From NCBI RefSeq assembly GCF_000296465.1, contig NZ_JH815203.1, positions 1,037,453 to 1,101,452 of the forward strand: a stretch of 64,000 nucleotides of DNA, in the 5' to 3' direction. How positions within the stretch are numbered: the stretch's first letter is position 1; every line of letters begins with the position of its first letter. Of this stretch, positions 1-64,000 are shown in pieces. The DNA comes from Barnesiella intestinihominis YIT 11860 (GTDB lineage Bacteria > Bacteroidota > Bacteroidia > Bacteroidales > Barnesiellaceae). Both the position numbers and the translations under genes were made by a program. The notes beneath the pieces were generated by a model. It was not told the origin of the DNA. It made no database searches and saw only the letters and a list, made by a program, of their open reading frames with translations.

Positions 1-1572
1 TGGAGTGAATCGGGAGTAACCGATTTCGCAAGGGTATTCGGAAGCGAAAGATTCAAATTCGAACATGACGGTATCTTATTCATGGGAGTAAATTCAGGCC
101 CTATCATACGAATGGCCGATGGTCACGTGGCGCCTCAGGACATCGACTGGATCAAAACGGAATTGGACAAAGCCGGTAAAGAAAAGCCCGTAATCTTTAT
201 CACTCACTACCCCCTACAACCGGGCGATGTAGATAACTGGTACGACGTTACCGATGCCATACGCCCCTACAATATCCGCCTCGTCATGGGCGGACATTAC
301 CACAAATATATGCAACTGGAATACGATGGTATCCCCGGTATTCTGTGCCGGTCGAACCTACGAGCCAAAGAGAAAACAGGCGGATACTCCCTGTGTGAAG
401 TCACCCCTGATTCTATTTTCATTTACGAGCATAAAATAGGTAATGTTCCTACCCGTAAAGGAGCATACTCCATGACCGGAATGAATTATCCCAAAAGCAA
501 TGCCGGTTATCCTCGTCCTGATTACTCGGTTAACAAAGAGTTCCCGCAAGTTTCGGAGCAATGGCTCGTCAGAAGCGGATATGAAATATTCTCCTCACCT
601 GCCTATTGGGATAAAAAAGTTTACGTAGGCGATGACTCCGGGGCCATTTCCTGTTATTCGGCCACCGACGGCCGAAAACAGTGGAGTTTCAAATCGGATA
701 TGCGTATCATAGGGACACCTGCCGCCGATAAAAACGTCGTCGTATTCGGCTCTGCCGACATGAATATATACGGTCTGAATGCATCCGACGGCCGACTGTT
801 GTGGAAAATAAACACCGAAGCACCCGTATTGGGAGCAGTTACCATACGAAACGGAATCGCCTACATCGGAGGCAGCGACCACAAATTTCGCGCAATCGAC
901 ATTAAATCGGGAACTGTCGTTTGGAGTTACGACGGCGTAGAAGGCTACATAGAAACCAAACCCCTCGTTTACGACAATCTCGTGATATTCGGAGCATGGG
1001 ATAAAAACCTCTATGCCCTCGATAAGAAAACAGGAAAAGAAGTTTGGAAATGGCACGAAGGGAAACCGGGTAGATTCTATTCGGCAGCGGCCGTTTGGCC
1101 CGTGGCGGCAAATGGGAAAGTATTCATCGCCGACCCCGAAAGAGTATTGACAGCTATCGATGCTTCTACCGGAAAAACCGTATGGAGAACCAAAGAATCG
1201 ATGGTACGTGAGACCGTCGGCCTGTCGGAAGACAAACGGAGAATTTACAGTAAAACCATGAACGACAGTGTCGTATGTTACTCTACCACTACCGACTTCC
1301 CTGAAAAAATATGGGCTTCGAATGTCGGATTCGGATATGAGCACGCCCCGTCCATGCCGGTTGAAAAAGAGGGTGTTGTTTTCGGCAGTACCAAAAACGG
1401 ATTGATGTTCGGGTTGGATGCCCACACAGGCAAAGTACTCTGGAAACACAAAGTGGGTAATTCGCTCATCAGTACACTCGTACCGCTCTCTAAAAACAAA
1501 TGCCTGTTTACTGCCACCGGCGGTGAAATAGGATTGTTGGTAATCGATTATAAAATAAACAAACACAAATAA
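1..1572 (+). CDS. metallophosphoesterase with C-terminal PQQ-like beta-propeller (5' partial)
   Basis: The reading frame is open from the first base, so the N-terminus and the first metal-binding motifs lie outside the window; 523 residues are visible. The first part keeps the later calcineurin-type metallophosphoesterase motifs THYP and GGHYHK, which bind metals and phosphate in that family. From about residue 185 there is a propeller of repeats of the kind [27 protein letters not shown] and [15 protein letters not shown], typical of PQQ/Kelch-like beta-propellers. It is the first visible gene of the MurNAc salvage operon, 8 bp before the glycosyltransferase gene. An extracytoplasmic phosphodiesterase or phosphatase guided by the propeller is plausible, but the signal peptide is not visible and the substrate is unknown. 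Confidence 0.85.
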
Positions 1573-1580
1573 TTTTCCCT

Positions 1581-3038
1581 ATGAAAACAATAAACTGTTT
1601 CATACCTTTTTCTGGTAAAGTTCAAGTTACCGAAACCATCAAAGGATTACGCAACTGCGAGTATGTGAAGAACATATATTTGCTATCTTCGGAAAAAAGC
1701 AAAGAGCAAATAGAAGGTTGTGAAATACTGGACATTCCGTCGCTCAATGCCTCGACCACTATGAAACTTTTGGCAGCGTACAGCGATGCCGATTTCACAT
1801 TGCTTTATACGAAACACACCACATTAGAGTTAGGATACTTCGCACTCGAACGTATGGTTCACATCGCCGAAGACAGCCAAGCCGGTATGGTATATGCCGA
1901 TTCCTACCATGTAATCGACGGTGAACAAAAGAAAGCCCCGGTCATCGACTATCAGTTCGGCAGTTTGCGAGACGATTTTAATTTCGGTTCCCTGCTGTTA
2001 TTCAACGCCGAAGCACTCAAAGATGCAGCTGCCCGCATGAAAACCGATTTCCAATTTGCCGGATTATACGACCTCCGTCTGAAATTATCTCAAAAAACAT
2101 CGTTAGTACACATTAACGAATATCTCTATTCCGAAGTCGAAAACGATACCCGAAAAAGCGGAGAGAAAATATTCGATTATGTAAATCCCAAAAATCGGGG
2201 CGTACAAATAGAAATGGAAGCCGCATGTACCGAACACTTGAAAGAAATAGGCGGTTATCTCGAACCGGTATTCGAAAAGATCGAATTCAACGCCGACAAT
2301 TTCGAATACGAGGCTTCGGTAATCATTCCCGTACGGAACCGTGTACGCACCATTGCCGATGCCATCGACTCGGTCTTGAAACAAAAAACGAACTTCAAAT
2401 TCAATCTGATTATTATCGACAACCACTCGACCGATGGAACCTCGGAGGCTATCGATCGCTTTGCCGGCGACGAAAGAGTAATCCATCTTATTCCCGAACG
2501 AAATGACTTAGGTATAGGCGGTTGCTGGAACATGGGCGTACATCATTCCAAATGCGGGAAATTTGCCGTACAATTAGACAGCGACGATGTATACAACAAC
2601 GAAAATACCCTGCAAACCATGATCGATGCATTCTATGCCCAAAACTGCGGTATGGTCGTAGGAACTTACATGATGACCGATTTCAATATGAACATGATTG
2701 CTCCGGGTATCATCGACCACAAAGAGTGGACTCCCGAGAACGGACGGAACAATGCACTCCGCATTAACGGATTAGGCGCACCCAGAGCCTTCTACACGCC
2801 ACTGCTCCGTCAAGTGAAGGTTCCCAATACGAGTTATGGCGAAGACTATGCCCTCGGTTTGAACATCTCGCGCCATTACCAAATAGGGCGCGTTTACGAA
2901 GTAGTTTATTTGTGTCGCCGTTGGGACGACAACTCCGACGCTTCACTGAGTATCGAAAAGATGAACGCCAACAATTTATATAAAGATCGTATTCGCACAT
3001 GGGAATTACAAGCCCGCATCGCCATGAACAAAAAATAA
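1581..3038 (+). CDS. glycosyltransferase with GT-A (family 2) domain, probably a tandem GT-A protein
   Basis: The 485-residue protein has a clear GT2 domain in its second half: the nucleotide-sugar fold start [13 protein letters not shown] near residue 245, [13 protein letters not shown], and the metal-binding LDSDDVY near residue 330. The first 230 residues also look GT-A-like, with [10 protein letters not shown] and a MVYADSY segment, so this may be a fused pair with one degenerate half. No signal peptide or membrane helix is seen, so it should be cytoplasmic. It starts 8 bp after the phosphoesterase gene, and its stop overlaps the next start as TAATG. Donor and acceptor are unknown; the operon suggests amino-sugar or peptidoglycan-derived material, which is inference. 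Confidence 0.88.
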
Positions 3039-3973
3039 TGCAAATGAAAGTTACATCGGAACAAGCCAAACAATTACTGACCGACCAACTCTCCGTATGG
3101 GAATCGGCGCGTGACAATTACAAAGCATTGGAAGCGGTACAGGTTAAAGAACTAACGGTGGAAGGTTGTACGGTCAAGATACAATTCAACCCGGCCCGTA
3201 TCGTATCTTCGGCAGCCAAAGTGGACACTCAATCGCTGAAAGAGCGCAAATGTTTTTTGTGTGCCGAAAACCGTCCGGAAGTGCAAGAAGGATTACCCGA
3301 TGGCAGCTATACATGGTTGATTAATCCTTTCCCCATATTCCCGGAACACTTTACCATTCCGGTAAACGAGCACCTACCGCAACTTATCGAAAAGAGATTT
3401 GGCGACATGCTTCGCTTGGCACAGGCCGCCGAACATTACGTACTATTCTATAACGGTCCCAAATGCGGAGCATCGGCCCCAGATCATGCTCATTTCCAAG
3501 CTGGGAACAAAGGATTTCTACCTCTCGAAAAGGAGTTGAAAAAGTATAGGCGCATTCCCATACGAACCGAAAAATCGGCTCGTCTAAGTCAAGTCGAGGA
3601 TTATATCTGTCCCTTCTTCCTTATCGAAGCGGAATCGGAAGAAACCGCCGAAAAGCTCTTTGTGAAGCTCTATAACGCACTTGAACTAAAAGAGGGCGAA
3701 CCGGAACCCATGATGAACATACTCACATGGTATGAAGATGGTAAATGGAGCTCTTGTATTTTCCCGAGAGCCCAGCATCGACCGTCGTGTTATTTCGCCG
3801 AAGGCGACGAAAATATCTTGCTCAGCCCCGCCTCGGTCGATATGGGAGGTGTGTTCATCACCCCACTCGAAAAAGATTTTAGGAAAATCGACGCTGAACA
3901 TCTCGAAAAAATACTTTCAGAAGTCTGCCTCGACCGGGAAAAGATGTACGAAATAATAGAAAAACTTAAATAA
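3038..3973 (+). CDS. DUF4922 protein, HIT/GalT-like nucleotidyltransferase or phosphorylase fold
   Basis: The start ATG overlaps the preceding stop (TAATG), giving 312 residues. Visible motifs resemble the GalT/Ap4A-phosphorylase branch of the HIT superfamily: a CFLCAENRP pair of cysteines at 72 and 75, NPFPIFPEHFTIP at 96-108, and GASAPDHAHFQAG at 144-156 with H150, H152 and Q154 where the family has its HxHxQ catalytic loop. Such enzymes move nucleotides between sugar phosphates or phosphorolyse NDP-sugars. Bacteroidetes members are named DUF4922, and I know of no assigned reaction. Lying directly behind a glycosyltransferase, it could make or recycle that enzyme's nucleotide-sugar donor. 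The family call is good; the function is inference. Confidence 0.85.
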   Translation: MQMKVTSEQAKQLLTDQLSVWESARDNYKALEAVQVKELTVEGCTVKIQFNPARIVSSAAKVDTQSLKERKCFLCAENRPEVQEGLPDGSYTWLINPFPIFPEHFTIPVNEHLPQLIEKRFGDMLRLAQAAEHYVLFYNGPKCGASAPDHAHFQAGNKGFLPLEKELKKYRRIPIRTEKSARLSQVEDYICPFFLIEAESEETAEKLFVKLYNALELKEGEPEPMMNILTWYEDGKWSSCIFPRAQHRPSCYFAEGDENILLSPASVDMGGVFITPLEKDFRKIDAEHLEKILSEVCLDREKMYEIIEKLK

Positions 3974-3979
3974 ACATTC

Positions 3980-5284
3980 ATGAAAGAGCCACAAGTTACC
4001 GTAGGAATCATGTCAGAACGACAAATACGTTTCGTCTTCAACGGGACGTATCTGGCAAATGGCGTTCCGGTCTCAGGAGAGCATGAGGCTCATACGGACG
4101 GGAAACAGATCTTCTGGAACGGAAACCGCTACACCCGAATCGTTTTCACTCCCGAAAAAGAAGACTATTCGTTTTGTCTCAAAGAGGTGACTATCGGAGT
4201 AAAATTTCATTGGGAAAGGAAAGAAGACCAAACTTTCAAAGGTAATCTGAACCTGATAGTGGAAAACGGACTTATCACAACTATAAACGCTTTGAGCGTA
4301 GAAGACTATCTACTTAGTGTCATATCTTCCGAAATGAGTGCGACCGCCTCGCTCGAACTATTGAAATCGCACGCCGTCATTTCTCGGAGTTGGTTGTTGG
4401 CCCAAATAAGAAAAAACAAAGAGTTAGCCGGAAAGAAACCCGACTCGTTGATTCGTACCGACAAAGAACTGATTCACTGGTATGACCGGGAAGACCATAT
4501 CAACTTCGACGTATGTGCCGACGATCATTGTCAACGCTATCAAGGCATCACTCGGGCCTGTACCGAAGTTGTCGCACAAGCCATACAAGCTACGCACGGA
4601 GAAGTTCTCACATACGATGACGAAATATGCGATGCCCGCTTTTCAAAATGCTGCGGAGGCGTCGTGGAAGAATTTTCCTCTTGCTGGGAAAACATAAATC
4701 CCCCCTACCTGACGGCTCTACGGGACGACAAAAATGAAAAAGATTTTCCCGACTTGAAGAACGAAGACATCGCCCGGCAATGGATATACACCTCCCCCAC
4801 AGCCTTCTGTAATACGACCGACAAAAAGATACTCTCGCAGGTTCTCAACAATTACGATCAGGAAACGACCGATTTCTATCGATGGTCCGTTGTTTACTCC
4901 CAAAGCGAACTGGCTCATCTCATTCATAAAAAATCCGGAATCGATTTCGGTGAAATCATCGACCTAAAACCCATAGAACGAGGAACGTCGGGCAGATTGG
5001 TACGGTTACAGATACAAGGTAGCAAACAAACCCTCATTATCGGGAAAGAGCTGGAAATTCGCCGTGTACTATCTCCGTCCCATTTATACAGCTCGGCTTT
5101 CGTCGTAGAGCGAGAAGATATACAGAACGGAATACCCCAACGGTTCGTCATACACGGAGCCGGCTGGGGACATGGCGTAGGACTCTGCCAGATCGGAGCC
5201 GCCGTCATGGGCGAACATGGCTATCCTTATCGCGAAATACTGCTACACTATTTCGTAGGTGCGAACATAGAAAAACTATATTAA
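3980..5284 (+). CDS. SpoIID/LytB-domain protein, putative lytic transglycosylase
   Basis: The 434-residue protein carries the SpoIID signature. The segment SVEDYLLSVISSEMS at 106-120 holds the glutamate (E118) equivalent to the catalytic one of Bacillus SpoIID and is followed by ATASLELLKSHAVISRSW. Near the end is GWGHGVGLCQIGA. A Cys-rich region (CADDHC, CCGGVVEEF) lies between. SpoIID cleaves the MurNAc-GlcNAc bond of denuded glycan strands and leaves anhydro-MurNAc ends. The ORF begins with MKEPQVTVGI straight after an in-frame stop, so there is no room for a signal peptide. That is odd for a wall enzyme and suggests it acts on imported fragments or leaves the cell another way. It is 6 bp after DUF4922 and 11 bp before the AmpG-like gene. 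Confidence 0.88.
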   Translation: MKEPQVTVGIMSERQIRFVFNGTYLANGVPVSGEHEAHTDGKQIFWNGNRYTRIVFTPEKEDYSFCLKEVTIGVKFHWERKEDQTFKGNLNLIVENGLITTINALSVEDYLLSVISSEMSATASLELLKSHAVISRSWLLAQIRKNKELAGKKPDSLIRTDKELIHWYDREDHINFDVCADDHCQRYQGITRACTEVVAQAIQATHGEVLTYDDEICDARFSKCCGGVVEEFSSCWENINPPYLTALRDDKNEKDFPDLKNEDIARQWIYTSPTAFCNTTDKKILSQVLNNYDQETTDFYRWSVVYSQSELAHLIHKKSGIDFGEIIDLKPIERGTSGRLVRLQIQGSKQTLIIGKELEIRRVLSPSHLYSSAFVVEREDIQNGIPQRFVIHGAGWGHGVGLCQIGAAVMGEHGYPYREILLHYFVGANIEKLY

Positions 5285-5295
5285 AAATACACACC

Positions 5296-7161
5296 ATGAA
5301 CCCTCAAAAGAAAACATCACCTTGGGCGTGGATCCCTACTCTTTACTTTGCACAGGGATTACCCTATGTAGCCGTTATGACCATATCGGTCATCATGTAT
5401 AAAAGATTAGGCATATCGAACACCGACATAGCGCTATATACCAGTTGGCTTTATCTGCCGTGGGTAATCAAACCGTTTTGGAGTCCGTTCATCGATTTGC
5501 TGAAAACCAAACGATGGTGGGTAGTCACTATGCAGATGTTGGTAGGCGCCGGACTGGCAGGTATCGCATTCACCATTCCTGCTCCGCATTTCTTTCAAAT
5601 AACACTCGCCATTTTCTGGTTGGTCGCATTCAGTTCTGCCACCCACGACATAGCAGCCGACGGATTTTATATGTTGGCTCTCGATACCCACGACCAAGCG
5701 ATGTACGTAGGTATCCGCAGCACCTTTTACAGAGTCGCGACCATAGCCGGACAAGGTTTGCTGGTGATTCTCGCCGGATTGCTCGAATCGAATACGGGCC
5801 TCACTCCGTTGAACCTCGAAATAAAGGCCGGACCGGAATATGCCAACGAAATAGTCCTTCCCTCGACCGACTACATCATCGACGCAAACAACGAAGAAAT
5901 GCACTTCGTCGCATCGCCTTCCACCCTCGAAATAGGGACAACTGCCGATCCCCATGCAGTAGACTCTATCAACGCATGGGTAAAATGCCAAAACATTACG
6001 AACGGATTTGTCCTCGCAGAGGCGAAAAACCCATCGCAAACAAAAGATGAAAACAGTAGCGGAATAGGCGAAAAAATAAACACCTTTATCAAAGAGACAT
6101 TCGGTGAAAAAAGAGAAAGAACCGAACACAAGCTCACCGGGAATATAGGCGTTATAAAAGTTTGCCTCTCCCAAAAGCCCGGAAAAGGAGAAAAGGTCGT
6201 TTTAAATACAGTGCACAAAAACGGAGACCAAAGTATCTATCTCACGCAAGGCGACCGTTTGGAATTCACCGAAGAGAATTGGGATAAGCCGGCTTATATC
6301 GCGGTACAAATAGACCCGAAATTAAAAGAAGCATCGAATGCTTCGTTCGAATCCACATCGGGAAATATCTCGCTGGCATGGTCGATCACATTCTTTGTCC
6401 TCGCCGGATTCTTTATCGCTATATGCTTGTATCACAAGTACATTTTACCTAAACCGAAATCAGACAAAGCCGTATGTGAAGCAACCGCCTCGAACATCTT
6501 CAAAGAGTTCTTTGCCACGTTCGTCACATTCTTCCAGAAAAAACAAGTATGGGTGGCTGTTTTGTTCATGCTACTATACCGATTGCCCGAAGCTCAGTTG
6601 GTAAAACTTATCAATCCCTTCTTGCTCGACCCCAAAGAATTAGGGGGATTAGGACTGACAACGGGACAAGTCGGTTTAGTATATGGTACTATCGGGATTT
6701 TAGGCTTGACGATCGGTGGAATCATCGGTGGAATCGTAGCGGCAAAAGGTGGACTCAAAAAATGGCTTTGGCCTATGGCTTGGAGTATTTCCCTCACCTG
6801 CGCTACATTCGTTTACCTCAGCTATTACCAACCCGATAGCCTGTTCGTCATCAACCTCTGCGTTTTTATCGAACAATTCGGTTATGGATTTGGATTCACA
6901 GCTTATATGCTGTATTTGATTTACTTCTCCGACGGGGAACATAAAACGGCCCACTATGCCATTTGCACGGCATTCATGGCCTTAGGTATGATGTTACCCG
7001 GCATGGCTGCCGGCTGGCTGCAAGAACTCATAGGATATAAACACTTCTTCTATTGGGTAATGATCTGTTGTGCAGCGACTATTGCAGTATGTGCATTCAT
7101 AAAAATAGATCCCAATTACGGGAAAAAAGAGACAGAAGAAAAAGAGACAGAAACAAAATAA
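5296..7161 (+). CDS. ampG: AmpG-like MFS muropeptide permease with large periplasmic insert
   Basis: This is a 621-residue membrane protein of the major facilitator superfamily. The segment AFSSATHDIAADGFYMLAL near residue 111 matches the AmpG/AT-1 family, whose members bring GlcNAc-anhydroMurNAc peptides into the cytoplasm. Helices are visible from about 13 to 162 and from 360 to the end. Between predicted helices 5 and 6 lie about 195 mostly polar residues (165-358), which should face the periplasm. Part of that insert, 284-345, resembles a Calx-beta strand pattern (LEFTEENWDKPAYIAVQI). E. coli AmpG has no such domain. The neighbours (NamZ, MurK, MurQ) support a muropeptide or MurNAc-GlcNAc transport role. 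The exact substrate is inferred. Confidence 0.85.
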   Translation: MNPQKKTSPWAWIPTLYFAQGLPYVAVMTISVIMYKRLGISNTDIALYTSWLYLPWVIKPFWSPFIDLLKTKRWWVVTMQMLVGAGLAGIAFTIPAPHFFQITLAIFWLVAFSSATHDIAADGFYMLALDTHDQAMYVGIRSTFYRVATIAGQGLLVILAGLLESNTGLTPLNLEIKAGPEYANEIVLPSTDYIIDANNEEMHFVASPSTLEIGTTADPHAVDSINAWVKCQNITNGFVLAEAKNPSQTKDENSSGIGEKINTFIKETFGEKRERTEHKLTGNIGVIKVCLSQKPGKGEKVVLNTVHKNGDQSIYLTQGDRLEFTEENWDKPAYIAVQIDPKLKEASNASFESTSGNISLAWSITFFVLAGFFIAICLYHKYILPKPKSDKAVCEATASNIFKEFFATFVTFFQKKQVWVAVLFMLLYRLPEAQLVKLINPFLLDPKELGGLGLTTGQVGLVYGTIGILGLTIGGIIGGIVAAKGGLKKWLWPMAWSISLTCATFVYLSYYQPDSLFVINLCVFIEQFGYGFGFTAYMLYLIYFSDGEHKTAHYAICTAFMALGMMLPGMAAGWLQELIGYKHFFYWVMICCAATIAVCAFIKIDPNYGKKETEEKETETK

Positions 7162-7178
7162 TATAAAAAATAAAGTCT

Positions 7179-8411
7179 ATGAAATTAAAAAAGTATATAA
7201 TTTTGTGTTTGATTACAAGTCTTACAGGAGGACTGAGCGCACAAAAAACAATGACGGGTATCGAAGTTCTGAAAAAAGATAATTTCAAAATATTGGAAAG
7301 GAAAAGAGTAGGCTTGATTACCAACCCGACAGGGGTTGATAATTCGTTGAAATCTACTATCGATATTCTGTTCGAAGCTCCTAACGTCAATTTGGTGGCC
7401 CTGTACGGGCCCGAACACGGCGTGCGCGGCGACGTGCATGCCGGCGATAAGGTAGAAAATTCCACAGACCCATCGACCGGATTACCGGTATATTCGCTAT
7501 ATGGGAAAACCAGAAAACCGACACCCGAAATGTTACAAGGTATCGATGTGCTTGTCTACGACATACAAGATATAGGTTGTCGCTCCTTTACTTACATCAG
7601 TACTATGGGCGTGGCTATGGAAGCGGCCGCTGAAAACGGAATCGAATTTATCGTACTCGACCGGCCCAACCCCATCGGAGGAGAGAAAGTGGAAGGGAAT
7701 CTCGTGGAAGACGGTTACATCTCTTTCGTAAGCCAATTCAAAATACCATACATTTACGGACTTACTTGCGGAGAGCTTGCCCGAATGTTGGTGGGAGAAC
7801 ACATGCTTGCCAAAGACTGCAAACTTACAGTCGTCCCCATGAAGCATTGGAAACGAAGCATGGACTATACTAAAACAGGTTTGCAATGGATACCCTCCTC
7901 ACCACATATTCCGCATCCCCATTCGGCATACTTCTACCCCCTGTCGGGAATCGTGGGAGAGCTGCCCTACCTCTCCATCGGAGTGGGATATACCATACCG
8001 TTCCAAATGTTCGCAGCAGAATGGATAGATGCCGATAAGCTCGCCGACCGCATGAATAATTTGAACCTGCCGGGTATTAAATTCCGCCCCATGCATTTGA
8101 AGCCTTTCTACGCTTTCGGAAAAGGGGAACATTTACAAGGAGTACAAGTACATATTTTGGATTATAAAAAAGCTCGACTTTCCGAAGTCCAATTCTACAT
8201 CATGCAAGAATTGGCCGCTTTGTATCCCGATAAACCCGCATTTTGCAAAGAAAATGAAAGCCGATTCGACATGTTCGACAAAGTATGCGGAAGTAACCAA
8301 ATAAGAGAAAGATTTTCAAAAAATTACCATTTCGACGACATCAAGGACTATTGGTATAAAGACGTCGAAGATTTCAAAAAACTATCTCGAAAATATTATC
8401 TCTATAAATAA
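7179..8411 (+). CDS. namZ: exo-beta-N-acetylmuramidase NamZ (DUF1343)
   Basis: The 410-residue protein has a signal peptide (MKLKKYIILCLITSLTGGLS, cleavage before AQ). Family motifs include GLITNPTGVDNS, ALYGPEHGVRGD, VYDIQDIGCRSFTYI and LDRPNPIGG. The family was known as DUF1343/YbbC. Its Bacillus and Tannerella members remove non-reducing-end MurNAc from peptidoglycan-derived glycans, so periplasmic action is expected. It sits 17 bp after the AmpG-like gene and upstream of murK and murQ, the two enzymes that use its product. Length and motifs are complete and nothing looks damaged. Confidence in the family is high; the exo-muramidase activity rests on characterised relatives. Confidence 0.93.
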   Translation: MKLKKYIILCLITSLTGGLSAQKTMTGIEVLKKDNFKILERKRVGLITNPTGVDNSLKSTIDILFEAPNVNLVALYGPEHGVRGDVHAGDKVENSTDPSTGLPVYSLYGKTRKPTPEMLQGIDVLVYDIQDIGCRSFTYISTMGVAMEAAAENGIEFIVLDRPNPIGGEKVEGNLVEDGYISFVSQFKIPYIYGLTCGELARMLVGEHMLAKDCKLTVVPMKHWKRSMDYTKTGLQWIPSSPHIPHPHSAYFYPLSGIVGELPYLSIGVGYTIPFQMFAAEWIDADKLADRMNNLNLPGIKFRPMHLKPFYAFGKGEHLQGVQVHILDYKKARLSEVQFYIMQELAALYPDKPAFCKENESRFDMFDKVCGSNQIRERFSKNYHFDDIKDYWYKDVEDFKKLSRKYYLYK

Positions 8412-8436
8412 AGAACAGATTGTTTAACGTACCGAG

Positions 8437-11256
8437 ATGAAAGAACAAAAGTATAACGCTTATCTGAAAGAAATCGGGAAATTTATCCCGAAAGACCGGA
8501 TATATACCGACGAGCTTCGTTTGTTGGCTTGGGGAACCGATGCCGGATTCTATCGACTAATCCCGAAAATAGTCATTCGGGCAAAAGACGAAAATGAAGT
8601 TTCCCGGCTCCTCGCTTTGGCCGACAAATATACACTGCCTGTCACATTTCGAGCGGCAGGAACTTCACTCTCAGGTCAAAGCATAAGCGATTCTATACTT
8701 ATCGTAGCCGGGAAAAATTGGGAAAAATATTCCATCTCGGAAGATTTCGAACGCATTACACTCCAACCCGGTATTATCGGGGCACGTGTCAATGAAATAT
8801 TAAAACCCCACGGTCGTAAATTCGCACCCGATCCTGCATCGGTAAAATCGGCTATGGTGGGCGGAATCGTCATGAACAATGCATCCGGTATGAACTGCGG
8901 TACACACGCCAACAGCGACAAAGAATTGCTTTCGGCGAAAATCGTGCTTGCCGACGGTACTCGGTTGAACACCGGCGACCCGGAAAGTCGAATGACATTC
9001 GAGAAAAACCACACCCCGTTCCTGAACAAAATCATCGAGATAAGAGACGAAATACGAAACGACAACGAACTGAGTGACCGTATCCGCAAAAAATATTCCA
9101 TCAAAAATGTCACCGGGTTGAATTTATTACCTTTTGTGATATATGACGACCCATTCGATATTATCGCCCACCTCATGGTGGGGTCAGAGGGTACGCTCGC
9201 TTTCTTATCGGAAGTTACGATGAAAACCGAGCATGACTATCCCTATTCGGCGAGTGCCATGCTTTACTTCTCGAACATAAAGGATGCCTGTCGAGCGGTC
9301 GTTGCCATGAAACCCGGTCCCGTATTCAGTGCAGAGCTGCTCGACAAAAAGTCTTTGGCTTCGGTCAACGACACGACTGGAACGGGTCTTACAGCAGTTT
9401 TGACCGAAACGAAAGCCGATACTCCCGAAGAACTACAAGCCAATATCGAAGAAATAAAAAAGATACTTTCTCCATTCAAAACCGTTACTCCTATTCACTT
9501 TACGGACAAGCCCGAAGAATATTCGAAATACTGGGCTATCCGTTCGGGTATTTTCCCATCGGTGGGAGGAACTCGCCGGCCGGGTACGACCGTTTTGATC
9601 GAAGACGTTGCATTTCCATTGAAAGAGCTACCCGAAGCGACCGCCGATTTACAAGAGTTATTGGTAACGAATGAATATCACGACGCTTGTATTTACGGAC
9701 ATGCGTTAGAGGGAAACTTCCACTTTATCATCAGCCAGTCGTTCGACTCTCCCGAACAAGTCGCCCGATATGAAAAACTGATGGACGAAGTAAAAACATT
9801 GGTAGTGGACAAGTACGACGGTTCGCTGAAAGCAGAACACGGAACCGGACGGAACATGGCTCCATTCGTCAAATACGAATGGGGAGAAAGGGCCTATGGA
9901 TTCATGAAAGCCGTCAAAGAGTTGTTCGACCCGAAAGGATTACTCAATCCCGGTGTCATTTTCAACGAAGACCCACATTGCCATTTAAAACACTTCAAAC
10001 CTATGCCTCTGACAAACGCTCACGTAGACAAGTGCATAGAGTGCGGATTCTGTGAAGTGAATTGCCTGACTTGTGGATTCTCTCTTTCTTCCCGTCAACG
10101 TATCGTCATTCAACGGGAAATTTCCCGGCTCAAAAAACTATCCGATACGGAAAGTTCGGAACGGCTGAAAACATTGCAGAAACAATACAAATATTTAGGA
10201 AACGCAACCTGTGCGGGAGACGGACTTTGTTCCATGTCTTGCCCGATGGGAATCAATGTAGGCGATTTAACGCACGATATCAGACAAGCGAATTTACCCG
10301 AAAAAAGCATTGGATACAAAACCGGCGATTTCGTCGCCAATCATTTTGCCGAAACGAAATCGGCTCTCAGACCTGTTCTTTACTTGGCGAACATGGCCCA
10401 CAATATGTTGGGCGATAAAGTCATGAGCTCTATTGGGCAAGGTCTTCACCAAATAGGTGTTCCATTGTGGACACCATCTATGCCCAAACCCTATTATCCT
10501 CATCGAATACAACAGCACGAAGAATCTCTGAAAGTGGTCTATTTCCCAAGCTGTATCAATCAAACTATGGGTACGGCGAAAGATTCACCCGACCAAACGC
10601 CTCTGATCGACAAGACTGTCGCCTTGCTGCAAAAAGCCGGATATGAAGTCATCTTTCCCGAAAACATGAAGAATCTCTGTTGCGGAACAATCTGGGAAAG
10701 TAAAGGTATGATGGACATTGCCGACCGAAAATCGGCCGAATTGGAAGCTGCGCTATACAAGGCTAGCAACGGAGGGAAATATCCTGTACTCTGCGACCAA
10801 AGTCCCTGTCTGCACCGTATGCGCGAGGTCATGACCCAAGTAAAACTATATGAACCGGTAGAGTTCATATATACTTTCCTGAAAGACAAACTCGTTTTTT
10901 CTCCTATCGACGAACCAATCGCCGTTCATATCACTTGCTCGATGAGAAAAATAAATTTGGGAAACATGCTCGTCGATTTGGCTCATTTATGCTCTACAAA
11001 AGTAATTGTTCCCGAAGAAGTAGGTTGTTGCGGTTTCGCCGGTGACAGGGGATTCACTTATCCCGAGGTCAACGCCTATGCTCTCAGAAAGCTAAAACCT
11101 CAAATAGAAAAAGCAGGAGTAAAAACCGGTTATTCCAATAGCCGCACTTGCGAAATAGGACTGACGACCAATGCAGGAATACCTTATATTTCTATCGTCT
11201 ATTTAGTAGATAAATGTACAACTTCAAAAAATAAATGCCATGAACAACCCGCCTAA
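8437..11256 (+). CDS. FAD/Fe-S D-lactate dehydrogenase (GlcD-type fusion)
   Basis: The 939-residue protein has three parts. The first is a PCMH-type FAD-binding domain with PVTFRAAGTSLSGQS and GGIVMNNASGMNCG. The second is the FAD-oxidase C-terminal domain with a HALEGNFHF segment. The third is a ferredoxin-like domain (CIECGFCEVNC, CAGDGLCSMSCP) followed by two CCG segments (NLCCGTIWES, VGCCGFAGDRG). This is the architecture of quinone-linked D-lactate or D-2-hydroxyacid dehydrogenases. MurQ, encoded 2 kb downstream in the same operon, releases D-lactate from MurNAc-6-P, so D-lactate is the natural substrate guess. The product would be pyruvate, with electrons going to the quinone pool. Other 2-hydroxyacids, such as glycolate or 2-hydroxyglutarate, cannot be excluded from sequence. 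Confidence 0.9.
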   Translation: MKEQKYNAYLKEIGKFIPKDRIYTDELRLLAWGTDAGFYRLIPKIVIRAKDENEVSRLLALADKYTLPVTFRAAGTSLSGQSISDSILIVAGKNWEKYSISEDFERITLQPGIIGARVNEILKPHGRKFAPDPASVKSAMVGGIVMNNASGMNCGTHANSDKELLSAKIVLADGTRLNTGDPESRMTFEKNHTPFLNKIIEIRDEIRNDNELSDRIRKKYSIKNVTGLNLLPFVIYDDPFDIIAHLMVGSEGTLAFLSEVTMKTEHDYPYSASAMLYFSNIKDACRAVVAMKPGPVFSAELLDKKSLASVNDTTGTGLTAVLTETKADTPEELQANIEEIKKILSPFKTVTPIHFTDKPEEYSKYWAIRSGIFPSVGGTRRPGTTVLIEDVAFPLKELPEATADLQELLVTNEYHDACIYGHALEGNFHFIISQSFDSPEQVARYEKLMDEVKTLVVDKYDGSLKAEHGTGRNMAPFVKYEWGERAYGFMKAVKELFDPKGLLNPGVIFNEDPHCHLKHFKPMPLTNAHVDKCIECGFCEVNCLTCGFSLSSRQRIVIQREISRLKKLSDTESSERLKTLQKQYKYLGNATCAGDGLCSMSCPMGINVGDLTHDIRQANLPEKSIGYKTGDFVANHFAETKSALRPVLYLANMAHNMLGDKVMSSIGQGLHQIGVPLWTPSMPKPYYPHRIQQHEESLKVVYFPSCINQTMGTAKDSPDQTPLIDKTVALLQKAGYEVIFPENMKNLCCGTIWESKGMMDIADRKSAELEAALYKASNGGKYPVLCDQSPCLHRMREVMTQVKLYEPVEFIYTFLKDKLVFSPIDEPIAVHITCSMRKINLGNMLVDLAHLCSTKVIVPEEVGCCGFAGDRGFTYPEVNAYALRKLKPQIEKAGVKTGYSNSRTCEIGLTTNAGIPYISIVYLVDKCTTSKNKCHEQPA

Positions 11257-12412
11257 TAAAAGGCTTCTTTCTCTCGATATACTGAGAGGTATCACCATCG
11301 CCGGAATGATTATGGTAAATAATCCCGGTTCGTGGGGATATATCTATGCACCGCTCGGCCATGCCGAATGGATAGGTCTGACTCCCACCGACCTCGTTTT
11401 TCCGTTCTTCATGTTCATCATGGGAATATCGACTTATATGTCGTTGAGAAAATTCGACTTCCGGCTATCGGGAGCGGTAGCGTGGAAAATCATACGCCGC
11501 ACGATTGTTATCTTCGCTATCGGATTGGCTATCGCTTGGTTCGGATTAACCATGCGTACCTATCATCAACTGGGAGAAGAGTCTCTATCCTTTTTCGAAC
11601 GATTGGGCCGCTCTATGTGGAATTTCGACCATATCCGTATATTGGGAGTTATGCCCCGTTTAGCGATTTGCTACGGAGTAGCCGCATTTATCGCCTTGAT
11701 TGTCAAACATAAATATATACCCCACATCGTATCGGTCACGTTGATTGCCTACTTCGTCATACTGATAACAGGAAAAGGGTTCGAATTTTCCGAAGATAAC
11801 ATCATCTCGGTAGTCGACAGAGCTATTTTAGGAAGCAACCACATGTATCACGATAACGGGCTGGCTCTCGACCCCGAGGGGTTGCTCAGTACGATACCGT
11901 CGATATGCCACGTACTCGTCGGCATATTTTGCGGGGGACTCATCATGCGCACAAAAGATAACGCCGTACGCATGCAGAATCTTTTCATTGCAGGAACGAT
12001 ACTCACTTTTGCCGGATTACTTCTCGAATACGGTTGTCCTATCAGCAAAAAAATATGGTCTCCTACATTTGTTCTCACCACATGCGGATTAGCAGCCAGC
12101 TCATTGGCTTTGCTCATCTGGATCATAGACATCAAAGGATACAAAAAATGGAGCCGATTTTTCGAAGCATTCGGTATCAATCCCTTATTCATGTACGTAT
12201 TGGGAGCTGTGTTAAGCATCCTCATCGGTAGTATTTACGTTACTTACGGAGGAGCGAGTATGACTTTGAAAGGAATGATTTACAACGAATGGCTCGTTCC
12301 TCTATTCAAAGACGAAACTTTTGCATCGCTTATATTCGCCCTTTTATTTATCGGTGTAAACTGGATTATAGGGTATGTTTTGTATAAAAAGAAAATATAT
12401 ATAAAGATATGA
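11240..12412 (+). CDS. DUF5009 / HGSNAT-like membrane protein, candidate MurNAc transporter (MurT-like)
   Basis: This 390-residue polytopic membrane protein has the COG4299 pattern near its start (RLLSLDILRGITIAGMIMVN, then TPTDLVFPFFMFIMG), shared with heparan-alpha-glucosaminide N-acetyltransferase and NagX. About 10 to 11 hydrophobic segments follow. The ATG lies 17 bp inside the end of the oxidase gene, and its stop overlaps the murK start as ATGA, so translation is probably coupled. From memory, the Tannerella forsythia murT-murK-murQ cluster has a membrane protein in this position that is implicated in MurNAc uptake. Whether the present protein transports, acetylates across the membrane, or both is not shown by sequence. 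Confidence 0.82.
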   Translation: MNNPPNKRLLSLDILRGITIAGMIMVNNPGSWGYIYAPLGHAEWIGLTPTDLVFPFFMFIMGISTYMSLRKFDFRLSGAVAWKIIRRTIVIFAIGLAIAWFGLTMRTYHQLGEESLSFFERLGRSMWNFDHIRILGVMPRLAICYGVAAFIALIVKHKYIPHIVSVTLIAYFVILITGKGFEFSEDNIISVVDRAILGSNHMYHDNGLALDPEGLLSTIPSICHVLVGIFCGGLIMRTKDNAVRMQNLFIAGTILTFAGLLLEYGCPISKKIWSPTFVLTTCGLAASSLALLIWIIDIKGYKKWSRFFEAFGINPLFMYVLGAVLSILIGSIYVTYGGASMTLKGMIYNEWLVPLFKDETFASLIFALLFIGVNWIIGYVLYKKKIYIKI

Positions 12413-13245
12413 TTATTATTGCAGACAGTGGTTCTACCAAAACCGATTGGTGCGTAGTAAACCACGGAAAACAGGTTAAAAGAATCACAACGGAGGGAAC
12501 CAATCCGTTTTTTCAGACAGAAGAGGAAATAAGCCAAGTGGTAAAAGATAAACTCATGCCCCATTTGGACGGAGTGAAAATAGATGCCGTTTATTTCTAT
12601 GGGGCAGGTTGTGCCTTTCCAGAAAAGAATGAGATTGTCCACAATGCCATTTATAGGCACATACCGGTAACTATCGAAGTCGGGAGCGACTTGTTAGCAG
12701 CTGCTCGCAGCCTTTGCGGACATAAAGCGGGTATCGCCTGTATCATGGGGACCGGATCGAACTCTTGTTATTACGATGGCAAAGAGATCGTAAACAACAT
12801 ATCCCCATTGGGATATATCTTGGGCGACGAAGGCAGCGGCGCTGTTTTGGGAAAATTATTGGTCGGCGACTGTTTGAAAAACCAACTGACTCCCGAACTA
12901 AAAGAAAAATTTTTCAACCGCTTCAATCTCACGCCAAAAGAAATTTTGGATAACGTATACAAGAAGCCTTTCCCCAATCGTTTTTTGGCATCGGTATCGC
13001 CGTTCCTCATCGAAAATATCGAAGAGCCTTGTATCCACAGAATCGTTCTGAACGGATTCAAAAACTTCTTCACCCGTAATGTCATGCAATATGACTACAA
13101 AAATGTAAAAGTACATTTCATCGGGTCTATCGCATACTATTACAAAGAAGTTTTGGAAGAAGCAGCCCTTGCCCTGCAAATAGAATTGGGAACAATCATA
13201 AAAAGTCCTATGGAAGGACTCGTCGAATTTCATTCAACTTTATAA
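12409..13245 (+). CDS. murK: N-acetylmuramic acid/amino-sugar kinase MurK (BadF/BadG fold)
   Basis: The 278-residue protein has an ASKHA-type sugar kinase fold of the BadF/BadG group. The phosphate-1 motif DSGSTKTDW is at residues 5-13, the MGTGSNSCYYDG phosphate-2 loop lies near 112, and GDEGSGAVLGK lies near 137. In Bacteroidetes this family supplies ATP-dependent 6-phosphorylation of MurNAc and/or GlcNAc. Its start overlaps the DUF5009 stop and murQ begins 11 bp after its end. Together with MurQ it forms the intracellular core of the pathway. The MurNAc preference is inferred from the neighbour murQ and the T. forsythia precedent; GlcNAc kinase activity is the alternative. Confidence 0.9.
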   Translation: MIIIADSGSTKTDWCVVNHGKQVKRITTEGTNPFFQTEEEISQVVKDKLMPHLDGVKIDAVYFYGAGCAFPEKNEIVHNAIYRHIPVTIEVGSDLLAAARSLCGHKAGIACIMGTGSNSCYYDGKEIVNNISPLGYILGDEGSGAVLGKLLVGDCLKNQLTPELKEKFFNRFNLTPKEILDNVYKKPFPNRFLASVSPFLIENIEEPCIHRIVLNGFKNFFTRNVMQYDYKNVKVHFIGSIAYYYKEVLEEAALALQIELGTIIKSPMEGLVEFHSTL

Positions 13246-13256
13246 AAACGCATATT

Positions 13257-14084
13257 ATGGCATTCGTAAAAATAACCGAACAACCGTCTCTTTACGACAA
13301 CCTCGAAAAAAAATCGGTATTGGAAATATTGCAAGATATCAATACCGAAGACCAGAAAGTCGCTTTGGCCGTGAAAAAAGCGATTCCTCAAATAGAAAAA
13401 TTGGTATCTCAAATCGTTCCCCGCATGAAACAAGGCGGACGCATTTTCTATATGGGAGCCGGAACCAGCGGACGTCTCGGAGTACTCGACGCTTCCGAAA
13501 TTCCCCCGACATTCGGTATGCCCCCGACATTGGTCATCGGACTAATCGCCGGCGGCGATACAGCTTTACGCAATCCGGTCGAAAACGCCGAAGACGACAT
13601 GAACCGCGGCTGGGAAGAACTGAAAGAGCATAACATCAACGAAAAAGACACGGTAATAGGAATCGCGGCATCGGGTACAACCCCTTATGTTATCGGAGCT
13701 TTACATGCGGCAAGAGAGCACGGTATTCTCACCGGTTCCATATCGAGTAACCCCGATTCCCCCATATCGAAAGAGGCCGACGTAGCGATCGAAATGATTG
13801 TCGGACCTGAATACGTTACGGGGAGTTCCCGCATGAAATCGGGAACTGGGCAAAAAATGATTCTCAACATGATAACAACATCTGTCATGATACAATTGGG
13901 ACGGGTCAAAGGTAACCGTATGGTAAATATGCAGCTCTCCAACCAAAAACTAGTAGACAGGGGTACGCGCATGGTGTCGGAAGAACTGGGTATGGACTAT
14001 GACCAAGCCAAACGATTATTGCTTCTGCACGGCTCTGTGAAAAAAGCAGTCGATGCCTACCACGCAGAAAATCCAAACTCATAA
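13257..14084 (+). CDS. murQ: N-acetylmuramic acid 6-phosphate etherase
   Basis: The 275-residue SIS-domain enzyme removes the lactyl ether of MurNAc-6-P to give GlcNAc-6-P and D-lactate in the cytoplasm. Visible signatures are GAGTSGRLGVLDASEIPPTF with E81, the equivalent of E. coli Glu83, and ENAEDDMNRGWEEL with E112, matching the second catalytic glutamate. Further on come AASGTTPYVIGAL and SSRMKSGTGQKMILNM, the latter typical of MurQ. Length is slightly short of E. coli MurQ (about 298) but no domain is missing. It lies 11 bp after murK. This is the most diagnostic gene of the operon. Confidence 0.97.
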   Translation: MAFVKITEQPSLYDNLEKKSVLEILQDINTEDQKVALAVKKAIPQIEKLVSQIVPRMKQGGRIFYMGAGTSGRLGVLDASEIPPTFGMPPTLVIGLIAGGDTALRNPVENAEDDMNRGWEELKEHNINEKDTVIGIAASGTTPYVIGALHAAREHGILTGSISSNPDSPISKEADVAIEMIVGPEYVTGSSRMKSGTGQKMILNMITTSVMIQLGRVKGNRMVNMQLSNQKLVDRGTRMVSEELGMDYDQAKRLLLLHGSVKKAVDAYHAENPNS

Positions 14085-14097
14085 ACACATCGAATTT

Positions 14098-14760
14098 ATG
14101 AAACAGTTTTTTATCCTTTTAGGGCTATCGATATGCTTAATGAGCCTGTCGGCACAAGAAGCATACCAATATAATCAGTTTTATTACCAACGCTCCACAT
14201 TATTCGAGAAGTTACCTATCGACAGCGACGATATTGTATTTTTAGGAAACAGTATCACGAACGGTTGCGAATGGCACGAGTTATTCAATAACCCCAATAT
14301 CAAAAACAGAGGAATAAGTTCGGACGTTTCGATGGGGGTTTACGATCGTCTCGACCCGATTATCAAAGGGAAACCGGCAAAAATATTCCTGATGATCGGT
14401 ATCAATGACATCGCGCATCATTTATCAACCGACAGCATCGTTAAGAACATAACCCAAATCATTCGAAAGATTAAGAAAGAGACCCCTTCCACACGACTTT
14501 ACATACAAAGTTTGTTACCCACGAACGACTCTTTCGAACGATTCAAAACGATTATGGGAAAAACGCCCCAAATTATTGAAATAAACCAGCAATTAGAAGA
14601 GCTTGCCCCGATAGAGAAATATACATATATCGATCTGTTTCCACATCTGACGACTCCGGGAACGACCGTACTCGATCCTCAATATACGAATGACGGACTG
14701 CATCTGCTCGGAGATGGTTATCTAGTCTGGAAAGACGTTTTATTACCTTATTTGCAATAA
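14098..14760 (+). CDS. secreted SGNH/GDSL-family hydrolase
   Basis: I chose the ATG at 14098 because it begins a signal peptide (MKQFFILLGLSICLMSLSAQ) and lies 13 bp after murQ; an upstream in-frame ATG at 14053 would add 15 polar residues inside murQ. The 220-residue protein has the SGNH blocks: block I FLGNSITNG, the RGISSD glycine block, IGINDIAHH as the Asn block, and DGLHLLGDGY with the catalytic Asp/His pair. The family includes acetyl-esterases and lipases. As the last gene of the MurNAc operon it could de-O-acetylate muropeptides before or during uptake; this is inference. A strong terminator follows directly. Confidence 0.88.
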   Translation: MKQFFILLGLSICLMSLSAQEAYQYNQFYYQRSTLFEKLPIDSDDIVFLGNSITNGCEWHELFNNPNIKNRGISSDVSMGVYDRLDPIIKGKPAKIFLMIGINDIAHHLSTDSIVKNITQIIRKIKKETPSTRLYIQSLLPTNDSFERFKTIMGKTPQIIEINQQLEELAPIEKYTYIDLFPHLTTPGTTVLDPQYTNDGLHLLGDGYLVWKDVLLPYLQ

Positions 14761-14763
14761 CAA

Positions 14764-14804
14764 AAATCCGGCAGAAGTCTTTTCTTGATTTTTCTGCCGG
14801 ATTT
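14764..14804 (+). terminator. intrinsic terminator of the MurNAc operon
   Basis: A 13-bp stem (AAATCCGGCAGAA paired with TTCTGCCGGATTT) with a loop of about 15 nt, followed by a T-rich tract. It lies just after the SGNH hydrolase stop. A near copy is found at 17151-17187. Confidence 0.85.
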
Positions 14805-15051
14805 CATTTTTTATTTTTTTCCAACTACCTTAATCTCTATCCTTCGACCATAATCGTCAACACTTCCATTCCCTCAAATGGAGAAACACAGAGGTTATTT
14901 TGAATATACTAACCGATAGTAATATCGGGACAAAGTCAGTTTCAACATCGGCTACGGGATAACTCTGCATTCAATAAAAAATTTACAGAACTATTCGATA
15001 AACCAAGACATAATATATTGTTTTTTTTGAATATAAATTCAAAAAAATCTC

Positions 15052-15082
15052 TTGATTAACATGATTAAAACATGTAGCTTTG
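15052..15082 (+). promoter_or_regulatory. Bacteroidetes-type promoter
   Basis: A -7 box TAGCTTTG at 15075-15082 matches TAnnTTTG, with a TTGA -33-like box 20 bp upstream. It is 32 bp before the ATG at 15115, so it should drive the two-gene CotH unit. Confidence 0.6.
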
Positions 15083-15114
15083 TAACTAAATTTATTAAAC
15101 AAATTTAATTTACC

Positions 15115-15606
15115 ATGAAAAAGATTGTAATACCTCTTCTTTTGGGTCTCTTTGCCACAATACCACATCATCTTCCGGCAGCCTCTTACAAGAGCATTAT
15201 CGTCAACCAATCAGATGGCTCCGAAATGAAAGTAACCATCGAAGACGATATGAAAACAGCGGTTGCCGAAGGGAATCTAGTAATCACTTGCACCAAAGGC
15301 GACATAGTCCTGCCTGTCATCGACATAAAAAACTGGACATTCTCTACAAGTGCAGGCAGCGACGACGTGTGGACCGGAATAGAATCGCCGACCGCAAGCG
15401 GAACAAATTGCATACTCAACTCCGACAGAATCATTCTCAGTAACTTACCCGAGGGTTCCACGGTCACTCTTTGTTCCATCGACGGGCGAATAGTTAAAAA
15501 TAGCCGTGCCGAGGGCGATTACGAGCTCTCTATCTCCGAACTGCCCAAAGGCATATATGTATTGACTTATAATAAAAACACACTTAAAATAGCGGTTGCA
15601 AAATGA
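15115..15606 (+). CDS. small secreted protein with T9SS-type C-terminal sorting-like domain
   Basis: The 163-residue protein starts with a signal peptide (MKKIVIPLLLGLFATIP, then an ALA-like cleavage near HLPAAS). The middle has short beta segments (KVTIEDDM, GDIVLPVIDI). The final 60 residues, with VTLCSIDGRIVKN, ISELPKGIYVLTYN and a basic end, have the pattern of Por-secretion-system sorting domains. I do not recognise a function. Its last codons overlap the start of the CotH-like gene (ATGA at 15603), so the two are co-translated and may work together. Confidence 0.78.
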   Translation: MKKIVIPLLLGLFATIPHHLPAASYKSIIVNQSDGSEMKVTIEDDMKTAVAEGNLVITCTKGDIVLPVIDIKNWTFSTSAGSDDVWTGIESPTASGTNCILNSDRIILSNLPEGSTVTLCSIDGRIVKNSRAEGDYELSISELPKGIYVLTYNKNTLKIAVAK

Positions 15607-17063
15607 AAAAAGTTCTACTTCTCACCGCAGCCGTTCTCATAAGCGGTTCTGCAATGGCTCAACACGAGCATTTCCACGTGTTCCGCAACGACAAGCAATT
15701 CAATACGTTCAACAACGTACAAGAAATAACCTATCAGGGATCACCCTCCTCGGGTTACGACAAAATGCTAGTGACCGATGCCAAAGGTAATACGACCACT
15801 ATCGATATAGAAGCTATCGACAGCGTTGTAATCCGTTCCACAGGGATTCCCGAATTTCACGTGAATCTAACCGATCACCCCGAGTGGACGGAACTTACCG
15901 GCAGCAAGAGTGACGAACATCCGGCCATACTGCGCATGGACGGGAACGGAATGTACGACGACCTGCCCGAACAAGAAGTTATATTTCGCGGTCGAGGTAA
16001 CTCCACGTGGAATATGAAAAAGAAACCCTATCGTTTCAAAATGGATAAGAAAACAGCGGTCTGCGGCATGAAGAAAGCAAAATCATTCGCGTTGATCGCC
16101 AACTACATCGACTGCTCTCTTATGCGCAATACCGTAGCTCTTTGGCTTGCCAATTACCTCGAAATGCCTTTTGCCAACCACTGTATACCGGTAAAAGTCT
16201 ATTTCAACGGCATCTGCAAAGGCTAGTATATGCTCACCGAAAAAACAGGAATCGGCAGTGGCAGCGTCGATATCGATGAAGAAAAAGGAATGTTATTCGA
16301 AATAGACTCGAACTACGACGAAGATTACAAATTCGCTTACGATCTCTATTCTCATACCGCAGTTCAGAACGGAAACAATAACCAAGGCACTCTACCCGTA
16401 ATGATCTCCGATCCTGATCTAACCGAAATAGCTCCTGCCCTCGGACTCACGGCCGATGAATATTTCGATACATGGAAGAACGATTTCTCAGCCATGCTCA
16501 CCGCCGTGATGACAACTCCCTCGACAGGTAGTTTAAAAGAATATATCGACATTGAATCGGTCGTTAATTTCTTCATGGTCAATTCTCTATCTTCCAATCA
16601 TGAAATGAGGCATCCCAAGAGTTTCAAACTTTATAAAGATTCACTCGATGGAGTCTACAAATTCGGCCCGGTATGGGACTTCGACTGGGCATTTACATTC
16701 GACGGAAGAGAAGGTGCTCCTGCCAATACTCCTATGGTCGACAACAACGGAGACTGTGGCGGCTACACTTTCATCAAAGCCTTGCTGAGCAATGAAGAGA
16801 TACGCACGCTATATCAACAAAAGTGGAATGCTTTTGTCAAAGATGGTTATCCCGAATTGAAAGCCTATATGGAAGAATACGCTACCCTCATAGAACCTTC
16901 GGCCAAAGAGAACGGAGTGCTTTGGCCTGCCGATTACAGCGTGGATTGGAGATTAAGCGAAAGCTCTTTCGACTTCCGAGAAAACTTCGATAAGCTTAAA
17001 GCGTGGATTCAACAGCGTATAAACTATTGTAATGAAGACCCCAACTTCGGTCTATACCGTTGA
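15603..17063 (+). pseudogene. CotH-kinase-family secreted protein interrupted by an amber codon
   Basis: Two ORFs (15603-16226 and 16230-17063) lie in the same frame, separated by one TAG at 16224-16226. Together they give a 486-residue CotH-like protein. There is a signal peptide (MKKVLLLTAAVLISGSAMAQ), the strand-rich N-terminal part, RGRGNSTWNMKKKPYRFKM typical of CotH, VKVYFNGICKG before the stop, YMLTEKTGIGSG after it, and the conserved FGPVWDFDWAF. In intact relatives the position after the NGxxKG segment is usually filled by a coding residue, and CAG to TAG is a single change. CotH domains are protein kinase-like folds on spore-coat and secreted proteins. A recent nonsense mutation, a sequencing error, or amber readthrough all remain possible. 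Confidence 0.85.
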
Positions 17064-17150
17064 TTTTCGTAATTACATCTCTAACCAAGACTATCATTAT
17101 AACGATTTAAAAGTTGGGAAAAACTTCATTACATCATTCAAAATAAAAAA

Positions 17151-17187
17151 GTCCGGCAGAAACCGATTCTCGATTTTTCTGCCGGAC
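17151..17187. terminator. intrinsic terminator between convergent genes
   Basis: An 11-bp stem (GTCCGGCAGAA with TTCTGCCGGAC) preceded and followed by A/T tracts, so it can act on both strands. The sequence is almost the same as the hairpin at 14764-14804. Confidence 0.8.
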
Positions 17188-17204
17188 TTCATTTTTTATT
17201 AACA

Positions 17205-20200
17205 CTACTCCACGACAATTTTCCGATTATATATCTGCCCCGACGATTTCACGGAAACCAAATAAATTCCGGGGGACAACCCCTCAACAGGCAAAGAAGT
17301 AACCGATTCTTTAAGTTTTTCTCTCATAACAATTTCCCCTTGTGAATTTATGACCGAGAGTTCCGATACGCTATCTCCGGGAAAAGTTACGGTTACATAT
17401 TCGCGAACTGGATTGGGAGCAACCGTAAAATCTACTCTCTTATTACCGTCAACACCCGTCGTCACCGTATATTTCCAAGTAGCCGCCTCGGTAAATGCCG
17501 AATAGTTTTTCAAATCATCGTGAGAAAAAGCAGCATAATAGTAAGTCGCTTTTTCTAACTCGGAATCCGTATAGCACTCGCCCTCTCCATCATAAACGAT
17601 CTCGCCGTCCGTTTCATCAGCAGCGAACCGGTCATTACGGCGGACAATAGTCGTCGCCTCAAAATCGGGAGCCGGGTTAATAAGTCCTGTCATAGCAATA
17701 TCATCGAGAGCCAACACTCCACCGCTGCACGGTGCACTACTGGGAACGACGAAATCCAACGAGATCACTCGCAAAGCATCACATTTCTTACTCGTATTCG
17801 GATGCCAATCGAACGCTTGGAAAGTGCGAATATCTATTTTCGCTTTTTTCCATTCGGTCGAATTCAACGGCAATGTTTCGTTATACCACCAGTCATCGGC
17901 ATTACCGTCCAAGTCGTTATCTTCTTTTACAATAAGACGCAATGTCCGGCTCGACCCATCTCCCTTATACCAAAACTCCAAATAAGGAGAATCAGAAAAA
18001 TCTCGTGCCTTTTCAAAAACGAGAACCGCCGCATATTCACCCCAAGCCTTGTCGATATCATAAGTCATTTGGAGAGCCTTTCCCTCATAACCGTCTACCT
18101 CTTCAAGAGACCCTCTACCACCGCTATCGCCTACACCTTCGACCGAAGTTATTCCATTCTCGAAATCGTCCACCGTAATGTTCACCGGTATCTCATAAAC
18201 CGGATTTTTCCAAGAAAGCGTAATTCTCCCATCGACAAAATTTCCTGTAAATTCACTCGGTGCAGGAGGAGGCGTAGTATCCCATACAACCGACACCTTA
18301 CCTTTGGCATAAGCCCTTACGGGAGCATTCACTCCATCGTCGATAGTTCCATAAATCCAATAATCTCCTTTCGGTTGTAAATTGCGTACATTCCAATCGT
18401 ACGAGTCTATTGCCTGTATATCGCTGGATAACCCTGTTACAATAGAAGTTCCGTTAACACTGTCCAAAGAATAATACAAATTGATTTTTGCCGTACCCTG
18501 AGGATCGAAACAGGTCCATTTGATTTTAAAACTATCGGTCACCGGGTCGTTATTTCCGTTCGGTTCCGTAATATATAAACTCGGCTTTAAACCTCCCGAA
18601 CGAGTAAATTCATACGAATAAAATTCATTCCCGTCTCTGTCGCAAGCAATCAATTTGACCTTTTCGCCATTCTCCGACACATCGATCGTAGAGAATCCGG
18701 CAATCTTATTAAACATCAAACTATACGGTTTATCTACCATGTTATATTGATCCCGGTTGCTCCCGTTCATCGCACCCGGACGAAGATAGTGCACGCCCGC
18801 CTTATATAGATGCTCGAAATTATGTTCGTCACCACCAAAGACAAGAATATGCTTACCCGCCAATGCGTGTTTCTCCAACAACGGCGCTATATATTCCTTT
18901 TGGCTGGCCGACCACTGCCCATGATAACTGGTTGAATAGACATTGACATGCGCAAAAATAAATATCCATTTCGAATCGGCATTCGTTAATTGCTCGTCCA
19001 ACCAAGTCAACTGTTTCGAACCAGTGGCAAACGAAGGATCGTCTTTACCTTCATTCCAGTTACAACCGATAATTTTCACATCGCCGTAGTCCATAGCGAA
19101 ATAGGACTCTCCTCTCGGGTCTATCCGTTCATCGGTATCGATATATCCATGAGATGGGACAGAAAAATAATCGTAATAAGTAGTAGGGCCGTTTTCATCG
19201 GATTTATCCATCGTTTCATGATTACCGATAACGGAAGTAAGAGTCTTCGCTGTAAGCATGGATTCTCCGGGAATAAAAAATGCCGAGTTCCAAGTGCGCA
19301 TATCGCCTTTATTTACCAAATCGCCGATAGTAATCCACATATCGGGATCGACACCCAACATAATCGGAGCCGAGTTCTGCCAAATCTTTTCATCGTTATC
19401 ATGTACATCGCTGAACGCAATCAAACGGAAATCGGTTCCTTTCTCTGGGGCTGTTTTCGCCGTACAAATTGTTTCATAACGACGACTTTCGTCCCCCACC
19501 TGATAATAATATTCTGTAAAAGGTTCGAGTCCCGTCAATTCGATGACGTGCACAAATCCCTCGCCGTCCACATTCCAACCAGTCTCGGCTGTGACCTTTT
19601 GTCCTAAATCGGGTGTTTTCCCATAATAAACCGTACCAGACGGATTAGCATCCAACGTCTGCCAAAGAATACGCACCGAATGGGTTGTCGGGAACATACT
19701 GTATGGTTTTTTGAAACACTCATAAGGCAATTCGCCTACCGGTGCGTTTTCAGTAGAAACGCCCCAGCGCGGGTCGCCCAAATCGCTACCGTCATCACCG
19801 GCTCCCACAGCCGGAGAATCTTTGTACAGTTGGAAGTTTCCATTCTCTGCATCTACAAACAGAGGATTCTTGGATATAATATTCTCTTTCGGTGCACTTC
19901 CATACAAATCCACGTTATAGGAGATAACGTTCTTTACAATGCTTTCATCTCCGTAGGCCGTAAAGCTCTTGGTATCGTCTCTTCTTTCCGAAAATGCCGA
20001 AATACAATTTTTTATCGTCGAACGGCCTGCATTATACAGATATACGCCACGACGGTCATAGCAGTTATAGAAAGTACAATGGTCGATCAATACAACCGGC
20101 ATCAAGACTAGTTCTTCGCCACAATTTATACGGAAGAAATAATTGCTCCCTGTATTAAAATTAAGGAATGTAGAATTAGTAACGGAAAGAGTTTCGACCT

Positions 20201-20693
20201 GCGTATGAGCGCTAGAAGCATAAATCGCTTTGTTTGTCGTACTGTTGTCCGCCCCTATAAACATACAATCGTCGATCGTCAACGATTCTATTTTACCGGA
20301 CAAAGAAACATAGACAAAACGATTGGTATAATTACGTACCGTACAACCGGATATAACCACCGGAGCTCCGGTGACCGTATCATCGATTCGAATCGCATCG
20401 GCAACTTCGGAGGCTCCATCAAAAACGATTCCCCGAATGGTAGCCCCGTCTTTTATCGAAAGCTTTCCTTGAATGATCGGAGCCGACTCCAACCCCTCGG
20501 CAGCACGTAGAGTAAGGGACTTATCTATCGTGACATTTCCTACATAGGTAACAGCTTCGGACAACTCGATGATATCGCCTGCCACTGCCGAAGAGACAGC
20601 GTCGGCAATAGTTTCCGTTCCCGAAACCGGAACAACCGCCGCCCTCACATACAGAGCTGACAAAAATAATGATAACAATAAAAACTTTTTCAT
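17205..20693 (-). CDS. multidomain secreted metallophosphoesterase with beta-helix and T9SS sorting domain
   Basis: I start at 20693 because the ATG there begins a signal peptide (MKKFLLLSLFLSALYVRAA); the longer frame adds a non-signal leader. The 1162 residues run in order. First comes a right-handed beta-helix of pectate-lyase type (about 25-340). Next is a Fn3-like purple-acid-phosphatase N-terminal domain (VRILWQTLDANP, ELTGLEPFTEYYYQVGD). Then comes a metallophosphoesterase with FSDVHDN, TIGDLVNKGD, IGNHE and GGDEHNFEH. Fn3-like and galactose-binding-like modules follow (DFENGITS, LEFWYKGDGS). A C-terminal sorting domain ends the protein (VAPNPVREYVTV, LSPGIYLVSVKS). It lies 82 bp after the last PUL lipoprotein gene on the same strand. 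It may remove phosphate from the imported glycan; substrate unknown. Confidence 0.87.
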   Translation of the reverse strand: MKKFLLLSLFLSALYVRAAVVPVSGTETIADAVSSAVAGDIIELSEAVTYVGNVTIDKSLTLRAAEGLESAPIIQGKLSIKDGATIRGIVFDGASEVADAIRIDDTVTGAPVVISGCTVRNYTNRFVYVSLSGKIESLTIDDCMFIGADNSTTNKAIYASSAHTQVETLSVTNSTFLNFNTGSNYFFRINCGEELVLMPVVLIDHCTFYNCYDRRGVYLYNAGRSTIKNCISAFSERRDDTKSFTAYGDESIVKNVISYNVDLYGSAPKENIISKNPLFVDAENGNFQLYKDSPAVGAGDDGSDLGDPRWGVSTENAPVGELPYECFKKPYSMFPTTHSVRILWQTLDANPSGTVYYGKTPDLGQKVTAETGWNVDGEGFVHVIELTGLEPFTEYYYQVGDESRRYETICTAKTAPEKGTDFRLIAFSDVHDNDEKIWQNSAPIMLGVDPDMWITIGDLVNKGDMRTWNSAFFIPGESMLTAKTLTSVIGNHETMDKSDENGPTTYYDYFSVPSHGYIDTDERIDPRGESYFAMDYGDVKIIGCNWNEGKDDPSFATGSKQLTWLDEQLTNADSKWIFIFAHVNVYSTSYHGQWSASQKEYIAPLLEKHALAGKHILVFGGDEHNFEHLYKAGVHYLRPGAMNGSNRDQYNMVDKPYSLMFNKIAGFSTIDVSENGEKVKLIACDRDGNEFYSYEFTRSGGLKPSLYITEPNGNNDPVTDSFKIKWTCFDPQGTAKINLYYSLDSVNGTSIVTGLSSDIQAIDSYDWNVRNLQPKGDYWIYGTIDDGVNAPVRAYAKGKVSVVWDTTPPPAPSEFTGNFVDGRITLSWKNPVYEIPVNITVDDFENGITSVEGVGDSGGRGSLEEVDGYEGKALQMTYDIDKAWGEYAAVLVFEKARDFSDSPYLEFWYKGDGSSRTLRLIVKEDNDLDGNADDWWYNETLPLNSTEWKKAKIDIRTFQAFDWHPNTSKKCDALRVISLDFVVPSSAPCSGGVLALDDIAMTGLINPAPDFEATTIVRRNDRFAADETDGEIVYDGEGECYTDSELEKATYYYAAFSHDDLKNYSAFTEAATWKYTVTTGVDGNKRVDFTVAPNPVREYVTVTFPGDSVSELSVINSQGEIVMREKLKESVTSLPVEGLSPGIYLVSVKSSGQIYNRKIVVE

Positions 20694-20775
20694 TTGGATT
20701 AAATTAAGGATTAATAGTAAGTATAACTCTCGGCAAGCATAAACGGTTATTGCCATTATCCGGCATTCACCCTCA

Positions 20776-22068
20776 TTATTCGCCTTTTACATCGGCGTCA
20801 AATTCGATTTTTTGTCCGCTTACCAAACGATCGCATTCTATGGTTATCTCCATATCGGTACTACCGGCCGGTATCCCTACCCAACGGCTCTGACCCGGCT
20901 GTAAGTCTTTCAAGCTGGACTCGGAACGAACTCCATTGACTGCGACGTAGGCATCGTAATAAATGGGAGCCACTCCCGAATTCTTTATCTGTACACAAGT
21001 AGAGTCCTCTTTCACTCTCACATCTGTTATTTCATAACGATAGCCGCACAGCATACTCGCTTGTTTGATTCTATTCATTGTCTGGTACGAAGGCTGGTTA
21101 TTCCCGATCATATAAGTTATGTGAAACCGTTTGGACTCACCTTCGAAATTCCGGCCATGTATACCGTCGGGATAATCCAATACATGTTCCTGATCATATT
21201 TCGTATAATAGCCGAACTCACCTCCTGCGGGCGAAGTCTGATATCGTTTTTCTCCCAAAATCTTCCAATTTTTGCCGTTATACTCGTCGTGCGTCTCGTG
21301 CATAAACGAGTCGTCGAACACACCGAATTTTAGATTTCTCAATGAAGCATCGGCTTCCAAAGGAGTATATTCCGAACTTGCGGCATCGATAGAAACGCTC
21401 CACGGTGTACTCTTGAATGTTTCGCTCATAAACCTGAAAAACTCGGCTTGAAATTCTTTGGAGGGAAATGTCTGTCCCATAATTCTCGGCCCATCGTATA
21501 TATGGTACTCAGCCCATAAGCCGAAACCGGTTTGAAGGAATGCCAAACGCGGATCATTGTCATACCGTTCTGCAAACTTCTGATAAAACTCTTTGTGGAA
21601 CCGTTGTAACTCGGGATGCCGCCAGTCGGGAAATCCGGTCCGTTTTCCCTCACTCAACGCCACGGTTTCTTCATAATCGGGCAACTCGCGGATATATTGA
21701 GGCACAGCGCTTTCATATCCCGGATAGGTATACCAAAATCGGATAATGGCTTGATGCTTTCGGGATGCGACAGCATCGAGAATTTGTTCGAGAGGAGTCC
21801 AGTCATACACGCCTTTTTCTTTCACTATATCCGTATATTGCATATACGAATATTCAAGGCTGATGGCATCGGTATTCCGCTTGGCGTTATCTGCCCACAA
21901 AACGATACCCGTCATCGGTTGTACTCCTGTAATTTGCGACTGCAACGATATCTTTACGAAGCCGTCGAAATCCGGTTCTTCCATTTCATGTTTCGCTTCT
22001 GTATCGTGACAAGAAAAAAGAGAAAGCATAATAACCGGGAAAAAGAGATGTATAATTTTTTTCATCAT
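20776..22068 (-). CDS. DUF4832-like TIM-barrel lipoprotein of the PUL
   Basis: The 430-residue lipoprotein (lipobox SLFSC near residue 19) has a fold resembling glycoside-hydrolase-like TIM barrels of the DUF4832 group. Visible segments are SLEYSYMQYTDIV, AIIRFWYTYPGYES, RHPELQRFHKEFYQKFAERY and LQTGFGLWAEYHIY. The C-terminal 110 residues look like a beta-sandwich (GNNQPSY, YYDAYVAVNG, LQPGQSRW). Acidic residues at strand ends are present but I cannot assign catalytic ones. It follows the SusE-like gene after a strong hairpin at 22095-22120. Surface glycan binding or hydrolysis are both possible; no activity is known to me for the family. Confidence 0.72.
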   Translation of the reverse strand: MMKKIIHLFFPVIMLSLFSCHDTEAKHEMEEPDFDGFVKISLQSQITGVQPMTGIVLWADNAKRNTDAISLEYSYMQYTDIVKEKGVYDWTPLEQILDAVASRKHQAIIRFWYTYPGYESAVPQYIRELPDYEETVALSEGKRTGFPDWRHPELQRFHKEFYQKFAERYDNDPRLAFLQTGFGLWAEYHIYDGPRIMGQTFPSKEFQAEFFRFMSETFKSTPWSVSIDAASSEYTPLEADASLRNLKFGVFDDSFMHETHDEYNGKNWKILGEKRYQTSPAGGEFGYYTKYDQEHVLDYPDGIHGRNFEGESKRFHITYMIGNNQPSYQTMNRIKQASMLCGYRYEITDVRVKEDSTCVQIKNSGVAPIYYDAYVAVNGVRSESSLKDLQPGQSRWVGIPAGSTDMEITIECDRLVSGQKIEFDADVKGE

Positions 22069-22094
22069 GATATATCGAATTTAAGAAAATAAAA

Positions 22095-22120
22095 GCGGAG
22101 CGGCGGGATTGCCGCTCCGC
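22095..22120 (-). terminator. intercistronic hairpin inside the PUL operon
   Basis: A perfect 10-bp GC-rich stem (GCGGAGCGGC with GCCGCTCCGC) and 6-nt loop. On the - strand it is followed by CTTTTATTTTC, so it can act as a partial terminator or a 3'-end stabiliser between the SusE-like and DUF4832-like genes. Confidence 0.7.
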
Positions 22121-22146
22121 AATAAAAGAATGAAAAAGCTATGTAA

Positions 22147-23961
22147 TTATAATGTTGTAGGAGTAAATGTGACCGTAAATTTCTTACCGTTTGCCGGAAC
22201 AATCGTGTAATAATTACCGTCCAGATTTTCTTTGTCGATAGTAAATCCGTCTTTCAAATCGACAACTATTTTATAGTAAGTTTCTTCTGTCGGAACAGGT
22301 AATAACAAACCACTATCGCCAGCAGGAGTCACCCCGTCAAAATATTTCGCAGAAATACAGTATTTACCATATTCCTCTGCCGTATAAGGAGCTGCCCAGA
22401 ACGAAACGTCACCACCCCACGGCAAAACGGTAGCTATCGCCTGATAGGTATTCGCCGTCGGCGAAGTGCGATACAACGTTAAACGAGTCTTTTCATTCCA
22501 AGAGCCACGTTCAATACCCATAAATCTATTCCAACACCAGCCGTCCATATAAATTACATCGGGATAACCCACGTTATTCATGACGTAAACCGTCCCCGAG
22601 AAAGCATCAAGACGTATCAAGTATTCGCCTGTCGGGGCAATCATCTTCCAAGTAGGATTACCGGCCCCGGTAAACACGTCGTGATCACAATAAGCCATAG
22701 ACAAATCGACTCCCTCGGCCGTTACGGTTTGGTCTTTCGTCAACTGAGCCAATCCCTCGTACGAGAAGTACTCTCCATCGATCAACGCCAACGAAGAGCC
22801 ACAGAAAGATATGGCAGAAGGAGCCAATGCTCCGTTAATATAAATACCTTCGTTGGTATAAGCCAATGTGCGAGTACCGTCGCTCAACTCTACTTTGGTA
22901 TATTCTTCACCTTCTTTAAACACTTTCATCGAGAAAGCTCCGCCCAAAGTAATCGAGAAGCTGGCAGCCTTGTCCTCTGCTCCCAAAGTCAATTGACGAT
23001 TGGCGAATGTCAAGAAATTATCTTTTCCTCCCTCTTTGAAATAAAATTGTCCGGCAACGATAGCACCCCACATATCGGTTTCTACGCTACCCGTACCGTC
23101 CGACGGCGGAGTCCATGCCCAATATTTGCGATTACCATTTTGATATCCCTGCATCTTCGTTTTCGAACGTTCTATCCAAATACCATTGTCGGGAGCATCG
23201 TTATCGTCCCAGTGACCGGAAATCGTACCGAAGATATAAAGCGATTCGCTAATCGGCGACCAATTTTGAGCATTACCCAAAGTCAATTCGAAACTAACTG
23301 CATTAAACGAAATTTTAAAATAGGCTTCTTCCTCGCCACCGAATACGATATTGTCTTTTCCAAGAGCTATAATCTCGTCTCCTTCCATACCCCACGACAT
23401 ACCGGTTTTATTGCTATTGGCATAAATCTTGCCCGTAGCACCGGCCGGAATAAAATCTTCCACGGAAAATACATTTCCGTCCTTTTCCATCGTATAGACC
23501 AAATTGTTATCTAAGGCCAGATAAAGAGCATCAAATGTCGGAAGCGTCACACCTTTAATGCCAACTTCTTCTGTACTCAACTCATTGCTGGAATTTTTCA
23601 CCGTAACCGAAATAGTCAAATCCCCGGCTACTGCATTTTTAGGTAACGGAAGAGCTATCTTTTCATTCATGTCATACGTTTTTCCGGTAAGCATTTTTGT
23701 CGTTTCATAAAACGCCCCATTGGCATTACTTACCGAAATCATATATTGACGCAAACCTTTTTCATCGGCAAATTTAGCCGTCAAAGTCACCTCATCGCCA
23801 TATTTTACATCGGCATTCGGAGTTACCGCCAGTTCTGAAATAGCAGAGTTCCCAGCAGTACCGCCACCTCCATTAGGTTCATCATCGTCTTTACAAGAAG
23901 TAAATACAACCATTGTACTTACCAGTAAAAACATAAAATACTTCATTGTTTTTTTCATCAC
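22147..23961 (-). CDS. SusE/SusF-like surface glycan-binding lipoprotein
   Basis: The 604-residue protein has a lipoprotein signal (lipobox FTSCKDDD near residue 23) with a following acidic and glycine-rich linker of the type that marks surface-exposed Bacteroidetes lipoproteins. An Ig-like domain follows (SELAVTPNADVKYGDEVTLT). Then come repeated beta-sandwich modules with SLYIFGTISGHWDDND, RKYWAWTPPSDGTGS and YFKEGG segments, like SusE/SusF starch-binding modules. It lies 47 bp downstream of the DUF4874/DUF4832 gene. It probably holds glycan at the cell surface for the SusCD pair. The ligand is not visible; the aromatic-rich WYW segments fit sugar stacking. Confidence 0.78.
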   Translation of the reverse strand: MMKKTMKYFMFLLVSTMVVFTSCKDDDEPNGGGGTAGNSAISELAVTPNADVKYGDEVTLTAKFADEKGLRQYMISVSNANGAFYETTKMLTGKTYDMNEKIALPLPKNAVAGDLTISVTVKNSSNELSTEEVGIKGVTLPTFDALYLALDNNLVYTMEKDGNVFSVEDFIPAGATGKIYANSNKTGMSWGMEGDEIIALGKDNIVFGGEEEAYFKISFNAVSFELTLGNAQNWSPISESLYIFGTISGHWDDNDAPDNGIWIERSKTKMQGYQNGNRKYWAWTPPSDGTGSVETDMWGAIVAGQFYFKEGGKDNFLTFANRQLTLGAEDKAASFSITLGGAFSMKVFKEGEEYTKVELSDGTRTLAYTNEGIYINGALAPSAISFCGSSLALIDGEYFSYEGLAQLTKDQTVTAEGVDLSMAYCDHDVFTGAGNPTWKMIAPTGEYLIRLDAFSGTVYVMNNVGYPDVIYMDGWCWNRFMGIERGSWNEKTRLTLYRTSPTANTYQAIATVLPWGGDVSFWAAPYTAEEYGKYCISAKYFDGVTPAGDSGLLLPVPTEETYYKIVVDLKDGFTIDKENLDGNYYTIVPANGKKFTVTFTPTTL

Positions 23962-24008
23962 AGTAATCTTTTTGGTTAATAAATTATATCACTTCATTTA
24001 CGAATCAC

Positions 24009-25454
24009 TCATTTTTTCGTAAATACTGAATCTCCATTATAGATATCGGTCTTCTCATCAGAAGTTACATTAATTCTCATTAAAAGACTGTTATATCCGG
24101 TTTCAGCTTCCCAAACGCCTTCATTCGCCAATTGTATCGAATAATCGGGATTATCCCTCAATGTTTCCATAGGATCCGGCAAATTCAGATAAATATCATA
24201 ATCTCCAATCGGCATATCGGTCGGCAATCCGGCTTCTATTTCGATAGTGCTCTCCATATCGGGTTTCCATTTACGAGGGTCGACATCGAGAGGCAAAACA
24301 TAAGTAGTCTGGTCCGATACATTTCTCAAAACCAACTCTACCGCCCGAGGATTAAACGGAGCGGCATATCCTTCATTTTTCACCCGCAAAACGACTTTCA
24401 GTAAATGACCCGGAGTCACATTAGTCGTATATCCGCCCGAAGTAAGGACAAAACGATATCCCATCTCCCGTTTAATTTTATCCATACAGCCCTGAGCGAT
24501 CCAACGATCGTTCACGCCTTTATAATAATCGCTGTTCAAATAAGACCAACGAAGGTTACGCATTTCTTCCTGAGCCTTACTACAATCGGCAGGAGAAACC
24601 CCATCGGGAGGACAAGTCTCTCCACCCATAGGCAAATAAAGACCATCCTGACCTAAATATTTTTTATCTTCGGTCACATTTTGGTACGTTCCATAATCGG
24701 TCTCACTGGCCATGAAACAGTCATTGTGGTGGCCAATACGCGCTGCAATTCCATTGGTATAAGCATTTGCCGCAGTCAATGCCGTGATAGGCTTCCCGTT
24801 CAATCGGAGATATTCCTGCTTATATTGAGGCGTGCGCACTTGAACAACACGTCCCTCCGGCAATGCTTCAAGCAATTTATCGAGGACAGCCTTACGAGCC
24901 GACGGTGTATTCAAGTTATTGGTCGTATAATACCACTCTCCCCAAGAACCTATAAACCCCGCTTGCCAAACGGCTATTACATCGGCGTTCTTTGCCAAAT
25001 AGGGTTTCAATTGGTCGATATGTGTTTGAATAATAGACAGCGGTGCATCAGGCTCAGTCTCCAAACTAGTATAAGCAAAACGTAACACACACTTTACACC
25101 GGCCTCCCGCATAGCCGCCATATCTTTATCGAAAAATTGAAGAGCTTCGTCAGTAAGAGCTTTATCTCTAAAATTTTTCAAATAGAAATACCTGAATATC
25201 AAAGAATATCCATTCGCACGATAATTTTTCAACGTAGATACACTCAACGCTCCCGAAATTCCCATTTCACAAGAAGTCGCTTTATAAAAACCTCGTTCGG
25301 GATTAACGATTATTTCATTGGAAGCCTTATAAGAAACCTGCTCCATAGGAATATTCGATTCCTTATTGTTCTCATTTTCCTTCTCACAAGAAGTACATGC
25401 CACTCCCAAAAACATCAATGCACCGGCACTGAATAATTTAAATATCATATTCAT
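24009..25454 (-). CDS. DUF4874/DUF4832 lipoprotein
   Basis: The 481-residue lipoprotein (lipobox GVACTSC near residue 20) has the DUF4874 opening motif NPERGFYKATSC at about 52 and a TIM-barrel-like core (GYSLIFRYFYLKNF, LQFFDKDMAAMREAGVKCVLRFAYT, VIAVWQAGFIGSWGEWYY). DUF4832 follows (GLYLPMGGETC, EMRNLRWSYLNSDYY). A C-terminal beta domain includes LKVVLRVKNEGYAAPFNPR. The GEWYY and GGETC segments carry acidic residues where TIM-barrel hydrolases keep theirs, so it may be a hydrolase, though no activity is known to me. It lies between SusD and the SusE-like gene, after a perfect 11-bp hairpin, and belongs to the PUL operon. Confidence 0.83.
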   Translation of the reverse strand: MNMIFKLFSAGALMFLGVACTSCEKENENNKESNIPMEQVSYKASNEIIVNPERGFYKATSCEMGISGALSVSTLKNYRANGYSLIFRYFYLKNFRDKALTDEALQFFDKDMAAMREAGVKCVLRFAYTSLETEPDAPLSIIQTHIDQLKPYLAKNADVIAVWQAGFIGSWGEWYYTTNNLNTPSARKAVLDKLLEALPEGRVVQVRTPQYKQEYLRLNGKPITALTAANAYTNGIAARIGHHNDCFMASETDYGTYQNVTEDKKYLGQDGLYLPMGGETCPPDGVSPADCSKAQEEMRNLRWSYLNSDYYKGVNDRWIAQGCMDKIKREMGYRFVLTSGGYTTNVTPGHLLKVVLRVKNEGYAAPFNPRAVELVLRNVSDQTTYVLPLDVDPRKWKPDMESTIEIEAGLPTDMPIGDYDIYLNLPDPMETLRDNPDYSIQLANEGVWEAETGYNSLLMRINVTSDEKTDIYNGDSVFTKK

Positions 25455-25493
25455 AGCTCTTTCATTTAATTATTGAATTAATGTCAGAGAAAC

Positions 25494-25519
25494 CGGTGTC
25501 CCTCGTTTGAGGGACACCG
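25494..25519 (-). terminator. intercistronic hairpin after susD
   Basis: A perfect 11-bp stem (CGGTGTCCCTC with GAGGGACACCG) with a 4-nt loop. No long T-run follows on the - strand, so attenuation or mRNA stabilisation of the susCD part is more likely than full termination. Confidence 0.65.
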
Positions 25520-25530
25520 ATCCCCATCTC

Positions 25531-27060
25531 TTAAATAGTATATCCGGGATTTTGAATTACCTTTCCTTTACCATCGACAATAACCGACGGAGGTAATGGA
25601 TAAACATATTTATATTTCGAAGCATAAGGGGCTTGGTCGGCATTCAATTCCAATACCCTATCCAACAGTTTGTCGAAACGAATCAAATCGGCTCTGTATT
25701 GACCGCTTTCACACCAAAATTCATGAGCCCTTTCTATCAACAACTGATCGATAAATGACTCTTTCGAGGGAAAATCGGATAACTTTTTATCATCGAGTTT
25801 AGCCCGGCCACGAACATCATTCATCAAGTCGACAGCCTCTTGCGTCACACTGCCGCCCGGTTTCATCACGATAGCTTCGGCCAACGAAAGCAATACATCG
25901 GGATAACGATATACGACTATATCCAAATCGGAATATCCGCCACTACCGGGAACCGCAGGATCGATCTCATACTTTTGGGGAAGAGGCCCCAAATCGAGAT
26001 ATTGATCGGGATTTTCCCGATTACGAATCTCACCGTCTCCTGTCGTATATTCAGGAATCAAATAGGTTTTACGCGTATCGTTAGGCTCGAACGAATCATA
26101 AAAATACCACGTGCTTTGTACCGTCGCCCAACCTTGAACGAGACCATCGATATCCGGCGGCATAGCCATCATGTGCCACTGGTTCTGACTGGGACCATCA
26201 ATAGCACAAGGTATTATATAAATGTATTCCGACGTGCATTTAGACTGTCCCGCCAATTCGAACAAGGACGGGTAATCGTCGACCATCGCATAGCCATAAT
26301 CGGCCGTCATCATCTCTCGGGCAATAGTCTCTACCTTGTTATAATAAGATTGGTCTTCGGGAGTTTCATGCAGATATAGACGAATTAACAACATATTGGC
26401 CAAACCTTTACTAAATTTTCCATACTCGGTATCTTTCGGATAAGGCAAATTATCGGCAGCGAATTTCAAATCGTCTTCGATAAACTTAACCATCTCCTCA
26501 CGAGACAAACGAGGAAGCGGAGCTTCATTCAACGGCTCATCAAGAACTTCTACCGGTGCAATTACCAGCGGACCGAACATATCGTACAAAATGTATGACA
26601 GATAACCACGAGCACAACGTACCTCGGCGATATAACGATCTTTTTCCTCGCGAGATAATTCGCTCTTTTCTATCATATTCATTACCGTAGTACAACGACT
26701 TATCTTACCGATAAAACCGTAAGGCTCGTCACGAGTATAATAAAAATAGGTTACATCGGTAGTTTCCGTATTGAAAGAAAGTTCATGGCAATACTTCTGA
26801 GCGCCAAACTTTCCCGCCAGAATTTCGGTGCAAGCATCGTTCACAAACATTTGCCCCCTTTCGGAAGTCGTATTGATACCGTCCCACCAGCTACCACGCA
26901 GAGGATAGTAACACGAAAGAACCATTGCCTCCAAATCTTCTTTCGATTGAGGAAAGATAGACGGATTTATATCGCTATAATCGATTGGATCCAACTCGCA
27001 ACTATTCAGCATAGGAACCAACAGCAACAACAGTGTAAATTTTCGAAAAATCTTTTTCAT
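25531..27060 (-). CDS. SusD/RagB-family nutrient-binding lipoprotein
   Basis: The 509-residue lipoprotein has lipobox LNSCELDP near residue 21, then the family's start PIDYSDINPSIFPQSKEDLEAMV. TPR-like helices follow (YIAEVRCARGYLSYILYDMFGPLVIAP). Towards the end are VYRYPDVLLSLAEAIV, FIDQLLIERAHEFWCESGQYRADLIRF and the closing YPLPPSVI, all typical of SusD. It forms the surface lid over the SusC porin and contributes substrate binding. The gene begins 26 bp after the SusC stop. The specific glycan cannot be read from the sequence; the operon suggests an amino-galactose-containing one. Confidence 0.95.
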   Translation of the reverse strand: MKKIFRKFTLLLLLVPMLNSCELDPIDYSDINPSIFPQSKEDLEAMVLSCYYPLRGSWWDGINTTSERGQMFVNDACTEILAGKFGAQKYCHELSFNTETTDVTYFYYTRDEPYGFIGKISRCTTVMNMIEKSELSREEKDRYIAEVRCARGYLSYILYDMFGPLVIAPVEVLDEPLNEAPLPRLSREEMVKFIEDDLKFAADNLPYPKDTEYGKFSKGLANMLLIRLYLHETPEDQSYYNKVETIAREMMTADYGYAMVDDYPSLFELAGQSKCTSEYIYIIPCAIDGPSQNQWHMMAMPPDIDGLVQGWATVQSTWYFYDSFEPNDTRKTYLIPEYTTGDGEIRNRENPDQYLDLGPLPQKYEIDPAVPGSGGYSDLDIVVYRYPDVLLSLAEAIVMKPGGSVTQEAVDLMNDVRGRAKLDDKKLSDFPSKESFIDQLLIERAHEFWCESGQYRADLIRFDKLLDRVLELNADQAPYASKYKYVYPLPPSVIVDGKGKVIQNPGYTI

Positions 27061-27086
27061 TGTATTCCGTATTATATTGTTGTCTA

Positions 27087-30000
27087 CTAAAATTTAATAT
27101 CTACACCGACCGTAAACGTGCGGGCATTGGGATAAGCCGCCGCATAAGAATCGGTTTCAGGATCGAGACCTCCATAAGGAGTAATAACGAATACGTTATT
27201 TACATCGACATGGAAACGCATATTCTGGAAAATTTTCCGTGTAGTAGCAGTAGAAGGAACCGTATATCCCAACGTTATATTTTGTAAGCGGATATACCAA
27301 GCATCTTCATAGAACCAGTCTCCGTATCCATAGGTCGAACCCGAGAAAAAAGAACTGGGATTTTTAGTCGAAGGATTATCGGGCATCCAGCGATCGTCGA
27401 GACAACGCAATCCGTTATAACCATACTGTGCCATTCCCCAAGCAGAAACGCCATAAGCCATACGGGTGGGATCCATCATCACCCGGTCGAAAGAGCCGTA
27501 GAAATTGAAATTCAAGTCGAAGCCTTTGTACCGGAAAGTATTGTTGAAACCAATTGTAAACCCGGGATCCGAAGAGCCTAATAAACGGTTATCGGCATCG
27601 TCGATAATACCATCTGGTTTCCCGGTCAAAACAAAACGTCCGTTACGAACTACGGGATCGCCAGTCTCAGGGTCACGCAAATAACCGTTCAAGTCCTCAA
27701 TAATCAACTGACCCGGTTTCAAATCAGGTTGCGCAGCAGGAGCCTCGTCTCCCTCTTGCATAATACCGATGGCCTTACGAGAATAAATGGCCCGAATAGG
27801 ATCATTATCCCCTTCGTATACCGAAGGTTTCCAATCGGTCGTATGCTCTACCCACCAGTTTTTCACACGAGAGAAAGTAATATCGGAGAACCAAGAGAAA
27901 TCTTTTGTCACGATATTTTTCGTATTCAAGGTAAATTCAAATCCCCGTCCTCCTGTCGTACCGATATTAGCCGAAACGAAAGTCAGGTCATGATATGTAT
28001 TTAAAGGTTTATCTGTCAACAAATCCGTTATCCGACGTTCAAAAAATTCGAACGTACCGCCAATACGTCCATCGAACAAAGCAAAATCCAAACCGACGTT
28101 GAACTCTTTGGTTGTTTCCCATTTCAAATCGGGATTTTCCAAACGCCCTAAAAATACACCTGTTTGTTGGCTATTATCCTGTTTATTATATGCCAACTGT
28201 GCATAATAAGCTGCAAAAGCATTATTGGTTACACCTGTCGCATTTCCTACCGTACCATAGCTGACACGAGGTTTCAACATCGATACTACCGAGCGGGCAG
28301 GTTCCATAAACGGCTCTTCGGCCATATTCCAAGCCAATGCCACGGACGGAAAATAGCCCCACTTGTGATTACGGGCAAATACGCTGGCTCCATCGGCACG
28401 GAAAGTAGCGGTCAACAAATAACGATCCATGAACGTATATCCTACACGGGCGAACGCCGAATAAATCTTATTCTCACTACCACCGGAAGCCACTTGTTTC
28501 GTACCTTCCCCGGATTGAAGACTGTTCCATAAGAATGCATCGGTGATAAATCCATTGTTGCCGGCACTTACATAATAGTCCTTATTAAACTCGGCCGACC
28601 AACCCACTACCGCATTAATACGGTGATTACGGTTGAACTCTTTCATATAGCTACCGGTCGTCTCGATCAGATATTTCTCACTATCGTTTTCACTAATCGT
28701 AGCGATACCGTCGGAAAGACCGCCAAAAAGAGTCTCCTTAGGCATATAAGTCTTACGACTTTGATGAGCCCTATCCATACCCATACTGAACTTGAATACC
28801 AAATCTTTGATCGGTTCATAAGTCACATACGCATTTGCCAAGATACGATCCATCAATCCCTTATCCGTATTCAACAACAATGAGGCCGGATTCGGCTGGG
28901 TCGGTAACTGCGGATTGACAGGATAATTGCCATCTTCATCTTGCGCCGGAATATTCGGATTCATCTGTACGGCAGCCCGAATCATACCCGATTTTTCATA
29001 TTCTTCGGCTCCGAGCTGCGTATTATCGTTAGCTATACGAGAAGCTGTAATGTTGACACCGGTTTTGAAATATTTATTGATAACCTGATCCACGTTAATT
29101 TTTGCCGAATAACGTTTCATTCCCGAATTTTCAATAATACCACGATTATCATAGTAATTCAATGACATCATAAAATTGGTATTTTTGCTACCGCCTTGCA
29201 CACTCACATTGTGTTGTTGCACGCTACCGTTACGGGTAATCAAATCGAGCCAATCGGTTCCTTCACCGGCAGCTGCAATCTGTTTATCGGTAAACGACAG
29301 TTTATAAGCCACACCGTTTTTGGGAGAATCGATTGCCTCCTGCAAGGTACGATCTCCATAGGGATAAACGTTATTCTCATACATCCACAAATCCCAAGTT
29401 GCAGTATTCATGGCGTTCATCCACTCTTTCAGATTATAGACATCGTAATTATCGGTGTATTGCTGAATAGAATAAGACCCCGAATAAGAGACAACCGTCC
29501 GGCCCTCTTTTCCTCGCTTGGTCGTAATTAAAACCACACCGTTAGCAGCACGGGAACCATAGATGGCCGTAGCCGAAGCATCTTTCAGAACTTCGATAGA
29601 TTCGATATCGGCCGGATTGATAAAATTCAATACGCTCTGTGTCCCAGCAACCATTCTTTCATTCGTCGTCGATGGTTGTTCCAATTCTGTTATGGGAAAA
29701 CCGTCCACTACGTATAAAGGAGTTTTAGAACCATTGATAGAACCCTCTCCACGTACACGGATATCCAATCCACCACCCGGCTGGGCACTATTCTGAGAAA
29801 TCACCAAACCGGCAGCTTTTCCTTGCAAGGCATGAGCAACAGAAGGCGCTACCGCAAGATTAAGATCATCGCTCTTCACCGAAGAAACAGATCCTGTCAA
29901 ATCACGTTTCTTTACCGTACCATAACCGATAACGACTACTTCGTCGATGTAATTTCCATTTTCGGTCATAGTCACATCTAATTTTTTCGAACCGCCTATT

Positions 30001-30302
30001 TTCACCTCTTGGGTATCCATACCCACATATGAAAAAACAAGCGTTCCATCGGCTGGGGCCGAGATGGTGTAAAAGCCGTTATAATCGGTAGAGGTTCCTT
30101 TTGTTCCTCCTTTCACAAGAACACTGACACCGATTAACGGATCTCCAACAACATCTTTCACAACACCGGATATTTGTATATTCTGAGCCATTGCTCCCAA
30201 ATATCCGCACATAAGAATCAAGGAGACGAAAAATCGCGTACAAAACCGAAATTTCATACTGTGTTTTCCATGATTCCGTTCTACTTTCTGTAATAGATTC
30301 AT
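27087..30302 (-). CDS. SusC/RagA-family TonB-dependent outer-membrane transporter
   Basis: The longest frame gives 1071 residues from 30302. An ATG at 30257 would start directly at the signal peptide (MKFRFCTRFFVSLILMCGYL), and I cannot decide between them. After cleavage near AMAQ come the CarboxypepD-reg domain (ISGVVKDVVGDPLIGVSV), the SusC hallmark VVVIGYGTVKKRDLTGSVSS, and the plug with VDGFPI and ASATAIYGSRAANGVVLITT. A 22-strand barrel ends in VGVDIKF. It imports oligosaccharides into the periplasm with SusD as lid. It sits 51 bp after the GH36 gene and 26 bp before susD. Family certain; substrate inferred. Confidence 0.95.
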   Translation of the reverse strand: MNLLQKVERNHGKHSMKFRFCTRFFVSLILMCGYLGAMAQNIQISGVVKDVVGDPLIGVSVLVKGGTKGTSTDYNGFYTISAPADGTLVFSYVGMDTQEVKIGGSKKLDVTMTENGNYIDEVVVIGYGTVKKRDLTGSVSSVKSDDLNLAVAPSVAHALQGKAAGLVISQNSAQPGGGLDIRVRGEGSINGSKTPLYVVDGFPITELEQPSTTNERMVAGTQSVLNFINPADIESIEVLKDASATAIYGSRAANGVVLITTKRGKEGRTVVSYSGSYSIQQYTDNYDVYNLKEWMNAMNTATWDLWMYENNVYPYGDRTLQEAIDSPKNGVAYKLSFTDKQIAAAGEGTDWLDLITRNGSVQQHNVSVQGGSKNTNFMMSLNYYDNRGIIENSGMKRYSAKINVDQVINKYFKTGVNITASRIANDNTQLGAEEYEKSGMIRAAVQMNPNIPAQDEDGNYPVNPQLPTQPNPASLLLNTDKGLMDRILANAYVTYEPIKDLVFKFSMGMDRAHQSRKTYMPKETLFGGLSDGIATISENDSEKYLIETTGSYMKEFNRNHRINAVVGWSAEFNKDYYVSAGNNGFITDAFLWNSLQSGEGTKQVASGGSENKIYSAFARVGYTFMDRYLLTATFRADGASVFARNHKWGYFPSVALAWNMAEEPFMEPARSVVSMLKPRVSYGTVGNATGVTNNAFAAYYAQLAYNKQDNSQQTGVFLGRLENPDLKWETTKEFNVGLDFALFDGRIGGTFEFFERRITDLLTDKPLNTYHDLTFVSANIGTTGGRGFEFTLNTKNIVTKDFSWFSDITFSRVKNWWVEHTTDWKPSVYEGDNDPIRAIYSRKAIGIMQEGDEAPAAQPDLKPGQLIIEDLNGYLRDPETGDPVVRNGRFVLTGKPDGIIDDADNRLLGSSDPGFTIGFNNTFRYKGFDLNFNFYGSFDRVMMDPTRMAYGVSAWGMAQYGYNGLRCLDDRWMPDNPSTKNPSSFFSGSTYGYGDWFYEDAWYIRLQNITLGYTVPSTATTRKIFQNMRFHVDVNNVFVITPYGGLDPETDSYAAAYPNARTFTVGVDIKF

Positions 30303-30353
30303 AGATCGAGATTTTTAGTTTGTTAAAAAAATTATATAGAGAAATTTGGACTT

Positions 30354-32402
30354 TCACTTTTTCACTTCGTTCGCTTGGAACAAAAGCGCTCTCTCAAACT
30401 TGCAATGCAATCGAGCCTCAGGACCCTCAACCTCACCCAACGAAACTTCATTGAAGTAATCATACAGTTCATACTTTTTACCTTCTTCCAGACCTTTCAC
30501 AAGGATATCACCATCGAACGACGAAGCATAAAAAGCGTAATACAACGTGCCGTCCTTACGAATGACATGAGCTTCGGGACGAGAATAGCCTATATCATAC
30601 AAGCCATTTACATATTCTCCTGTCGAAAGCATCTTCTCGTTATACAGCGAGAACCATTTCTTCCAGATAACCTCCTTCTCAGGAGTCAATCGATAATCGG
30701 CTTTTACCTTAGGATTATTCTTGGGCCAAGTAAATTTGGTTCCCAATACGGCTCCAATACCGAACGACGAAGCAAAGTCATCGCCATTATCGCTCAATTC
30801 GACATGATCGCCGAAATAGGCCGTTCGAGGAACCAATGCTTTATAGACATATCCTTTCAAACGTACTTGCCAGCTACTGGTCGGGTCGGAGGCTACCGTT
30901 TGGTTGGTATAAGGCAAATTATAAAAAGACATACAGCAGCCGCAGGGACAGTTTTGAATAACCGCATGCGGATTGATTGACCGAGATTCGTCATATATCA
31001 TCTTGAAGAATCCGGGTAACTGCTCATAAGAATATTGGGGACATTCGGGGTGATGCTTCCAATTATAATCGGGATGCACGCTATTCAAATGCTGACCATC
31101 GAGTTTCAATCCGTCGAAGTCGTATTTTTTCATAAATCGATCCACCAGATCTCGACTATACGACACCACGCCCGAATCGACAGGGGAAAGGTAATAACTG
31201 TCCCACCAAGTAATATAATGCGGGGTCTGTTGCTTGGAAAGCGTAATAAAATCGGGATTTTCTTTCAGTACTTTCGTACCCGGGTCGGCAGCCAGCGGAG
31301 CCCACCAAAGTTGAACTTTCAAACCATAGGCCTTCATCTTTTTCACCAAATCGACCATATCCCTATCGCCACCGGGGAAACGTTTGGTATCGAGCTCCCA
31401 GTCTCCTTCGGCAATTTGGTAACCGTCATCGACAGTCGCCCATTTGATGCCCAATTCTTTCACCTTAGGCAAAGTCCCTAAGATTTCGGCAAAAGTGGCT
31501 TCTCGTTCATATCCCCACGCACACCACATGGGCTCGAATGCGGCCGGTTCCGATTCGGGCATTACCAACCCGGAAACCTGCATATATTCTGAAAACTGTC
31601 GAAGCGGAGCAAAGCAATCTCCTTCATATACCGATACGAATGTCCGCACCGTAGAAATCGTATCGCCCTGTGTAAATGCCACGACCGATTCTCCCGCACT
31701 TTCGACCGCAACCTCTGCATAGTTATCGTATTTCGATTTCTTCACCGGAAACGAGACCAACCGGGGAGAAAGTTCTACATGTCCCACGGCAATACCTTGA
31801 TCTCTACGCCACAAACAAGTTACAGGAATACCTCCACCGTAATCCGAATCGTTCATTCCCATATAGTTACGTTGATAGAAGGTAGAGTCGACTGGGAGAA
31901 TCCAATCGGCTCGTTCTATGGTAGACTGACCTTGAAAAGACCAGAACGCCGGAGTATCTTCGTTATCGATCACCCGGAACGCATGGTTTACCCACTTCAC
32001 TACATGCAAATCGCGAGACGATTCATTCACATATTTTACTTCGGTAACGGCCATACCGGGGAAACGACGATCCACACTAATCGTTTGTATTTTTTTGATA
32101 GTACCACCGAAAGGCATCGAAGCCTCTCCAATCAACGTATAGACAGTAGTATCCCCAACTACCCGGGTATCCCGGCTTTTTAATTTAAAATCAGATACCG
32201 TCCCCTCTTCCAGCTCTATATATTCAGTCTGGCTTTTTTCGGTCAAAGGAGCATCATTTCCGGTTAACTCGACCGTCATGTGCATATCCTTATCCACAGA
32301 CAGAATCATCGAACCGCTTTTTATTTCGAGACCTTCGCTGCAAGAAAACAGTAAAAACGAGGACAGTATTGAAATAATCGTGTATTTATCGATGTGTTTC
32401 AT
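30354..32402 (-). CDS. GH36-like alpha-galactosidase / alpha-N-acetylgalactosaminidase lipoprotein
   Basis: The 682-residue lipoprotein (lipobox LLFSC, C21) has an N-terminal beta-sandwich of about 280 residues, then a TIM barrel with MWCAWGYE, WATVDDGYQIAEGDWE and LWWAPLAADPGTKV. The segment FDGLKLDGQH puts the probable nucleophile at D435. The segment VASDPTSSWQVRLKGY puts the probable acid/base at D506. GDHVELSDNGDDFASSFG follows. Between the two catalytic sites lies a NCPCGCC cluster at 484-490, where classical GH36 enzymes have a CSGGG-type loop; the four cysteines are notable and may shape the C2 pocket. With galactosamine catabolic genes in the operon, action on alpha-GalNAc or alpha-GalN is possible; plain alpha-galactosidase is the alternative. 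Confidence 0.85.
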   Translation of the reverse strand: MKHIDKYTIISILSSFLLFSCSEGLEIKSGSMILSVDKDMHMTVELTGNDAPLTEKSQTEYIELEEGTVSDFKLKSRDTRVVGDTTVYTLIGEASMPFGGTIKKIQTISVDRRFPGMAVTEVKYVNESSRDLHVVKWVNHAFRVIDNEDTPAFWSFQGQSTIERADWILPVDSTFYQRNYMGMNDSDYGGGIPVTCLWRRDQGIAVGHVELSPRLVSFPVKKSKYDNYAEVAVESAGESVVAFTQGDTISTVRTFVSVYEGDCFAPLRQFSEYMQVSGLVMPESEPAAFEPMWCAWGYEREATFAEILGTLPKVKELGIKWATVDDGYQIAEGDWELDTKRFPGGDRDMVDLVKKMKAYGLKVQLWWAPLAADPGTKVLKENPDFITLSKQQTPHYITWWDSYYLSPVDSGVVSYSRDLVDRFMKKYDFDGLKLDGQHLNSVHPDYNWKHHPECPQYSYEQLPGFFKMIYDESRSINPHAVIQNCPCGCCMSFYNLPYTNQTVASDPTSSWQVRLKGYVYKALVPRTAYFGDHVELSDNGDDFASSFGIGAVLGTKFTWPKNNPKVKADYRLTPEKEVIWKKWFSLYNEKMLSTGEYVNGLYDIGYSRPEAHVIRKDGTLYYAFYASSFDGDILVKGLEEGKKYELYDYFNEVSLGEVEGPEARLHCKFERALLFQANEVKK

Positions 32403-32418
32403 GGTTTCTTTTCTTAAA

Positions 32419-33483
32419 TTATTTCATAATTCGAATGAAATTTTCCCGGTAGATTTTTCGCAAGACTTCATCGGGAAGGTCAAAACCCGAATAATACCAG
32501 TGATAGTAATAATCGGGAACATAAAAGTGTTCGTCGTCGGTTTCGAGAATCCGAAATGTCGTTTCATACATTTCGGCAGACATACCGTTATCGGTCCCAT
32601 ATAAAATGCGATCGGCGTAACGAGTATAAAATTTCTTCATGTAGCGAGGAATACTTGCCGTCTCTCCGAAACGGGCCGACATATCGACATATAAATTGGA
32701 ATACTCGTCGAGTAACCTCCCCACGATAGAAAGATCATAACTGCAATTGATGAAATGGCAGGCGACAAACAACGTGTTCGGGTGATTCTTAACGGCCTCT
32801 GAAAATTGCGCAATCAACTGTTCGTGGGATTGCATGCCGGGTATGGACATATCGATTTTCCATTTCTTCCCATTCATTAGCCCATCGTTATATTTATCAT
32901 CGGGCAGATACATCCAATAAGGCTCTGCTACATGGATATTCAATGGCATCCCCAACTCTGCACAAGTTTCATAAATCGGCGACATCAAAGGGTCGTTCAA
33001 ATGGATTCCTTCGGCCATATTCGTCTGAAATGCGACATATACGCCCAATCCTTTATCGGTTACCTCTCCGACACCCTTAGCTCCCATTTTGTGGCAACGC
33101 TTCAATTCCTCAACGGCTGTTTTTACAAACGAAGACTTTCCGTAATCCGACAGGTCGAGGCCACACCACAAATCGAACCGGTCCTTATAAGGAGCATAAA
33201 CTTCTACGATGGAATCGAAAGAAGCCCCGGTATATCCAGTCAATACAACTGTTTTCTCGATGCCTTTCCTATCCATAGTTTTCACCCACTGAGCAACCTC
33301 TTCGAGTGAAGAAGGGTAATCGTGAGAGTGTGCATCGATAACCGGATATTTCGCTTTCTCGACCTTCGTTTCGGGTATTTTATAAATAGATTTCGGCATA
33401 TACTCTTCCAACAGTATATTCTCCTGTCCATACCCGGTCGAAACAAAAAGCAAAGCGACTAAAAACAGATAACAGTGTTTCAT
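32419..33483 (-). CDS. secreted COG2159-type amidohydrolase
   Basis: The 354-residue protein has a signal peptide (MKHCYLFLVALLFVSTGYG). It belongs to the amidohydrolase superfamily of the ACMSD/COG2159 branch: metal motif VIDAHSHDYPSS near residue 49, WCGLDLSDYGK, PLNIHVAEPYW, VACHFINCS and ILYGTDNGMS with the last metal aspartate. These enzymes are metal-dependent hydrolases or decarboxylases. The gene lies between the aldolase and GH36 genes (33 and 16 bp gaps), which puts it in the sugar pathway. Since the operon lacks an obvious GalNAc deacetylase, deacylation in the periplasm is one idea, but nothing in the sequence proves it. Confidence 0.8.
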   Translation of the reverse strand: MKHCYLFLVALLFVSTGYGQENILLEEYMPKSIYKIPETKVEKAKYPVIDAHSHDYPSSLEEVAQWVKTMDRKGIEKTVVLTGYTGASFDSIVEVYAPYKDRFDLWCGLDLSDYGKSSFVKTAVEELKRCHKMGAKGVGEVTDKGLGVYVAFQTNMAEGIHLNDPLMSPIYETCAELGMPLNIHVAEPYWMYLPDDKYNDGLMNGKKWKIDMSIPGMQSHEQLIAQFSEAVKNHPNTLFVACHFINCSYDLSIVGRLLDEYSNLYVDMSARFGETASIPRYMKKFYTRYADRILYGTDNGMSAEMYETTFRILETDDEHFYVPDYYYHWYYSGFDLPDEVLRKIYRENFIRIMK

Positions 33484-33516
33484 ATACCAAGATTAAGTTC
33501 GTAATAATTCTTATCG

Positions 33517-34344
33517 TCATTCGGCGGCGCTTCCCACCATTTTATATTTATCGCACAATAGTTCTACCACAGAATCGGTCGCCTTAGGGAATACTTTTCG
33601 CAAATCGATTTCATCGCTATTCTGCAAGGTTTGTTTCAATGCCCGCATAAACGTGTCTTTTATCTCTGTCGCCAAATTGACTTTGGCTATACCGTTGCGA
33701 ATAGCCTCCCGAACCATATCGTGAGGAATACCCGAACTCCCGTGCAAAACCAAAACCACATCGGTTGCGGCATGTATCTCGGCCAAACGGTCGATATCGA
33801 GACGAGGTGTCGATTTATAAAATCCATGAGCCGACCCAATAGCCACAGCCAAAGCATCCACCTGTGTAGCCCGGACGAACCGAACGGCATCTTCCACAGT
33901 CGTAAAACCGGACGAATCTTGCATTTGTCCCAACTTAGGCACATAGCCCAATTCGGCCTCCACATTAGCCCCGTACGGTCGAGCCATCTCTACGACCTTA
34001 CAAGTCGTTTCGATATTCTCCTCCATACTCTTTTCGCTGGCATCGATCATTACCGACTCGAATCCGGCATCGAGGCAACGTTGCACCAACTCGACAGAAC
34101 CTCCATGATCCAAGTGTATGCAACCGTCAAGCCGGTAGTCTTCGAGTCCCTGACGCGCCAATACAACCGCCCGCTTCAATCCCATATAATCGATCGAGCT
34201 CTTCGTCAATTGTAACATAACAGGCGCCTGCACTCGCGATGCGGCTTCGAGTATGCCTTTCAAGGTCTCGTAGTTGTAAAAATTGGTCGCCAGAATGGCT
34301 TTCCTTTCAAGCTGAAACTGTTTAAGTTTTTCCTGAACTTTCAT
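33517..34344 (-). CDS. class II ketose-bisphosphate aldolase (GatY/KbaY-like)
   Basis: This 275-residue cytoplasmic enzyme of the class II aldolase family has zinc-binding and active-site blocks: CIHLDHGGSVELVQRCLDAG, FESVMIDASEKSMEENIE, NVEAELGYVP, AVAIGSAHGFYKS and VLHGSSGIPHDMVREA. It should split tagatose-1,6-bisphosphate, or fructose-1,6-bisphosphate, to glyceraldehyde-3-P and DHAP. A GatZ/KbaZ-like partner and a PfkB kinase gene immediately upstream make tagatose-1,6-bisphosphate the better guess. It lies 6 bp after the kinase gene. Confidence 0.88.
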   Translation of the reverse strand: MKVQEKLKQFQLERKAILATNFYNYETLKGILEAASRVQAPVMLQLTKSSIDYMGLKRAVVLARQGLEDYRLDGCIHLDHGGSVELVQRCLDAGFESVMIDASEKSMEENIETTCKVVEMARPYGANVEAELGYVPKLGQMQDSSGFTTVEDAVRFVRATQVDALAVAIGSAHGFYKSTPRLDIDRLAEIHAATDVVLVLHGSSGIPHDMVREAIRNGIAKVNLATEIKDTFMRALKQTLQNSDEIDLRKVFPKATDSVVELLCDKYKMVGSAAE

Positions 34345-34350
34345 ATTCTG

Positions 34351-35304
34351 TTATAATGTGATGTGCTGATTAAACCTATTCCGTGCTATCTCCTCGATGG
34401 TCTTTTTATCGGCAAAAGCTCCCGTTCCTCCTGCCGCAGTCGTGTTGATGGCGCCTGTGAGATTCCCGAATCGCTGACAATCTTCCAAAGTCTCGCCTTT
34501 GACAAATCGCGAAATACACCCGGCATTGAAACTATCGCCGGCGCCGATTGCATCCACGACTTCCGTATTCAAGAACGAAGGCAGAAATGCCGGTTCTTCT
34601 CCCCGACGAACCAACAGAGATCCTTTACTCCCCATTTTTATAATTGCTGTATTGACATAAGGTTTTATTTTCCCGACAGCTTCATCGATCGTTTCGGAAG
34701 AGGTCAATAACATAAGTTCTTTTTCATTCGGCAAAAACACCGAAACCAACGGTAAAATGCGGGTATAATCGAAATCCCAGATTTCTGTCGGGTCCCATTG
34801 CGTATCGAGCGAAGTCGTCACGCCTTGTACACGAGCGTAATCGAGTATTTTTTCCAAATCGGCTTTTAACGCCGGTTGTAGGAATATGGAAGATATATGG
34901 ATATGACGACATTTCTCAAATACCGATTTGTCTATATCGGCAAACGACATGACCGCCATCGCACCCTGATAAGTTACCATAGCACGGTCTTCGCCATAAT
35001 TCAGTACAATCGTCGCCCCCGAAGAGTGTTCATCGGTTTCTATCAACATGGAGGTATCCACTCCTTTGGCTTCGAGGCTCTCTCTTATCAGATTACCGAG
35101 AGTGTCTTGCCCTATCATTCCTACAAAGCCCACTTTTGCACCCAACGCTGCGGCATTGGCGGCAAAAATAGCAGTAGAGCTTCCCAACGTAAGAATCATA
35201 TCCCCAGCAAATTTCTCTTTCCCGACTTCGGGCTCTCCGTCGATATTATTCAGAATCAAATCGACATTCAACTCCCCGATAGCCAAAATATCGTACGGTT
35301 TCAT
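34351..35304 (-). CDS. PfkB-family sugar kinase (tagatose-6-P kinase candidate)
   Basis: The 317-residue cytoplasmic kinase of the ribokinase family has the first signature DILAIGELNVDLIL with GSSTAIFAANAAALGAKVGF, and the second signature VVDAIGAGDSFNAGCIS holding the catalytic aspartate and anion hole. In this pathway it would phosphorylate tagatose-6-P before aldol cleavage. Alternatives are a GalNAc/GalN 6-kinase or fructokinase, because only one PfkB kinase is encoded here while the full GalNAc route needs two phosphorylations. The start overlaps the previous stop by 4 bp (ATGA). Confidence 0.88.
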   Translation of the reverse strand: MKPYDILAIGELNVDLILNNIDGEPEVGKEKFAGDMILTLGSSTAIFAANAAALGAKVGFVGMIGQDTLGNLIRESLEAKGVDTSMLIETDEHSSGATIVLNYGEDRAMVTYQGAMAVMSFADIDKSVFEKCRHIHISSIFLQPALKADLEKILDYARVQGVTTSLDTQWDPTEIWDFDYTRILPLVSVFLPNEKELMLLTSSETIDEAVGKIKPYVNTAIIKMGSKGSLLVRRGEEPAFLPSFLNTEVVDAIGAGDSFNAGCISRFVKGETLEDCQRFGNLTGAINTTAAGGTGAFADKKTIEEIARNRFNQHITL

Positions 35305-36563
35305 AGCAGATAATCATTAAGGTTTACCAAATTGAACGCATTGAAATACTTATCCATATCGTGTTCGATGCGCATCAAAACAATATCTTCGGACTCATAA
35401 CCATTCCGATTCAAGTTTTCATAAAGTTGATTGCGAGCTACTATCGCCTCCGGTTTTTGCCAGATATAACGGCAACTTGTCCGCACTAACCATAATTTTC
35501 TCTCTTCGGAAAGCTCATTGAAATGATGGCCTTTTTCCGATTCGAGCAACCATTTGCGCCAACGATTCGATTCATCGACAAGTTTCCAAAGCACATTTTT
35601 CATATCGGAACAAACAGCGACTCTTCCCTCCGCATGAAGTCGCTTCTCTATTCCTTCGAGTTCCATCAACGCATCATATTCACTGATTGTAAACTCAGGC
35701 CCTACATTGGCAGCTCCCATTCCACACGACGGATAATCTTCGGGATTCAAAACCCCGTCGGTATAGTGCCCCTTGATGTAGCTCCCGAACTTCGCCACCT
35801 TAGCGGTCAATTTACGCGCTACCTCCTTATCGAAAGTAACCGTATGCAAATCGGTTCCCACTTTACCGACAATGAAGCAAGGCCATACATCGGCCAAACC
35901 GCAAGCCTTCAATCCGGCTTTCAACTCGACGATAAACGTATCGAACACACTCTCATCGGCCAAACCGCCATGAACTTCTTCTGTCCCCACTTCATACGAA
36001 ACCGGAGGAAAACCGTTAGACCGGCGGAATGTTTCGGTATGTTCAATCAACTCCACCGTACGTTTAGCCACCAGATGTATATCTATGATTTCCCCTTTGG
36101 GAACATGAATATCGACAGTCGGATCGACATGTATCAAATCGTAACCGGCAGCAACCGCAGCTTCGAACGATTTCTTAACCGCAGCCATAGCTCTATCGGT
36201 ATCCCATTTCTCAATGGACTGTATATCTTTCAACCACGGTCCTCCGTGATCCACGGCCACGATATAGGGCCCCGTGTAATCGACTGCCCGAGACTCCATA
36301 CGCAACACATCGGTAAAAACCGATTGAGTCATTCCGGTATATCCTCCGTCGCAATCGACTTGATTAAGTGTCGCCGCAAATTTTATAGGCGCATTATTTC
36401 GCTTAGCCGAACGGAATGCCGCTTTAATGACCGCCATCGAATTGGGGCACACGGCCAACAACGTGCGGGATATATGTTGCGTTTCTTTCAGTTCGGCAAT
36501 CCTCCTCAGGATATATTCAGTTTTCGGTTGTGTCGTTTTCATGTCGTTCGATTTAAAGGTCAT
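35301..36563 (-). CDS. D-tagatose-bisphosphate aldolase non-catalytic subunit-like protein (GatZ/KbaZ family)
   Basis: The 420-residue protein resembles GatZ/KbaZ, which support the class II tagatose-bisphosphate aldolase. Matches are AVCPNSMAVIKAAFR, KFAATLNQVDCDGGYTGMT, DHGGPWLKD, DLIHVDPTVDIHVP, SYEVGTEEVHGGL and VGPEFTISEYDAL. Some members of the family may themselves be aldolases or epimerases, so the role is not fixed. The longest frame starts at 36563 inside the end of the SIS gene; the ATG at 36542 (MKTTQPKTEY) is an alternative. It overlaps the kinase gene by 4 bp. Confidence 0.85.
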   Translation of the reverse strand: MTFKSNDMKTTQPKTEYILRRIAELKETQHISRTLLAVCPNSMAVIKAAFRSAKRNNAPIKFAATLNQVDCDGGYTGMTQSVFTDVLRMESRAVDYTGPYIVAVDHGGPWLKDIQSIEKWDTDRAMAAVKKSFEAAVAAGYDLIHVDPTVDIHVPKGEIIDIHLVAKRTVELIEHTETFRRSNGFPPVSYEVGTEEVHGGLADESVFDTFIVELKAGLKACGLADVWPCFIVGKVGTDLHTVTFDKEVARKLTAKVAKFGSYIKGHYTDGVLNPEDYPSCGMGAANVGPEFTISEYDALMELEGIEKRLHAEGRVAVCSDMKNVLWKLVDESNRWRKWLLESEKGHHFNELSEERKLWLVRTSCRYIWQKPEAIVARNQLYENLNRNGYESEDIVLMRIEHDMDKYFNAFNLVNLNDYLL

Positions 36564-37692
36564 AGATTTTCACACCTTCCACTACACGGGATATATTTCC
36601 CGAAACCGAAGGTTCATCGGGATTCAATCCCAAATTCTCCGATTTGAAATAGCCTAACAATTGCCCCACCAAAACATAGGGGATACAGGCATATTCATTT
36701 TTTTGCAATTCTCCGGGATTTGTCGCTGCAACGACACAATCGAGATTCACCCCCGGTATGACTATCCCCGAAGGCGAGACCGCTATTTGAGCTACGACTT
36801 TATTATTTTCGTTAATTTGGCGTATCAGATCACGCTCGTAATGAAACACTTTTTCATCATCTGAACAAAGATATACGAGCACGGTATCTTTATTGATTAC
36901 AGCTTTGGGGCCATGACGGAATCCAAGAAACGAATCGAACTTGCAAACGACCAATCCATCGGTCAGCTCTTGTAATTTCAAATGACACTCTTCCGCTATT
37001 CCCTTCAATGCGCCGGAGCCTAAAAATACAGCCCTACCGAATTTTCGCGCAGCAATCTCGGAAAGCGATTTTTCACCGTTCTTCAAAATATCCCGTGCAA
37101 AAGTTACTATCGCCTCTATTTTACTTTTTTGCTCCGGCAACTGCTCTATATTGAAAATCAAAATAGAGACCAACGCCATAGTCGTAAAACTGCTGGTCAT
37201 AGCCAATCCTTTGTCGTTTGTTTCCGGTGGAAGTAACACCAGCAACACATTATCCCGAGAACTCTCTCTCGCTAAATCGCCCGTTTCATTACAGGTTATG
37301 ATAATATGAAATACTTTCTTACAATATTTATCGGCAATATGTACGGCCGCTAAACTCTCAGGGCTGTTTCCCGAACGGGCAAAAGAAATGAGGACGACAG
37401 GTTTCCCGGTAGGTAAACAACTTTCGGGATAAGTAATAATATCGGTCGTCGCTACGGCTCGACATTGAGAATAGCCTTTTTCCACAAAAATCCCAGCTAA
37501 TGCATTTCCGATAAAGGCCGACGTTCCAGCACCCGCCAAGATAATTTCGGCATCCTTTCCGATATGGTTGTTCGAAATGAAAGTTTGTATCGCGGCTTCA
37601 TTTCTGCAAACCAAATCATACGCCTTCAACCAAACATCGGGTTGCTGCATAATTTCACAATATGTAGCCGTTTTATGATCGCTTAAATCCAT
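36553..37692 (-). CDS. agaS: AgaS-like SIS-domain aminosugar-phosphate isomerase/deaminase
   Basis: The 379-residue protein has two SIS domains. The first includes EIILAGAGTSAFIGNALAG and VLISFARSGNSPESLAAVHI. The second includes RAVFLGSGALKGIAEECHLK and FLGFRHGPKAVIN. This is the AgaS family, which converts galactosamine-6-P to tagatose-6-P with loss of ammonia. It is the first gene of the - strand PUL operon, divergent from the DeoR-type regulator, with an operator-like box in its promoter. Glucosamine-type isomerases are the alternative, but the neighbouring tagatose genes fit AgaS well. Confidence 0.88.
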   Translation of the reverse strand: MDLSDHKTATYCEIMQQPDVWLKAYDLVCRNEAAIQTFISNNHIGKDAEIILAGAGTSAFIGNALAGIFVEKGYSQCRAVATTDIITYPESCLPTGKPVVLISFARSGNSPESLAAVHIADKYCKKVFHIIITCNETGDLARESSRDNVLLVLLPPETNDKGLAMTSSFTTMALVSILIFNIEQLPEQKSKIEAIVTFARDILKNGEKSLSEIAARKFGRAVFLGSGALKGIAEECHLKLQELTDGLVVCKFDSFLGFRHGPKAVINKDTVLVYLCSDDEKVFHYERDLIRQINENNKVVAQIAVSPSGIVIPGVNLDCVVAATNPGELQKNEYACIPYVLVGQLLGYFKSENLGLNPDEPSVSGNISRVVEGVKIYDL

Positions 37693-37756
37693 AAAGTACT
37701 GTGTTAAAATAAATTGAGAACTCTATTATCACTCTTCTTGTCCTATTTCTCTATTA

Positions 37757-37793
37757 CAAATATAGACAAGCGGAACTTTCGATTCGAAATATT
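37757..37793 (-). promoter_or_regulatory. agaS/PUL promoter with overlapping operator candidate
   Basis: On the - strand a TATATTTG -7 box lies at 37757-37764. About 21 bp upstream is the box ACTTTCGATTCGAAATATT (37775-37793, read on +), which covers the -33 position. Its core TTTCGA-T-TCGAAA is a 13-bp near palindrome. TTTCG-rich boxes are common DeoR-family operators. Confidence 0.62.
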
Positions 37794-38015
37794 ATATCAA
37801 CAAATATCTAAATAATACTTTATAAAAATCTATAAACAAAAGATTATCAATAATTTATATAAAAATAAAAATATTTCGAAATGTTTCGATTGTTAAAATA
37901 CATTATAAAACAAAGATTTGCCGATATAATATTTATTAAATTATGGTGTATTCTAAAAAAACAATCTACCTTAGTAATAAAATAATTTGGTATAAGTTTA
38001 AAATTAAGCACAAGC

Positions 38016-38034
38016 ACTTTCGATTCGAAATATT
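38016..38034 (+). promoter_or_regulatory. second copy of the DeoR operator candidate
   Basis: Exact second copy of the 19-mer found at 37775-37793, placed 36 bp before the regulator ATG. It would suit autoregulation by the DeoR-type protein. Confidence 0.6.
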
Positions 38035-38069
38035 TTTATCCCAAAACCTTATCATTAAACTACGCAACA

Positions 38070-38861
38070 ATGGAAACATACTATTCAGCCAAAGAGCGCC
38101 GAGCGCAAATCCTACAACTTCTAAAAAGCAGTCCCAAAATATTGGTATCTTCCCTTAGCCAAATGTTTAATATATCGGAAGTTACTATCAGAAAAGATTT
38201 AGAAGAGCTTGAAAACAGGAATTTATTGATACGAGTCAGAGGGGGAGCAATACGTTTACCGAAATTAAACATTGCAGAAGAACAAGCTACGACTGAGAAA
38301 AAAAGATTTCATTATCGAGAAAAACGAAGTATCGGGCGCATGGCGGCTACACTGATACAAGAAAACGAAACCATCATTCTCGATTCGGGCAGTACAACGA
38401 TGGAAATTGCTAAAAACCTGCACTCGTTCAAACAATTAACCATCATTACAAATGCCATAGACATAGCCATAGAATTAAGTAAATACAAACGGTTCAATGT
38501 CATTTTACTGGGCGGTCATTTAAGAGATTCAAGTCTCTCTACGGTCGGTCCCATAGCCGAGAACACGCTCAAAATATTTTATTGCGACAAATTATTTCTG
38601 GGTGTGGACAGTTTTAATTTGGAACGAGGAGTTTCTACTCCCAACATAGAAGAAGCAAATATCAATCAAACGATGATTACAATGGTAAAAGAAACTATCG
38701 CCATTTTCGATTCATCAAAAGTCAATAAAAAAAGTTTTGCCTTTATCGCCCCCGTTTCTAAATTGAGTGCAATCGTCACCGACAACAATATGCCGCTGGA
38801 CATTAAAACACAAATCAAAAAAATGGGGGTGAAACTATACGAAACCGAGCCTGATTCATAA
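38070..38861 (+). CDS. DeoR/GlpR-family transcriptional regulator (AgaR-like)
   Basis: The 263-residue regulator has an N-terminal helix-turn-helix (QILQLLKSSPKILVSSLSQM, VTIRKDLEELENRNLLIRVR) and the DeoR effector domain of the sugar-phosphate isomerase fold (IILDSGSTTMEIAKNL, LTIITNAIDIAIEL, VILLGGHLRDSSLSTVG, CDKLFLGVDSF). Such proteins usually repress sugar operons until a phosphosugar binds. It is divergent from the agaS-led operon and shares a regulatory region with two identical operator-like boxes, so control of the whole PUL and of itself is likely. GalN-6-P or tagatose phosphates are effector candidates by analogy with AgaR. Confidence 0.9.
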   Translation: METYYSAKERRAQILQLLKSSPKILVSSLSQMFNISEVTIRKDLEELENRNLLIRVRGGAIRLPKLNIAEEQATTEKKRFHYREKRSIGRMAATLIQENETIILDSGSTTMEIAKNLHSFKQLTIITNAIDIAIELSKYKRFNVILLGGHLRDSSLSTVGPIAENTLKIFYCDKLFLGVDSFNLERGVSTPNIEEANINQTMITMVKETIAIFDSSKVNKKSFAFIAPVSKLSAIVTDNNMPLDIKTQIKKMGVKLYETEPDS

Positions 38862-38886
38862 AAATAAATATATATGATTAATAAAA

Positions 38887-38917
38887 GAGGATACTCCTTA
38901 TAAACGGGAATATCCTC
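38887..38917. terminator. bidirectional terminator
   Basis: Stem GAGGATACTCC with GGGAATATCCTC (one mismatch), between the convergent DeoR regulator and lipoprotein genes, flanked by A/T-rich sequence. Confidence 0.65.
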
Positions 38918-38945
38918 ATAATAGTATTAGATCGATAATCTTTTA

Positions 38946-40385
38946 TCAATAGACCGTATTCTGCGGATCCATATTTGTCCAACCGGTCGTCCAATTATTA
39001 GCAGCGGTCTCTGTGGGTCCGAACGCACCTATATAGGCCACTTGTTCAAAACCGGAAGAAACCAGAGAATGGCTCCAATCGGCGGACAGACTTATTAACG
39101 GACTGTCCTGAGAAGGAACCATGCAGAACGATGTCAAATTCTGAGGGTCTCCTTGCAGTTTCAAATCGTCAATAGCCGTATAAGCGATATTCTTGCCTCC
39201 TTCTCTATTGAAATAGCTATCTGCAAAAGCTCCGTTATCCGAAGGATCGAACTGTGTACCATTCGCCCAATATTGTGCATCTTGATAATTCTTAACCATA
39301 CCGGCGAACACACAATTCGAAACGACCAATTTCCCCTCGGTGGCATGAGTCTGAGTCTTTGAGTTTTTATCATTCTCGATGATTAATCCAATGGGGAATC
39401 CGGCAAATACAGAATTAAACACTCTCAACTGTGTATTGCGGCGCAAATGCATAGCAGCCTGAAAACGAGCATCAGTAAGACTTCCATTTACGCCAGCCTC
39501 ATTAGTATAATTCGTCGGATCGAGTACCGGACCGAACATCGATACGTTTGCAAACACGCAGGAAGTATAAGGTTCAACGGTCGCAGCGTCGGCACAATTA
39601 TCGGATTCGAAGCCGTTGGATGCCGATTTATCCCCAATCTTCGGATTCCGCAAAGCAGCCAAAAACTGCAATTTACCAGAAAATCCGTTATCCGTATCGA
39701 AGTCGTCGTCCCAAGTTCCCAACGCTACCAAGTGTTTACAATTTACCGAACCGCCGAACCATTCGTAAGAATCGTCTCCCGAGTAAGAAACTTGTACATA
39801 ATCGACTGTCGTTCCGCTACCCACCGAACCAAACGTAATGGCATTGATTTCATTATCAGTCGAATATTCGATACCGGCAAATTCGCAACGCACATATTTC
39901 AATACACCGGAGTTATCGGTATCGTCGTTACCTCCATGTTTACTTCTGACACCGCCTTCGATAGTCTGTTCTCCCATGTTGTTTTTGGCTTTACCCAAAA
40001 GGATAATACCGCCCCAGTCACCGGGCTTACGTTTACCCGGATCCTGCGCCGATGTAAATACAATGGGTCGTTCGCTTGTACCCTCGGCAATGAGTTTGCC
40101 TCCGCGCTCCACAATCAACGTAGCCTTAGACTCTTTCTCTCCTTTAATAACTACACCCGGCTCGATAGTGAGTGTAGCCCCTTCGGTAACATAAACGAAC
40201 CCTCTCAAATTATAGGTGTTCGGATAGGTCAAAGTCATATTGGACGAAATCTCGTAAGCATTCGAACCGTCTCCCAAATCGAAAGTCTCTCCACTCGGAA
40301 TGGGATTATCATTGTTCTCGTCACAACTTACTACCGCCATTGTCGCCAAGCATACAAAAGCAATTGTTTTGAATAGTTTTTTCAT
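38946..40385 (-). CDS. beta-helix surface lipoprotein, partner of the TonB receptor
   Basis: The 479-residue lipoprotein (lipobox VVSCDENND near residue 21) resembles right-handed beta-helix proteins found next to certain TonB receptors in Bacteroidetes. Visible segments are YVTEGATLTIEPGVVIKGE, LIVERGGKLIAEGTSERPI, GDWGGIILLGKAKNN, KYVRCEFAGIEYSTDNEINA and SVNCKHLVALGTWDDDFDTDNG. It lies 36 bp after the receptor gene. Acidic clusters (DDDFDTDNG, GGNDDTDN) could bind calcium or another cation. It may capture a ligand for the receptor, like SusD for SusC. No catalytic site is recognised. Confidence 0.78.
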   Translation of the reverse strand: MKKLFKTIAFVCLATMAVVSCDENNDNPIPSGETFDLGDGSNAYEISSNMTLTYPNTYNLRGFVYVTEGATLTIEPGVVIKGEKESKATLIVERGGKLIAEGTSERPIVFTSAQDPGKRKPGDWGGIILLGKAKNNMGEQTIEGGVRSKHGGNDDTDNSGVLKYVRCEFAGIEYSTDNEINAITFGSVGSGTTVDYVQVSYSGDDSYEWFGGSVNCKHLVALGTWDDDFDTDNGFSGKLQFLAALRNPKIGDKSASNGFESDNCADAATVEPYTSCVFANVSMFGPVLDPTNYTNEAGVNGSLTDARFQAAMHLRRNTQLRVFNSVFAGFPIGLIIENDKNSKTQTHATEGKLVVSNCVFAGMVKNYQDAQYWANGTQFDPSDNGAFADSYFNREGGKNIAYTAIDDLKLQGDPQNLTSFCMVPSQDSPLISLSADWSHSLVSSGFEQVAYIGAFGPTETAANNWTTGWTNMDPQNTVY

Positions 40386-40421
40386 TTGATTTTTCTGTTT
40401 GATTAGTATTATAGAAAAGGA

Positions 40422-43268
40422 TTAAAAACTGAATGTGATACCTACGCTCACCGAACGTCCCGGTTTATACGACTTCGTAGTCTGTTCGCGTTTCTGTAAC
40501 TTTCCTTCGGCATCATAAAATTGCGGATACTGCTTATATACTACTTTTTCACCGATGATATCTTTCACTCCGGCTTTCAACTCGACGAGCTTACCGAACT
40601 TCTTAGACACCGTGAAATCGAGACTATTACGCGGCAGCTCATAGGTATCGGGGATATTCACGCTCACATCGTTCGTAGTACTGTTGGACTTTCCGATGCC
40701 GATGATGCGCTTTCCCAAACGATTGTAAAGCAACGACGACATCAATCCCCACCTTTCATTCTGATAATAAAGTCCGGCATTGACGATATAAGGCGACTGC
40801 CCTTGCATTTCCCTATCTTCGGTTCTAACAATACCCGATTCGTCGAAACGTACTCTACTCTTTATCAAAGTAGCATTGAGTAAAAGACTTAATCCTCTCA
40901 TTCCTAAGAAGTCGAGAGACTTGCGAATTTCAATCTCCGCACCGAAACTCTGTGCCGAAAGTGCGTTCTCATAATTATATCGCAGTGATCCTCCCATATC
41001 TATAAAGGTCCATTCTATGGGGTTCTTGAAATATTTGTAGAAAATACCTAAGCTGATGACTTCTCCCCGTTGCGGGTAAAACTCGTACCGGAAATCGAGG
41101 TTGTCTATCTTACACGTCTTCAAATTCTCGTTCCCGCCTATTTCATTAAAAAGGTCGAAATCGTAATATACAGCCGGCGAAACCTCTCGAAACTCTGCCC
41201 GATTCAAAGAACGTCCATAAGCCAGACGAAGCAAATTGCGCTCATCAAAATTGTACGTAGCATTGACCGAAGGCAATAAATCGAGATCGGTATAATTGCG
41301 GCTCGTCATCAACACTTGCGATGCCGACTGAGATTTATCCCATTTCATTCTCAACCGATTGTATTCAAGCCTCAAACCGGCATAAACATTGAATTTACCC
41401 ATCGGCAATTCTATCGCGCCATATCCCGCTCCATATATGTTGTATGCCTCATAAGCATTTTTCTTATCGGTAATCTCGTCTATAAAGACTTTATCGGCAC
41501 TCAACCAATCCTCGCTCATCATTTCTTCATAAGGCAGATACAGGTAATATGCACGTTCTTCAAGAGAGAGATTCTCGTACCGATAGATAAATTCGCGAGG
41601 TGCATAATTACGGGTACGATACTCGGATATCAATCCGCCTTTCACCGTAGAGAGTATCTCGCCCATAGGAACTGTTCCCTTGTAGTCCACACTACCCGAA
41701 AAGACATGGTCGGACAAAGATTGGAAATAACGTTTGATGCTCTCATTGCCTACTTTTAACTGCGACACGTCTACTCCATCACTCATTCCCGCCTGATTAA
41801 CGACTATCCGGCGGTCGGGTTCGGTTCTATAAGCATAACTATATCCCATGTTCCACGCCAGAGAATGGAGCTTCTTCTCATCTAAAAAATGATTACCGGT
41901 CAGCTGTCCCAAATAGCTCAGACGCGATTGGTACAACATCTCCGTCTCTTCCCGATAGGTCAAACCGCTCACATTTCTTTCTCCCGAGCGTTCGGTCAAT
42001 CGGTTTTTACCCAACATATTAAACAAGTTTCGGAATTCCAATTTATTTTTTCCGTCAAATATAAATGCCCAATTGTGCATTGCACCCAATCGCACATCGT
42101 TGGAATACTGGTTATCGACATAATCATTGAGATACACCGGCTTATCGGCATCAGAAGAATAAATACCGAAACGGGCATTCGTGATATTCTGTATCGTTTT
42201 ATAAGTATTACTATAATTGATATAGGTAGTCATACCTATATCTGTCCCGCCCTCGGTTTCGAACCGCCGATTAATCGTCAGAGATAAACGTTGGTCGGGA
42301 ATCGGATAATAACTTTTCACTCGCCAATCGTTATTAAACGAGCGTGTAAGCCGCGTAACTTCCGCCGGATTGCTGCCGGTAACGTCCATGTGCGAAGGCA
42401 TGCCATTCGGCAAAGGTCTCTTGTTCAAATCGAACCCCAACCAATCGGTAGTATTGCCAGGATTCAGACGCGTTTTTACAAATTGAGTATTGGTATTGAA
42501 TCCTGTCGTATAACCAATCTGAATGGAGTTACGTAAAGGTAAACTCTTGGTAGAGATACGAATAAATCCACCGGCAAAATCGGCCGGAATTTCGGGAGCC
42601 GGAGACTTATAAATAATCATATTCTCGATTTGAGAGCTGGGCAACATATCGAATGAGAAAGCTCGGCTATCAGATTCTAAGCTCGGAGAACTGTTCCCAT
42701 TGATCCACACATTATTATACCGTTGTGACAATCCACGTACCACAACAAACCGATCGTCTATTACCGATATACCCGGTACTCGTTTCACCACTTCCGATGC
42801 ATCACGATCGAGTGTTTTGGCAATCTGTTGCGAAGATATACCACTCGCTACCTGTACTTGCGCTTTCATTCCTTCCAACAAAGACATCTCCGTATCGTTC
42901 CTGCGATAGGTAGAAACCACGACTTCATTCAAGGCGACCCCGTCTTCCTCCATCTCAATTTCAAGACCCGCGATAGACTCTCCCTGCTTCACATTCACCG
43001 GAACCCGAACCGTCTTATAGGATAAATATCGGCAAACAATCGTCTGCTTTCCTATGGGAATATTTTTCAAACTAAACTTTCCGTCCAAATCGGTAGCTGT
43101 CGCTACCGAACTATTCTCTATTTGTACGGTGGCCCCTATAATTGCCTCTCCACTTTTCTTATCTCTGACTTCTCCGGTAATCAAACTTCCTGCCGAAGCT
43201 GTTATCCCCAATGCATGAATCGAAAAAACAAAACCTAAAACAACCGCCAGTAATCCGCTTTTATACAT
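40422..43268 (-). CDS. TonB-dependent outer-membrane receptor with CarboxypepD-reg domain
   Basis: The 948-residue protein has a signal peptide (MYKSGLLAVVLGFVFSIHAL) and a CarboxypepD_reg-like domain (ITGEVRDKKSGEAIIGATV). The plug follows, with SSQQIAKTLDRDASEVVKRV, VVRGLSQRYNNVWINGN and PADFAGGFIRISTK. A long barrel ends in VGITFSF. It differs from SusC types in lacking the VVVIGYGT repeat and in having the RGLSQRY motif, a separate receptor class paired with beta-helix lipoproteins. The ligand is unknown. It forms a two-gene operon with the lipoprotein at 38946-40385. Confidence 0.92.
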   Translation of the reverse strand: MYKSGLLAVVLGFVFSIHALGITASAGSLITGEVRDKKSGEAIIGATVQIENSSVATATDLDGKFSLKNIPIGKQTIVCRYLSYKTVRVPVNVKQGESIAGLEIEMEEDGVALNEVVVSTYRRNDTEMSLLEGMKAQVQVASGISSQQIAKTLDRDASEVVKRVPGISVIDDRFVVVRGLSQRYNNVWINGNSSPSLESDSRAFSFDMLPSSQIENMIIYKSPAPEIPADFAGGFIRISTKSLPLRNSIQIGYTTGFNTNTQFVKTRLNPGNTTDWLGFDLNKRPLPNGMPSHMDVTGSNPAEVTRLTRSFNNDWRVKSYYPIPDQRLSLTINRRFETEGGTDIGMTTYINYSNTYKTIQNITNARFGIYSSDADKPVYLNDYVDNQYSNDVRLGAMHNWAFIFDGKNKLEFRNLFNMLGKNRLTERSGERNVSGLTYREETEMLYQSRLSYLGQLTGNHFLDEKKLHSLAWNMGYSYAYRTEPDRRIVVNQAGMSDGVDVSQLKVGNESIKRYFQSLSDHVFSGSVDYKGTVPMGEILSTVKGGLISEYRTRNYAPREFIYRYENLSLEERAYYLYLPYEEMMSEDWLSADKVFIDEITDKKNAYEAYNIYGAGYGAIELPMGKFNVYAGLRLEYNRLRMKWDKSQSASQVLMTSRNYTDLDLLPSVNATYNFDERNLLRLAYGRSLNRAEFREVSPAVYYDFDLFNEIGGNENLKTCKIDNLDFRYEFYPQRGEVISLGIFYKYFKNPIEWTFIDMGGSLRYNYENALSAQSFGAEIEIRKSLDFLGMRGLSLLLNATLIKSRVRFDESGIVRTEDREMQGQSPYIVNAGLYYQNERWGLMSSLLYNRLGKRIIGIGKSNSTTNDVSVNIPDTYELPRNSLDFTVSKKFGKLVELKAGVKDIIGEKVVYKQYPQFYDAEGKLQKREQTTKSYKPGRSVSVGITFSF

Positions 43269-43667
43269 ATATTTTTACCTTTTTCTTTCCGCTGCAAAAG
43301 TAAAAGCAAAAGAATACGAAAACATGACAGCAATATGAATCGATATATAACATGTATTACATTATCGTATACCGAATTTTGCAAATATATTTCAGTACGA
43401 TATGCAATATTGTATCTCAACCCAATAGACCCACAGAGAAAAAACTATCTATCGTTCGACCTACATGTAGCGTTTTCTACGGAGCCTGCATAAAAAAATT
43501 CAATTTATTTAACAACTTCTACATGACTGATTTCCTGCAATGATTACATTTATGTAAGTTACTAATATCGATGTTTCTTCTTGCAAATTGCTTCGCAAAA
43601 ATCCATCTTTGTATTGAAAAACAAAAGTTATTAACGATAATCGAAGTAAACTTAAAACGAAAAAACG
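43269..43667. other. divergent intergenic region
   Basis: 399 bp between the TonB receptor (-) and the cupin gene (+). A TACTTTTG box on the - strand at 43295-43302 could serve the receptor, but no matching -33 box was found. No ORF looks real and no repeat was noticed. Confidence 0.5.
43581..43611 (+). promoter_or_regulatory. candidate promoter of the cupin gene
   Basis: CATCTTTG at 43604-43611 differs by one base from the TAnnTTTG -7 box, with TTG 20 bp upstream. It lies 56 bp before the cupin ATG. Confidence 0.45.
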
Positions 43668-44078
43668 ATGGACAAAATCACAAAAATCAATTCAGGAGAA
43701 AAGTTTACCCACACATCTGTCGGAAAACTCGCCGAGTTCAATGGTAAACAATTCCTCAAAGACACTGTCGGTACAACCGGTTGCGAAATTTCATTCGGGA
43801 CAATAGAGCCCGGCCAAGCCGCACCTTTCTTTCACAGCCATAAACAAAACGAAGAAATTTATATTATTCTCAGTGGCGCCGGCGACTTTCAAGTAAACGA
43901 TACGGCTTTCCCTATTGCCGAGGGATCGATCGTCCGTGTAGCCACAGCCTGCAATCGTTCCATACGATGCACATCAACCGAAAAAATGCTCTACATCTGC
44001 ATTCAGGCAAAAGAAGGTAGTCTCGAACAATGTACTATGGAGGACGGTGAAATCACCCAACAAAAAACAAAATGGTAG
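43668..44078 (+). CDS. single-domain cupin protein
   Basis: The 136-residue small beta-barrel has the cupin motifs FFHSHKQNEEIYIILSGAG, where the two histidines and the glutamate bind the metal, and PIAEGSIVRVA. Cupins of this size serve as isomerases, oxygenases or sensors. No signal peptide is present, so it is cytoplasmic. It is transcribed alone, ends at a hairpin shared with the convergent META gene, and gives no context clue to its substrate. Confidence 0.85.
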   Translation: MDKITKINSGEKFTHTSVGKLAEFNGKQFLKDTVGTTGCEISFGTIEPGQAAPFFHSHKQNEEIYIILSGAGDFQVNDTAFPIAEGSIVRVATACNRSIRCTSTEKMLYICIQAKEGSLEQCTMEDGEITQQKTKW

Positions 44079-44086
44079 TAAAACAA

Positions 44087-44120
44087 GGAGGCTGTTCTAT
44101 GTTATTCAAGAACAGCCTCC
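44087..44120. terminator. hairpin between convergent cupin and META genes
   Basis: A perfect 12-bp stem (GGAGGCTGTTCT with AGAACAGCCTCC) and 10-nt loop. The T-rich tail is on the - strand side, so it is best for the META gene. Confidence 0.75.
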
Positions 44121-44139
44121 TCTCACATCATAGTTAAAG

Positions 44140-44922
44140 TTATTTATTCCGCTTCAATTCCAATACCGCTGCACCGCCAGCAGTAAAAAATACCAAATTC
44201 CCATTTTCGAGTATGCCATAAGTCCTCACATTATTCAAAGCTGAAAGTATGTTTTTCTCTGTCTCCATATCGGGACACATCATACGAGTTGCAGCCACAC
44301 CGTGGAAAGAGATAGAATTTTCTACGGTCTCATCACTCCGTAATTCCCCTGTTATACGATTACAACCCGAGTTTCCACTTATTCGACCGTCAGCAATATC
44401 GAACTTGACACCCGGTCGCACTTCCAAATCGGTAGATAAAGTATCTCCATACACTTTAACAATATTCCATTCTCCTTCCAATTCAGATAAAGGAACTACC
44501 GAAAACCTCTTACTCAATAACATGACAGGTTCTTTATCCGAAGCATACAGGGCAATTTTATTTTTACCCGCGCGTTTAACGTTCTTTACCGTAGACAACA
44601 CTTCGATAAGTTTTCCTTCCAATTCCATATCGGGACAAGCCATGAGAGTGGATGCCATATGACCCAATTCTATTTTATTGTCTCTGGAAAGATCCAGACT
44701 CCCCATTATACGGTTACAACCGCTATATCCATATACTCTCCCTTTCTTCGTATCGAATCCGATAAAGGGGTTCGATTGAGCTCGAACCGGTTCACCCTGA
44801 ATTTCTACCACGTTCCATTCACCACAAATATCATTTTCCGATACCATATCTCTCGCCGTTTTACAAGAAGACAATAATAAAACTCCCAAAAATACCGACA
44901 AGTACATCTTTTTTGCATTCAT
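44140..44922 (-). CDS. lipoprotein with two META (HslJ-like) domains
   Basis: The 260-residue lipoprotein (lipobox LLSSCKTA, cysteine near 20) contains a duplicated META/DUF306 domain. The first has ICGEWNVVEIQGE, YGYSGCNRIMGSL and STLMACPDMELE. The second has LEGEWNIVKVYGD, ISGNSGCNRITGEL and ATRMMCPDMETE. The paired cysteines within each copy may form disulfides. META domains occur in HslJ, a heat-shock lipoprotein linked to novobiocin resistance, and in other stress-related envelope proteins. The gene stands alone on the - strand. The role is unknown beyond an envelope location. Confidence 0.88.
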   Translation of the reverse strand: MNAKKMYLSVFLGVLLLSSCKTARDMVSENDICGEWNVVEIQGEPVRAQSNPFIGFDTKKGRVYGYSGCNRIMGSLDLSRDNKIELGHMASTLMACPDMELEGKLIEVLSTVKNVKRAGKNKIALYASDKEPVMLLSKRFSVVPLSELEGEWNIVKVYGDTLSTDLEVRPGVKFDIADGRISGNSGCNRITGELRSDETVENSISFHGVAATRMMCPDMETEKNILSALNNVRTYGILENGNLVFFTAGGAAVLELKRNK

Positions 44923-45123
44923 ATTTCTATTTTTTAAATCTACTATATATGCGACTTCAATAAATAATTGGAGAAAAGAATATAATACTGCGTCTTTATA
45001 TATTAAAATTTTTTAAATACGCTATTTCCCTTCAAAAGTCTCCCTTTCCTCGATAGTATTTACAATATCCATCATACATTTTTGCTACCTTTACTAAATA
45101 TTCATTTAAACTACGGATTTATC

Positions 45124-45786
45124 ATGAAAAAGAAAAATTTTATTCCTTTCATTGCAATCTCTGTTTTATGTGCAGCCTGTCACGACAAAACTACTTTAAC
45201 CGGAGATTGGATTGAACCAGTACCGGGTACTACAAATACGATACAAGGATTCAGTCTGAAAGAAAACGGAGAAGCAACGTCCATCAATATGGCCACCCTT
45301 CAATATAAATCTTGGACGCAAGAGGACAACCGGCTCATTCTATCGGGAGAAAGCATCGGTAATCACCAAACAATCTCATTCTCTGATACTTTAAAAATTT
45401 TCAAACTATCGGAAGACAGTCTGATTTTGAAAAAAGGTGATTTGGTTAAAACATATACACGTCCCAAAAGTATCATTCCAGCGACTCCGATACAACCAGC
45501 TACATCTATTACGTTTACAGTAAAAGGGAAATTAGTCATCGGACATGAAGTACGCTCTTTTATCGCAGAAGGCGACACCACCTCATATTGGATCATCGAT
45601 GATTCGGGAACACTGAAAGAGGAATATGAAAAAACTATCGGCAACAATTCCGAGCCATATACTCCGGTATATGCCGAACTAAAAGTTATCGATACCGGGA
45701 AATCGAACGAAGGATTTGCCGCCGAATATGCCGGAGTCTATCATGTAAAAGAAGTGTTGAATATATCCCCGATTAAACCAGAATAG
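45124..45786 (+). CDS. lipocalin-like / NlpE-C-like lipoprotein
   Basis: I start at 45124 because that ATG opens a lipoprotein signal (MKKKNFIPFIAISVLCAACH); the longer frame from 45082 adds a hydrophobic leader and overlaps a promoter-like TACCTTTA. The 220-residue protein has an N-terminal lipocalin-like half (LTGDWIEPVPGTTNTIQGFS, LKENGEATSINMATLQYKSW). The second half (VKGKLVIGHEVRSFIAEGD, TSYWIIDDSG) resembles the OB-like C-terminal part of NlpE-type lipoproteins. Function unknown; a monitor of envelope stress is one idea based on that similarity. Confidence 0.75.
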   Translation: MKKKNFIPFIAISVLCAACHDKTTLTGDWIEPVPGTTNTIQGFSLKENGEATSINMATLQYKSWTQEDNRLILSGESIGNHQTISFSDTLKIFKLSEDSLILKKGDLVKTYTRPKSIIPATPIQPATSITFTVKGKLVIGHEVRSFIAEGDTTSYWIIDDSGTLKEEYEKTIGNNSEPYTPVYAELKVIDTGKSNEGFAAEYAGVYHVKEVLNISPIKPE

Positions 45787-46388
45787 GCGTGTAGCCATAT
45801 CATGAATATAGCCTACATAGGTGCGAGGATAAAGAATTCCGTAAAAAATTCGTGGGGATAGACTTGTATTTTAATAATGAATCTCTTGTCAGCAACCATA
45901 TTACGAACTCCTCAGCAAACGGTAAAAAAGCAGCCGAATAGATTTTTGAAGATATTCAACCCCTCCGTCACTACGTGCCACCTCCCCTATATTTTGCATG
46001 CAAAACACAGAGGAGGAGGTTAATACTTTCCTATATATCATGTTTGTTCTTCTCCCTTGCCGTGTCCCGTAGCATTACGGGGTGTTGCGTTAGCCATATA
46101 GAGAAGGTGGCACGTAGTGACGGAGGGGTTGAAAAGCACCACCTTAATCAGTCCGTTTATATCAGATATTTAACCCCCTCGCCCTACACTCCCCCTATCT
46201 CACCTGCGATGAGCAGAGGGAGAGTTGAATTCATACTCCTCCACTGTGTTTTTGTAGCGCAAAAATAGGGGAGATACCGAAGAACGATAGTTTCTGAGGA
46301 GAGGGAGTAGAATATACAAGGACAATCTCCACTAATTATCGACTGAGACAGAATAAAGAATATAGACGTAATACATTTTGATGAAAAT
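45787..46388. other. gene-free repeat region
   Basis: About 600 bp without a supported gene between the lipocalin-like gene and the tRNA terminator. The left part (45800-45955) translates in patches like a decayed transposase N-terminus. The rest holds nested inverted repeats rich in CTCC/GGAG. ORFs here are products of the repeats. Confidence 0.6.
45956..46274. repeat. nested inverted repeats
   Basis: An exact 28-bp inverted pair lies at 45956-45983 and 46105-46132. A second, imperfect pair of about 39 bp lies at 45981-46019 and 46236-46274, sharing CTCCCCTA, a TTTTGC core and an AAAACACAG block. The arms fold back on themselves, and a third related segment is at 46172-46230. This looks like a cluster of intergenic repeat units (REP/BIME-like or MITE-derived). 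Confidence 0.65.
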
Positions 46389-46417
46389 AAAAGAGCGATG
46401 AAATTCATCACTCTTTT
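46389..46417 (-). terminator. tRNA terminator
   Basis: On the - strand, AAAGAGTGATGAA pairs with TTTCATCGCTCTTTT directly after the tRNA 3' end, with a T-run. Confidence 0.75.
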
Positions 46418-46419
46418 TG

Positions 46420-46493
46420 TAGCGAGACCGGGGCATGATCCCGGGACCTCATGATTATGAATCATGCGCTCTAACCAACTGAGCTATCTCGCC
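46420..46493 (-). tRNA. tRNA-Met (CAT anticodon)
   Basis: The 74-nt sequence folds as a cloverleaf. The acceptor is GGCGAGA/TCTCGCT with a G-U first pair. The D arm is GCTC/GAGC with AGTTGGTTA. The anticodon arm is CATGA-TTCATAA-TCATG with anticodon CAT, and the T arm is CCGGG/CCCGG. CCA is not encoded. CAT could also be the lysidine-modified Ile isoacceptor; the first-pair G-U is not the C-A mismatch of an initiator. The T loop reads ATCATGC instead of TTCRANY. Confidence 0.92.
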
Positions 46494-46534
46494 AACATGT
46501 TTATGTATCGCACGACCAATTGTCAAATGCGGTG

Positions 46535-46566
46535 CAAAGATAAGGGATTATTTTATACTACACAAA
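46535..46566 (-). promoter_or_regulatory. promoter of tRNA-Met
   Basis: On the - strand TTTG (46563-46566), a 20-bp spacer, then TATCTTTG (46535-46542): a full match to the Bacteroidetes TTTG/TAnnTTTG consensus. It lies 41 bp before the tRNA 5' end. Confidence 0.8.
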
Positions 46567-46595
46567 AAATTGGCTTACTTTTTTTACTCACCAAT

Positions 46596-49319
46596 TCATG
46601 CAATCCATCGCCGTATCAACCGATATATCTCTCCAATCCATAAAACGGCCGAGGTTGCCACAAAAATATACACCCAGTCCATCGGTTGTAAAGGAGTCAC
46701 ACTGAACAATGCTCCACCCAAGCTGACTATCAAAATCTGCCCGGCTAGAATAATGAGGGTGACCCACAGAAATCCTTTGCATGAAGCCAAACGATCAAAA
46801 GCGGATTGTACATTTCCAAAAGCCTTCGCATTGAACATATTCCAAAATTGTAAAAACACGAATATGGAAAAGAAAAGGGTAAGTTCATATCGGGTAAGCC
46901 CTCCGGGAACTGGCGCAAAGTTAAAGAAATGGGTAAAGAAAAGCGACAGATCGAACTGAGCGAGCGATGTAATATCGACATGTTTGAAATATTGCAACAG
47001 CCCGAACAAGAGCAACACAAAAGCAATTCCAGTCCCGATGATACCTCCTGCCATAGGCCGGGTAACGATATTATCGTTCAAATGACGCGGCTTGTCCCGC
47101 ATAACCCGCTCGTCGGGCGGCAAGGAAGCCAATGCCAAAGCAGCGAAGGTATCCATAATGAGATTTACCCAAAGCATCTGAGTGACTGTCAACGGCGACT
47201 CTGTTCCTAAAAAAGCACCGATAAGGACAATCAAACATGCGGCCACATTGATAGTCATCTGGAAAAGAATGAACTTCTGTATGTTACGATACAGCGAGCG
47301 TCCCCAAAGCACCGCTTTGGTAATACTACCGAATGAATTGTCGATAATCGTAATGTCGCTCGCTTCTTTGGCGACAGATGTCCCGTCGCCCATCGAAAGC
47401 CCCACCTGCGCAGCATTGAGTGCCGGGGCATCGTTCGTTCCGTCTCCGGTAACGGCAACGACCTCATCTTGCGATTGCAACAAACGTACAAGTCGCTCCT
47501 TATCCATTGGACGAGCCCGAGCGATAACTTTCAAATCGGGGATACGTTCCAACAAAGTTTTATCGTCGAGAGCCGCGAATTCGGGACCTATAATTATATT
47601 ACGATCTCCGTCTTCGGGTGTCCACAACGAAATCTGGCGAGCTATTTCACGAGCTGTGGCCGGGGTATCGCCTGTTACGATCTTCACTTTTATCCCCGCA
47701 TTCAAACAGTCGGAAACTGCCGCAGGCACTTCCTTACGAACCGGGTCGGCAATGGCTGTGATACCTAAGAAAGTCAATTTGATATGGGGAGCCAAGTGTC
47801 CGGCGATGAAACACACCTCATCGGGCTCGACCAAAGCATAGGCAAACCCCAAAGTACGCATGGCTTGATTTTGGTATTGCAACAGCTTTTCTTCCAGCAT
47901 CGGACGGCTATCGGTCATAGGAACATTTCCCGACGAAGTAACCCGATCTGAACAGAAATTCATCACATATTCGGGAGCACCTTTCACATAAAGCACCCGG
48001 TGATTCAATAACGGAGACTGAACTACCGTAGCCATATACTTACGTTCGGTAGAAAATGTCAACTGTTCGATCACCTCTGCATGACGACGCAACGCTGCAT
48101 AATCGACTCCCCGGTCGGCCAACCAAAGCAGCAAAGCTCCCTCGGTAGGATTGCCCAACACTTTCACACTGCCGGCAGCCTCATCTAAATGAGCGGTCGA
48201 GTTTGCCGCTATACTCTCAAAAATAATGTCCTCCACTCCCGACTCAGGAATATAATCGAAAGCCGCCTCATGCACTCTCATCTGGTTTTGCGTGAGAGTT
48301 CCGGTCTTATCGGTACAAATCACCGAAGCCGCACCCATCGTTTCGCAAGCATGCATTTTACGAACCAGATTATTATTCGCCAGCATACGCTTCATACTCA
48401 TCGCCAAACTGAGCGTGACACTCATCGGCAATCCTTCGGGGACAGCCACGACGATAACCGTAACAGCTATCATCGCCGTCGATAACAGATAGCTTCCGAA
48501 CAATAACCAATCGATAACGGGGTGCTCTGTCAGGTAAATAACCGTTCGAGCTATAAAAATAACGGCAGCGATAATGTAGCTCGCTTTTGTAATAAACGAA
48601 GCCAACGTATTTAGCTGCTTATCGAGGGGCGTTTGCGTATTATTTTCTATCTGAGAACCGGTATATACCTTACCATATTCGGTCGCATCGCCCACTTGCG
48701 TCACTTGCATGACACCGTATCCACCCAACATCGTAGAGCCGTTCATCACGGCATTGGAAGGGTATGTGGCTTCTTTATCGAAATCGGCTTCTATCGTCGT
48801 TTTAGTCGCCATCGGCTCTCCGGTTAAAGAAGATTCATTCACCTGCACCGATACAGCACTCAATAAAATTCCATCGGCAGGTATTTCATCTCCGGCATTC
48901 AACATAACGATGTCGCCCACGACAATCTCCCGTTTGGGTATCTCCAACATATGTCCGCCTCGTATGACCTTGACAGGAAGATCGTCGTTTACCTGATTGA
49001 GAATATCGAATTTCTTAGCCGCACTCATTTCGAAAAGAAAGCCGACAACCGTCGCCAACAATATAGCCAAAACGATACCTGCCGGTTCGAACAACGCCGA
49101 CATGCCGGCCTCGCCCGTAGCGATATGATAAACCGCAACAGCGACAGAAAGCAGTAATGCGATTAAAAGGATTCGAATAATCGGATCGGAAAACTTTTCC
49201 AAAAACAATTTCCACATAGGCGTACGAGCCGGAGGAGTCAATATATTTTCTCCATACCGTTCCCGACTGGCCAATACTTCCGATTCGCTAAGCCCGGAAT
49301 ATTCTACCTCAGATTTCAT
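46596..49319 (-). CDS. calcium-type P-type ATPase (PMCA/SERCA-like)
   Basis: The 907-residue P2-type ATPase has the N-terminal cation-ATPase domain, the actuator motif SSLTGEPMA, the phosphorylation motif CTDKTGTLTQNQ, VKGAPEYVM in the nucleotide domain, ATGD-like VTGDTPATA and the hinge GDGTNDAPAL. About ten membrane helices are visible, including VVAVPEGLPMSVTLSLAMSM as helix 4 and MLWVNLIMDTFAALALA as helix 6. Helix 4 VPEGLP fits calcium pumps. It exports Ca2+ or a similar divalent ion. It starts 42 bp after hisS on the same strand and probably shares its transcript. Confidence 0.92.
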   Translation of the reverse strand: MKSEVEYSGLSESEVLASRERYGENILTPPARTPMWKLFLEKFSDPIIRILLIALLLSVAVAVYHIATGEAGMSALFEPAGIVLAILLATVVGFLFEMSAAKKFDILNQVNDDLPVKVIRGGHMLEIPKREIVVGDIVMLNAGDEIPADGILLSAVSVQVNESSLTGEPMATKTTIEADFDKEATYPSNAVMNGSTMLGGYGVMQVTQVGDATEYGKVYTGSQIENNTQTPLDKQLNTLASFITKASYIIAAVIFIARTVIYLTEHPVIDWLLFGSYLLSTAMIAVTVIVVAVPEGLPMSVTLSLAMSMKRMLANNNLVRKMHACETMGAASVICTDKTGTLTQNQMRVHEAAFDYIPESGVEDIIFESIAANSTAHLDEAAGSVKVLGNPTEGALLLWLADRGVDYAALRRHAEVIEQLTFSTERKYMATVVQSPLLNHRVLYVKGAPEYVMNFCSDRVTSSGNVPMTDSRPMLEEKLLQYQNQAMRTLGFAYALVEPDEVCFIAGHLAPHIKLTFLGITAIADPVRKEVPAAVSDCLNAGIKVKIVTGDTPATAREIARQISLWTPEDGDRNIIIGPEFAALDDKTLLERIPDLKVIARARPMDKERLVRLLQSQDEVVAVTGDGTNDAPALNAAQVGLSMGDGTSVAKEASDITIIDNSFGSITKAVLWGRSLYRNIQKFILFQMTINVAACLIVLIGAFLGTESPLTVTQMLWVNLIMDTFAALALASLPPDERVMRDKPRHLNDNIVTRPMAGGIIGTGIAFVLLLFGLLQYFKHVDITSLAQFDLSLFFTHFFNFAPVPGGLTRYELTLFFSIFVFLQFWNMFNAKAFGNVQSAFDRLASCKGFLWVTLIILAGQILIVSLGGALFSVTPLQPMDWVYIFVATSAVLWIGEIYRLIRRWIA

Positions 49320-49361
49320 CTATTCTATTATTCTATTGATACCTATTTTATAAAGAAACCG

Positions 49362-50723
49362 CTATGCGAACAGAGCTATCACCTCATCGATGGTAAACAG
49401 GGACTGTTCGCCCGTAGTCATATTTTTCAAAGTGATTTTTTCTGCTGCAATTTCATTTTCACCGACCAAAGCGACATACTCCACGCCTGTGGAATCGGCA
49501 TATCCCATCTGCTTCTTCATCTTAGCGGCTTCGGGATAAATTTCGGCCCGTATACCGGCAGCTCTTAACCGGGCTAAATGAGACAGACAAACCTCGCATT
49601 CCCGCTCTCCGAAATTAACGAACAGAACTTGTGTCGATTCCATCGACTCCTTCGGGTATAAATCGAGTTGATTGAGTACATCGAAAATACGATCGGCCCC
49701 GAAAGAAATACCGACACCGGAAACTCCCGTCAAGCCGAACACTCCCGTCAAATTATCATAACGGCCTCCCCCTGTAATGCTTCCAATTTGCACATCGAGA
49801 GCCTTTACTTCGAGAATAGCTCCCGTATAATAATTCAGTCCGCGAGCCAAAGTCAAATCGATTTCAAGCGATGCTCGCAGAGACGAAGCGGATAGTTTTC
49901 GTAAAATATATTCCAACTCGTCTATACCTTTCAATCCCACTTCCGAGGCAGATAATTCTCTACGCAGCACTTGTAACTTTTCTTCGTTGCTTCCCTGCAA
50001 CAGAATCACTGGTTGCAATCGGGCGATGGCATCTTCGGACAAACCCTTTTCCCGTAATTCGTCATTCACCTTATCCAATCCTATCTTATCGAGCTTATCG
50101 ATAGCGACCGTAATATCGACTATCTTATCGGGAGCACCTATCCACTCGGCTATCCCGCTCAATATCTTCCGATTGTTCAATTTAATAGCGACCCGTATTC
50201 CGAAACGGGCGAAAACCTCGTCTATCATTTGAATGAGTTCCACCTCGTTCAATAATGAATCGGAACCTACGACATCGGCATCGCATTGGTAAAATTCACG
50301 ATAGCGTCCCTTTTGCGGACGGTCGGCTCGCCACACGGGCTGTATCTGATAACGTTTGAATGGAAACGTCAGTTCATTACGGTGCATCACGACGAAACGG
50401 GCGAAAGGAACCGTCAAATCATATCGTAACCCTTTCTCACATAACCGGCAAGACAAGCGGTTGAGATTACGCTCCTCTAAATCGGTCTCGGTAACATCGG
50501 AAAGAAAGTCTCCCGAATTAAGGACTTTAAACAAAAGTTTATCCCCCTCTTCTCCATACTTTCCCATCAAGATCTGTAAAGTCTCCATCGCCGGAGTCTC
50601 GATTTGACGGAATCCATAAAGGCCGAAAACATGCTTTATCGTATTGAATATATAATTACGCTTCGCCATCTCTTCCACAGAGAAATCTCGCGTACCCTTC
50701 GGGATACAAGGTTTTGCCATCAT
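49362..50723 (-). CDS. hisS: histidyl-tRNA synthetase
   Basis: The 453-residue class II synthetase has [11 protein letters not shown] at the N-terminus, [11 protein letters not shown]-like motif 1 ([13 protein letters not shown]), motif 2 [20 protein letters not shown] with [10 protein letters not shown], the His-A motif [10 protein letters not shown], and motif 3 region [10 protein letters not shown] and [11 protein letters not shown]. The anticodon-binding domain follows ([13 protein letters not shown]). Two ATGs in tandem begin the gene (50723 and 50720). A consensus promoter lies 60 to 90 bp upstream. Length is slightly above the usual 420-430. Confidence 0.97.
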
Positions 50724-50781
50724 ATTTGATAATCTTATTCTATAAAATTTCTACGGGGAAAACCCCGATATAAATGAACTA

Positions 50782-50813
50782 CAAAAATAGCGTAAACCAA
50801 AGACAGAAACAAA
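50782..50813 (-). promoter_or_regulatory. promoter of hisS
   Basis: On the - strand TTTG (50810-50813), 20-bp spacer, TATTTTTG (50782-50789): a full consensus match, about 58 bp before the hisS start. Confidence 0.7.
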
Positions 50814-50906
50814 TTTATCGGATTCTCCCGAAATACAGCCTATCTTCGCTTTTCATGCAAAGGTATAACATTTTTCTTTTCACCACATTTTCAGTTCTAA
50901 ATTCTT

Positions 50907-51100
50907 AGAAGCTGTTTTAAATTTATTGAGAAATAATATTATCATTGCAAGCAGGTATGTTCCGGCCATATTGAGCCCCAGTTTCGCATCTTGAATCCCT
51001 TGATTTTTGTCAATAGCCCGCTATTGACTGCATATCTCGGACTCCAATCTGCTTCAACATAGGCCTCAATCTGTCTCGGAATAAATTTAAAACAGCTTCT
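50907..51100 (-). mobile_element. MITE-like or IS remnant with 21-bp terminal inverted repeats
   Basis: Exact 21-bp inverted repeats lie at 50907-50927 and 51080-51100 (both containing AAGCTGTTTTAAATTTAT or its complement). On the - strand the interior reads, after a stop, QDAKLGLNMAGTYLLAMIIL and then FLNKFKTAS, so the last codons fall in the repeat. This pattern is like the C-terminus of an IS transposase next to its right end. It has no full transposase and would need help to move. Confidence 0.72.
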
Positions 51101-51139
51101 TAATATTAAGAAAATATTTTCAACTTTTCAAGTCGATGA

Positions 51140-54100
51140 CTAAAAACGATAAGCTGTTCCTAATGAAATGCGGCCGACTCCGATGAAATGATGTGTATTG
51201 GGTATGTAGTCATATAACTTATCGTCCCACAACGTCATCGAGGGTTCCGCAAAAAGATCGAACGAACGGGAAACATTCCACCGGAATTGCAAACCTCCCT
51301 CGACCACCCAACCGATACCTCCATCACTGTTATAATTACTCCACCCTATACCGGTTCCCAACGAGGCTATCAGATGGAAACGACGATCGGGATCGGGTTC
51401 AAGAAGCGATGTAAGATTCAACAGATAATCGACATGAGCCGTCCCCAAGCAAAGAGTTTTCGACGTATGGGGTGCAATAAAATCATATCCCAAGCCTATT
51501 TCCATACCCGATGCCGATGTAAACCATCTACCGAAAGAAAGGTCTGCCCCTACCGAAACTTTCCGATAACGGTCCACCAAAATCGTTTCACTGAACAACG
51601 ACGGACCTACCGAAACGGAAAAATAATTTCTCTTATCGAAAGTTCGTTTTCCTCCCGCAACTGTATTCCCGCCCAATTTATAATTGAGGCCAACCATCAA
51701 ACGAGCCTCCGGGTCGAAGCCCAAGCCATTGTCATTACGAGAAACACGAGATGCAAGAAGCTGAGGCTCGATAAACAAATCGATGCCCGAAGATACATTG
51801 AACCGTCCTTGTACTCCTGCTCTGACGCCATAAACAAATTCATTTTTCTTTTGGCTATTTCCGACTCCGGCATACACTCCGCCTAACGCAATGAGGTCAA
51901 ACAACCTGTCGGAATTATATCCGACCGTAAAAGCCGACAGATTAAACATATAGTCGGCCGACAAAGCCAGCGACATATAACGTGGCGCCGCACCGTAATA
52001 TCCATAATCCAAGCCCAACCGCCAAGCCGACAAAGGAGTGTACCACTTGCCGACAGAAACAGCCAATCCATGACCTCCCGCAAAATCATCGCCAGACCGT
52101 CTCAATACCCGTCCCGTATAGGCCAATGACAAGAAATATTTATCGGACAAGTCATAAGCGGCATGATTGGCCTTATAGTCATATCGATCGAGCTGATATT
52201 GCAGACCGACATTTAGAGAAGTCAACATGTCGACAGGCAAACCGGCGAAGCTCTCACGAGAATATTTTTTCCCGAAAGCCCTCACTTGGGGTTCGACAAA
52301 CAATCCGATACCCGAACCTACATTCCACAATCCTTGCAAACTCAAACCCATACCGGGATAAAATCCCGAATTATAGCTGGTCGCATAGGATAGTACGGCT
52401 CCAACACCCAATGTCGCATGGAATATCCGAGAAGGATTATACCCATACAACGTCGAATTGATATTCCACAAATAATCGAGTTGTACAAGACCGAACTTGC
52501 GATAACCGGGTTGGGAATCGCCATACGCGCCTCCGCCTGCCGTCAAACGCACGCCCGACGCGGCCGTAAACCATTTGCCCAAATAAAGAGAAGCCATCGG
52601 CCCGATTCGATCCAAAGGATTAGTGCGCAACCCCTTATGCAGAATACCTGCTGCTCCTATATTTAAACCGTAAAACATGTGGTCGACAAAATTCTCGTTA
52701 CGAAATTCTACGGTTTTCTCAAATGATCCGTGTTTCATTCCGTAAGCATAAAGATTGTAGGAAAGCCCCGCCGTAACAGTCGGCACGACATCGACCGAAG
52801 AGAACAAGTTTCGTTCCCAACGGTTATTTTGACTCACATTCAATCGAGGCTCGACAAATAAATCGAACATATCGTTGAGACGGAATGTCCCCTGCAAGCC
52901 TATACCCGCTCCGAATCCATGTTGGAAATAACCCTCGGAAGAGACATAGTCGTAATTAAACCCGGCAACCCCATTCAAATTAAAAAACCGATTGCTATCA
53001 TACCCATAAAAAAGCGTGGAAAAATTCAACAAGTAATCGAGTTGGCCACCGACAGCCAATGTCCTGTATGGAGAGAACTCGGTATCGAGAGACGAATAAT
53101 TTAACAATAAGCGAGCTCCCGAAACAGGATTCCACCACGTACCTATACCGCCGAAAATACGGAAACCCTTATTGGGCAAAGGATTGGAAAGCGAAAATTT
53201 CATCGCCCCTGCAAATCCGGCTCCCATCGTTAAATAAAGATCTCCTATACGACGAGGAAAATCAAAAGCATCCTCTTCCCTCGCCGACCGATTGAACGAC
53301 GGCGATACAGGACGATATGTAAATCCGGCCAAAACAGCCGGTAGCGGATCGACAGCACTCAACCCGTCTTTCCAAGATTCGTTCGAAAACACATCGACAC
53401 GAGGTTCCACAAATACAGCCCAATGATCCGATAGGCGAAACTCTCCGTGCAAACCTGTCCCCGCGCTCCACCGAGTATGCAATTTATCGTCTACGGCTAC
53501 CGAATGAAAACCCGCACCCAATACCCCCGACATCTCGAACAACCGGCTCGGATCATATCCACCGAACAAAGCATGGAGATTAAACAGATAATCGAGTTGC
53601 AAGCCGAAAGAAGACTTATTATACAATTCGTCGGTCTTCAAATAACGCATCAATCCAGATAATCTCAAAGAAGAAACAGAAGTAAATTGATTTCCAATCG
53701 ACAGCATAGCCGTAGCCCCGGGATCAAGAAGGAGCCCAGAACCACTCGTCAATGTAGTCGCCATACCGCCTCCCGCAGAAACGAAAAAACCTTGATCGGC
53801 TCCGAAAAAAGGAGCTTTACGACGCACCGGATCCGATAGTAAACGATAACCTAAGCCGGCCATCAACGAAGCCTCCCAGTCGTAACGCATCCAAGTCTTT
53901 ATCCCGTCTATTCCGTCGGAATAAATTCCAATACGGGGTTCAAGATAGAAAAAGGTCAACGGAGAAAAATTAAACCTTGTCTGCATACCCAATCGAAATC
54001 CGCCGGCATGCGACCAATTGCCGGTACGATATAGTAACTGATATTCACCACCGGCGACACCGATTAACTCGAACATTCGAACGGGATTATCTTTATGCAG

Positions 54101-54514
54101 CAAAGAAGTAATATTCATCAAATAATCGGCAGACAAACCGACAAAATAGGGATTCACCCCTGCGAGCCCGTTATGTAACCCCGCATTTAACCCCACACGC
54201 ATACCGTGCACCGGAGAAAACCAATCGCCTACCGTCAATCCTGCACGAAGCCCCAAACCGGGAGTAGCGAACAAAGAACCGGCCGAACGATCGAGAATCA
54301 GGCCTGCCTCCCCTGAAATAAAAAGATGGTCGCCAAATTTCTTTTTAGCATACCTTTCATTTTTGGCGGGCTTTTGCAAGGTATAATCCAACCCATTAAA
54401 CTGATTATTCTCCGGTTGTTCCTGCGCAGCCGCACTAATCGTAAAAACGACGATTAAAAATAGCGGCAGTCGAACCACCGAAGTAAAACCGCGCATAATA
54501 TATCTCATTTTCAT
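51140..54514 (-). CDS. six-repeat outer-membrane beta-barrel protein
   Basis: The 1124-residue protein has a signal peptide (about 1-30, ending ISAAA) and then six tandem repeats of about 174 to 187 residues. The repeat marker DYLxN or DYMxN appears at residues 130, 308, 493, 680, 854 and 1029, each followed by a YDPxRxF-like loop. A second marker FVEP or FxEP appears at 192, 370, 555, 741, 916 and 1090. Each unit alternates short amphipathic strands and turns as in an 8-stranded OmpA/DUF3575-like barrel. The chain ends in the outer-membrane signature AYRF. It is the last gene of a three-gene operon, 3 bp after the OmpA/TPR protein gene. I know no named family for the full length. Confidence 0.8.
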   Translation of the reverse strand: MKMRYIMRGFTSVVRLPLFLIVVFTISAAAQEQPENNQFNGLDYTLQKPAKNERYAKKKFGDHLFISGEAGLILDRSAGSLFATPGLGLRAGLTVGDWFSPVHGMRVGLNAGLHNGLAGVNPYFVGLSADYLMNITSLLHKDNPVRMFELIGVAGGEYQLLYRTGNWSHAGGFRLGMQTRFNFSPLTFFYLEPRIGIYSDGIDGIKTWMRYDWEASLMAGLGYRLLSDPVRRKAPFFGADQGFFVSAGGGMATTLTSGSGLLLDPGATAMLSIGNQFTSVSSLRLSGLMRYLKTDELYNKSSFGLQLDYLFNLHALFGGYDPSRLFEMSGVLGAGFHSVAVDDKLHTRWSAGTGLHGEFRLSDHWAVFVEPRVDVFSNESWKDGLSAVDPLPAVLAGFTYRPVSPSFNRSAREEDAFDFPRRIGDLYLTMGAGFAGAMKFSLSNPLPNKGFRIFGGIGTWWNPVSGARLLLNYSSLDTEFSPYRTLAVGGQLDYLLNFSTLFYGYDSNRFFNLNGVAGFNYDYVSSEGYFQHGFGAGIGLQGTFRLNDMFDLFVEPRLNVSQNNRWERNLFSSVDVVPTVTAGLSYNLYAYGMKHGSFEKTVEFRNENFVDHMFYGLNIGAAGILHKGLRTNPLDRIGPMASLYLGKWFTAASGVRLTAGGGAYGDSQPGYRKFGLVQLDYLWNINSTLYGYNPSRIFHATLGVGAVLSYATSYNSGFYPGMGLSLQGLWNVGSGIGLFVEPQVRAFGKKYSRESFAGLPVDMLTSLNVGLQYQLDRYDYKANHAAYDLSDKYFLSLAYTGRVLRRSGDDFAGGHGLAVSVGKWYTPLSAWRLGLDYGYYGAAPRYMSLALSADYMFNLSAFTVGYNSDRLFDLIALGGVYAGVGNSQKKNEFVYGVRAGVQGRFNVSSGIDLFIEPQLLASRVSRNDNGLGFDPEARLMVGLNYKLGGNTVAGGKRTFDKRNYFSVSVGPSLFSETILVDRYRKVSVGADLSFGRWFTSASGMEIGLGYDFIAPHTSKTLCLGTAHVDYLLNLTSLLEPDPDRRFHLIASLGTGIGWSNYNSDGGIGWVVEGGLQFRWNVSRSFDLFAEPSMTLWDDKLYDYIPNTHHFIGVGRISLGTAYRF

Positions 54515-54517
54515 ACT

Positions 54518-56545
54518 TTAATCTTCCTGTTGTAACAAATCCAATACATCGCCATCGACACTGGCGACATCTCGTAACGACGGATCCTTCTTGAACGCAC
54601 TCTCCAAATAGGACAAAGCGAGAACCACCTCGTCGACACGATTAGCCGCCACGGCCTTGATATACTCCTCTTTGGCCGAATTTCCGAGCAGCTTCGCTTT
54701 TTCCCATGCTTGTTCGTTCGACTTGATAGCCAAAAGCATAAGCACTTCGTTAAAAGGCGATTCCGCCGATATTTCCTGCATCACCTCGTTGTAACGGCCA
54801 TTCAGCGCGGCGGCATAGACTTTCGCTTTATGATAAATACCTGTATCCGGTAAATCGAATGCCAAAGAGTCGGCTTGGGCATAACGCCCGGCAGACAACC
54901 AAGCGACCACTTGGTTCAATCTTGTTTCATCGGGCAATTCCGGCATTTCGAGATAAGGTAAAAGCAGCTCTGAATCCGGCACTCCCTTATCAATAAGAAT
55001 AGCTGCCAAATCGGTAGCCGCAACCAAAAATTTGGGATAGACCTCCAATGCCCGGCGGCATATCGCCTCACGCTCGGCAATCGAATCGGCGAGATTGTAC
55101 AGCCGCCAAAATTCATTACGAGACAAAGATGCACTATCGCTACGATAGAGCGCTTCGATTTCTTCGTCTGTGAGATAACGGTATTGCGAAAATAACAGCT
55201 CATAACTTACTCGACGCAACCGAGGCAAATACCGGGAAGTTATCAAAGGGCGATAAAAAGGCAACGATACGACATTTCTCGACTGCCGGTTCGGATTATC
55301 GGGATATTTATCGATTATTTCCTGTATAGCATCGGCCTCTCGGATTTTGTTATCCGCCCGAAGCAAATCGACCACCCGGTCCCAAGTCTCGACCGATGCT
55401 GTCGTATGCATATCTATTTGCCTCCGGGTAGACTCGTTCAACTCTTTAACGATGAGCGACATTGCCGATGCCATACGTTTCTGCGCCAACTGTTTGTTTC
55501 TCTCATAGTTCCCCTCCGGCGATGCCGTTCCTGCAATAGAAAAACTTTTTAACCGAGCATTCGGATCGTTCTCTACCTGATGCAATCGGGAAATAAGCCG
55601 ATTCAATTCCTCTCGGTTATCCCCATCGGTGAGATTCAAATCGCTCTTGTTCACTCTGAATGTAAGATTCACATCGCCCTTCGTATCCCGCAGTTGCATC
55701 TCTGGCTGCGGGAAAAAATTTTCGTTCTTTACCGCACTACCGGGAATCTCGTATTCGAGGAAACGCAACGGGTTCACAACACCCCGGGCAATAACAAACG
55801 TATCGCGATAGAGCACCCGATTGTAATTTTCCATCGAGACCATCATATCGCAACGGAAATCGTCATTTACATTTTCTACATAGGTCGAGTCACTATACCC
55901 GACCAAATCGTCCTTGCGGGAAGAAGAACTTTTCACTTGAACATATCGCGACAAAGGGTCTTGACCCGAATCATAATCGTACATACGTTCCTGAGTAATG
56001 GCATACTCTTTCCCATCGAAAACCAAAGGTTCGAGAAAAATCATCTGTTCCCGAGTGACATTGTAAACACCCGGTTGTATAATCATACGGGCATTCGTAG
56101 AAAAAAGCTCTTTGGGAATTTTCACACGAGTGCGGATATGAAAATAATTTCCTTTCACTTCAATATCGGTGGGTTCGGGAACCACATTGTCGGTAATTCT
56201 CTTGGCAGAAACAACTACTTCTTCGAGAGCCACTGCCGAATGACGAAGCACGACATCGACCGTCAATTCCCCACGGACGGCAGCTTTACATTCTTCATAT
56301 CCCAACGATGTAAACAATAACTCTCCTTCCGAATCGATTTTCACCAAATATTTTCCATCTTCATTCGTCGAGCCGATAAGTTTATTGGTTCCGGCATTAT
56401 AGATACTCACCCGAAATAGCGGTTCCCCCTCGATATTGGTCACCGTTCCCCGTACATTTATATCACGCGCAGACAAAGGCAAAGCGCAAACGACACTCAA
56501 AATAAGCCCTATGAACAAGGAACAAAATTTATTGAGATTCAACAT
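54518..56545 (-). CDS. CarboxypepD-reg / OmpA-like / TPR envelope protein
   Basis: The 675-residue protein has a signal peptide (about 1-26, LSVVCALPLSA). A CarboxypepD_reg domain follows (NVRGTVTNIEGEPLFRVSIY to VVLRHSAVALEEVVVSA). The middle beta region, about 120-290, contains REQMIFLEPLVFDGKEYA, as in DUF3868-type proteins near fimbrial genes. An OmpA-like block follows (KSFSIAGTASPEGNYERNKQ), and the C-terminal 230 residues are helical TPR-like (AEREAICRRALEVYPKFLVA). The OmpA block suggests peptidoglycan contact. It is the middle gene between the DUF3575 and hexa-barrel genes and may anchor the barrel protein; this is inference. Confidence 0.78.
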   Translation of the reverse strand: MLNLNKFCSLFIGLILSVVCALPLSARDINVRGTVTNIEGEPLFRVSIYNAGTNKLIGSTNEDGKYLVKIDSEGELLFTSLGYEECKAAVRGELTVDVVLRHSAVALEEVVVSAKRITDNVVPEPTDIEVKGNYFHIRTRVKIPKELFSTNARMIIQPGVYNVTREQMIFLEPLVFDGKEYAITQERMYDYDSGQDPLSRYVQVKSSSSRKDDLVGYSDSTYVENVNDDFRCDMMVSMENYNRVLYRDTFVIARGVVNPLRFLEYEIPGSAVKNENFFPQPEMQLRDTKGDVNLTFRVNKSDLNLTDGDNREELNRLISRLHQVENDPNARLKSFSIAGTASPEGNYERNKQLAQKRMASAMSLIVKELNESTRRQIDMHTTASVETWDRVVDLLRADNKIREADAIQEIIDKYPDNPNRQSRNVVSLPFYRPLITSRYLPRLRRVSYELLFSQYRYLTDEEIEALYRSDSASLSRNEFWRLYNLADSIAEREAICRRALEVYPKFLVAATDLAAILIDKGVPDSELLLPYLEMPELPDETRLNQVVAWLSAGRYAQADSLAFDLPDTGIYHKAKVYAAALNGRYNEVMQEISAESPFNEVLMLLAIKSNEQAWEKAKLLGNSAKEEYIKAVAANRVDEVVLALSYLESAFKKDPSLRDVASVDGDVLDLLQQED

Positions 56546-56564
56546 AACAATCTATCAATTAAAA

Positions 56565-57113
56565 TCACTTAAATATATAAGAGAAAGATAGTCCCAGCCG
56601 AATAGGGACAGGCGACCATTTGGAAAGATTGGGTGTTGCCGGTTTTTCCTCTCCTTCCCGATAATCGAAAGCCCGTAACTTCGCCATACCGATACCCAAC
56701 GTAGCTTCCATATTCCAATGACGACTAAGGACAAAAGCGTAGCCATAAGTAAGACCGGCGGCCCAAATATCGCCCTCATAAAGATGTTCTTTAAATTTCA
56801 CATTATAAAGTCCACCCAACAAACTTATTCCCATGAAATGCCGAGCCATAGGCCTATTAAACCAATACCGCAACTCCGGCTGAAAACGGAAATGCGTGGC
56901 TTTCATATCGGCAATCGTAAACGAAAACGGATTAGCCGCAGCACTTATATCGAGAGTCAATCTTTGATTCAACCTCATTTCTACCGCCAAATTAGGCGAT
57001 AATGTAGCCCAATCGATGAGATTACTTTTAAGAGCGACACGTTGTGCATTGACCATTTGAATATTCAGGATCACTCCCAAAATAATAAAGCATTTATTAA
57101 AAACCTTTTTCAT
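56565..57113 (-). CDS. DUF3575 small outer-membrane barrel protein
   Basis: The 182-residue protein has a signal peptide (MKKVFNKCFIILGVILNIQM, cleavage near VNAQ) and the DUF3575 pattern: ALKSNLIDWATLSPNLAVEM, FRFQPELRYWFNRPMARHFM, GISLLGGLYNV and LSRHWNMEATLGIGM. The final LGLSFSYIFK has the alternation of a last barrel strand. DUF3575 genes in Bacteroides often lie near fimbrillin and DUF3868 genes. It begins the operon continued by the OmpA/TPR and hexa-barrel genes. It looks like one unit of the barrel that is repeated six times downstream. Confidence 0.83.
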   Translation of the reverse strand: MKKVFNKCFIILGVILNIQMVNAQRVALKSNLIDWATLSPNLAVEMRLNQRLTLDISAAANPFSFTIADMKATHFRFQPELRYWFNRPMARHFMGISLLGGLYNVKFKEHLYEGDIWAAGLTYGYAFVLSRHWNMEATLGIGMAKLRAFDYREGEEKPATPNLSKWSPVPIRLGLSFSYIFK

Positions 57114-57280
57114 ACTTATTAACTAACCGGAAGCCGATCCCCCTTTTCAAAAAGCTTCACTCGAAGTTTTAAAACCGTTTCTTACCCAAGTATTAAATAA
57201 CTCTCAAAAAACGGAACAAAAATATATAATTCATTCATATATGCAAAATAAGCTTATATTTTTATCCCTCATTTATATGA

Positions 57281-57314
57281 AAAAAGGCTATTATTCACAT
57301 GAATAACAGCCTTT
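57281..57314 (-). terminator. terminator of the YugP-type protease gene
   Basis: On the - strand AAAGGCTGTTATTC pairs with GAATAATAGCCTTTTT; stem about 13 bp with one mismatch and a T-run. Confidence 0.8.
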
Positions 57315-57344
57315 ATTTTTTAATATTATAGAAACAATACTCTC

Positions 57345-58025
57345 TTAACTGTCCCGTCGCCCTCCTGCAAAAATAATAATGTAGTACACCAATGTCGCTA
57401 ACGACCCCAACGCTGCCACTACATAAGTATATGCAGCCCATTTCAATGCGTCTTTGGCCTTGTCGTGAGTACTCGCATCGGTCACCCCGGCTCCGTTCAA
57501 CCAAGCCAACGCCCTTTGACTGGCATTAATTTCCACCGGCAGAGTAATAAAACTAAACAAAGTCGTCGCAGCAAATAAAATTATACCCAATAGCATAATA
57601 GCCGGATAAGCCTGTATCGTGAGAATCCCTATCAATAAAATCCATTGTACCCAATTTGAAGCGAAGCTCACGAACGGCACAAGAGCCGAGCGCAAATTCA
57701 GGAAAGAATAAGAACGGGCATGTTGTACAGCATGTCCACATTCATGCGCAGCCACGGCAGCCGCTGCGACACTGTTGCCGTAGTAAACATCACGGCTGAG
57801 GTTTACCGTATGTGTGGCCGGATTATAATGATCGGTCAAATGCCCATCGACCTGCGTTACAGAAACATCGTTTATTCCATTCTCCTGCAACATACGCATG
57901 GCAATATCCCGTCCTGTAAGGCCATAAGGAATGGGAATTTTAGAATAACGTTCGAATTTACTTTGCAATGTACGTTGTACCGCAAAGCTAACTAATGCAA
58001 TGACTATAAATAATACGTAAACCAT
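57345..58025 (-). CDS. YugP/COG2738-type membrane zinc metallopeptidase
   Basis: The 226-residue membrane protein has an N-terminal helix (VYVLFIVIALVSFAVQ), the segment TGRDIAMRMLQENGIN, DHYNPATHTVNLSRDVYYGN and the zinc motif AAHECGHAVQHA in which the HExxH-like HECGH carries the catalytic glutamate. Three further helices follow (near 115-160 and 185-220). The family is widespread in bacteria; the substrate is unknown and membrane-protein quality control is a guess. It is a single gene divergent from the activase operon. Confidence 0.9.
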   Translation of the reverse strand: MVYVLFIVIALVSFAVQRTLQSKFERYSKIPIPYGLTGRDIAMRMLQENGINDVSVTQVDGHLTDHYNPATHTVNLSRDVYYGNSVAAAAVAAHECGHAVQHARSYSFLNLRSALVPFVSFASNWVQWILLIGILTIQAYPAIMLLGIILFAATTLFSFITLPVEINASQRALAWLNGAGVTDASTHDKAKDALKWAAYTYVVAALGSLATLVYYIIIFAGGRRDS

Positions 58026-58225
58026 AATCTTCTTTTTTTAATATCAAATTCACAGATTGCGCAAATATATAGGAAATAAGGGAATAGATGTGTTAATGCA
58101 AAAGTTATTATAACAAAAGAGTGTTAAACAAGGAATATCAGAACAAAAACTCCGAGATAAAGAAAAGACTCGAATCCGGAAAACATAAAAAAGTTTAATA
58201 AATTATCTCTTTCAAAATTTATTTA

Positions 58226-58254
58226 TACATTTGCGTCTGACAATACAGTCAGAC
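58226..58254 (+). promoter_or_regulatory. promoter with palindromic TetR-operator candidate
   Basis: TACATTTG (58226-58233) is a -7 box. One base further is GTCTGAC-AATACA-GTCAGAC (58235-58254), a perfect 7-bp inverted repeat with 6-bp spacer over the expected transcription start. The TetR-family gene in the same operon is the obvious candidate ligand. Confidence 0.65.
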
Positions 58255-58296
58255 ATATAAGACAAACTATATAGTTAAACTTAATTTATCATTCAC

Positions 58297-61200
58297 ATGC
58301 AAGGGGAAAAACAGTACAAAACAGGACTCGATGTAGGCTCTACAACAGCCAAAATAGTCATTATCGATGAATCCGGGCAAACCGTTTTCTCTCGTTATGA
58401 AAGACATAACGCCCAAGTGAACGATCTTCTTTCCGCCTATTTTCGGGAAGCCCGTCAAGAACTGGGCAACATCGAAACCTCTATCGCAGTTACCGGCTCG
58501 GTAGGCATGGGAACAGCAGAACAGCTACGAACCGAATTTATACAAGAGGTCGTAGCCGCCACCCGGTACGCCCAGCAACTATATCCATCTGCTTCGGCTT
58601 TGATCGACATCGGCGGAGAAGATGCCAAAGTCGTTCTCTTTCAAGGGAACCATATCGACCTTCGCATGAACGGGAATTGTGCCGGTGGTACAGGTGCGTT
58701 TATCGACCAAATGGCCGTACTGTTGGGAGTAGACATCGAAGAACTGAGCCGATTGGCTTTGCAAGCAGAGCATATACACCCGATAGCTGCCCGCTGCGGA
58801 GTCTTCTCCAAAACCGACATTCAAAATCTAGTCAGCAGGAACGTCCCGTTGGGCGACATCGCCGCCTCCATTTTCCATGCCGTTGCAGTACAAACCATCG
58901 TAACATTATCGCGAGGCTGGACATTCCACCCGCCTATTCTGTTATGCGGTGGTCCCTTGACCTTCATTCCGGCCTTACGAAAAGCATTCGCCGATTATCT
59001 GCATTTGCAAGAGAGCGACTTTATTCTTCCTGCCAGCGGGAACCTTCTTCCCGCATTAGGCTGTGCCCTATGTGCCACGGAAGAAAAAGCAGTTTCTTTA
59101 TCGACATTGGAAAATCTCATATCCCGAAGCACCAATATCACAACAAAAAACAGCCTACCTCCGCTATTCGATTCCGAAACGGATTATGACAACTGGAAGA
59201 AAGAAAAAGCACATTATAACTGGCCCTCTGCCCCTCTTGTTCAAGGGATACAAGAAGCCGTACTGGGAATCGACTCAGGATCGACTACCACAAAAATAGT
59301 CGTGACAACCCCCGACGGCGCTATCCTTTTCTCGCACTACGCCCCCAATTTGGGGAATCCGATAGAAGCCGTTCGAAAAGGATTGACCGAATTAAAAACG
59401 CAATGCGATAAAAACGGGACGGTATTAAACATAACAGGCTCCTGTTCGACCGGATATGGAGAAGAATTGATAAAAGCGGCTTTCGGCCTCGACGGAAGCA
59501 TGATAGAAACTATGGCCCATTACCGGGCCGCCCGACAAATGGCTCCCGATGTCTCTTTCATTCTCGACATCGGCGGACAAGACATGAAGGCTATTTTCGT
59601 CAAACAAGGAGCTATCACTCGCATGGAACTGAACGAAGCCTGCTCGTCGGGATGCGGTTCATTCATCGAAACCTTCGCCCGCACATTGAAATACAACGTG
59701 TCCGATTTTGCCCGTTCCGCCTGTATGGCTTTGCACCCTTGCGACTTGGGCACACGCTGCACCGTCTTTATGAATTCAAAAATTAAACAGGTTTTGCGGG
59801 AAGGAGCGACAGTAGCAGATATAGCCGCAGGGTTGTCCTATTCGGTCGTAAAAAACTGTTTGTACAAAGTCTTGAAGTTAAAGGACGGCAAAGAGTTAGG
59901 AGGAACGATTGTCGTTCAAGGAGGAACGATGCATAACGATGCGATCGTCCGTGCATTCGAATTGGAAACCGGTAAAAAAGTCGTACGAAGTAATTTACCC
60001 GAATTGATGGGAGCATACGGTTGCGCTCTACTGGCCGCTTCTCAAAAATCGAATTCGCGCACGATAAACCAACAGCTCGAAACTACCGGATATACCAGCC
60101 GACAAATTCAATGCAACGGCTGTGAAAACAAATGTTTCGTATGCCGCTATACCTTCCCCAACGGTAATACGTTCTTCTCGGGAAACAAATGCGAACGAAT
60201 TTTCACCAATCGGGGGGAAAGCGAAAAACCCGGACAGAACATATATACCGACAAATATGCTTTGTTGTTCGACCGGGAAACTTCGGAAACAGGCAACAGA
60301 ACCATAGGTATACCCCGTGTCCTTAACATGTACGAGAACTATCCCTTTTGGCATGCTCTCTTTACTCGCTGCGGTATTCGGGTCGTACTGTCCGATATTT
60401 CAACTTTCGTCAGTTATGAGAAAGCTCTCAACTCGGTCATGTCGGACAACATCTGTTTCCCGGCCAAATTAGTGCACAGCCACATTCAAAACCTGATTCA
60501 CAAGAAGGTGGAACGCATCTTCCTGCCATACGTTGTCTACGAGCACGAAAGCGACAAGAAAATGAACAACAGCTACAACTGCCCCATCGTCACCGGGTAC
60601 TCCGATGTCATACGCAGTTCCATGTCGCCGGACATTCCGGTAGACTCTCCGGCCATCACTTTTGCCGACACCGGCTTACTCACCAAACAATGCACGAATT
60701 ACCTAAGTTCTTGGGGCATATCGAAAAGAGATGCCGAGCAGGCTGTGAAATATGCGTTGAACGCCCAAAAACAATATTCGTCAGACATACGCCAAAAAGC
60801 CGAAAACATTGTCAGGGAAAGCCGCAGAAAAGAAGAACCGGTTATCTTGCTTGCCGGACGCCCTTATCACACCGACCCGCTCATACAGCATAAACTTTCC
60901 GAAATGATAGCCAATCTGGGAGTAAACGTCATCTCGGACGACATAGTTAGAGACAACTCCGAGATAGAGACCCAAGACATTTATCTCATCAAACAATGGG
61001 CCTATATGAACCGAATCCTGAAAGCCGCAGAATGGACAGCCCGGCAAGGGAACGATATTCAATTCGTACAAATGACCTCTTTCGGCTGCGGACCCGACGC
61101 CTTTCTTCTCGACGAAGTAAGAGATATTCTACATCGTAACGGGAAACCCTTCACGCTTCTAAAAATAGACGATGTAAATAACATAGGTTCTCTGAAACTA

Positions 61201-62493
61201 AGAGTGCGTTCTTTGGTCGAAAGCCTGAAACAAACGCCGCTACGCGGAACGACAGAGAAATTCCGTACAACAGAAGTCTTTCGCAAAAAAGATCGAAACC
61301 GAAAAATCATAGCCCCTTTTATGTCGGAATACATCACACCTCTGTTAAAGCCGATTTTCAAATTGTCGGGGTACGACATAGAGGTATTGCCACCGAGCGA
61401 TGCCTCCTCGGCCGAAACCGGTTTGAAGTACGCCAACAACGAGGTTTGCTATCCGGCCACACTCATTGTGGGCGATATTATCAACGCTTTGGAATCGGGG
61501 AAATACGATCTCGACAACACGGCCGTAGCCATTACTCAAACCGGAGGACAATGCCGTGCGACCAATTACTTGGCTCTTATTAAACGAGCCATGCTCGATG
61601 CCGGATTCGGAAATGTTCCCGTAGTCACGTTGGGATTAGGGCGAAAAGTTTCCAACGAACAAGAAGGCTTCGAACTGAAATGGCAAAAGATATTGCCCGT
61701 CGCACTCAATGCCCTGCTCTACACCGATACGCTTTCTAAATTTTATCATGCCTCGGTAGTCCGGGAAAAAGAACGGGGAGCCGCGGCCCGATTGAGAGAC
61801 AAATATTTAAACCTCGCCGAGCGTCCCATTCTCGAAAACGAGCCTCACAAGTTAGTGGAATATATCCACCTTGCAGCCCGAGAATTCAACGATATCTGTA
61901 TGGACAAAACCTGTCCCAAAATCGGTGTAGTGGGAGAAATATTCCTAAAATTCAATTCCTATGCTCATCAACACGTCGTACGCTTCTTGTGCGAACAAGG
62001 TATAGAGGTGGCCCCTCCCATTTTATTGCCGTTCTTTATGCAAGGATTCGTGAACCGCGAGAACAAGGAAAAACTACTCTTAGAAAAGAAACGTATACCT
62101 CATTTCCTATCCGACTTATTCTACCGATACATCGACAAACGGATAGCCCTGTTTAACAGAACGGCATCCACATTCCGGTATTTCACCCCCTTTACCGACA
62201 TCTATGAAGAAGCGGAAGAGACGAAAAATATTGTCTCGGGTGCAGCTCAATTCGGCGAAGGCTGGCTACTACCGGCCGAAATCATAGCGTTCACCAAACA
62301 GGGTATAAACAACGTCATATCGTTACAACCGTTCGGCTGCATCGCCAACCACATCGTATCGAAAGGGATAGAAAAGAAGCTGCGTATGCTGTATCCTGAA
62401 TTAAATTTATTATCTTTGGATTTTGACAGTGGGGTGAGCAGCGTAAACGTAACGAACCGATTATTACTTTTCACACACAATTTAAGTGCCTAA
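58297..62493 (+). CDS. large acyl-CoA dehydratase activase-related protein
   Basis: The 1398-residue cytoplasmic protein has two BadF/BadG ATPase domains. The first has GLDVGSTTAKIVIIDESG near 6 and NGNCAGGTGAFIDQMAVLLG. The second has GIDSGSTTTKIVVTTPDG near 325 and NEACSSGCGSFIETFARTL. The cysteines in these loops hold a [4Fe-4S] cluster in HgdC-type activators. After that come DUF2229 with CNGCENKCFVCRYTFPNG near 608 and an HgdB-like part (GIPRVLNMYENYPFWHALF, VILLAGRPYHTDP, GGQCRATNYLALIKRA). It resembles ATP-driven reductases of 2-hydroxyacyl-CoA dehydratases fused with a dehydratase-like part. No separate dehydratase genes are nearby. Substrate unknown; link to fatty-acid or envelope metabolism is inference. 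Confidence 0.88.
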   Translation: MQGEKQYKTGLDVGSTTAKIVIIDESGQTVFSRYERHNAQVNDLLSAYFREARQELGNIETSIAVTGSVGMGTAEQLRTEFIQEVVAATRYAQQLYPSASALIDIGGEDAKVVLFQGNHIDLRMNGNCAGGTGAFIDQMAVLLGVDIEELSRLALQAEHIHPIAARCGVFSKTDIQNLVSRNVPLGDIAASIFHAVAVQTIVTLSRGWTFHPPILLCGGPLTFIPALRKAFADYLHLQESDFILPASGNLLPALGCALCATEEKAVSLSTLENLISRSTNITTKNSLPPLFDSETDYDNWKKEKAHYNWPSAPLVQGIQEAVLGIDSGSTTTKIVVTTPDGAILFSHYAPNLGNPIEAVRKGLTELKTQCDKNGTVLNITGSCSTGYGEELIKAAFGLDGSMIETMAHYRAARQMAPDVSFILDIGGQDMKAIFVKQGAITRMELNEACSSGCGSFIETFARTLKYNVSDFARSACMALHPCDLGTRCTVFMNSKIKQVLREGATVADIAAGLSYSVVKNCLYKVLKLKDGKELGGTIVVQGGTMHNDAIVRAFELETGKKVVRSNLPELMGAYGCALLAASQKSNSRTINQQLETTGYTSRQIQCNGCENKCFVCRYTFPNGNTFFSGNKCERIFTNRGESEKPGQNIYTDKYALLFDRETSETGNRTIGIPRVLNMYENYPFWHALFTRCGIRVVLSDISTFVSYEKALNSVMSDNICFPAKLVHSHIQNLIHKKVERIFLPYVVYEHESDKKMNNSYNCPIVTGYSDVIRSSMSPDIPVDSPAITFADTGLLTKQCTNYLSSWGISKRDAEQAVKYALNAQKQYSSDIRQKAENIVRESRRKEEPVILLAGRPYHTDPLIQHKLSEMIANLGVNVISDDIVRDNSEIETQDIYLIKQWAYMNRILKAAEWTARQGNDIQFVQMTSFGCGPDAFLLDEVRDILHRNGKPFTLLKIDDVNNIGSLKLRVRSLVESLKQTPLRGTTEKFRTTEVFRKKDRNRKIIAPFMSEYITPLLKPIFKLSGYDIEVLPPSDASSAETGLKYANNEVCYPATLIVGDIINALESGKYDLDNTAVAITQTGGQCRATNYLALIKRAMLDAGFGNVPVVTLGLGRKVSNEQEGFELKWQKILPVALNALLYTDTLSKFYHASVVREKERGAAARLRDKYLNLAERPILENEPHKLVEYIHLAAREFNDICMDKTCPKIGVVGEIFLKFNSYAHQHVVRFLCEQGIEVAPPILLPFFMQGFVNRENKEKLLLEKKRIPHFLSDLFYRYIDKRIALFNRTASTFRYFTPFTDIYEEAEETKNIVSGAAQFGEGWLLPAEIIAFTKQGINNVISLQPFGCIANHIVSKGIEKKLRMLYPELNLLSLDFDSGVSSVNVTNRLLLFTHNLSA

Positions 62494-62505
62494 AAACAAA
62501 CGACT

Positions 62506-63150
62506 ATGAATTCAACTTCAACCATCGCTCACCAGAAGACAGAGCAAACCGAAAATATAGAATCGCGTATTATCGAGGCGGCAAAGCAAGAATTTATAAA
62601 AAAAGGATTCGAGCAAACATCGATGAGCGATATTGCAGCGGTCGTAGGGATCAACCGTCCCACCCTACATTATTATTTCAGGACAAAAGATAAAATGTTT
62701 CAAGCAGTTTTCGCCTCGATCGTTGCAAAATTTTTACCTCATATCGATACTATTTTTTCGACTCAGCAATCGTTCTCTGAAAAATTAGAAGATGTTATCG
62801 ACGTCTATGTATCCATTTTCTCGACAAATCCTTTGCTCCCCAAATTCATCATAGGCGAAATTCAACGCGACGCCAACCATTTAATAGAAACTTTTTATAG
62901 TTTAAACCTCGATCAATATTTGAAACACATCGGAGAATTTCTTGAAAAAGAAATGGAAAGCGGAAACTTTAAGAAAGTACCCCTCCCCTTTATATTCATG
63001 ACACTTTACAGCCAACTGGCTTTCCCTTTCCTCAGTAAGAACCTTACCATGAAACTCTTTTTCAATGAAGACAAAGATACATTCAATGCCTTTCTACAAG
63101 AATGGAAACAACACATTATCTCGCAAATCACCTATCTTTTGAAACCGTAA
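62506..63150 (+). CDS. TetR/AcrR-family regulator
   Basis: The 214-residue regulator has a TetR helix-turn-helix (SRIIEAAKQEFIKKGFEQTS, MSDIAAVVGINRPTLHYYFR) and a variable C-terminal ligand domain. It starts 12 bp after the activase stop and should be on the same transcript. A 20-bp palindrome at 58235-58254 in the promoter of the pair suggests autoregulation together with the activase. Ligand unknown; an acyl-CoA would fit the partner but is inference. Confidence 0.92.
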   Translation: MNSTSTIAHQKTEQTENIESRIIEAAKQEFIKKGFEQTSMSDIAAVVGINRPTLHYYFRTKDKMFQAVFASIVAKFLPHIDTIFSTQQSFSEKLEDVIDVYVSIFSTNPLLPKFIIGEIQRDANHLIETFYSLNLDQYLKHIGEFLEKEMESGNFKKVPLPFIFMTLYSQLAFPFLSKNLTMKLFFNEDKDTFNAFLQEWKQHIISQITYLLKP

Positions 63151-63161
63151 AAGACAAAACG

Positions 63162-63196
63162 AAAGGGGGTGTCATAATGAATGATGCACCCTCTTT
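63162..63196 (+). terminator. terminator after the TetR gene
   Basis: A hairpin with arms AAAGGGGGTGTCAT and ATGATGCACCCTCTTT (one G-T pair, one bulge), 11 bp after the TetR stop, T-rich on the right. Confidence 0.6.
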
Positions 63197-63206
63197 GTAC
63201 ATAAAA

Positions 63207-63237
63207 AAAGAAGGGGCGCATTGTGGCGTCCCTTCTT
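63207..63237 (-). terminator. terminator of the ferritin gene
   Basis: Arms AAAGAAGGGGCGCA and TGGCGTCCCTTCTTT with a short loop; on the - strand it ends in a T-run before the convergent TetR terminator. Confidence 0.72.
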
Positions 63238-63257
63238 TCGTATAATACAAAACCAAG

Positions 63258-63782
63258 CTATTCGGCCGATGTAGCCAACGGGGCAGGAGTCGTATAAACA
63301 CGAGCTTTCAACTCTTTGTCGAGCATATACAACCCGAAACCGTTATCTTTAATCATTTTCAGGCTATCAATTAATTCCTGAGCATTAGCCTCTTCTTCAA
63401 TTTGCTCGTCGACAAACCATTTCAGCATATTGGCAGTACCGAAATCTTTTTCCTCATCGGCAAGTACACAAAGGTCATGAATCAGGGCGGTTACTTTTCT
63501 CTCATGAGCCAACGTATCTTCAAAAGCTTCGAGAGGCGATTTCCATTCGGTCTTCACACCGGCAATAGGAGCCAACGTTACTTTACCACCACACGAGAGC
63601 ACATATTTCATAAATATAGTAGCATGAGCTTGTTCCTCTTGGAACTGTATAGAAAACCAATTAGCAAAACCCTGATTCCCAGCCGCTGCAAAATGGTTGG
63701 ACATCGAAAGATATAAATAAGCCGACCAAAACTCGGCATTCACTTGGGCATTAAGAGCCTCTTCCATTTTCTTGCTAAGCAT
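63258..63782 (-). CDS. ftnA: ferritin (FtnA-type)
   Basis: The 174-residue non-haem ferritin has the four-helix signature AQVNAEFWSAYLYLSMSNHF, the ferroxidase centre residues in FQEEQAHATIFMKYV, and AHERKVTALIHDL and VDEQIEEEANAQEL further on. It stores iron in a 24-subunit shell in the cytoplasm and protects anaerobes during oxygen exposure. It is a single gene with its own promoter candidate and a terminator. Bacterioferritin is excluded because no haem-ligand methionine region is seen. Confidence 0.95.
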   Translation of the reverse strand: MLSKKMEEALNAQVNAEFWSAYLYLSMSNHFAAAGNQGFANWFSIQFQEEQAHATIFMKYVLSCGGKVTLAPIAGVKTEWKSPLEAFEDTLAHERKVTALIHDLCVLADEEKDFGTANMLKWFVDEQIEEEANAQELIDSLKMIKDNGFGLYMLDKELKARVYTTPAPLATSAE

Positions 63783-63810
63783 AATTCTATTGTTTTTATT
63801 TATTGTTTTA

Positions 63811-63838
63811 CAAAAATATAATATAAAATTAGAACAAA
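63811..63838 (-). promoter_or_regulatory. candidate ferritin promoter
   Basis: On the - strand TATTTTTG (63811-63818) with TTTG (63835-63838) upstream, spacing 16 bp, shorter than the usual 19 to 21. It lies 29 bp before the start codon. Confidence 0.4.
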
Positions 63839-63888
63839 TCTAATTTTAATATTTTTTTATATAACCGGGCTCTTATTTCTATAAAAAC

Positions 63889-63920
63889 ACGCCCCCGTCG
63901 AATCACTTCGCCGGAGGCGT
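63889..63920 (-). terminator. candidate terminator of a gene beyond the right edge
   Basis: Arms ACGCCCCCG and CGGAGGCGT (one mismatch), followed on the - strand by GTGTTTTTAT. It would end a transcript entering from the right. Confidence 0.5.
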
Positions 63921-64000
63921 AATACCCTATGGCAGTAGGGACTTAACTAATAATTTATCATATACTTCTTCTCAGAGTTCATTTAACAATCTTAATACTA

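Follow-up and report, generated by a model that had tools for sequence, protein, structure and literature searches.

A predicted chain of six OmpA-like barrels and its conserved gene partners in Barnesiella intestinihominis

An open reading frame of Barnesiella intestinihominis YIT 11860 encodes, from an ATG start, a chain of 1124 aa in which one unit is repeated six times. This protein, here called the multibarrel, very probably consists of six separate closed OmpA-like 8-stranded barrels. The best explanation of the locus as a whole, to which we give a probability of roughly 0.6, is a string of six small barrels in the outer membrane, with variable loops on the outside and an OmpA-like partner protein holding it from the periplasm. 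The computations recovered the repeat, a series of copy numbers among relatives, a recurrent gene order, the joint absence of the genes from one genome, the strand count, and, as judged by superposition scores, separate barrels in the model of a repeat pair.

The six-fold repeat and its gene neighbourhood

All positions refer to the window, that is, the whole stretch of 64,000 nucleotides that was analysed. Its relevant features are as follows.

51140..54514, minus strand: multibarrel, 1124 aa, six predicted OmpA-like 8-stranded barrel repeats (ORF, repeats, HMM, predicted models)
54425..54514, minus strand: probable signal peptide, aa 1-30 (hydrophobic stretch by eye; helix 2-29 in the model)
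54371..54403, minus strand: conserved N-terminal motif QFNGLDYTLQK, aa 38-48, ahead of barrel 1
53834..54340, minus strand: barrel repeat 1, about aa 59-227 (HMM boundaries; modelled strands 64-224)
53303..53797, minus strand: barrel repeat 2, about aa 240-404 (HMM boundaries, model)
52745..53242, minus strand: barrel repeat 3, about aa 425-590, sister of repeat 2 (HMM, tree, model)
52184..52690, minus strand: barrel repeat 4, about aa 609-777 (HMM boundaries, models)
51668..52150, minus strand: barrel repeat 5, about aa 789-949 (HMM boundaries, models)
51143..51640, minus strand: barrel repeat 6, aa 959-1124, with the terminal F (HMM boundaries, model, strand-8 motif)
54518..56545, minus strand: partner 1, 675 aa, with CarbopepD_reg_2, an OmpA-like domain and a TPR-like C-terminal part
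56565..57113, minus strand: partner 2, 182 aa, DUF3575 protein (PF12099, E 9.8e-52)

The motif DY[LM]xN occurs at residues 130, 308, 493, 680, 854 and 1029, and the spacings of 178, 185, 187, 174 and 175 residues given in the initial annotation are exact. Its motif positions stand, with two corrections of wording: the fifth copy, listed as DYLxN, reads DYMFN, and the first copy of the second motif, FxEP, reads YLEP. The numbers given for FxEP (192, 370, 555, 741, 916 and 1090) are the positions of the E residue. By BLASTP, with the six repeats as the database and composition correction off, all 15 pairs of repeats align at 25-39% identity, the best at E 4e-28 and the weakest at about 9e-7. In a phmmer search with repeat 2, the chain from residue 405 onwards (repeats 3-6) scores 150 bits; the best shuffled control reaches 10.5 bits, with 1506 of 2000 shuffled chains giving any score. 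The repeat is real and old, and by HMM boundaries it extends from residue 59 to the C-terminal residue. The six-repeat profile matched no further ORF of at least 100 aa in the window (HMMER filters on, reporting limit E 10).

The multibarrel falls below every Pfam and NCBIfam cut-off. An identity as PorT/SprT of the T9SS was rejected at 16.5 bits against an NCBIfam cut-off of 125, and hints of DUF481 and DUF2715 were likewise under their cut-offs. No relation between the repeats and DUF3575 is claimed, since comparing their profiles yielded a probability of 4.9%. The chain is without a C-terminal OmpA (peptidoglycan-binding) domain, none being found at E up to 1; its last repeat reaches the C-terminus, where the ending ...LGTAYRF resembles a classical outer-membrane C-terminus, as had been noted at the outset. 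Ahead of the first barrel, the majority of residues in QFNGLDYTLQK are invariant in 12 homologues (5 and 6 copies), and L46 and Q47 are invariant in 24.

Partner 1 ends 3 bases before the start of the multibarrel, and the DUF3575 gene lies 19 bases upstream of partner 1. The CarbopepD_reg_2 match of partner 1 (34.2 bits) is over the Pfam cut-off of 32.2. Its OmpA match (17.4 bits, cut-off 27.2) and its TPR_14 match (E 0.56) are both under their Pfam cut-offs, so these two names lean on its relatives, in which the OmpA and TPR matches are clearer. No match to DUF3868 was found in partner 1. Where the OmpA protein of the same genome has an Asp, the OmpA-like domain of partner 1 has S-P-E/D-G (aligned by eye), and the relatives listed carry the same Ser. 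The Asp of the OmpA domain acts in wall binding; given this replacement and the OmpA score under the cut-off, a tether to the cell wall through partner 1 is uncertain. On the other side of the multibarrel, positions 49362-50723 were read by eye as histidyl-tRNA synthetase.

Predicted fold and topology

The size of one 8-stranded barrel that the initial annotation assigned to each repeat is borne out by an AlphaFold2 model of the whole chain (24 full-length sequences), which has eight strands per repeat (6 x 8). This model is weak, with a mean pLDDT of 69.9, a pTM of 0.38 and low-confidence linkers. Foldseek returned 773 matches to it, and the best 50 of the 773 show strand-by-strand likeness only, at about 20-44 Å rmsd; for this reason an adjacent pair of repeats was modelled. 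The model of repeats 4+5 was built from 86 adjacent pairs. It is confident, with a pLDDT of 90.9 and a pTM of 0.70, shows 8 + 8 strands, and has a linker confidence of about 72. It superposes best on a 190-aa predicted phage outer-membrane protein, over 178 columns at 3.3 Å (TM 0.74 by target length). OmpA-like proteins superpose at 3.8-4.5 Å over 169-172 columns and the E. coli OmpA model at 6.8 Å over 200 columns, whereas the larger porins among the 50 matches listed (OmpG, OmpF, FadL etc.) give 17-25 Å and TM 0.15-0.29. Those porins have 14-18 strands, and OmpA has 8. Ranked by E-value alone, the larger porins come first; superposition was weighted above E-value, since strand meanders of every kind look alike in the local structural alphabet.

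Hence, the superposition scores argue for barrel closure within each repeat. In agreement with this, the repeat profile picks up the genome's own single-barrel OmpA at E 1.1e-29, and this homology, together with the superposition on OmpA-like models, places the repeats with OmpA-type barrels. On the basis of the 6 x 8 strands and the pair superposition scores, the chain is also predicted to hold at least two complete barrel domains, as multi-barrel proteins do. A profile search of solved structures in the PDB gave four matches (best E 0.039), none of which was accepted.

The topology was read from 85 repeats. Hydrophobic alternation is present in all 8 strands, which are conserved at 1.72-2.07 bits. 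The loops after strands 1, 3, 5 and 7 (L1-L4) are variable (0.42-0.80 bits), and the turns after strands 2, 4 and 6 (T1-T3) are conserved (1.69-2.29 bits). In the OmpA barrel both ends are periplasmic; if the same holds here, the variable loops would face outward. The turns are no proof of partner contacts, since they are scarcely above the strands in conservation and similar turn motifs occur, by eye, in single-barrel OmpA. A location in the outer membrane is suggested by the signal-peptide-like N-terminus, the terminal F and the strand pattern.

Between profile ends, the linkers measure 8-23 residues, with a median of 14 (163 complete junctions, with duplicates counted; only repeats complete at their ends were counted, and L057, L058, L060 and L061 were left out). 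In the window protein they are 12, 20, 18, 11 and 9 residues long, and some carry basic residues. With linkers of such lengths, neighbouring barrels must sit close to each other.

Among last repeats, 26 of 29 have a strand-8 motif that ends in F, against 11 of 89 internal repeats with a parsable motif; the more general ending G-x-x-aromatic-x-hydrophobic is present in 26 of 29 and 80 of 107, respectively. Thus, a signal-like last strand is kept internally, with the classical last residue on the terminal barrel. The outer-membrane C-terminal signal starts with a polar residue. Such a residue stands at the first place of the signal in 8 of 26 last repeats versus 49 of 80 internal ones, a distribution that counts against a simple C-terminal signal story.

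Family, gene order and evolution

Full-length orthologues with 70-77% identity are present in seven other Barnesiella genomes, so that eight of the nine searched, our own included, carry the gene; the multibarrel is therefore no assembly artefact. The closest named relatives are mostly from Barnesiella, and named carriers include Coprobacter secundus, Duncaniella muris, Bacteroides finegoldii and Bacteroides luti. The survey of copy number drew on 54 sources, 5 without and 49 with a multibarrel. Collapsing identical proteins left 41 distinct ones, the window protein included, with 2 to 8 repeats, so that the n-copy versions contemplated in the initial annotation do exist. Two repeats occur once, three 7 times, four 10 times, five 12 times, six 8 times, seven once and eight twice, with the 2-copy, the 7-copy and some of the 3- and 4-copy counts resting partly on weak or partial repeats (the counts of L058, L060, L061, L119 and L120 come partly from such matches, and L057 stops at a contig end). 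For the alignments, A2 comprised 23 of 30 loci plus the window (L089, L100-L103, L106 and L107 left out) and A3 comprised 85 of 137 repeats; A4 left out the near-duplicates L079, L083, L093, L094 and L104 and the single-barrel loci L106 and L107.

In 37 of the 41, the gene order is DUF3575, CarbopepD/OmpA-like protein, multibarrel. In the remaining four the OmpA-like gene adjoins the multibarrel; three of them lie on contigs of 4-5 kb, and in Bacteroides luti the DUF3575 gene is downstream. The one Barnesiella genome searched that has no multibarrel (G005) lacks all three genes jointly: its best match to partner 1 is at E 7.6e-15, with nothing at 1e-20, its DUF3575 matches lie elsewhere in the genome, and its matches to the two genes bordering the window unit are 186 bp apart on one strand.

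Across the order, the repeat profile matches 118 of 393 genomes at E up to 1e-8; among the matches listed, most outside multibarrel chains fall in frames whose length, about 370-430 aa, is that of an OmpA with one barrel. Across the phylum, the full-length profile matches 8 of 395 genomes at E up to 1e-15, a result that is no proof of absence elsewhere, as at most two candidates were scored per genome. Two of the matching genomes lie outside the order, with frames of 392 and 413 aa, which again fit the length of a one-barrel OmpA.

A tree of 119 repeats from chosen loci, with repeats of fewer than 110 profile columns left out, groups many barrels by position. The first repeats of 3- to 6-copy proteins cluster (20 rows, support 98/70) with L059 apart, and those of the 8- and 2-copy proteins fall outside this group. 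Barnesiella repeat 5 joins the third repeats of six proteins, three with 4 copies and three with 3 (100/99), Barnesiella repeat 4 joins the second repeats of the same six proteins (99/93), and Barnesiella repeat 6 joins the fourth repeats of two of those 4-copy proteins (99/90); the 4-copy proteins L090, L099 and L105 deviate from this pattern. Repeats 2 and 3 of Barnesiella form a sister pair (99/87) and represent a duplication in the lineage. Among proteins with 8 copies, repeat 4 pairs with repeat 6 (98/96) and repeat 5 with repeat 7 (100/93), and hence a block of two barrels was duplicated. The deep forks are weak: 33 of the 116 inner branches are open, and several branches are long. From the positional clades and the duplications, we conclude that the barrels are largely specialised by position and are gained or lost whole.

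Alternative readings and proposed working

A single very large barrel of about 48 strands, in which the linkers would be ordinary periplasmic turns, had been offered as an alternative at the outset. The even number of strands per repeat, the short linkers and the large barrels heading the Foldseek matches by E-value would all suit it. Yet the model of repeats 4+5 fits proteins of the size of one repeat and not, among the matches listed, the larger porins; every repeat is homologous to a stand-alone OmpA barrel, copy number shifts by whole repeats from 2 to 8 (a few of them partial or weak), and the strand-8 ending is kept in most internal repeats, which together make so large a barrel very improbable. 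That the repeats are soluble beta-sandwiches, or that the protein lies outside the outer membrane, is scarcely credible, even granted that the location is itself deduced from the sequence: the eight long alternating strands find outer-membrane barrels as their matches, OmpA homology and the terminal F point the same way, and none of the computations returned a soluble sandwich or a location elsewhere. A chain of barrels, by comparison, accords with the eight strands per repeat, the one-repeat-sized superpositions, the OmpA homology, the alternation, the N-terminus and the terminal F.

Two further readings accept the barrels and differ in what becomes of them. The exported chain might be a polyprotein that periplasmic cleavage splits into its single barrels, for which the linkers of 8-23 residues, their lower confidence in the pair model and the basic residues in some of them could be cited. 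However, separate single-barrel genes would serve equally, and the confined linker lengths and the largely conserved order of the barrels suggest that joining matters; we regard cleavage as improbable. Alternatively, the multibarrel could be a platform that exports or assembles a fimbria-like surface structure instead of a binding array. This is unlikely, though it draws on a real kinship: relatives of both partners head a fimbrial locus of the same genome, which consists of a DUF3575 gene, a DUF3868-OmpA-TPR gene, one further gene, an Mfa2 gene (E 2.3e-36) and a FimA-type gene (E 3.1e-8). Against it, neither fimbrillin nor Mfa2/FimB anchor families were found among the six other ORFs scanned (54518-63782), and to our knowledge 8-stranded barrels have no through-pore.

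In the preferred reading, a string of barrels held by a partner, the chain would be exported by Sec and inserted by BAM, barrel after barrel. Six closed barrels would then lie next to one another in the outer membrane, each connected to the following one by a short linker in the periplasm, with four variable loops per barrel (about 24 in total) on the outside and the conserved turns facing the periplasm. The DUF3575 protein and the CarbopepD/OmpA-like protein would be the partners of the multibarrel, the third gene of the unit; the latter partner, in the periplasm, might grip the periplasmic faces or turns of the barrels and keep the array near the cell wall. The variable loops may form a multivalent binding surface, although we hold an array or binding function to be only somewhat less than an even proposition. 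More speculative is the idea of a dedicated barrel-array cassette of gut Bacteroidales, in which three genes move as a unit, the fimbrial pair of DUF3575 and OmpA/TPR proteins has been borrowed, and 2-8 specialised barrels replace the fimbria to form an ordered patch of outer membrane.

Known systems share some of these features and differ in others. The OmpA of the same genome (G000:C2:806740, 395 aa) has a barrel homologous to each multibarrel repeat, but it joins one barrel to an OmpA domain (PF00691, E 4.5e-15) in one chain, whereas the multibarrel has many barrels and the OmpA-like domain is encoded by the neighbouring gene. In fimbrial loci of the P. gingivalis type, genes related to the two upstream partners follow each other as they do in the window; there the pair is followed by anchor and fimbrillin-type genes, and in the window by the multibarrel. 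Solan, Pereira, Lupas, Kolodny and Ben-Tal (PNAS, 2021, doi 10.1073/pnas.2104059118) are said to have found that eight-stranded combinations prevail among multi-barrel proteins and arose by lineage-specific amplification. Chains that hold several complete barrels of the outer membrane have been described before (Solan et al. 2021, as cited in passages of PMC11494523, PMC9603273 and PMC8592465), and the window protein has its place beside them. With that and with many family members of 2-8 repeats, the initial annotation's view that such chains are rare does not hold. Here, one family spans 2 to 8 barrels, whose order is largely kept, within a three-gene unit that is fixed. YjbH/GfcD proteins likewise have two barrels per chain, predicted according to passages of the same three papers, but these barrels are larger (12 strands and 12-13 strands), a middle domain is present, and the proteins are tied to polysaccharide export; one passage, from 2021, adds that, to its authors' knowledge, no structure of a dual-barrel protein had been solved (PMC8592465). 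In the open-licence literature, we found no paper on the operon of DUF3575, OmpA-like and multibarrel genes. In the passages found there, DUF3575 appears in expression tables only, and a DUF3868-DUF3575 gene group of B. thetaiotaomicron is among the genes changed by iron.

Taken together, what is new here, within the known kind of multi-barrel proteins, is an unusually clean series of copy numbers combined with a fixed pair of partners. How the assembly machinery folds several barrels on one chain, and why cells join them at all, are open questions of biology. Since nature provides a series of 2-8 barrels, named hosts and a conserved partner pair, the number of barrels can be varied and the consequence measured. 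The multibarrel family is thus well suited to asking by what means, and to what end, bacteria link barrels into chains.

Single-barrel genes in tandem and a mixed unit

Three separate genes, with one barrel repeat per gene, stand in tandem at L106:5959-9618 and L107:5812-9473, the loci of Bacteroidales bacterium CF and of a relative. Each encodes 389-439 aa, the size of OmpA, and the three genes are a counterpart, at gene level, of the fused chain. The unit at L059:3275-9247 has both a separate one-barrel gene (205 aa) and a three-barrel gene, together with an OmpA-like gene and two DUF3575-like genes, one of these weak.

Partner protein and further genes of the window

The OmpA-like domain of the partner protein (window 54518-56545) carries Ser where Asp is usual, as do the relatives listed.

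Window 58297-62493 encodes a protein of 1398 aa. Its BcrAD_BadFG and DUF2229 domains are of the acyl-CoA dehydratase activase type, and a gene for a TetR-type regulator comes after it; this stretch looks ordinary.

Fimbrial locus and apparently split DUF3575 gene in the same genome

Within the genome that holds the window, L121:1-10543 is a fimbrial locus with DUF3575 and DUF3868-OmpA-TPR genes at its head. Another DUF3575 gene, at L124:6738-7668 (about 1156737-1157668 of contig C1, beyond the window), appears to be split by inversion: in a profile search, columns 2-142 match the plus strand and columns 143-177 the minus strand. A minus-strand OmpA-like gene adjoins it. By eye, the 7-base ATACGTT occurs at both break points, with chance matches of equal length also present, and no inverted repeat among those listed was convincing. 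One possible reading of L124 is a fimbrial-type locus that is phase-variable and in its off state.
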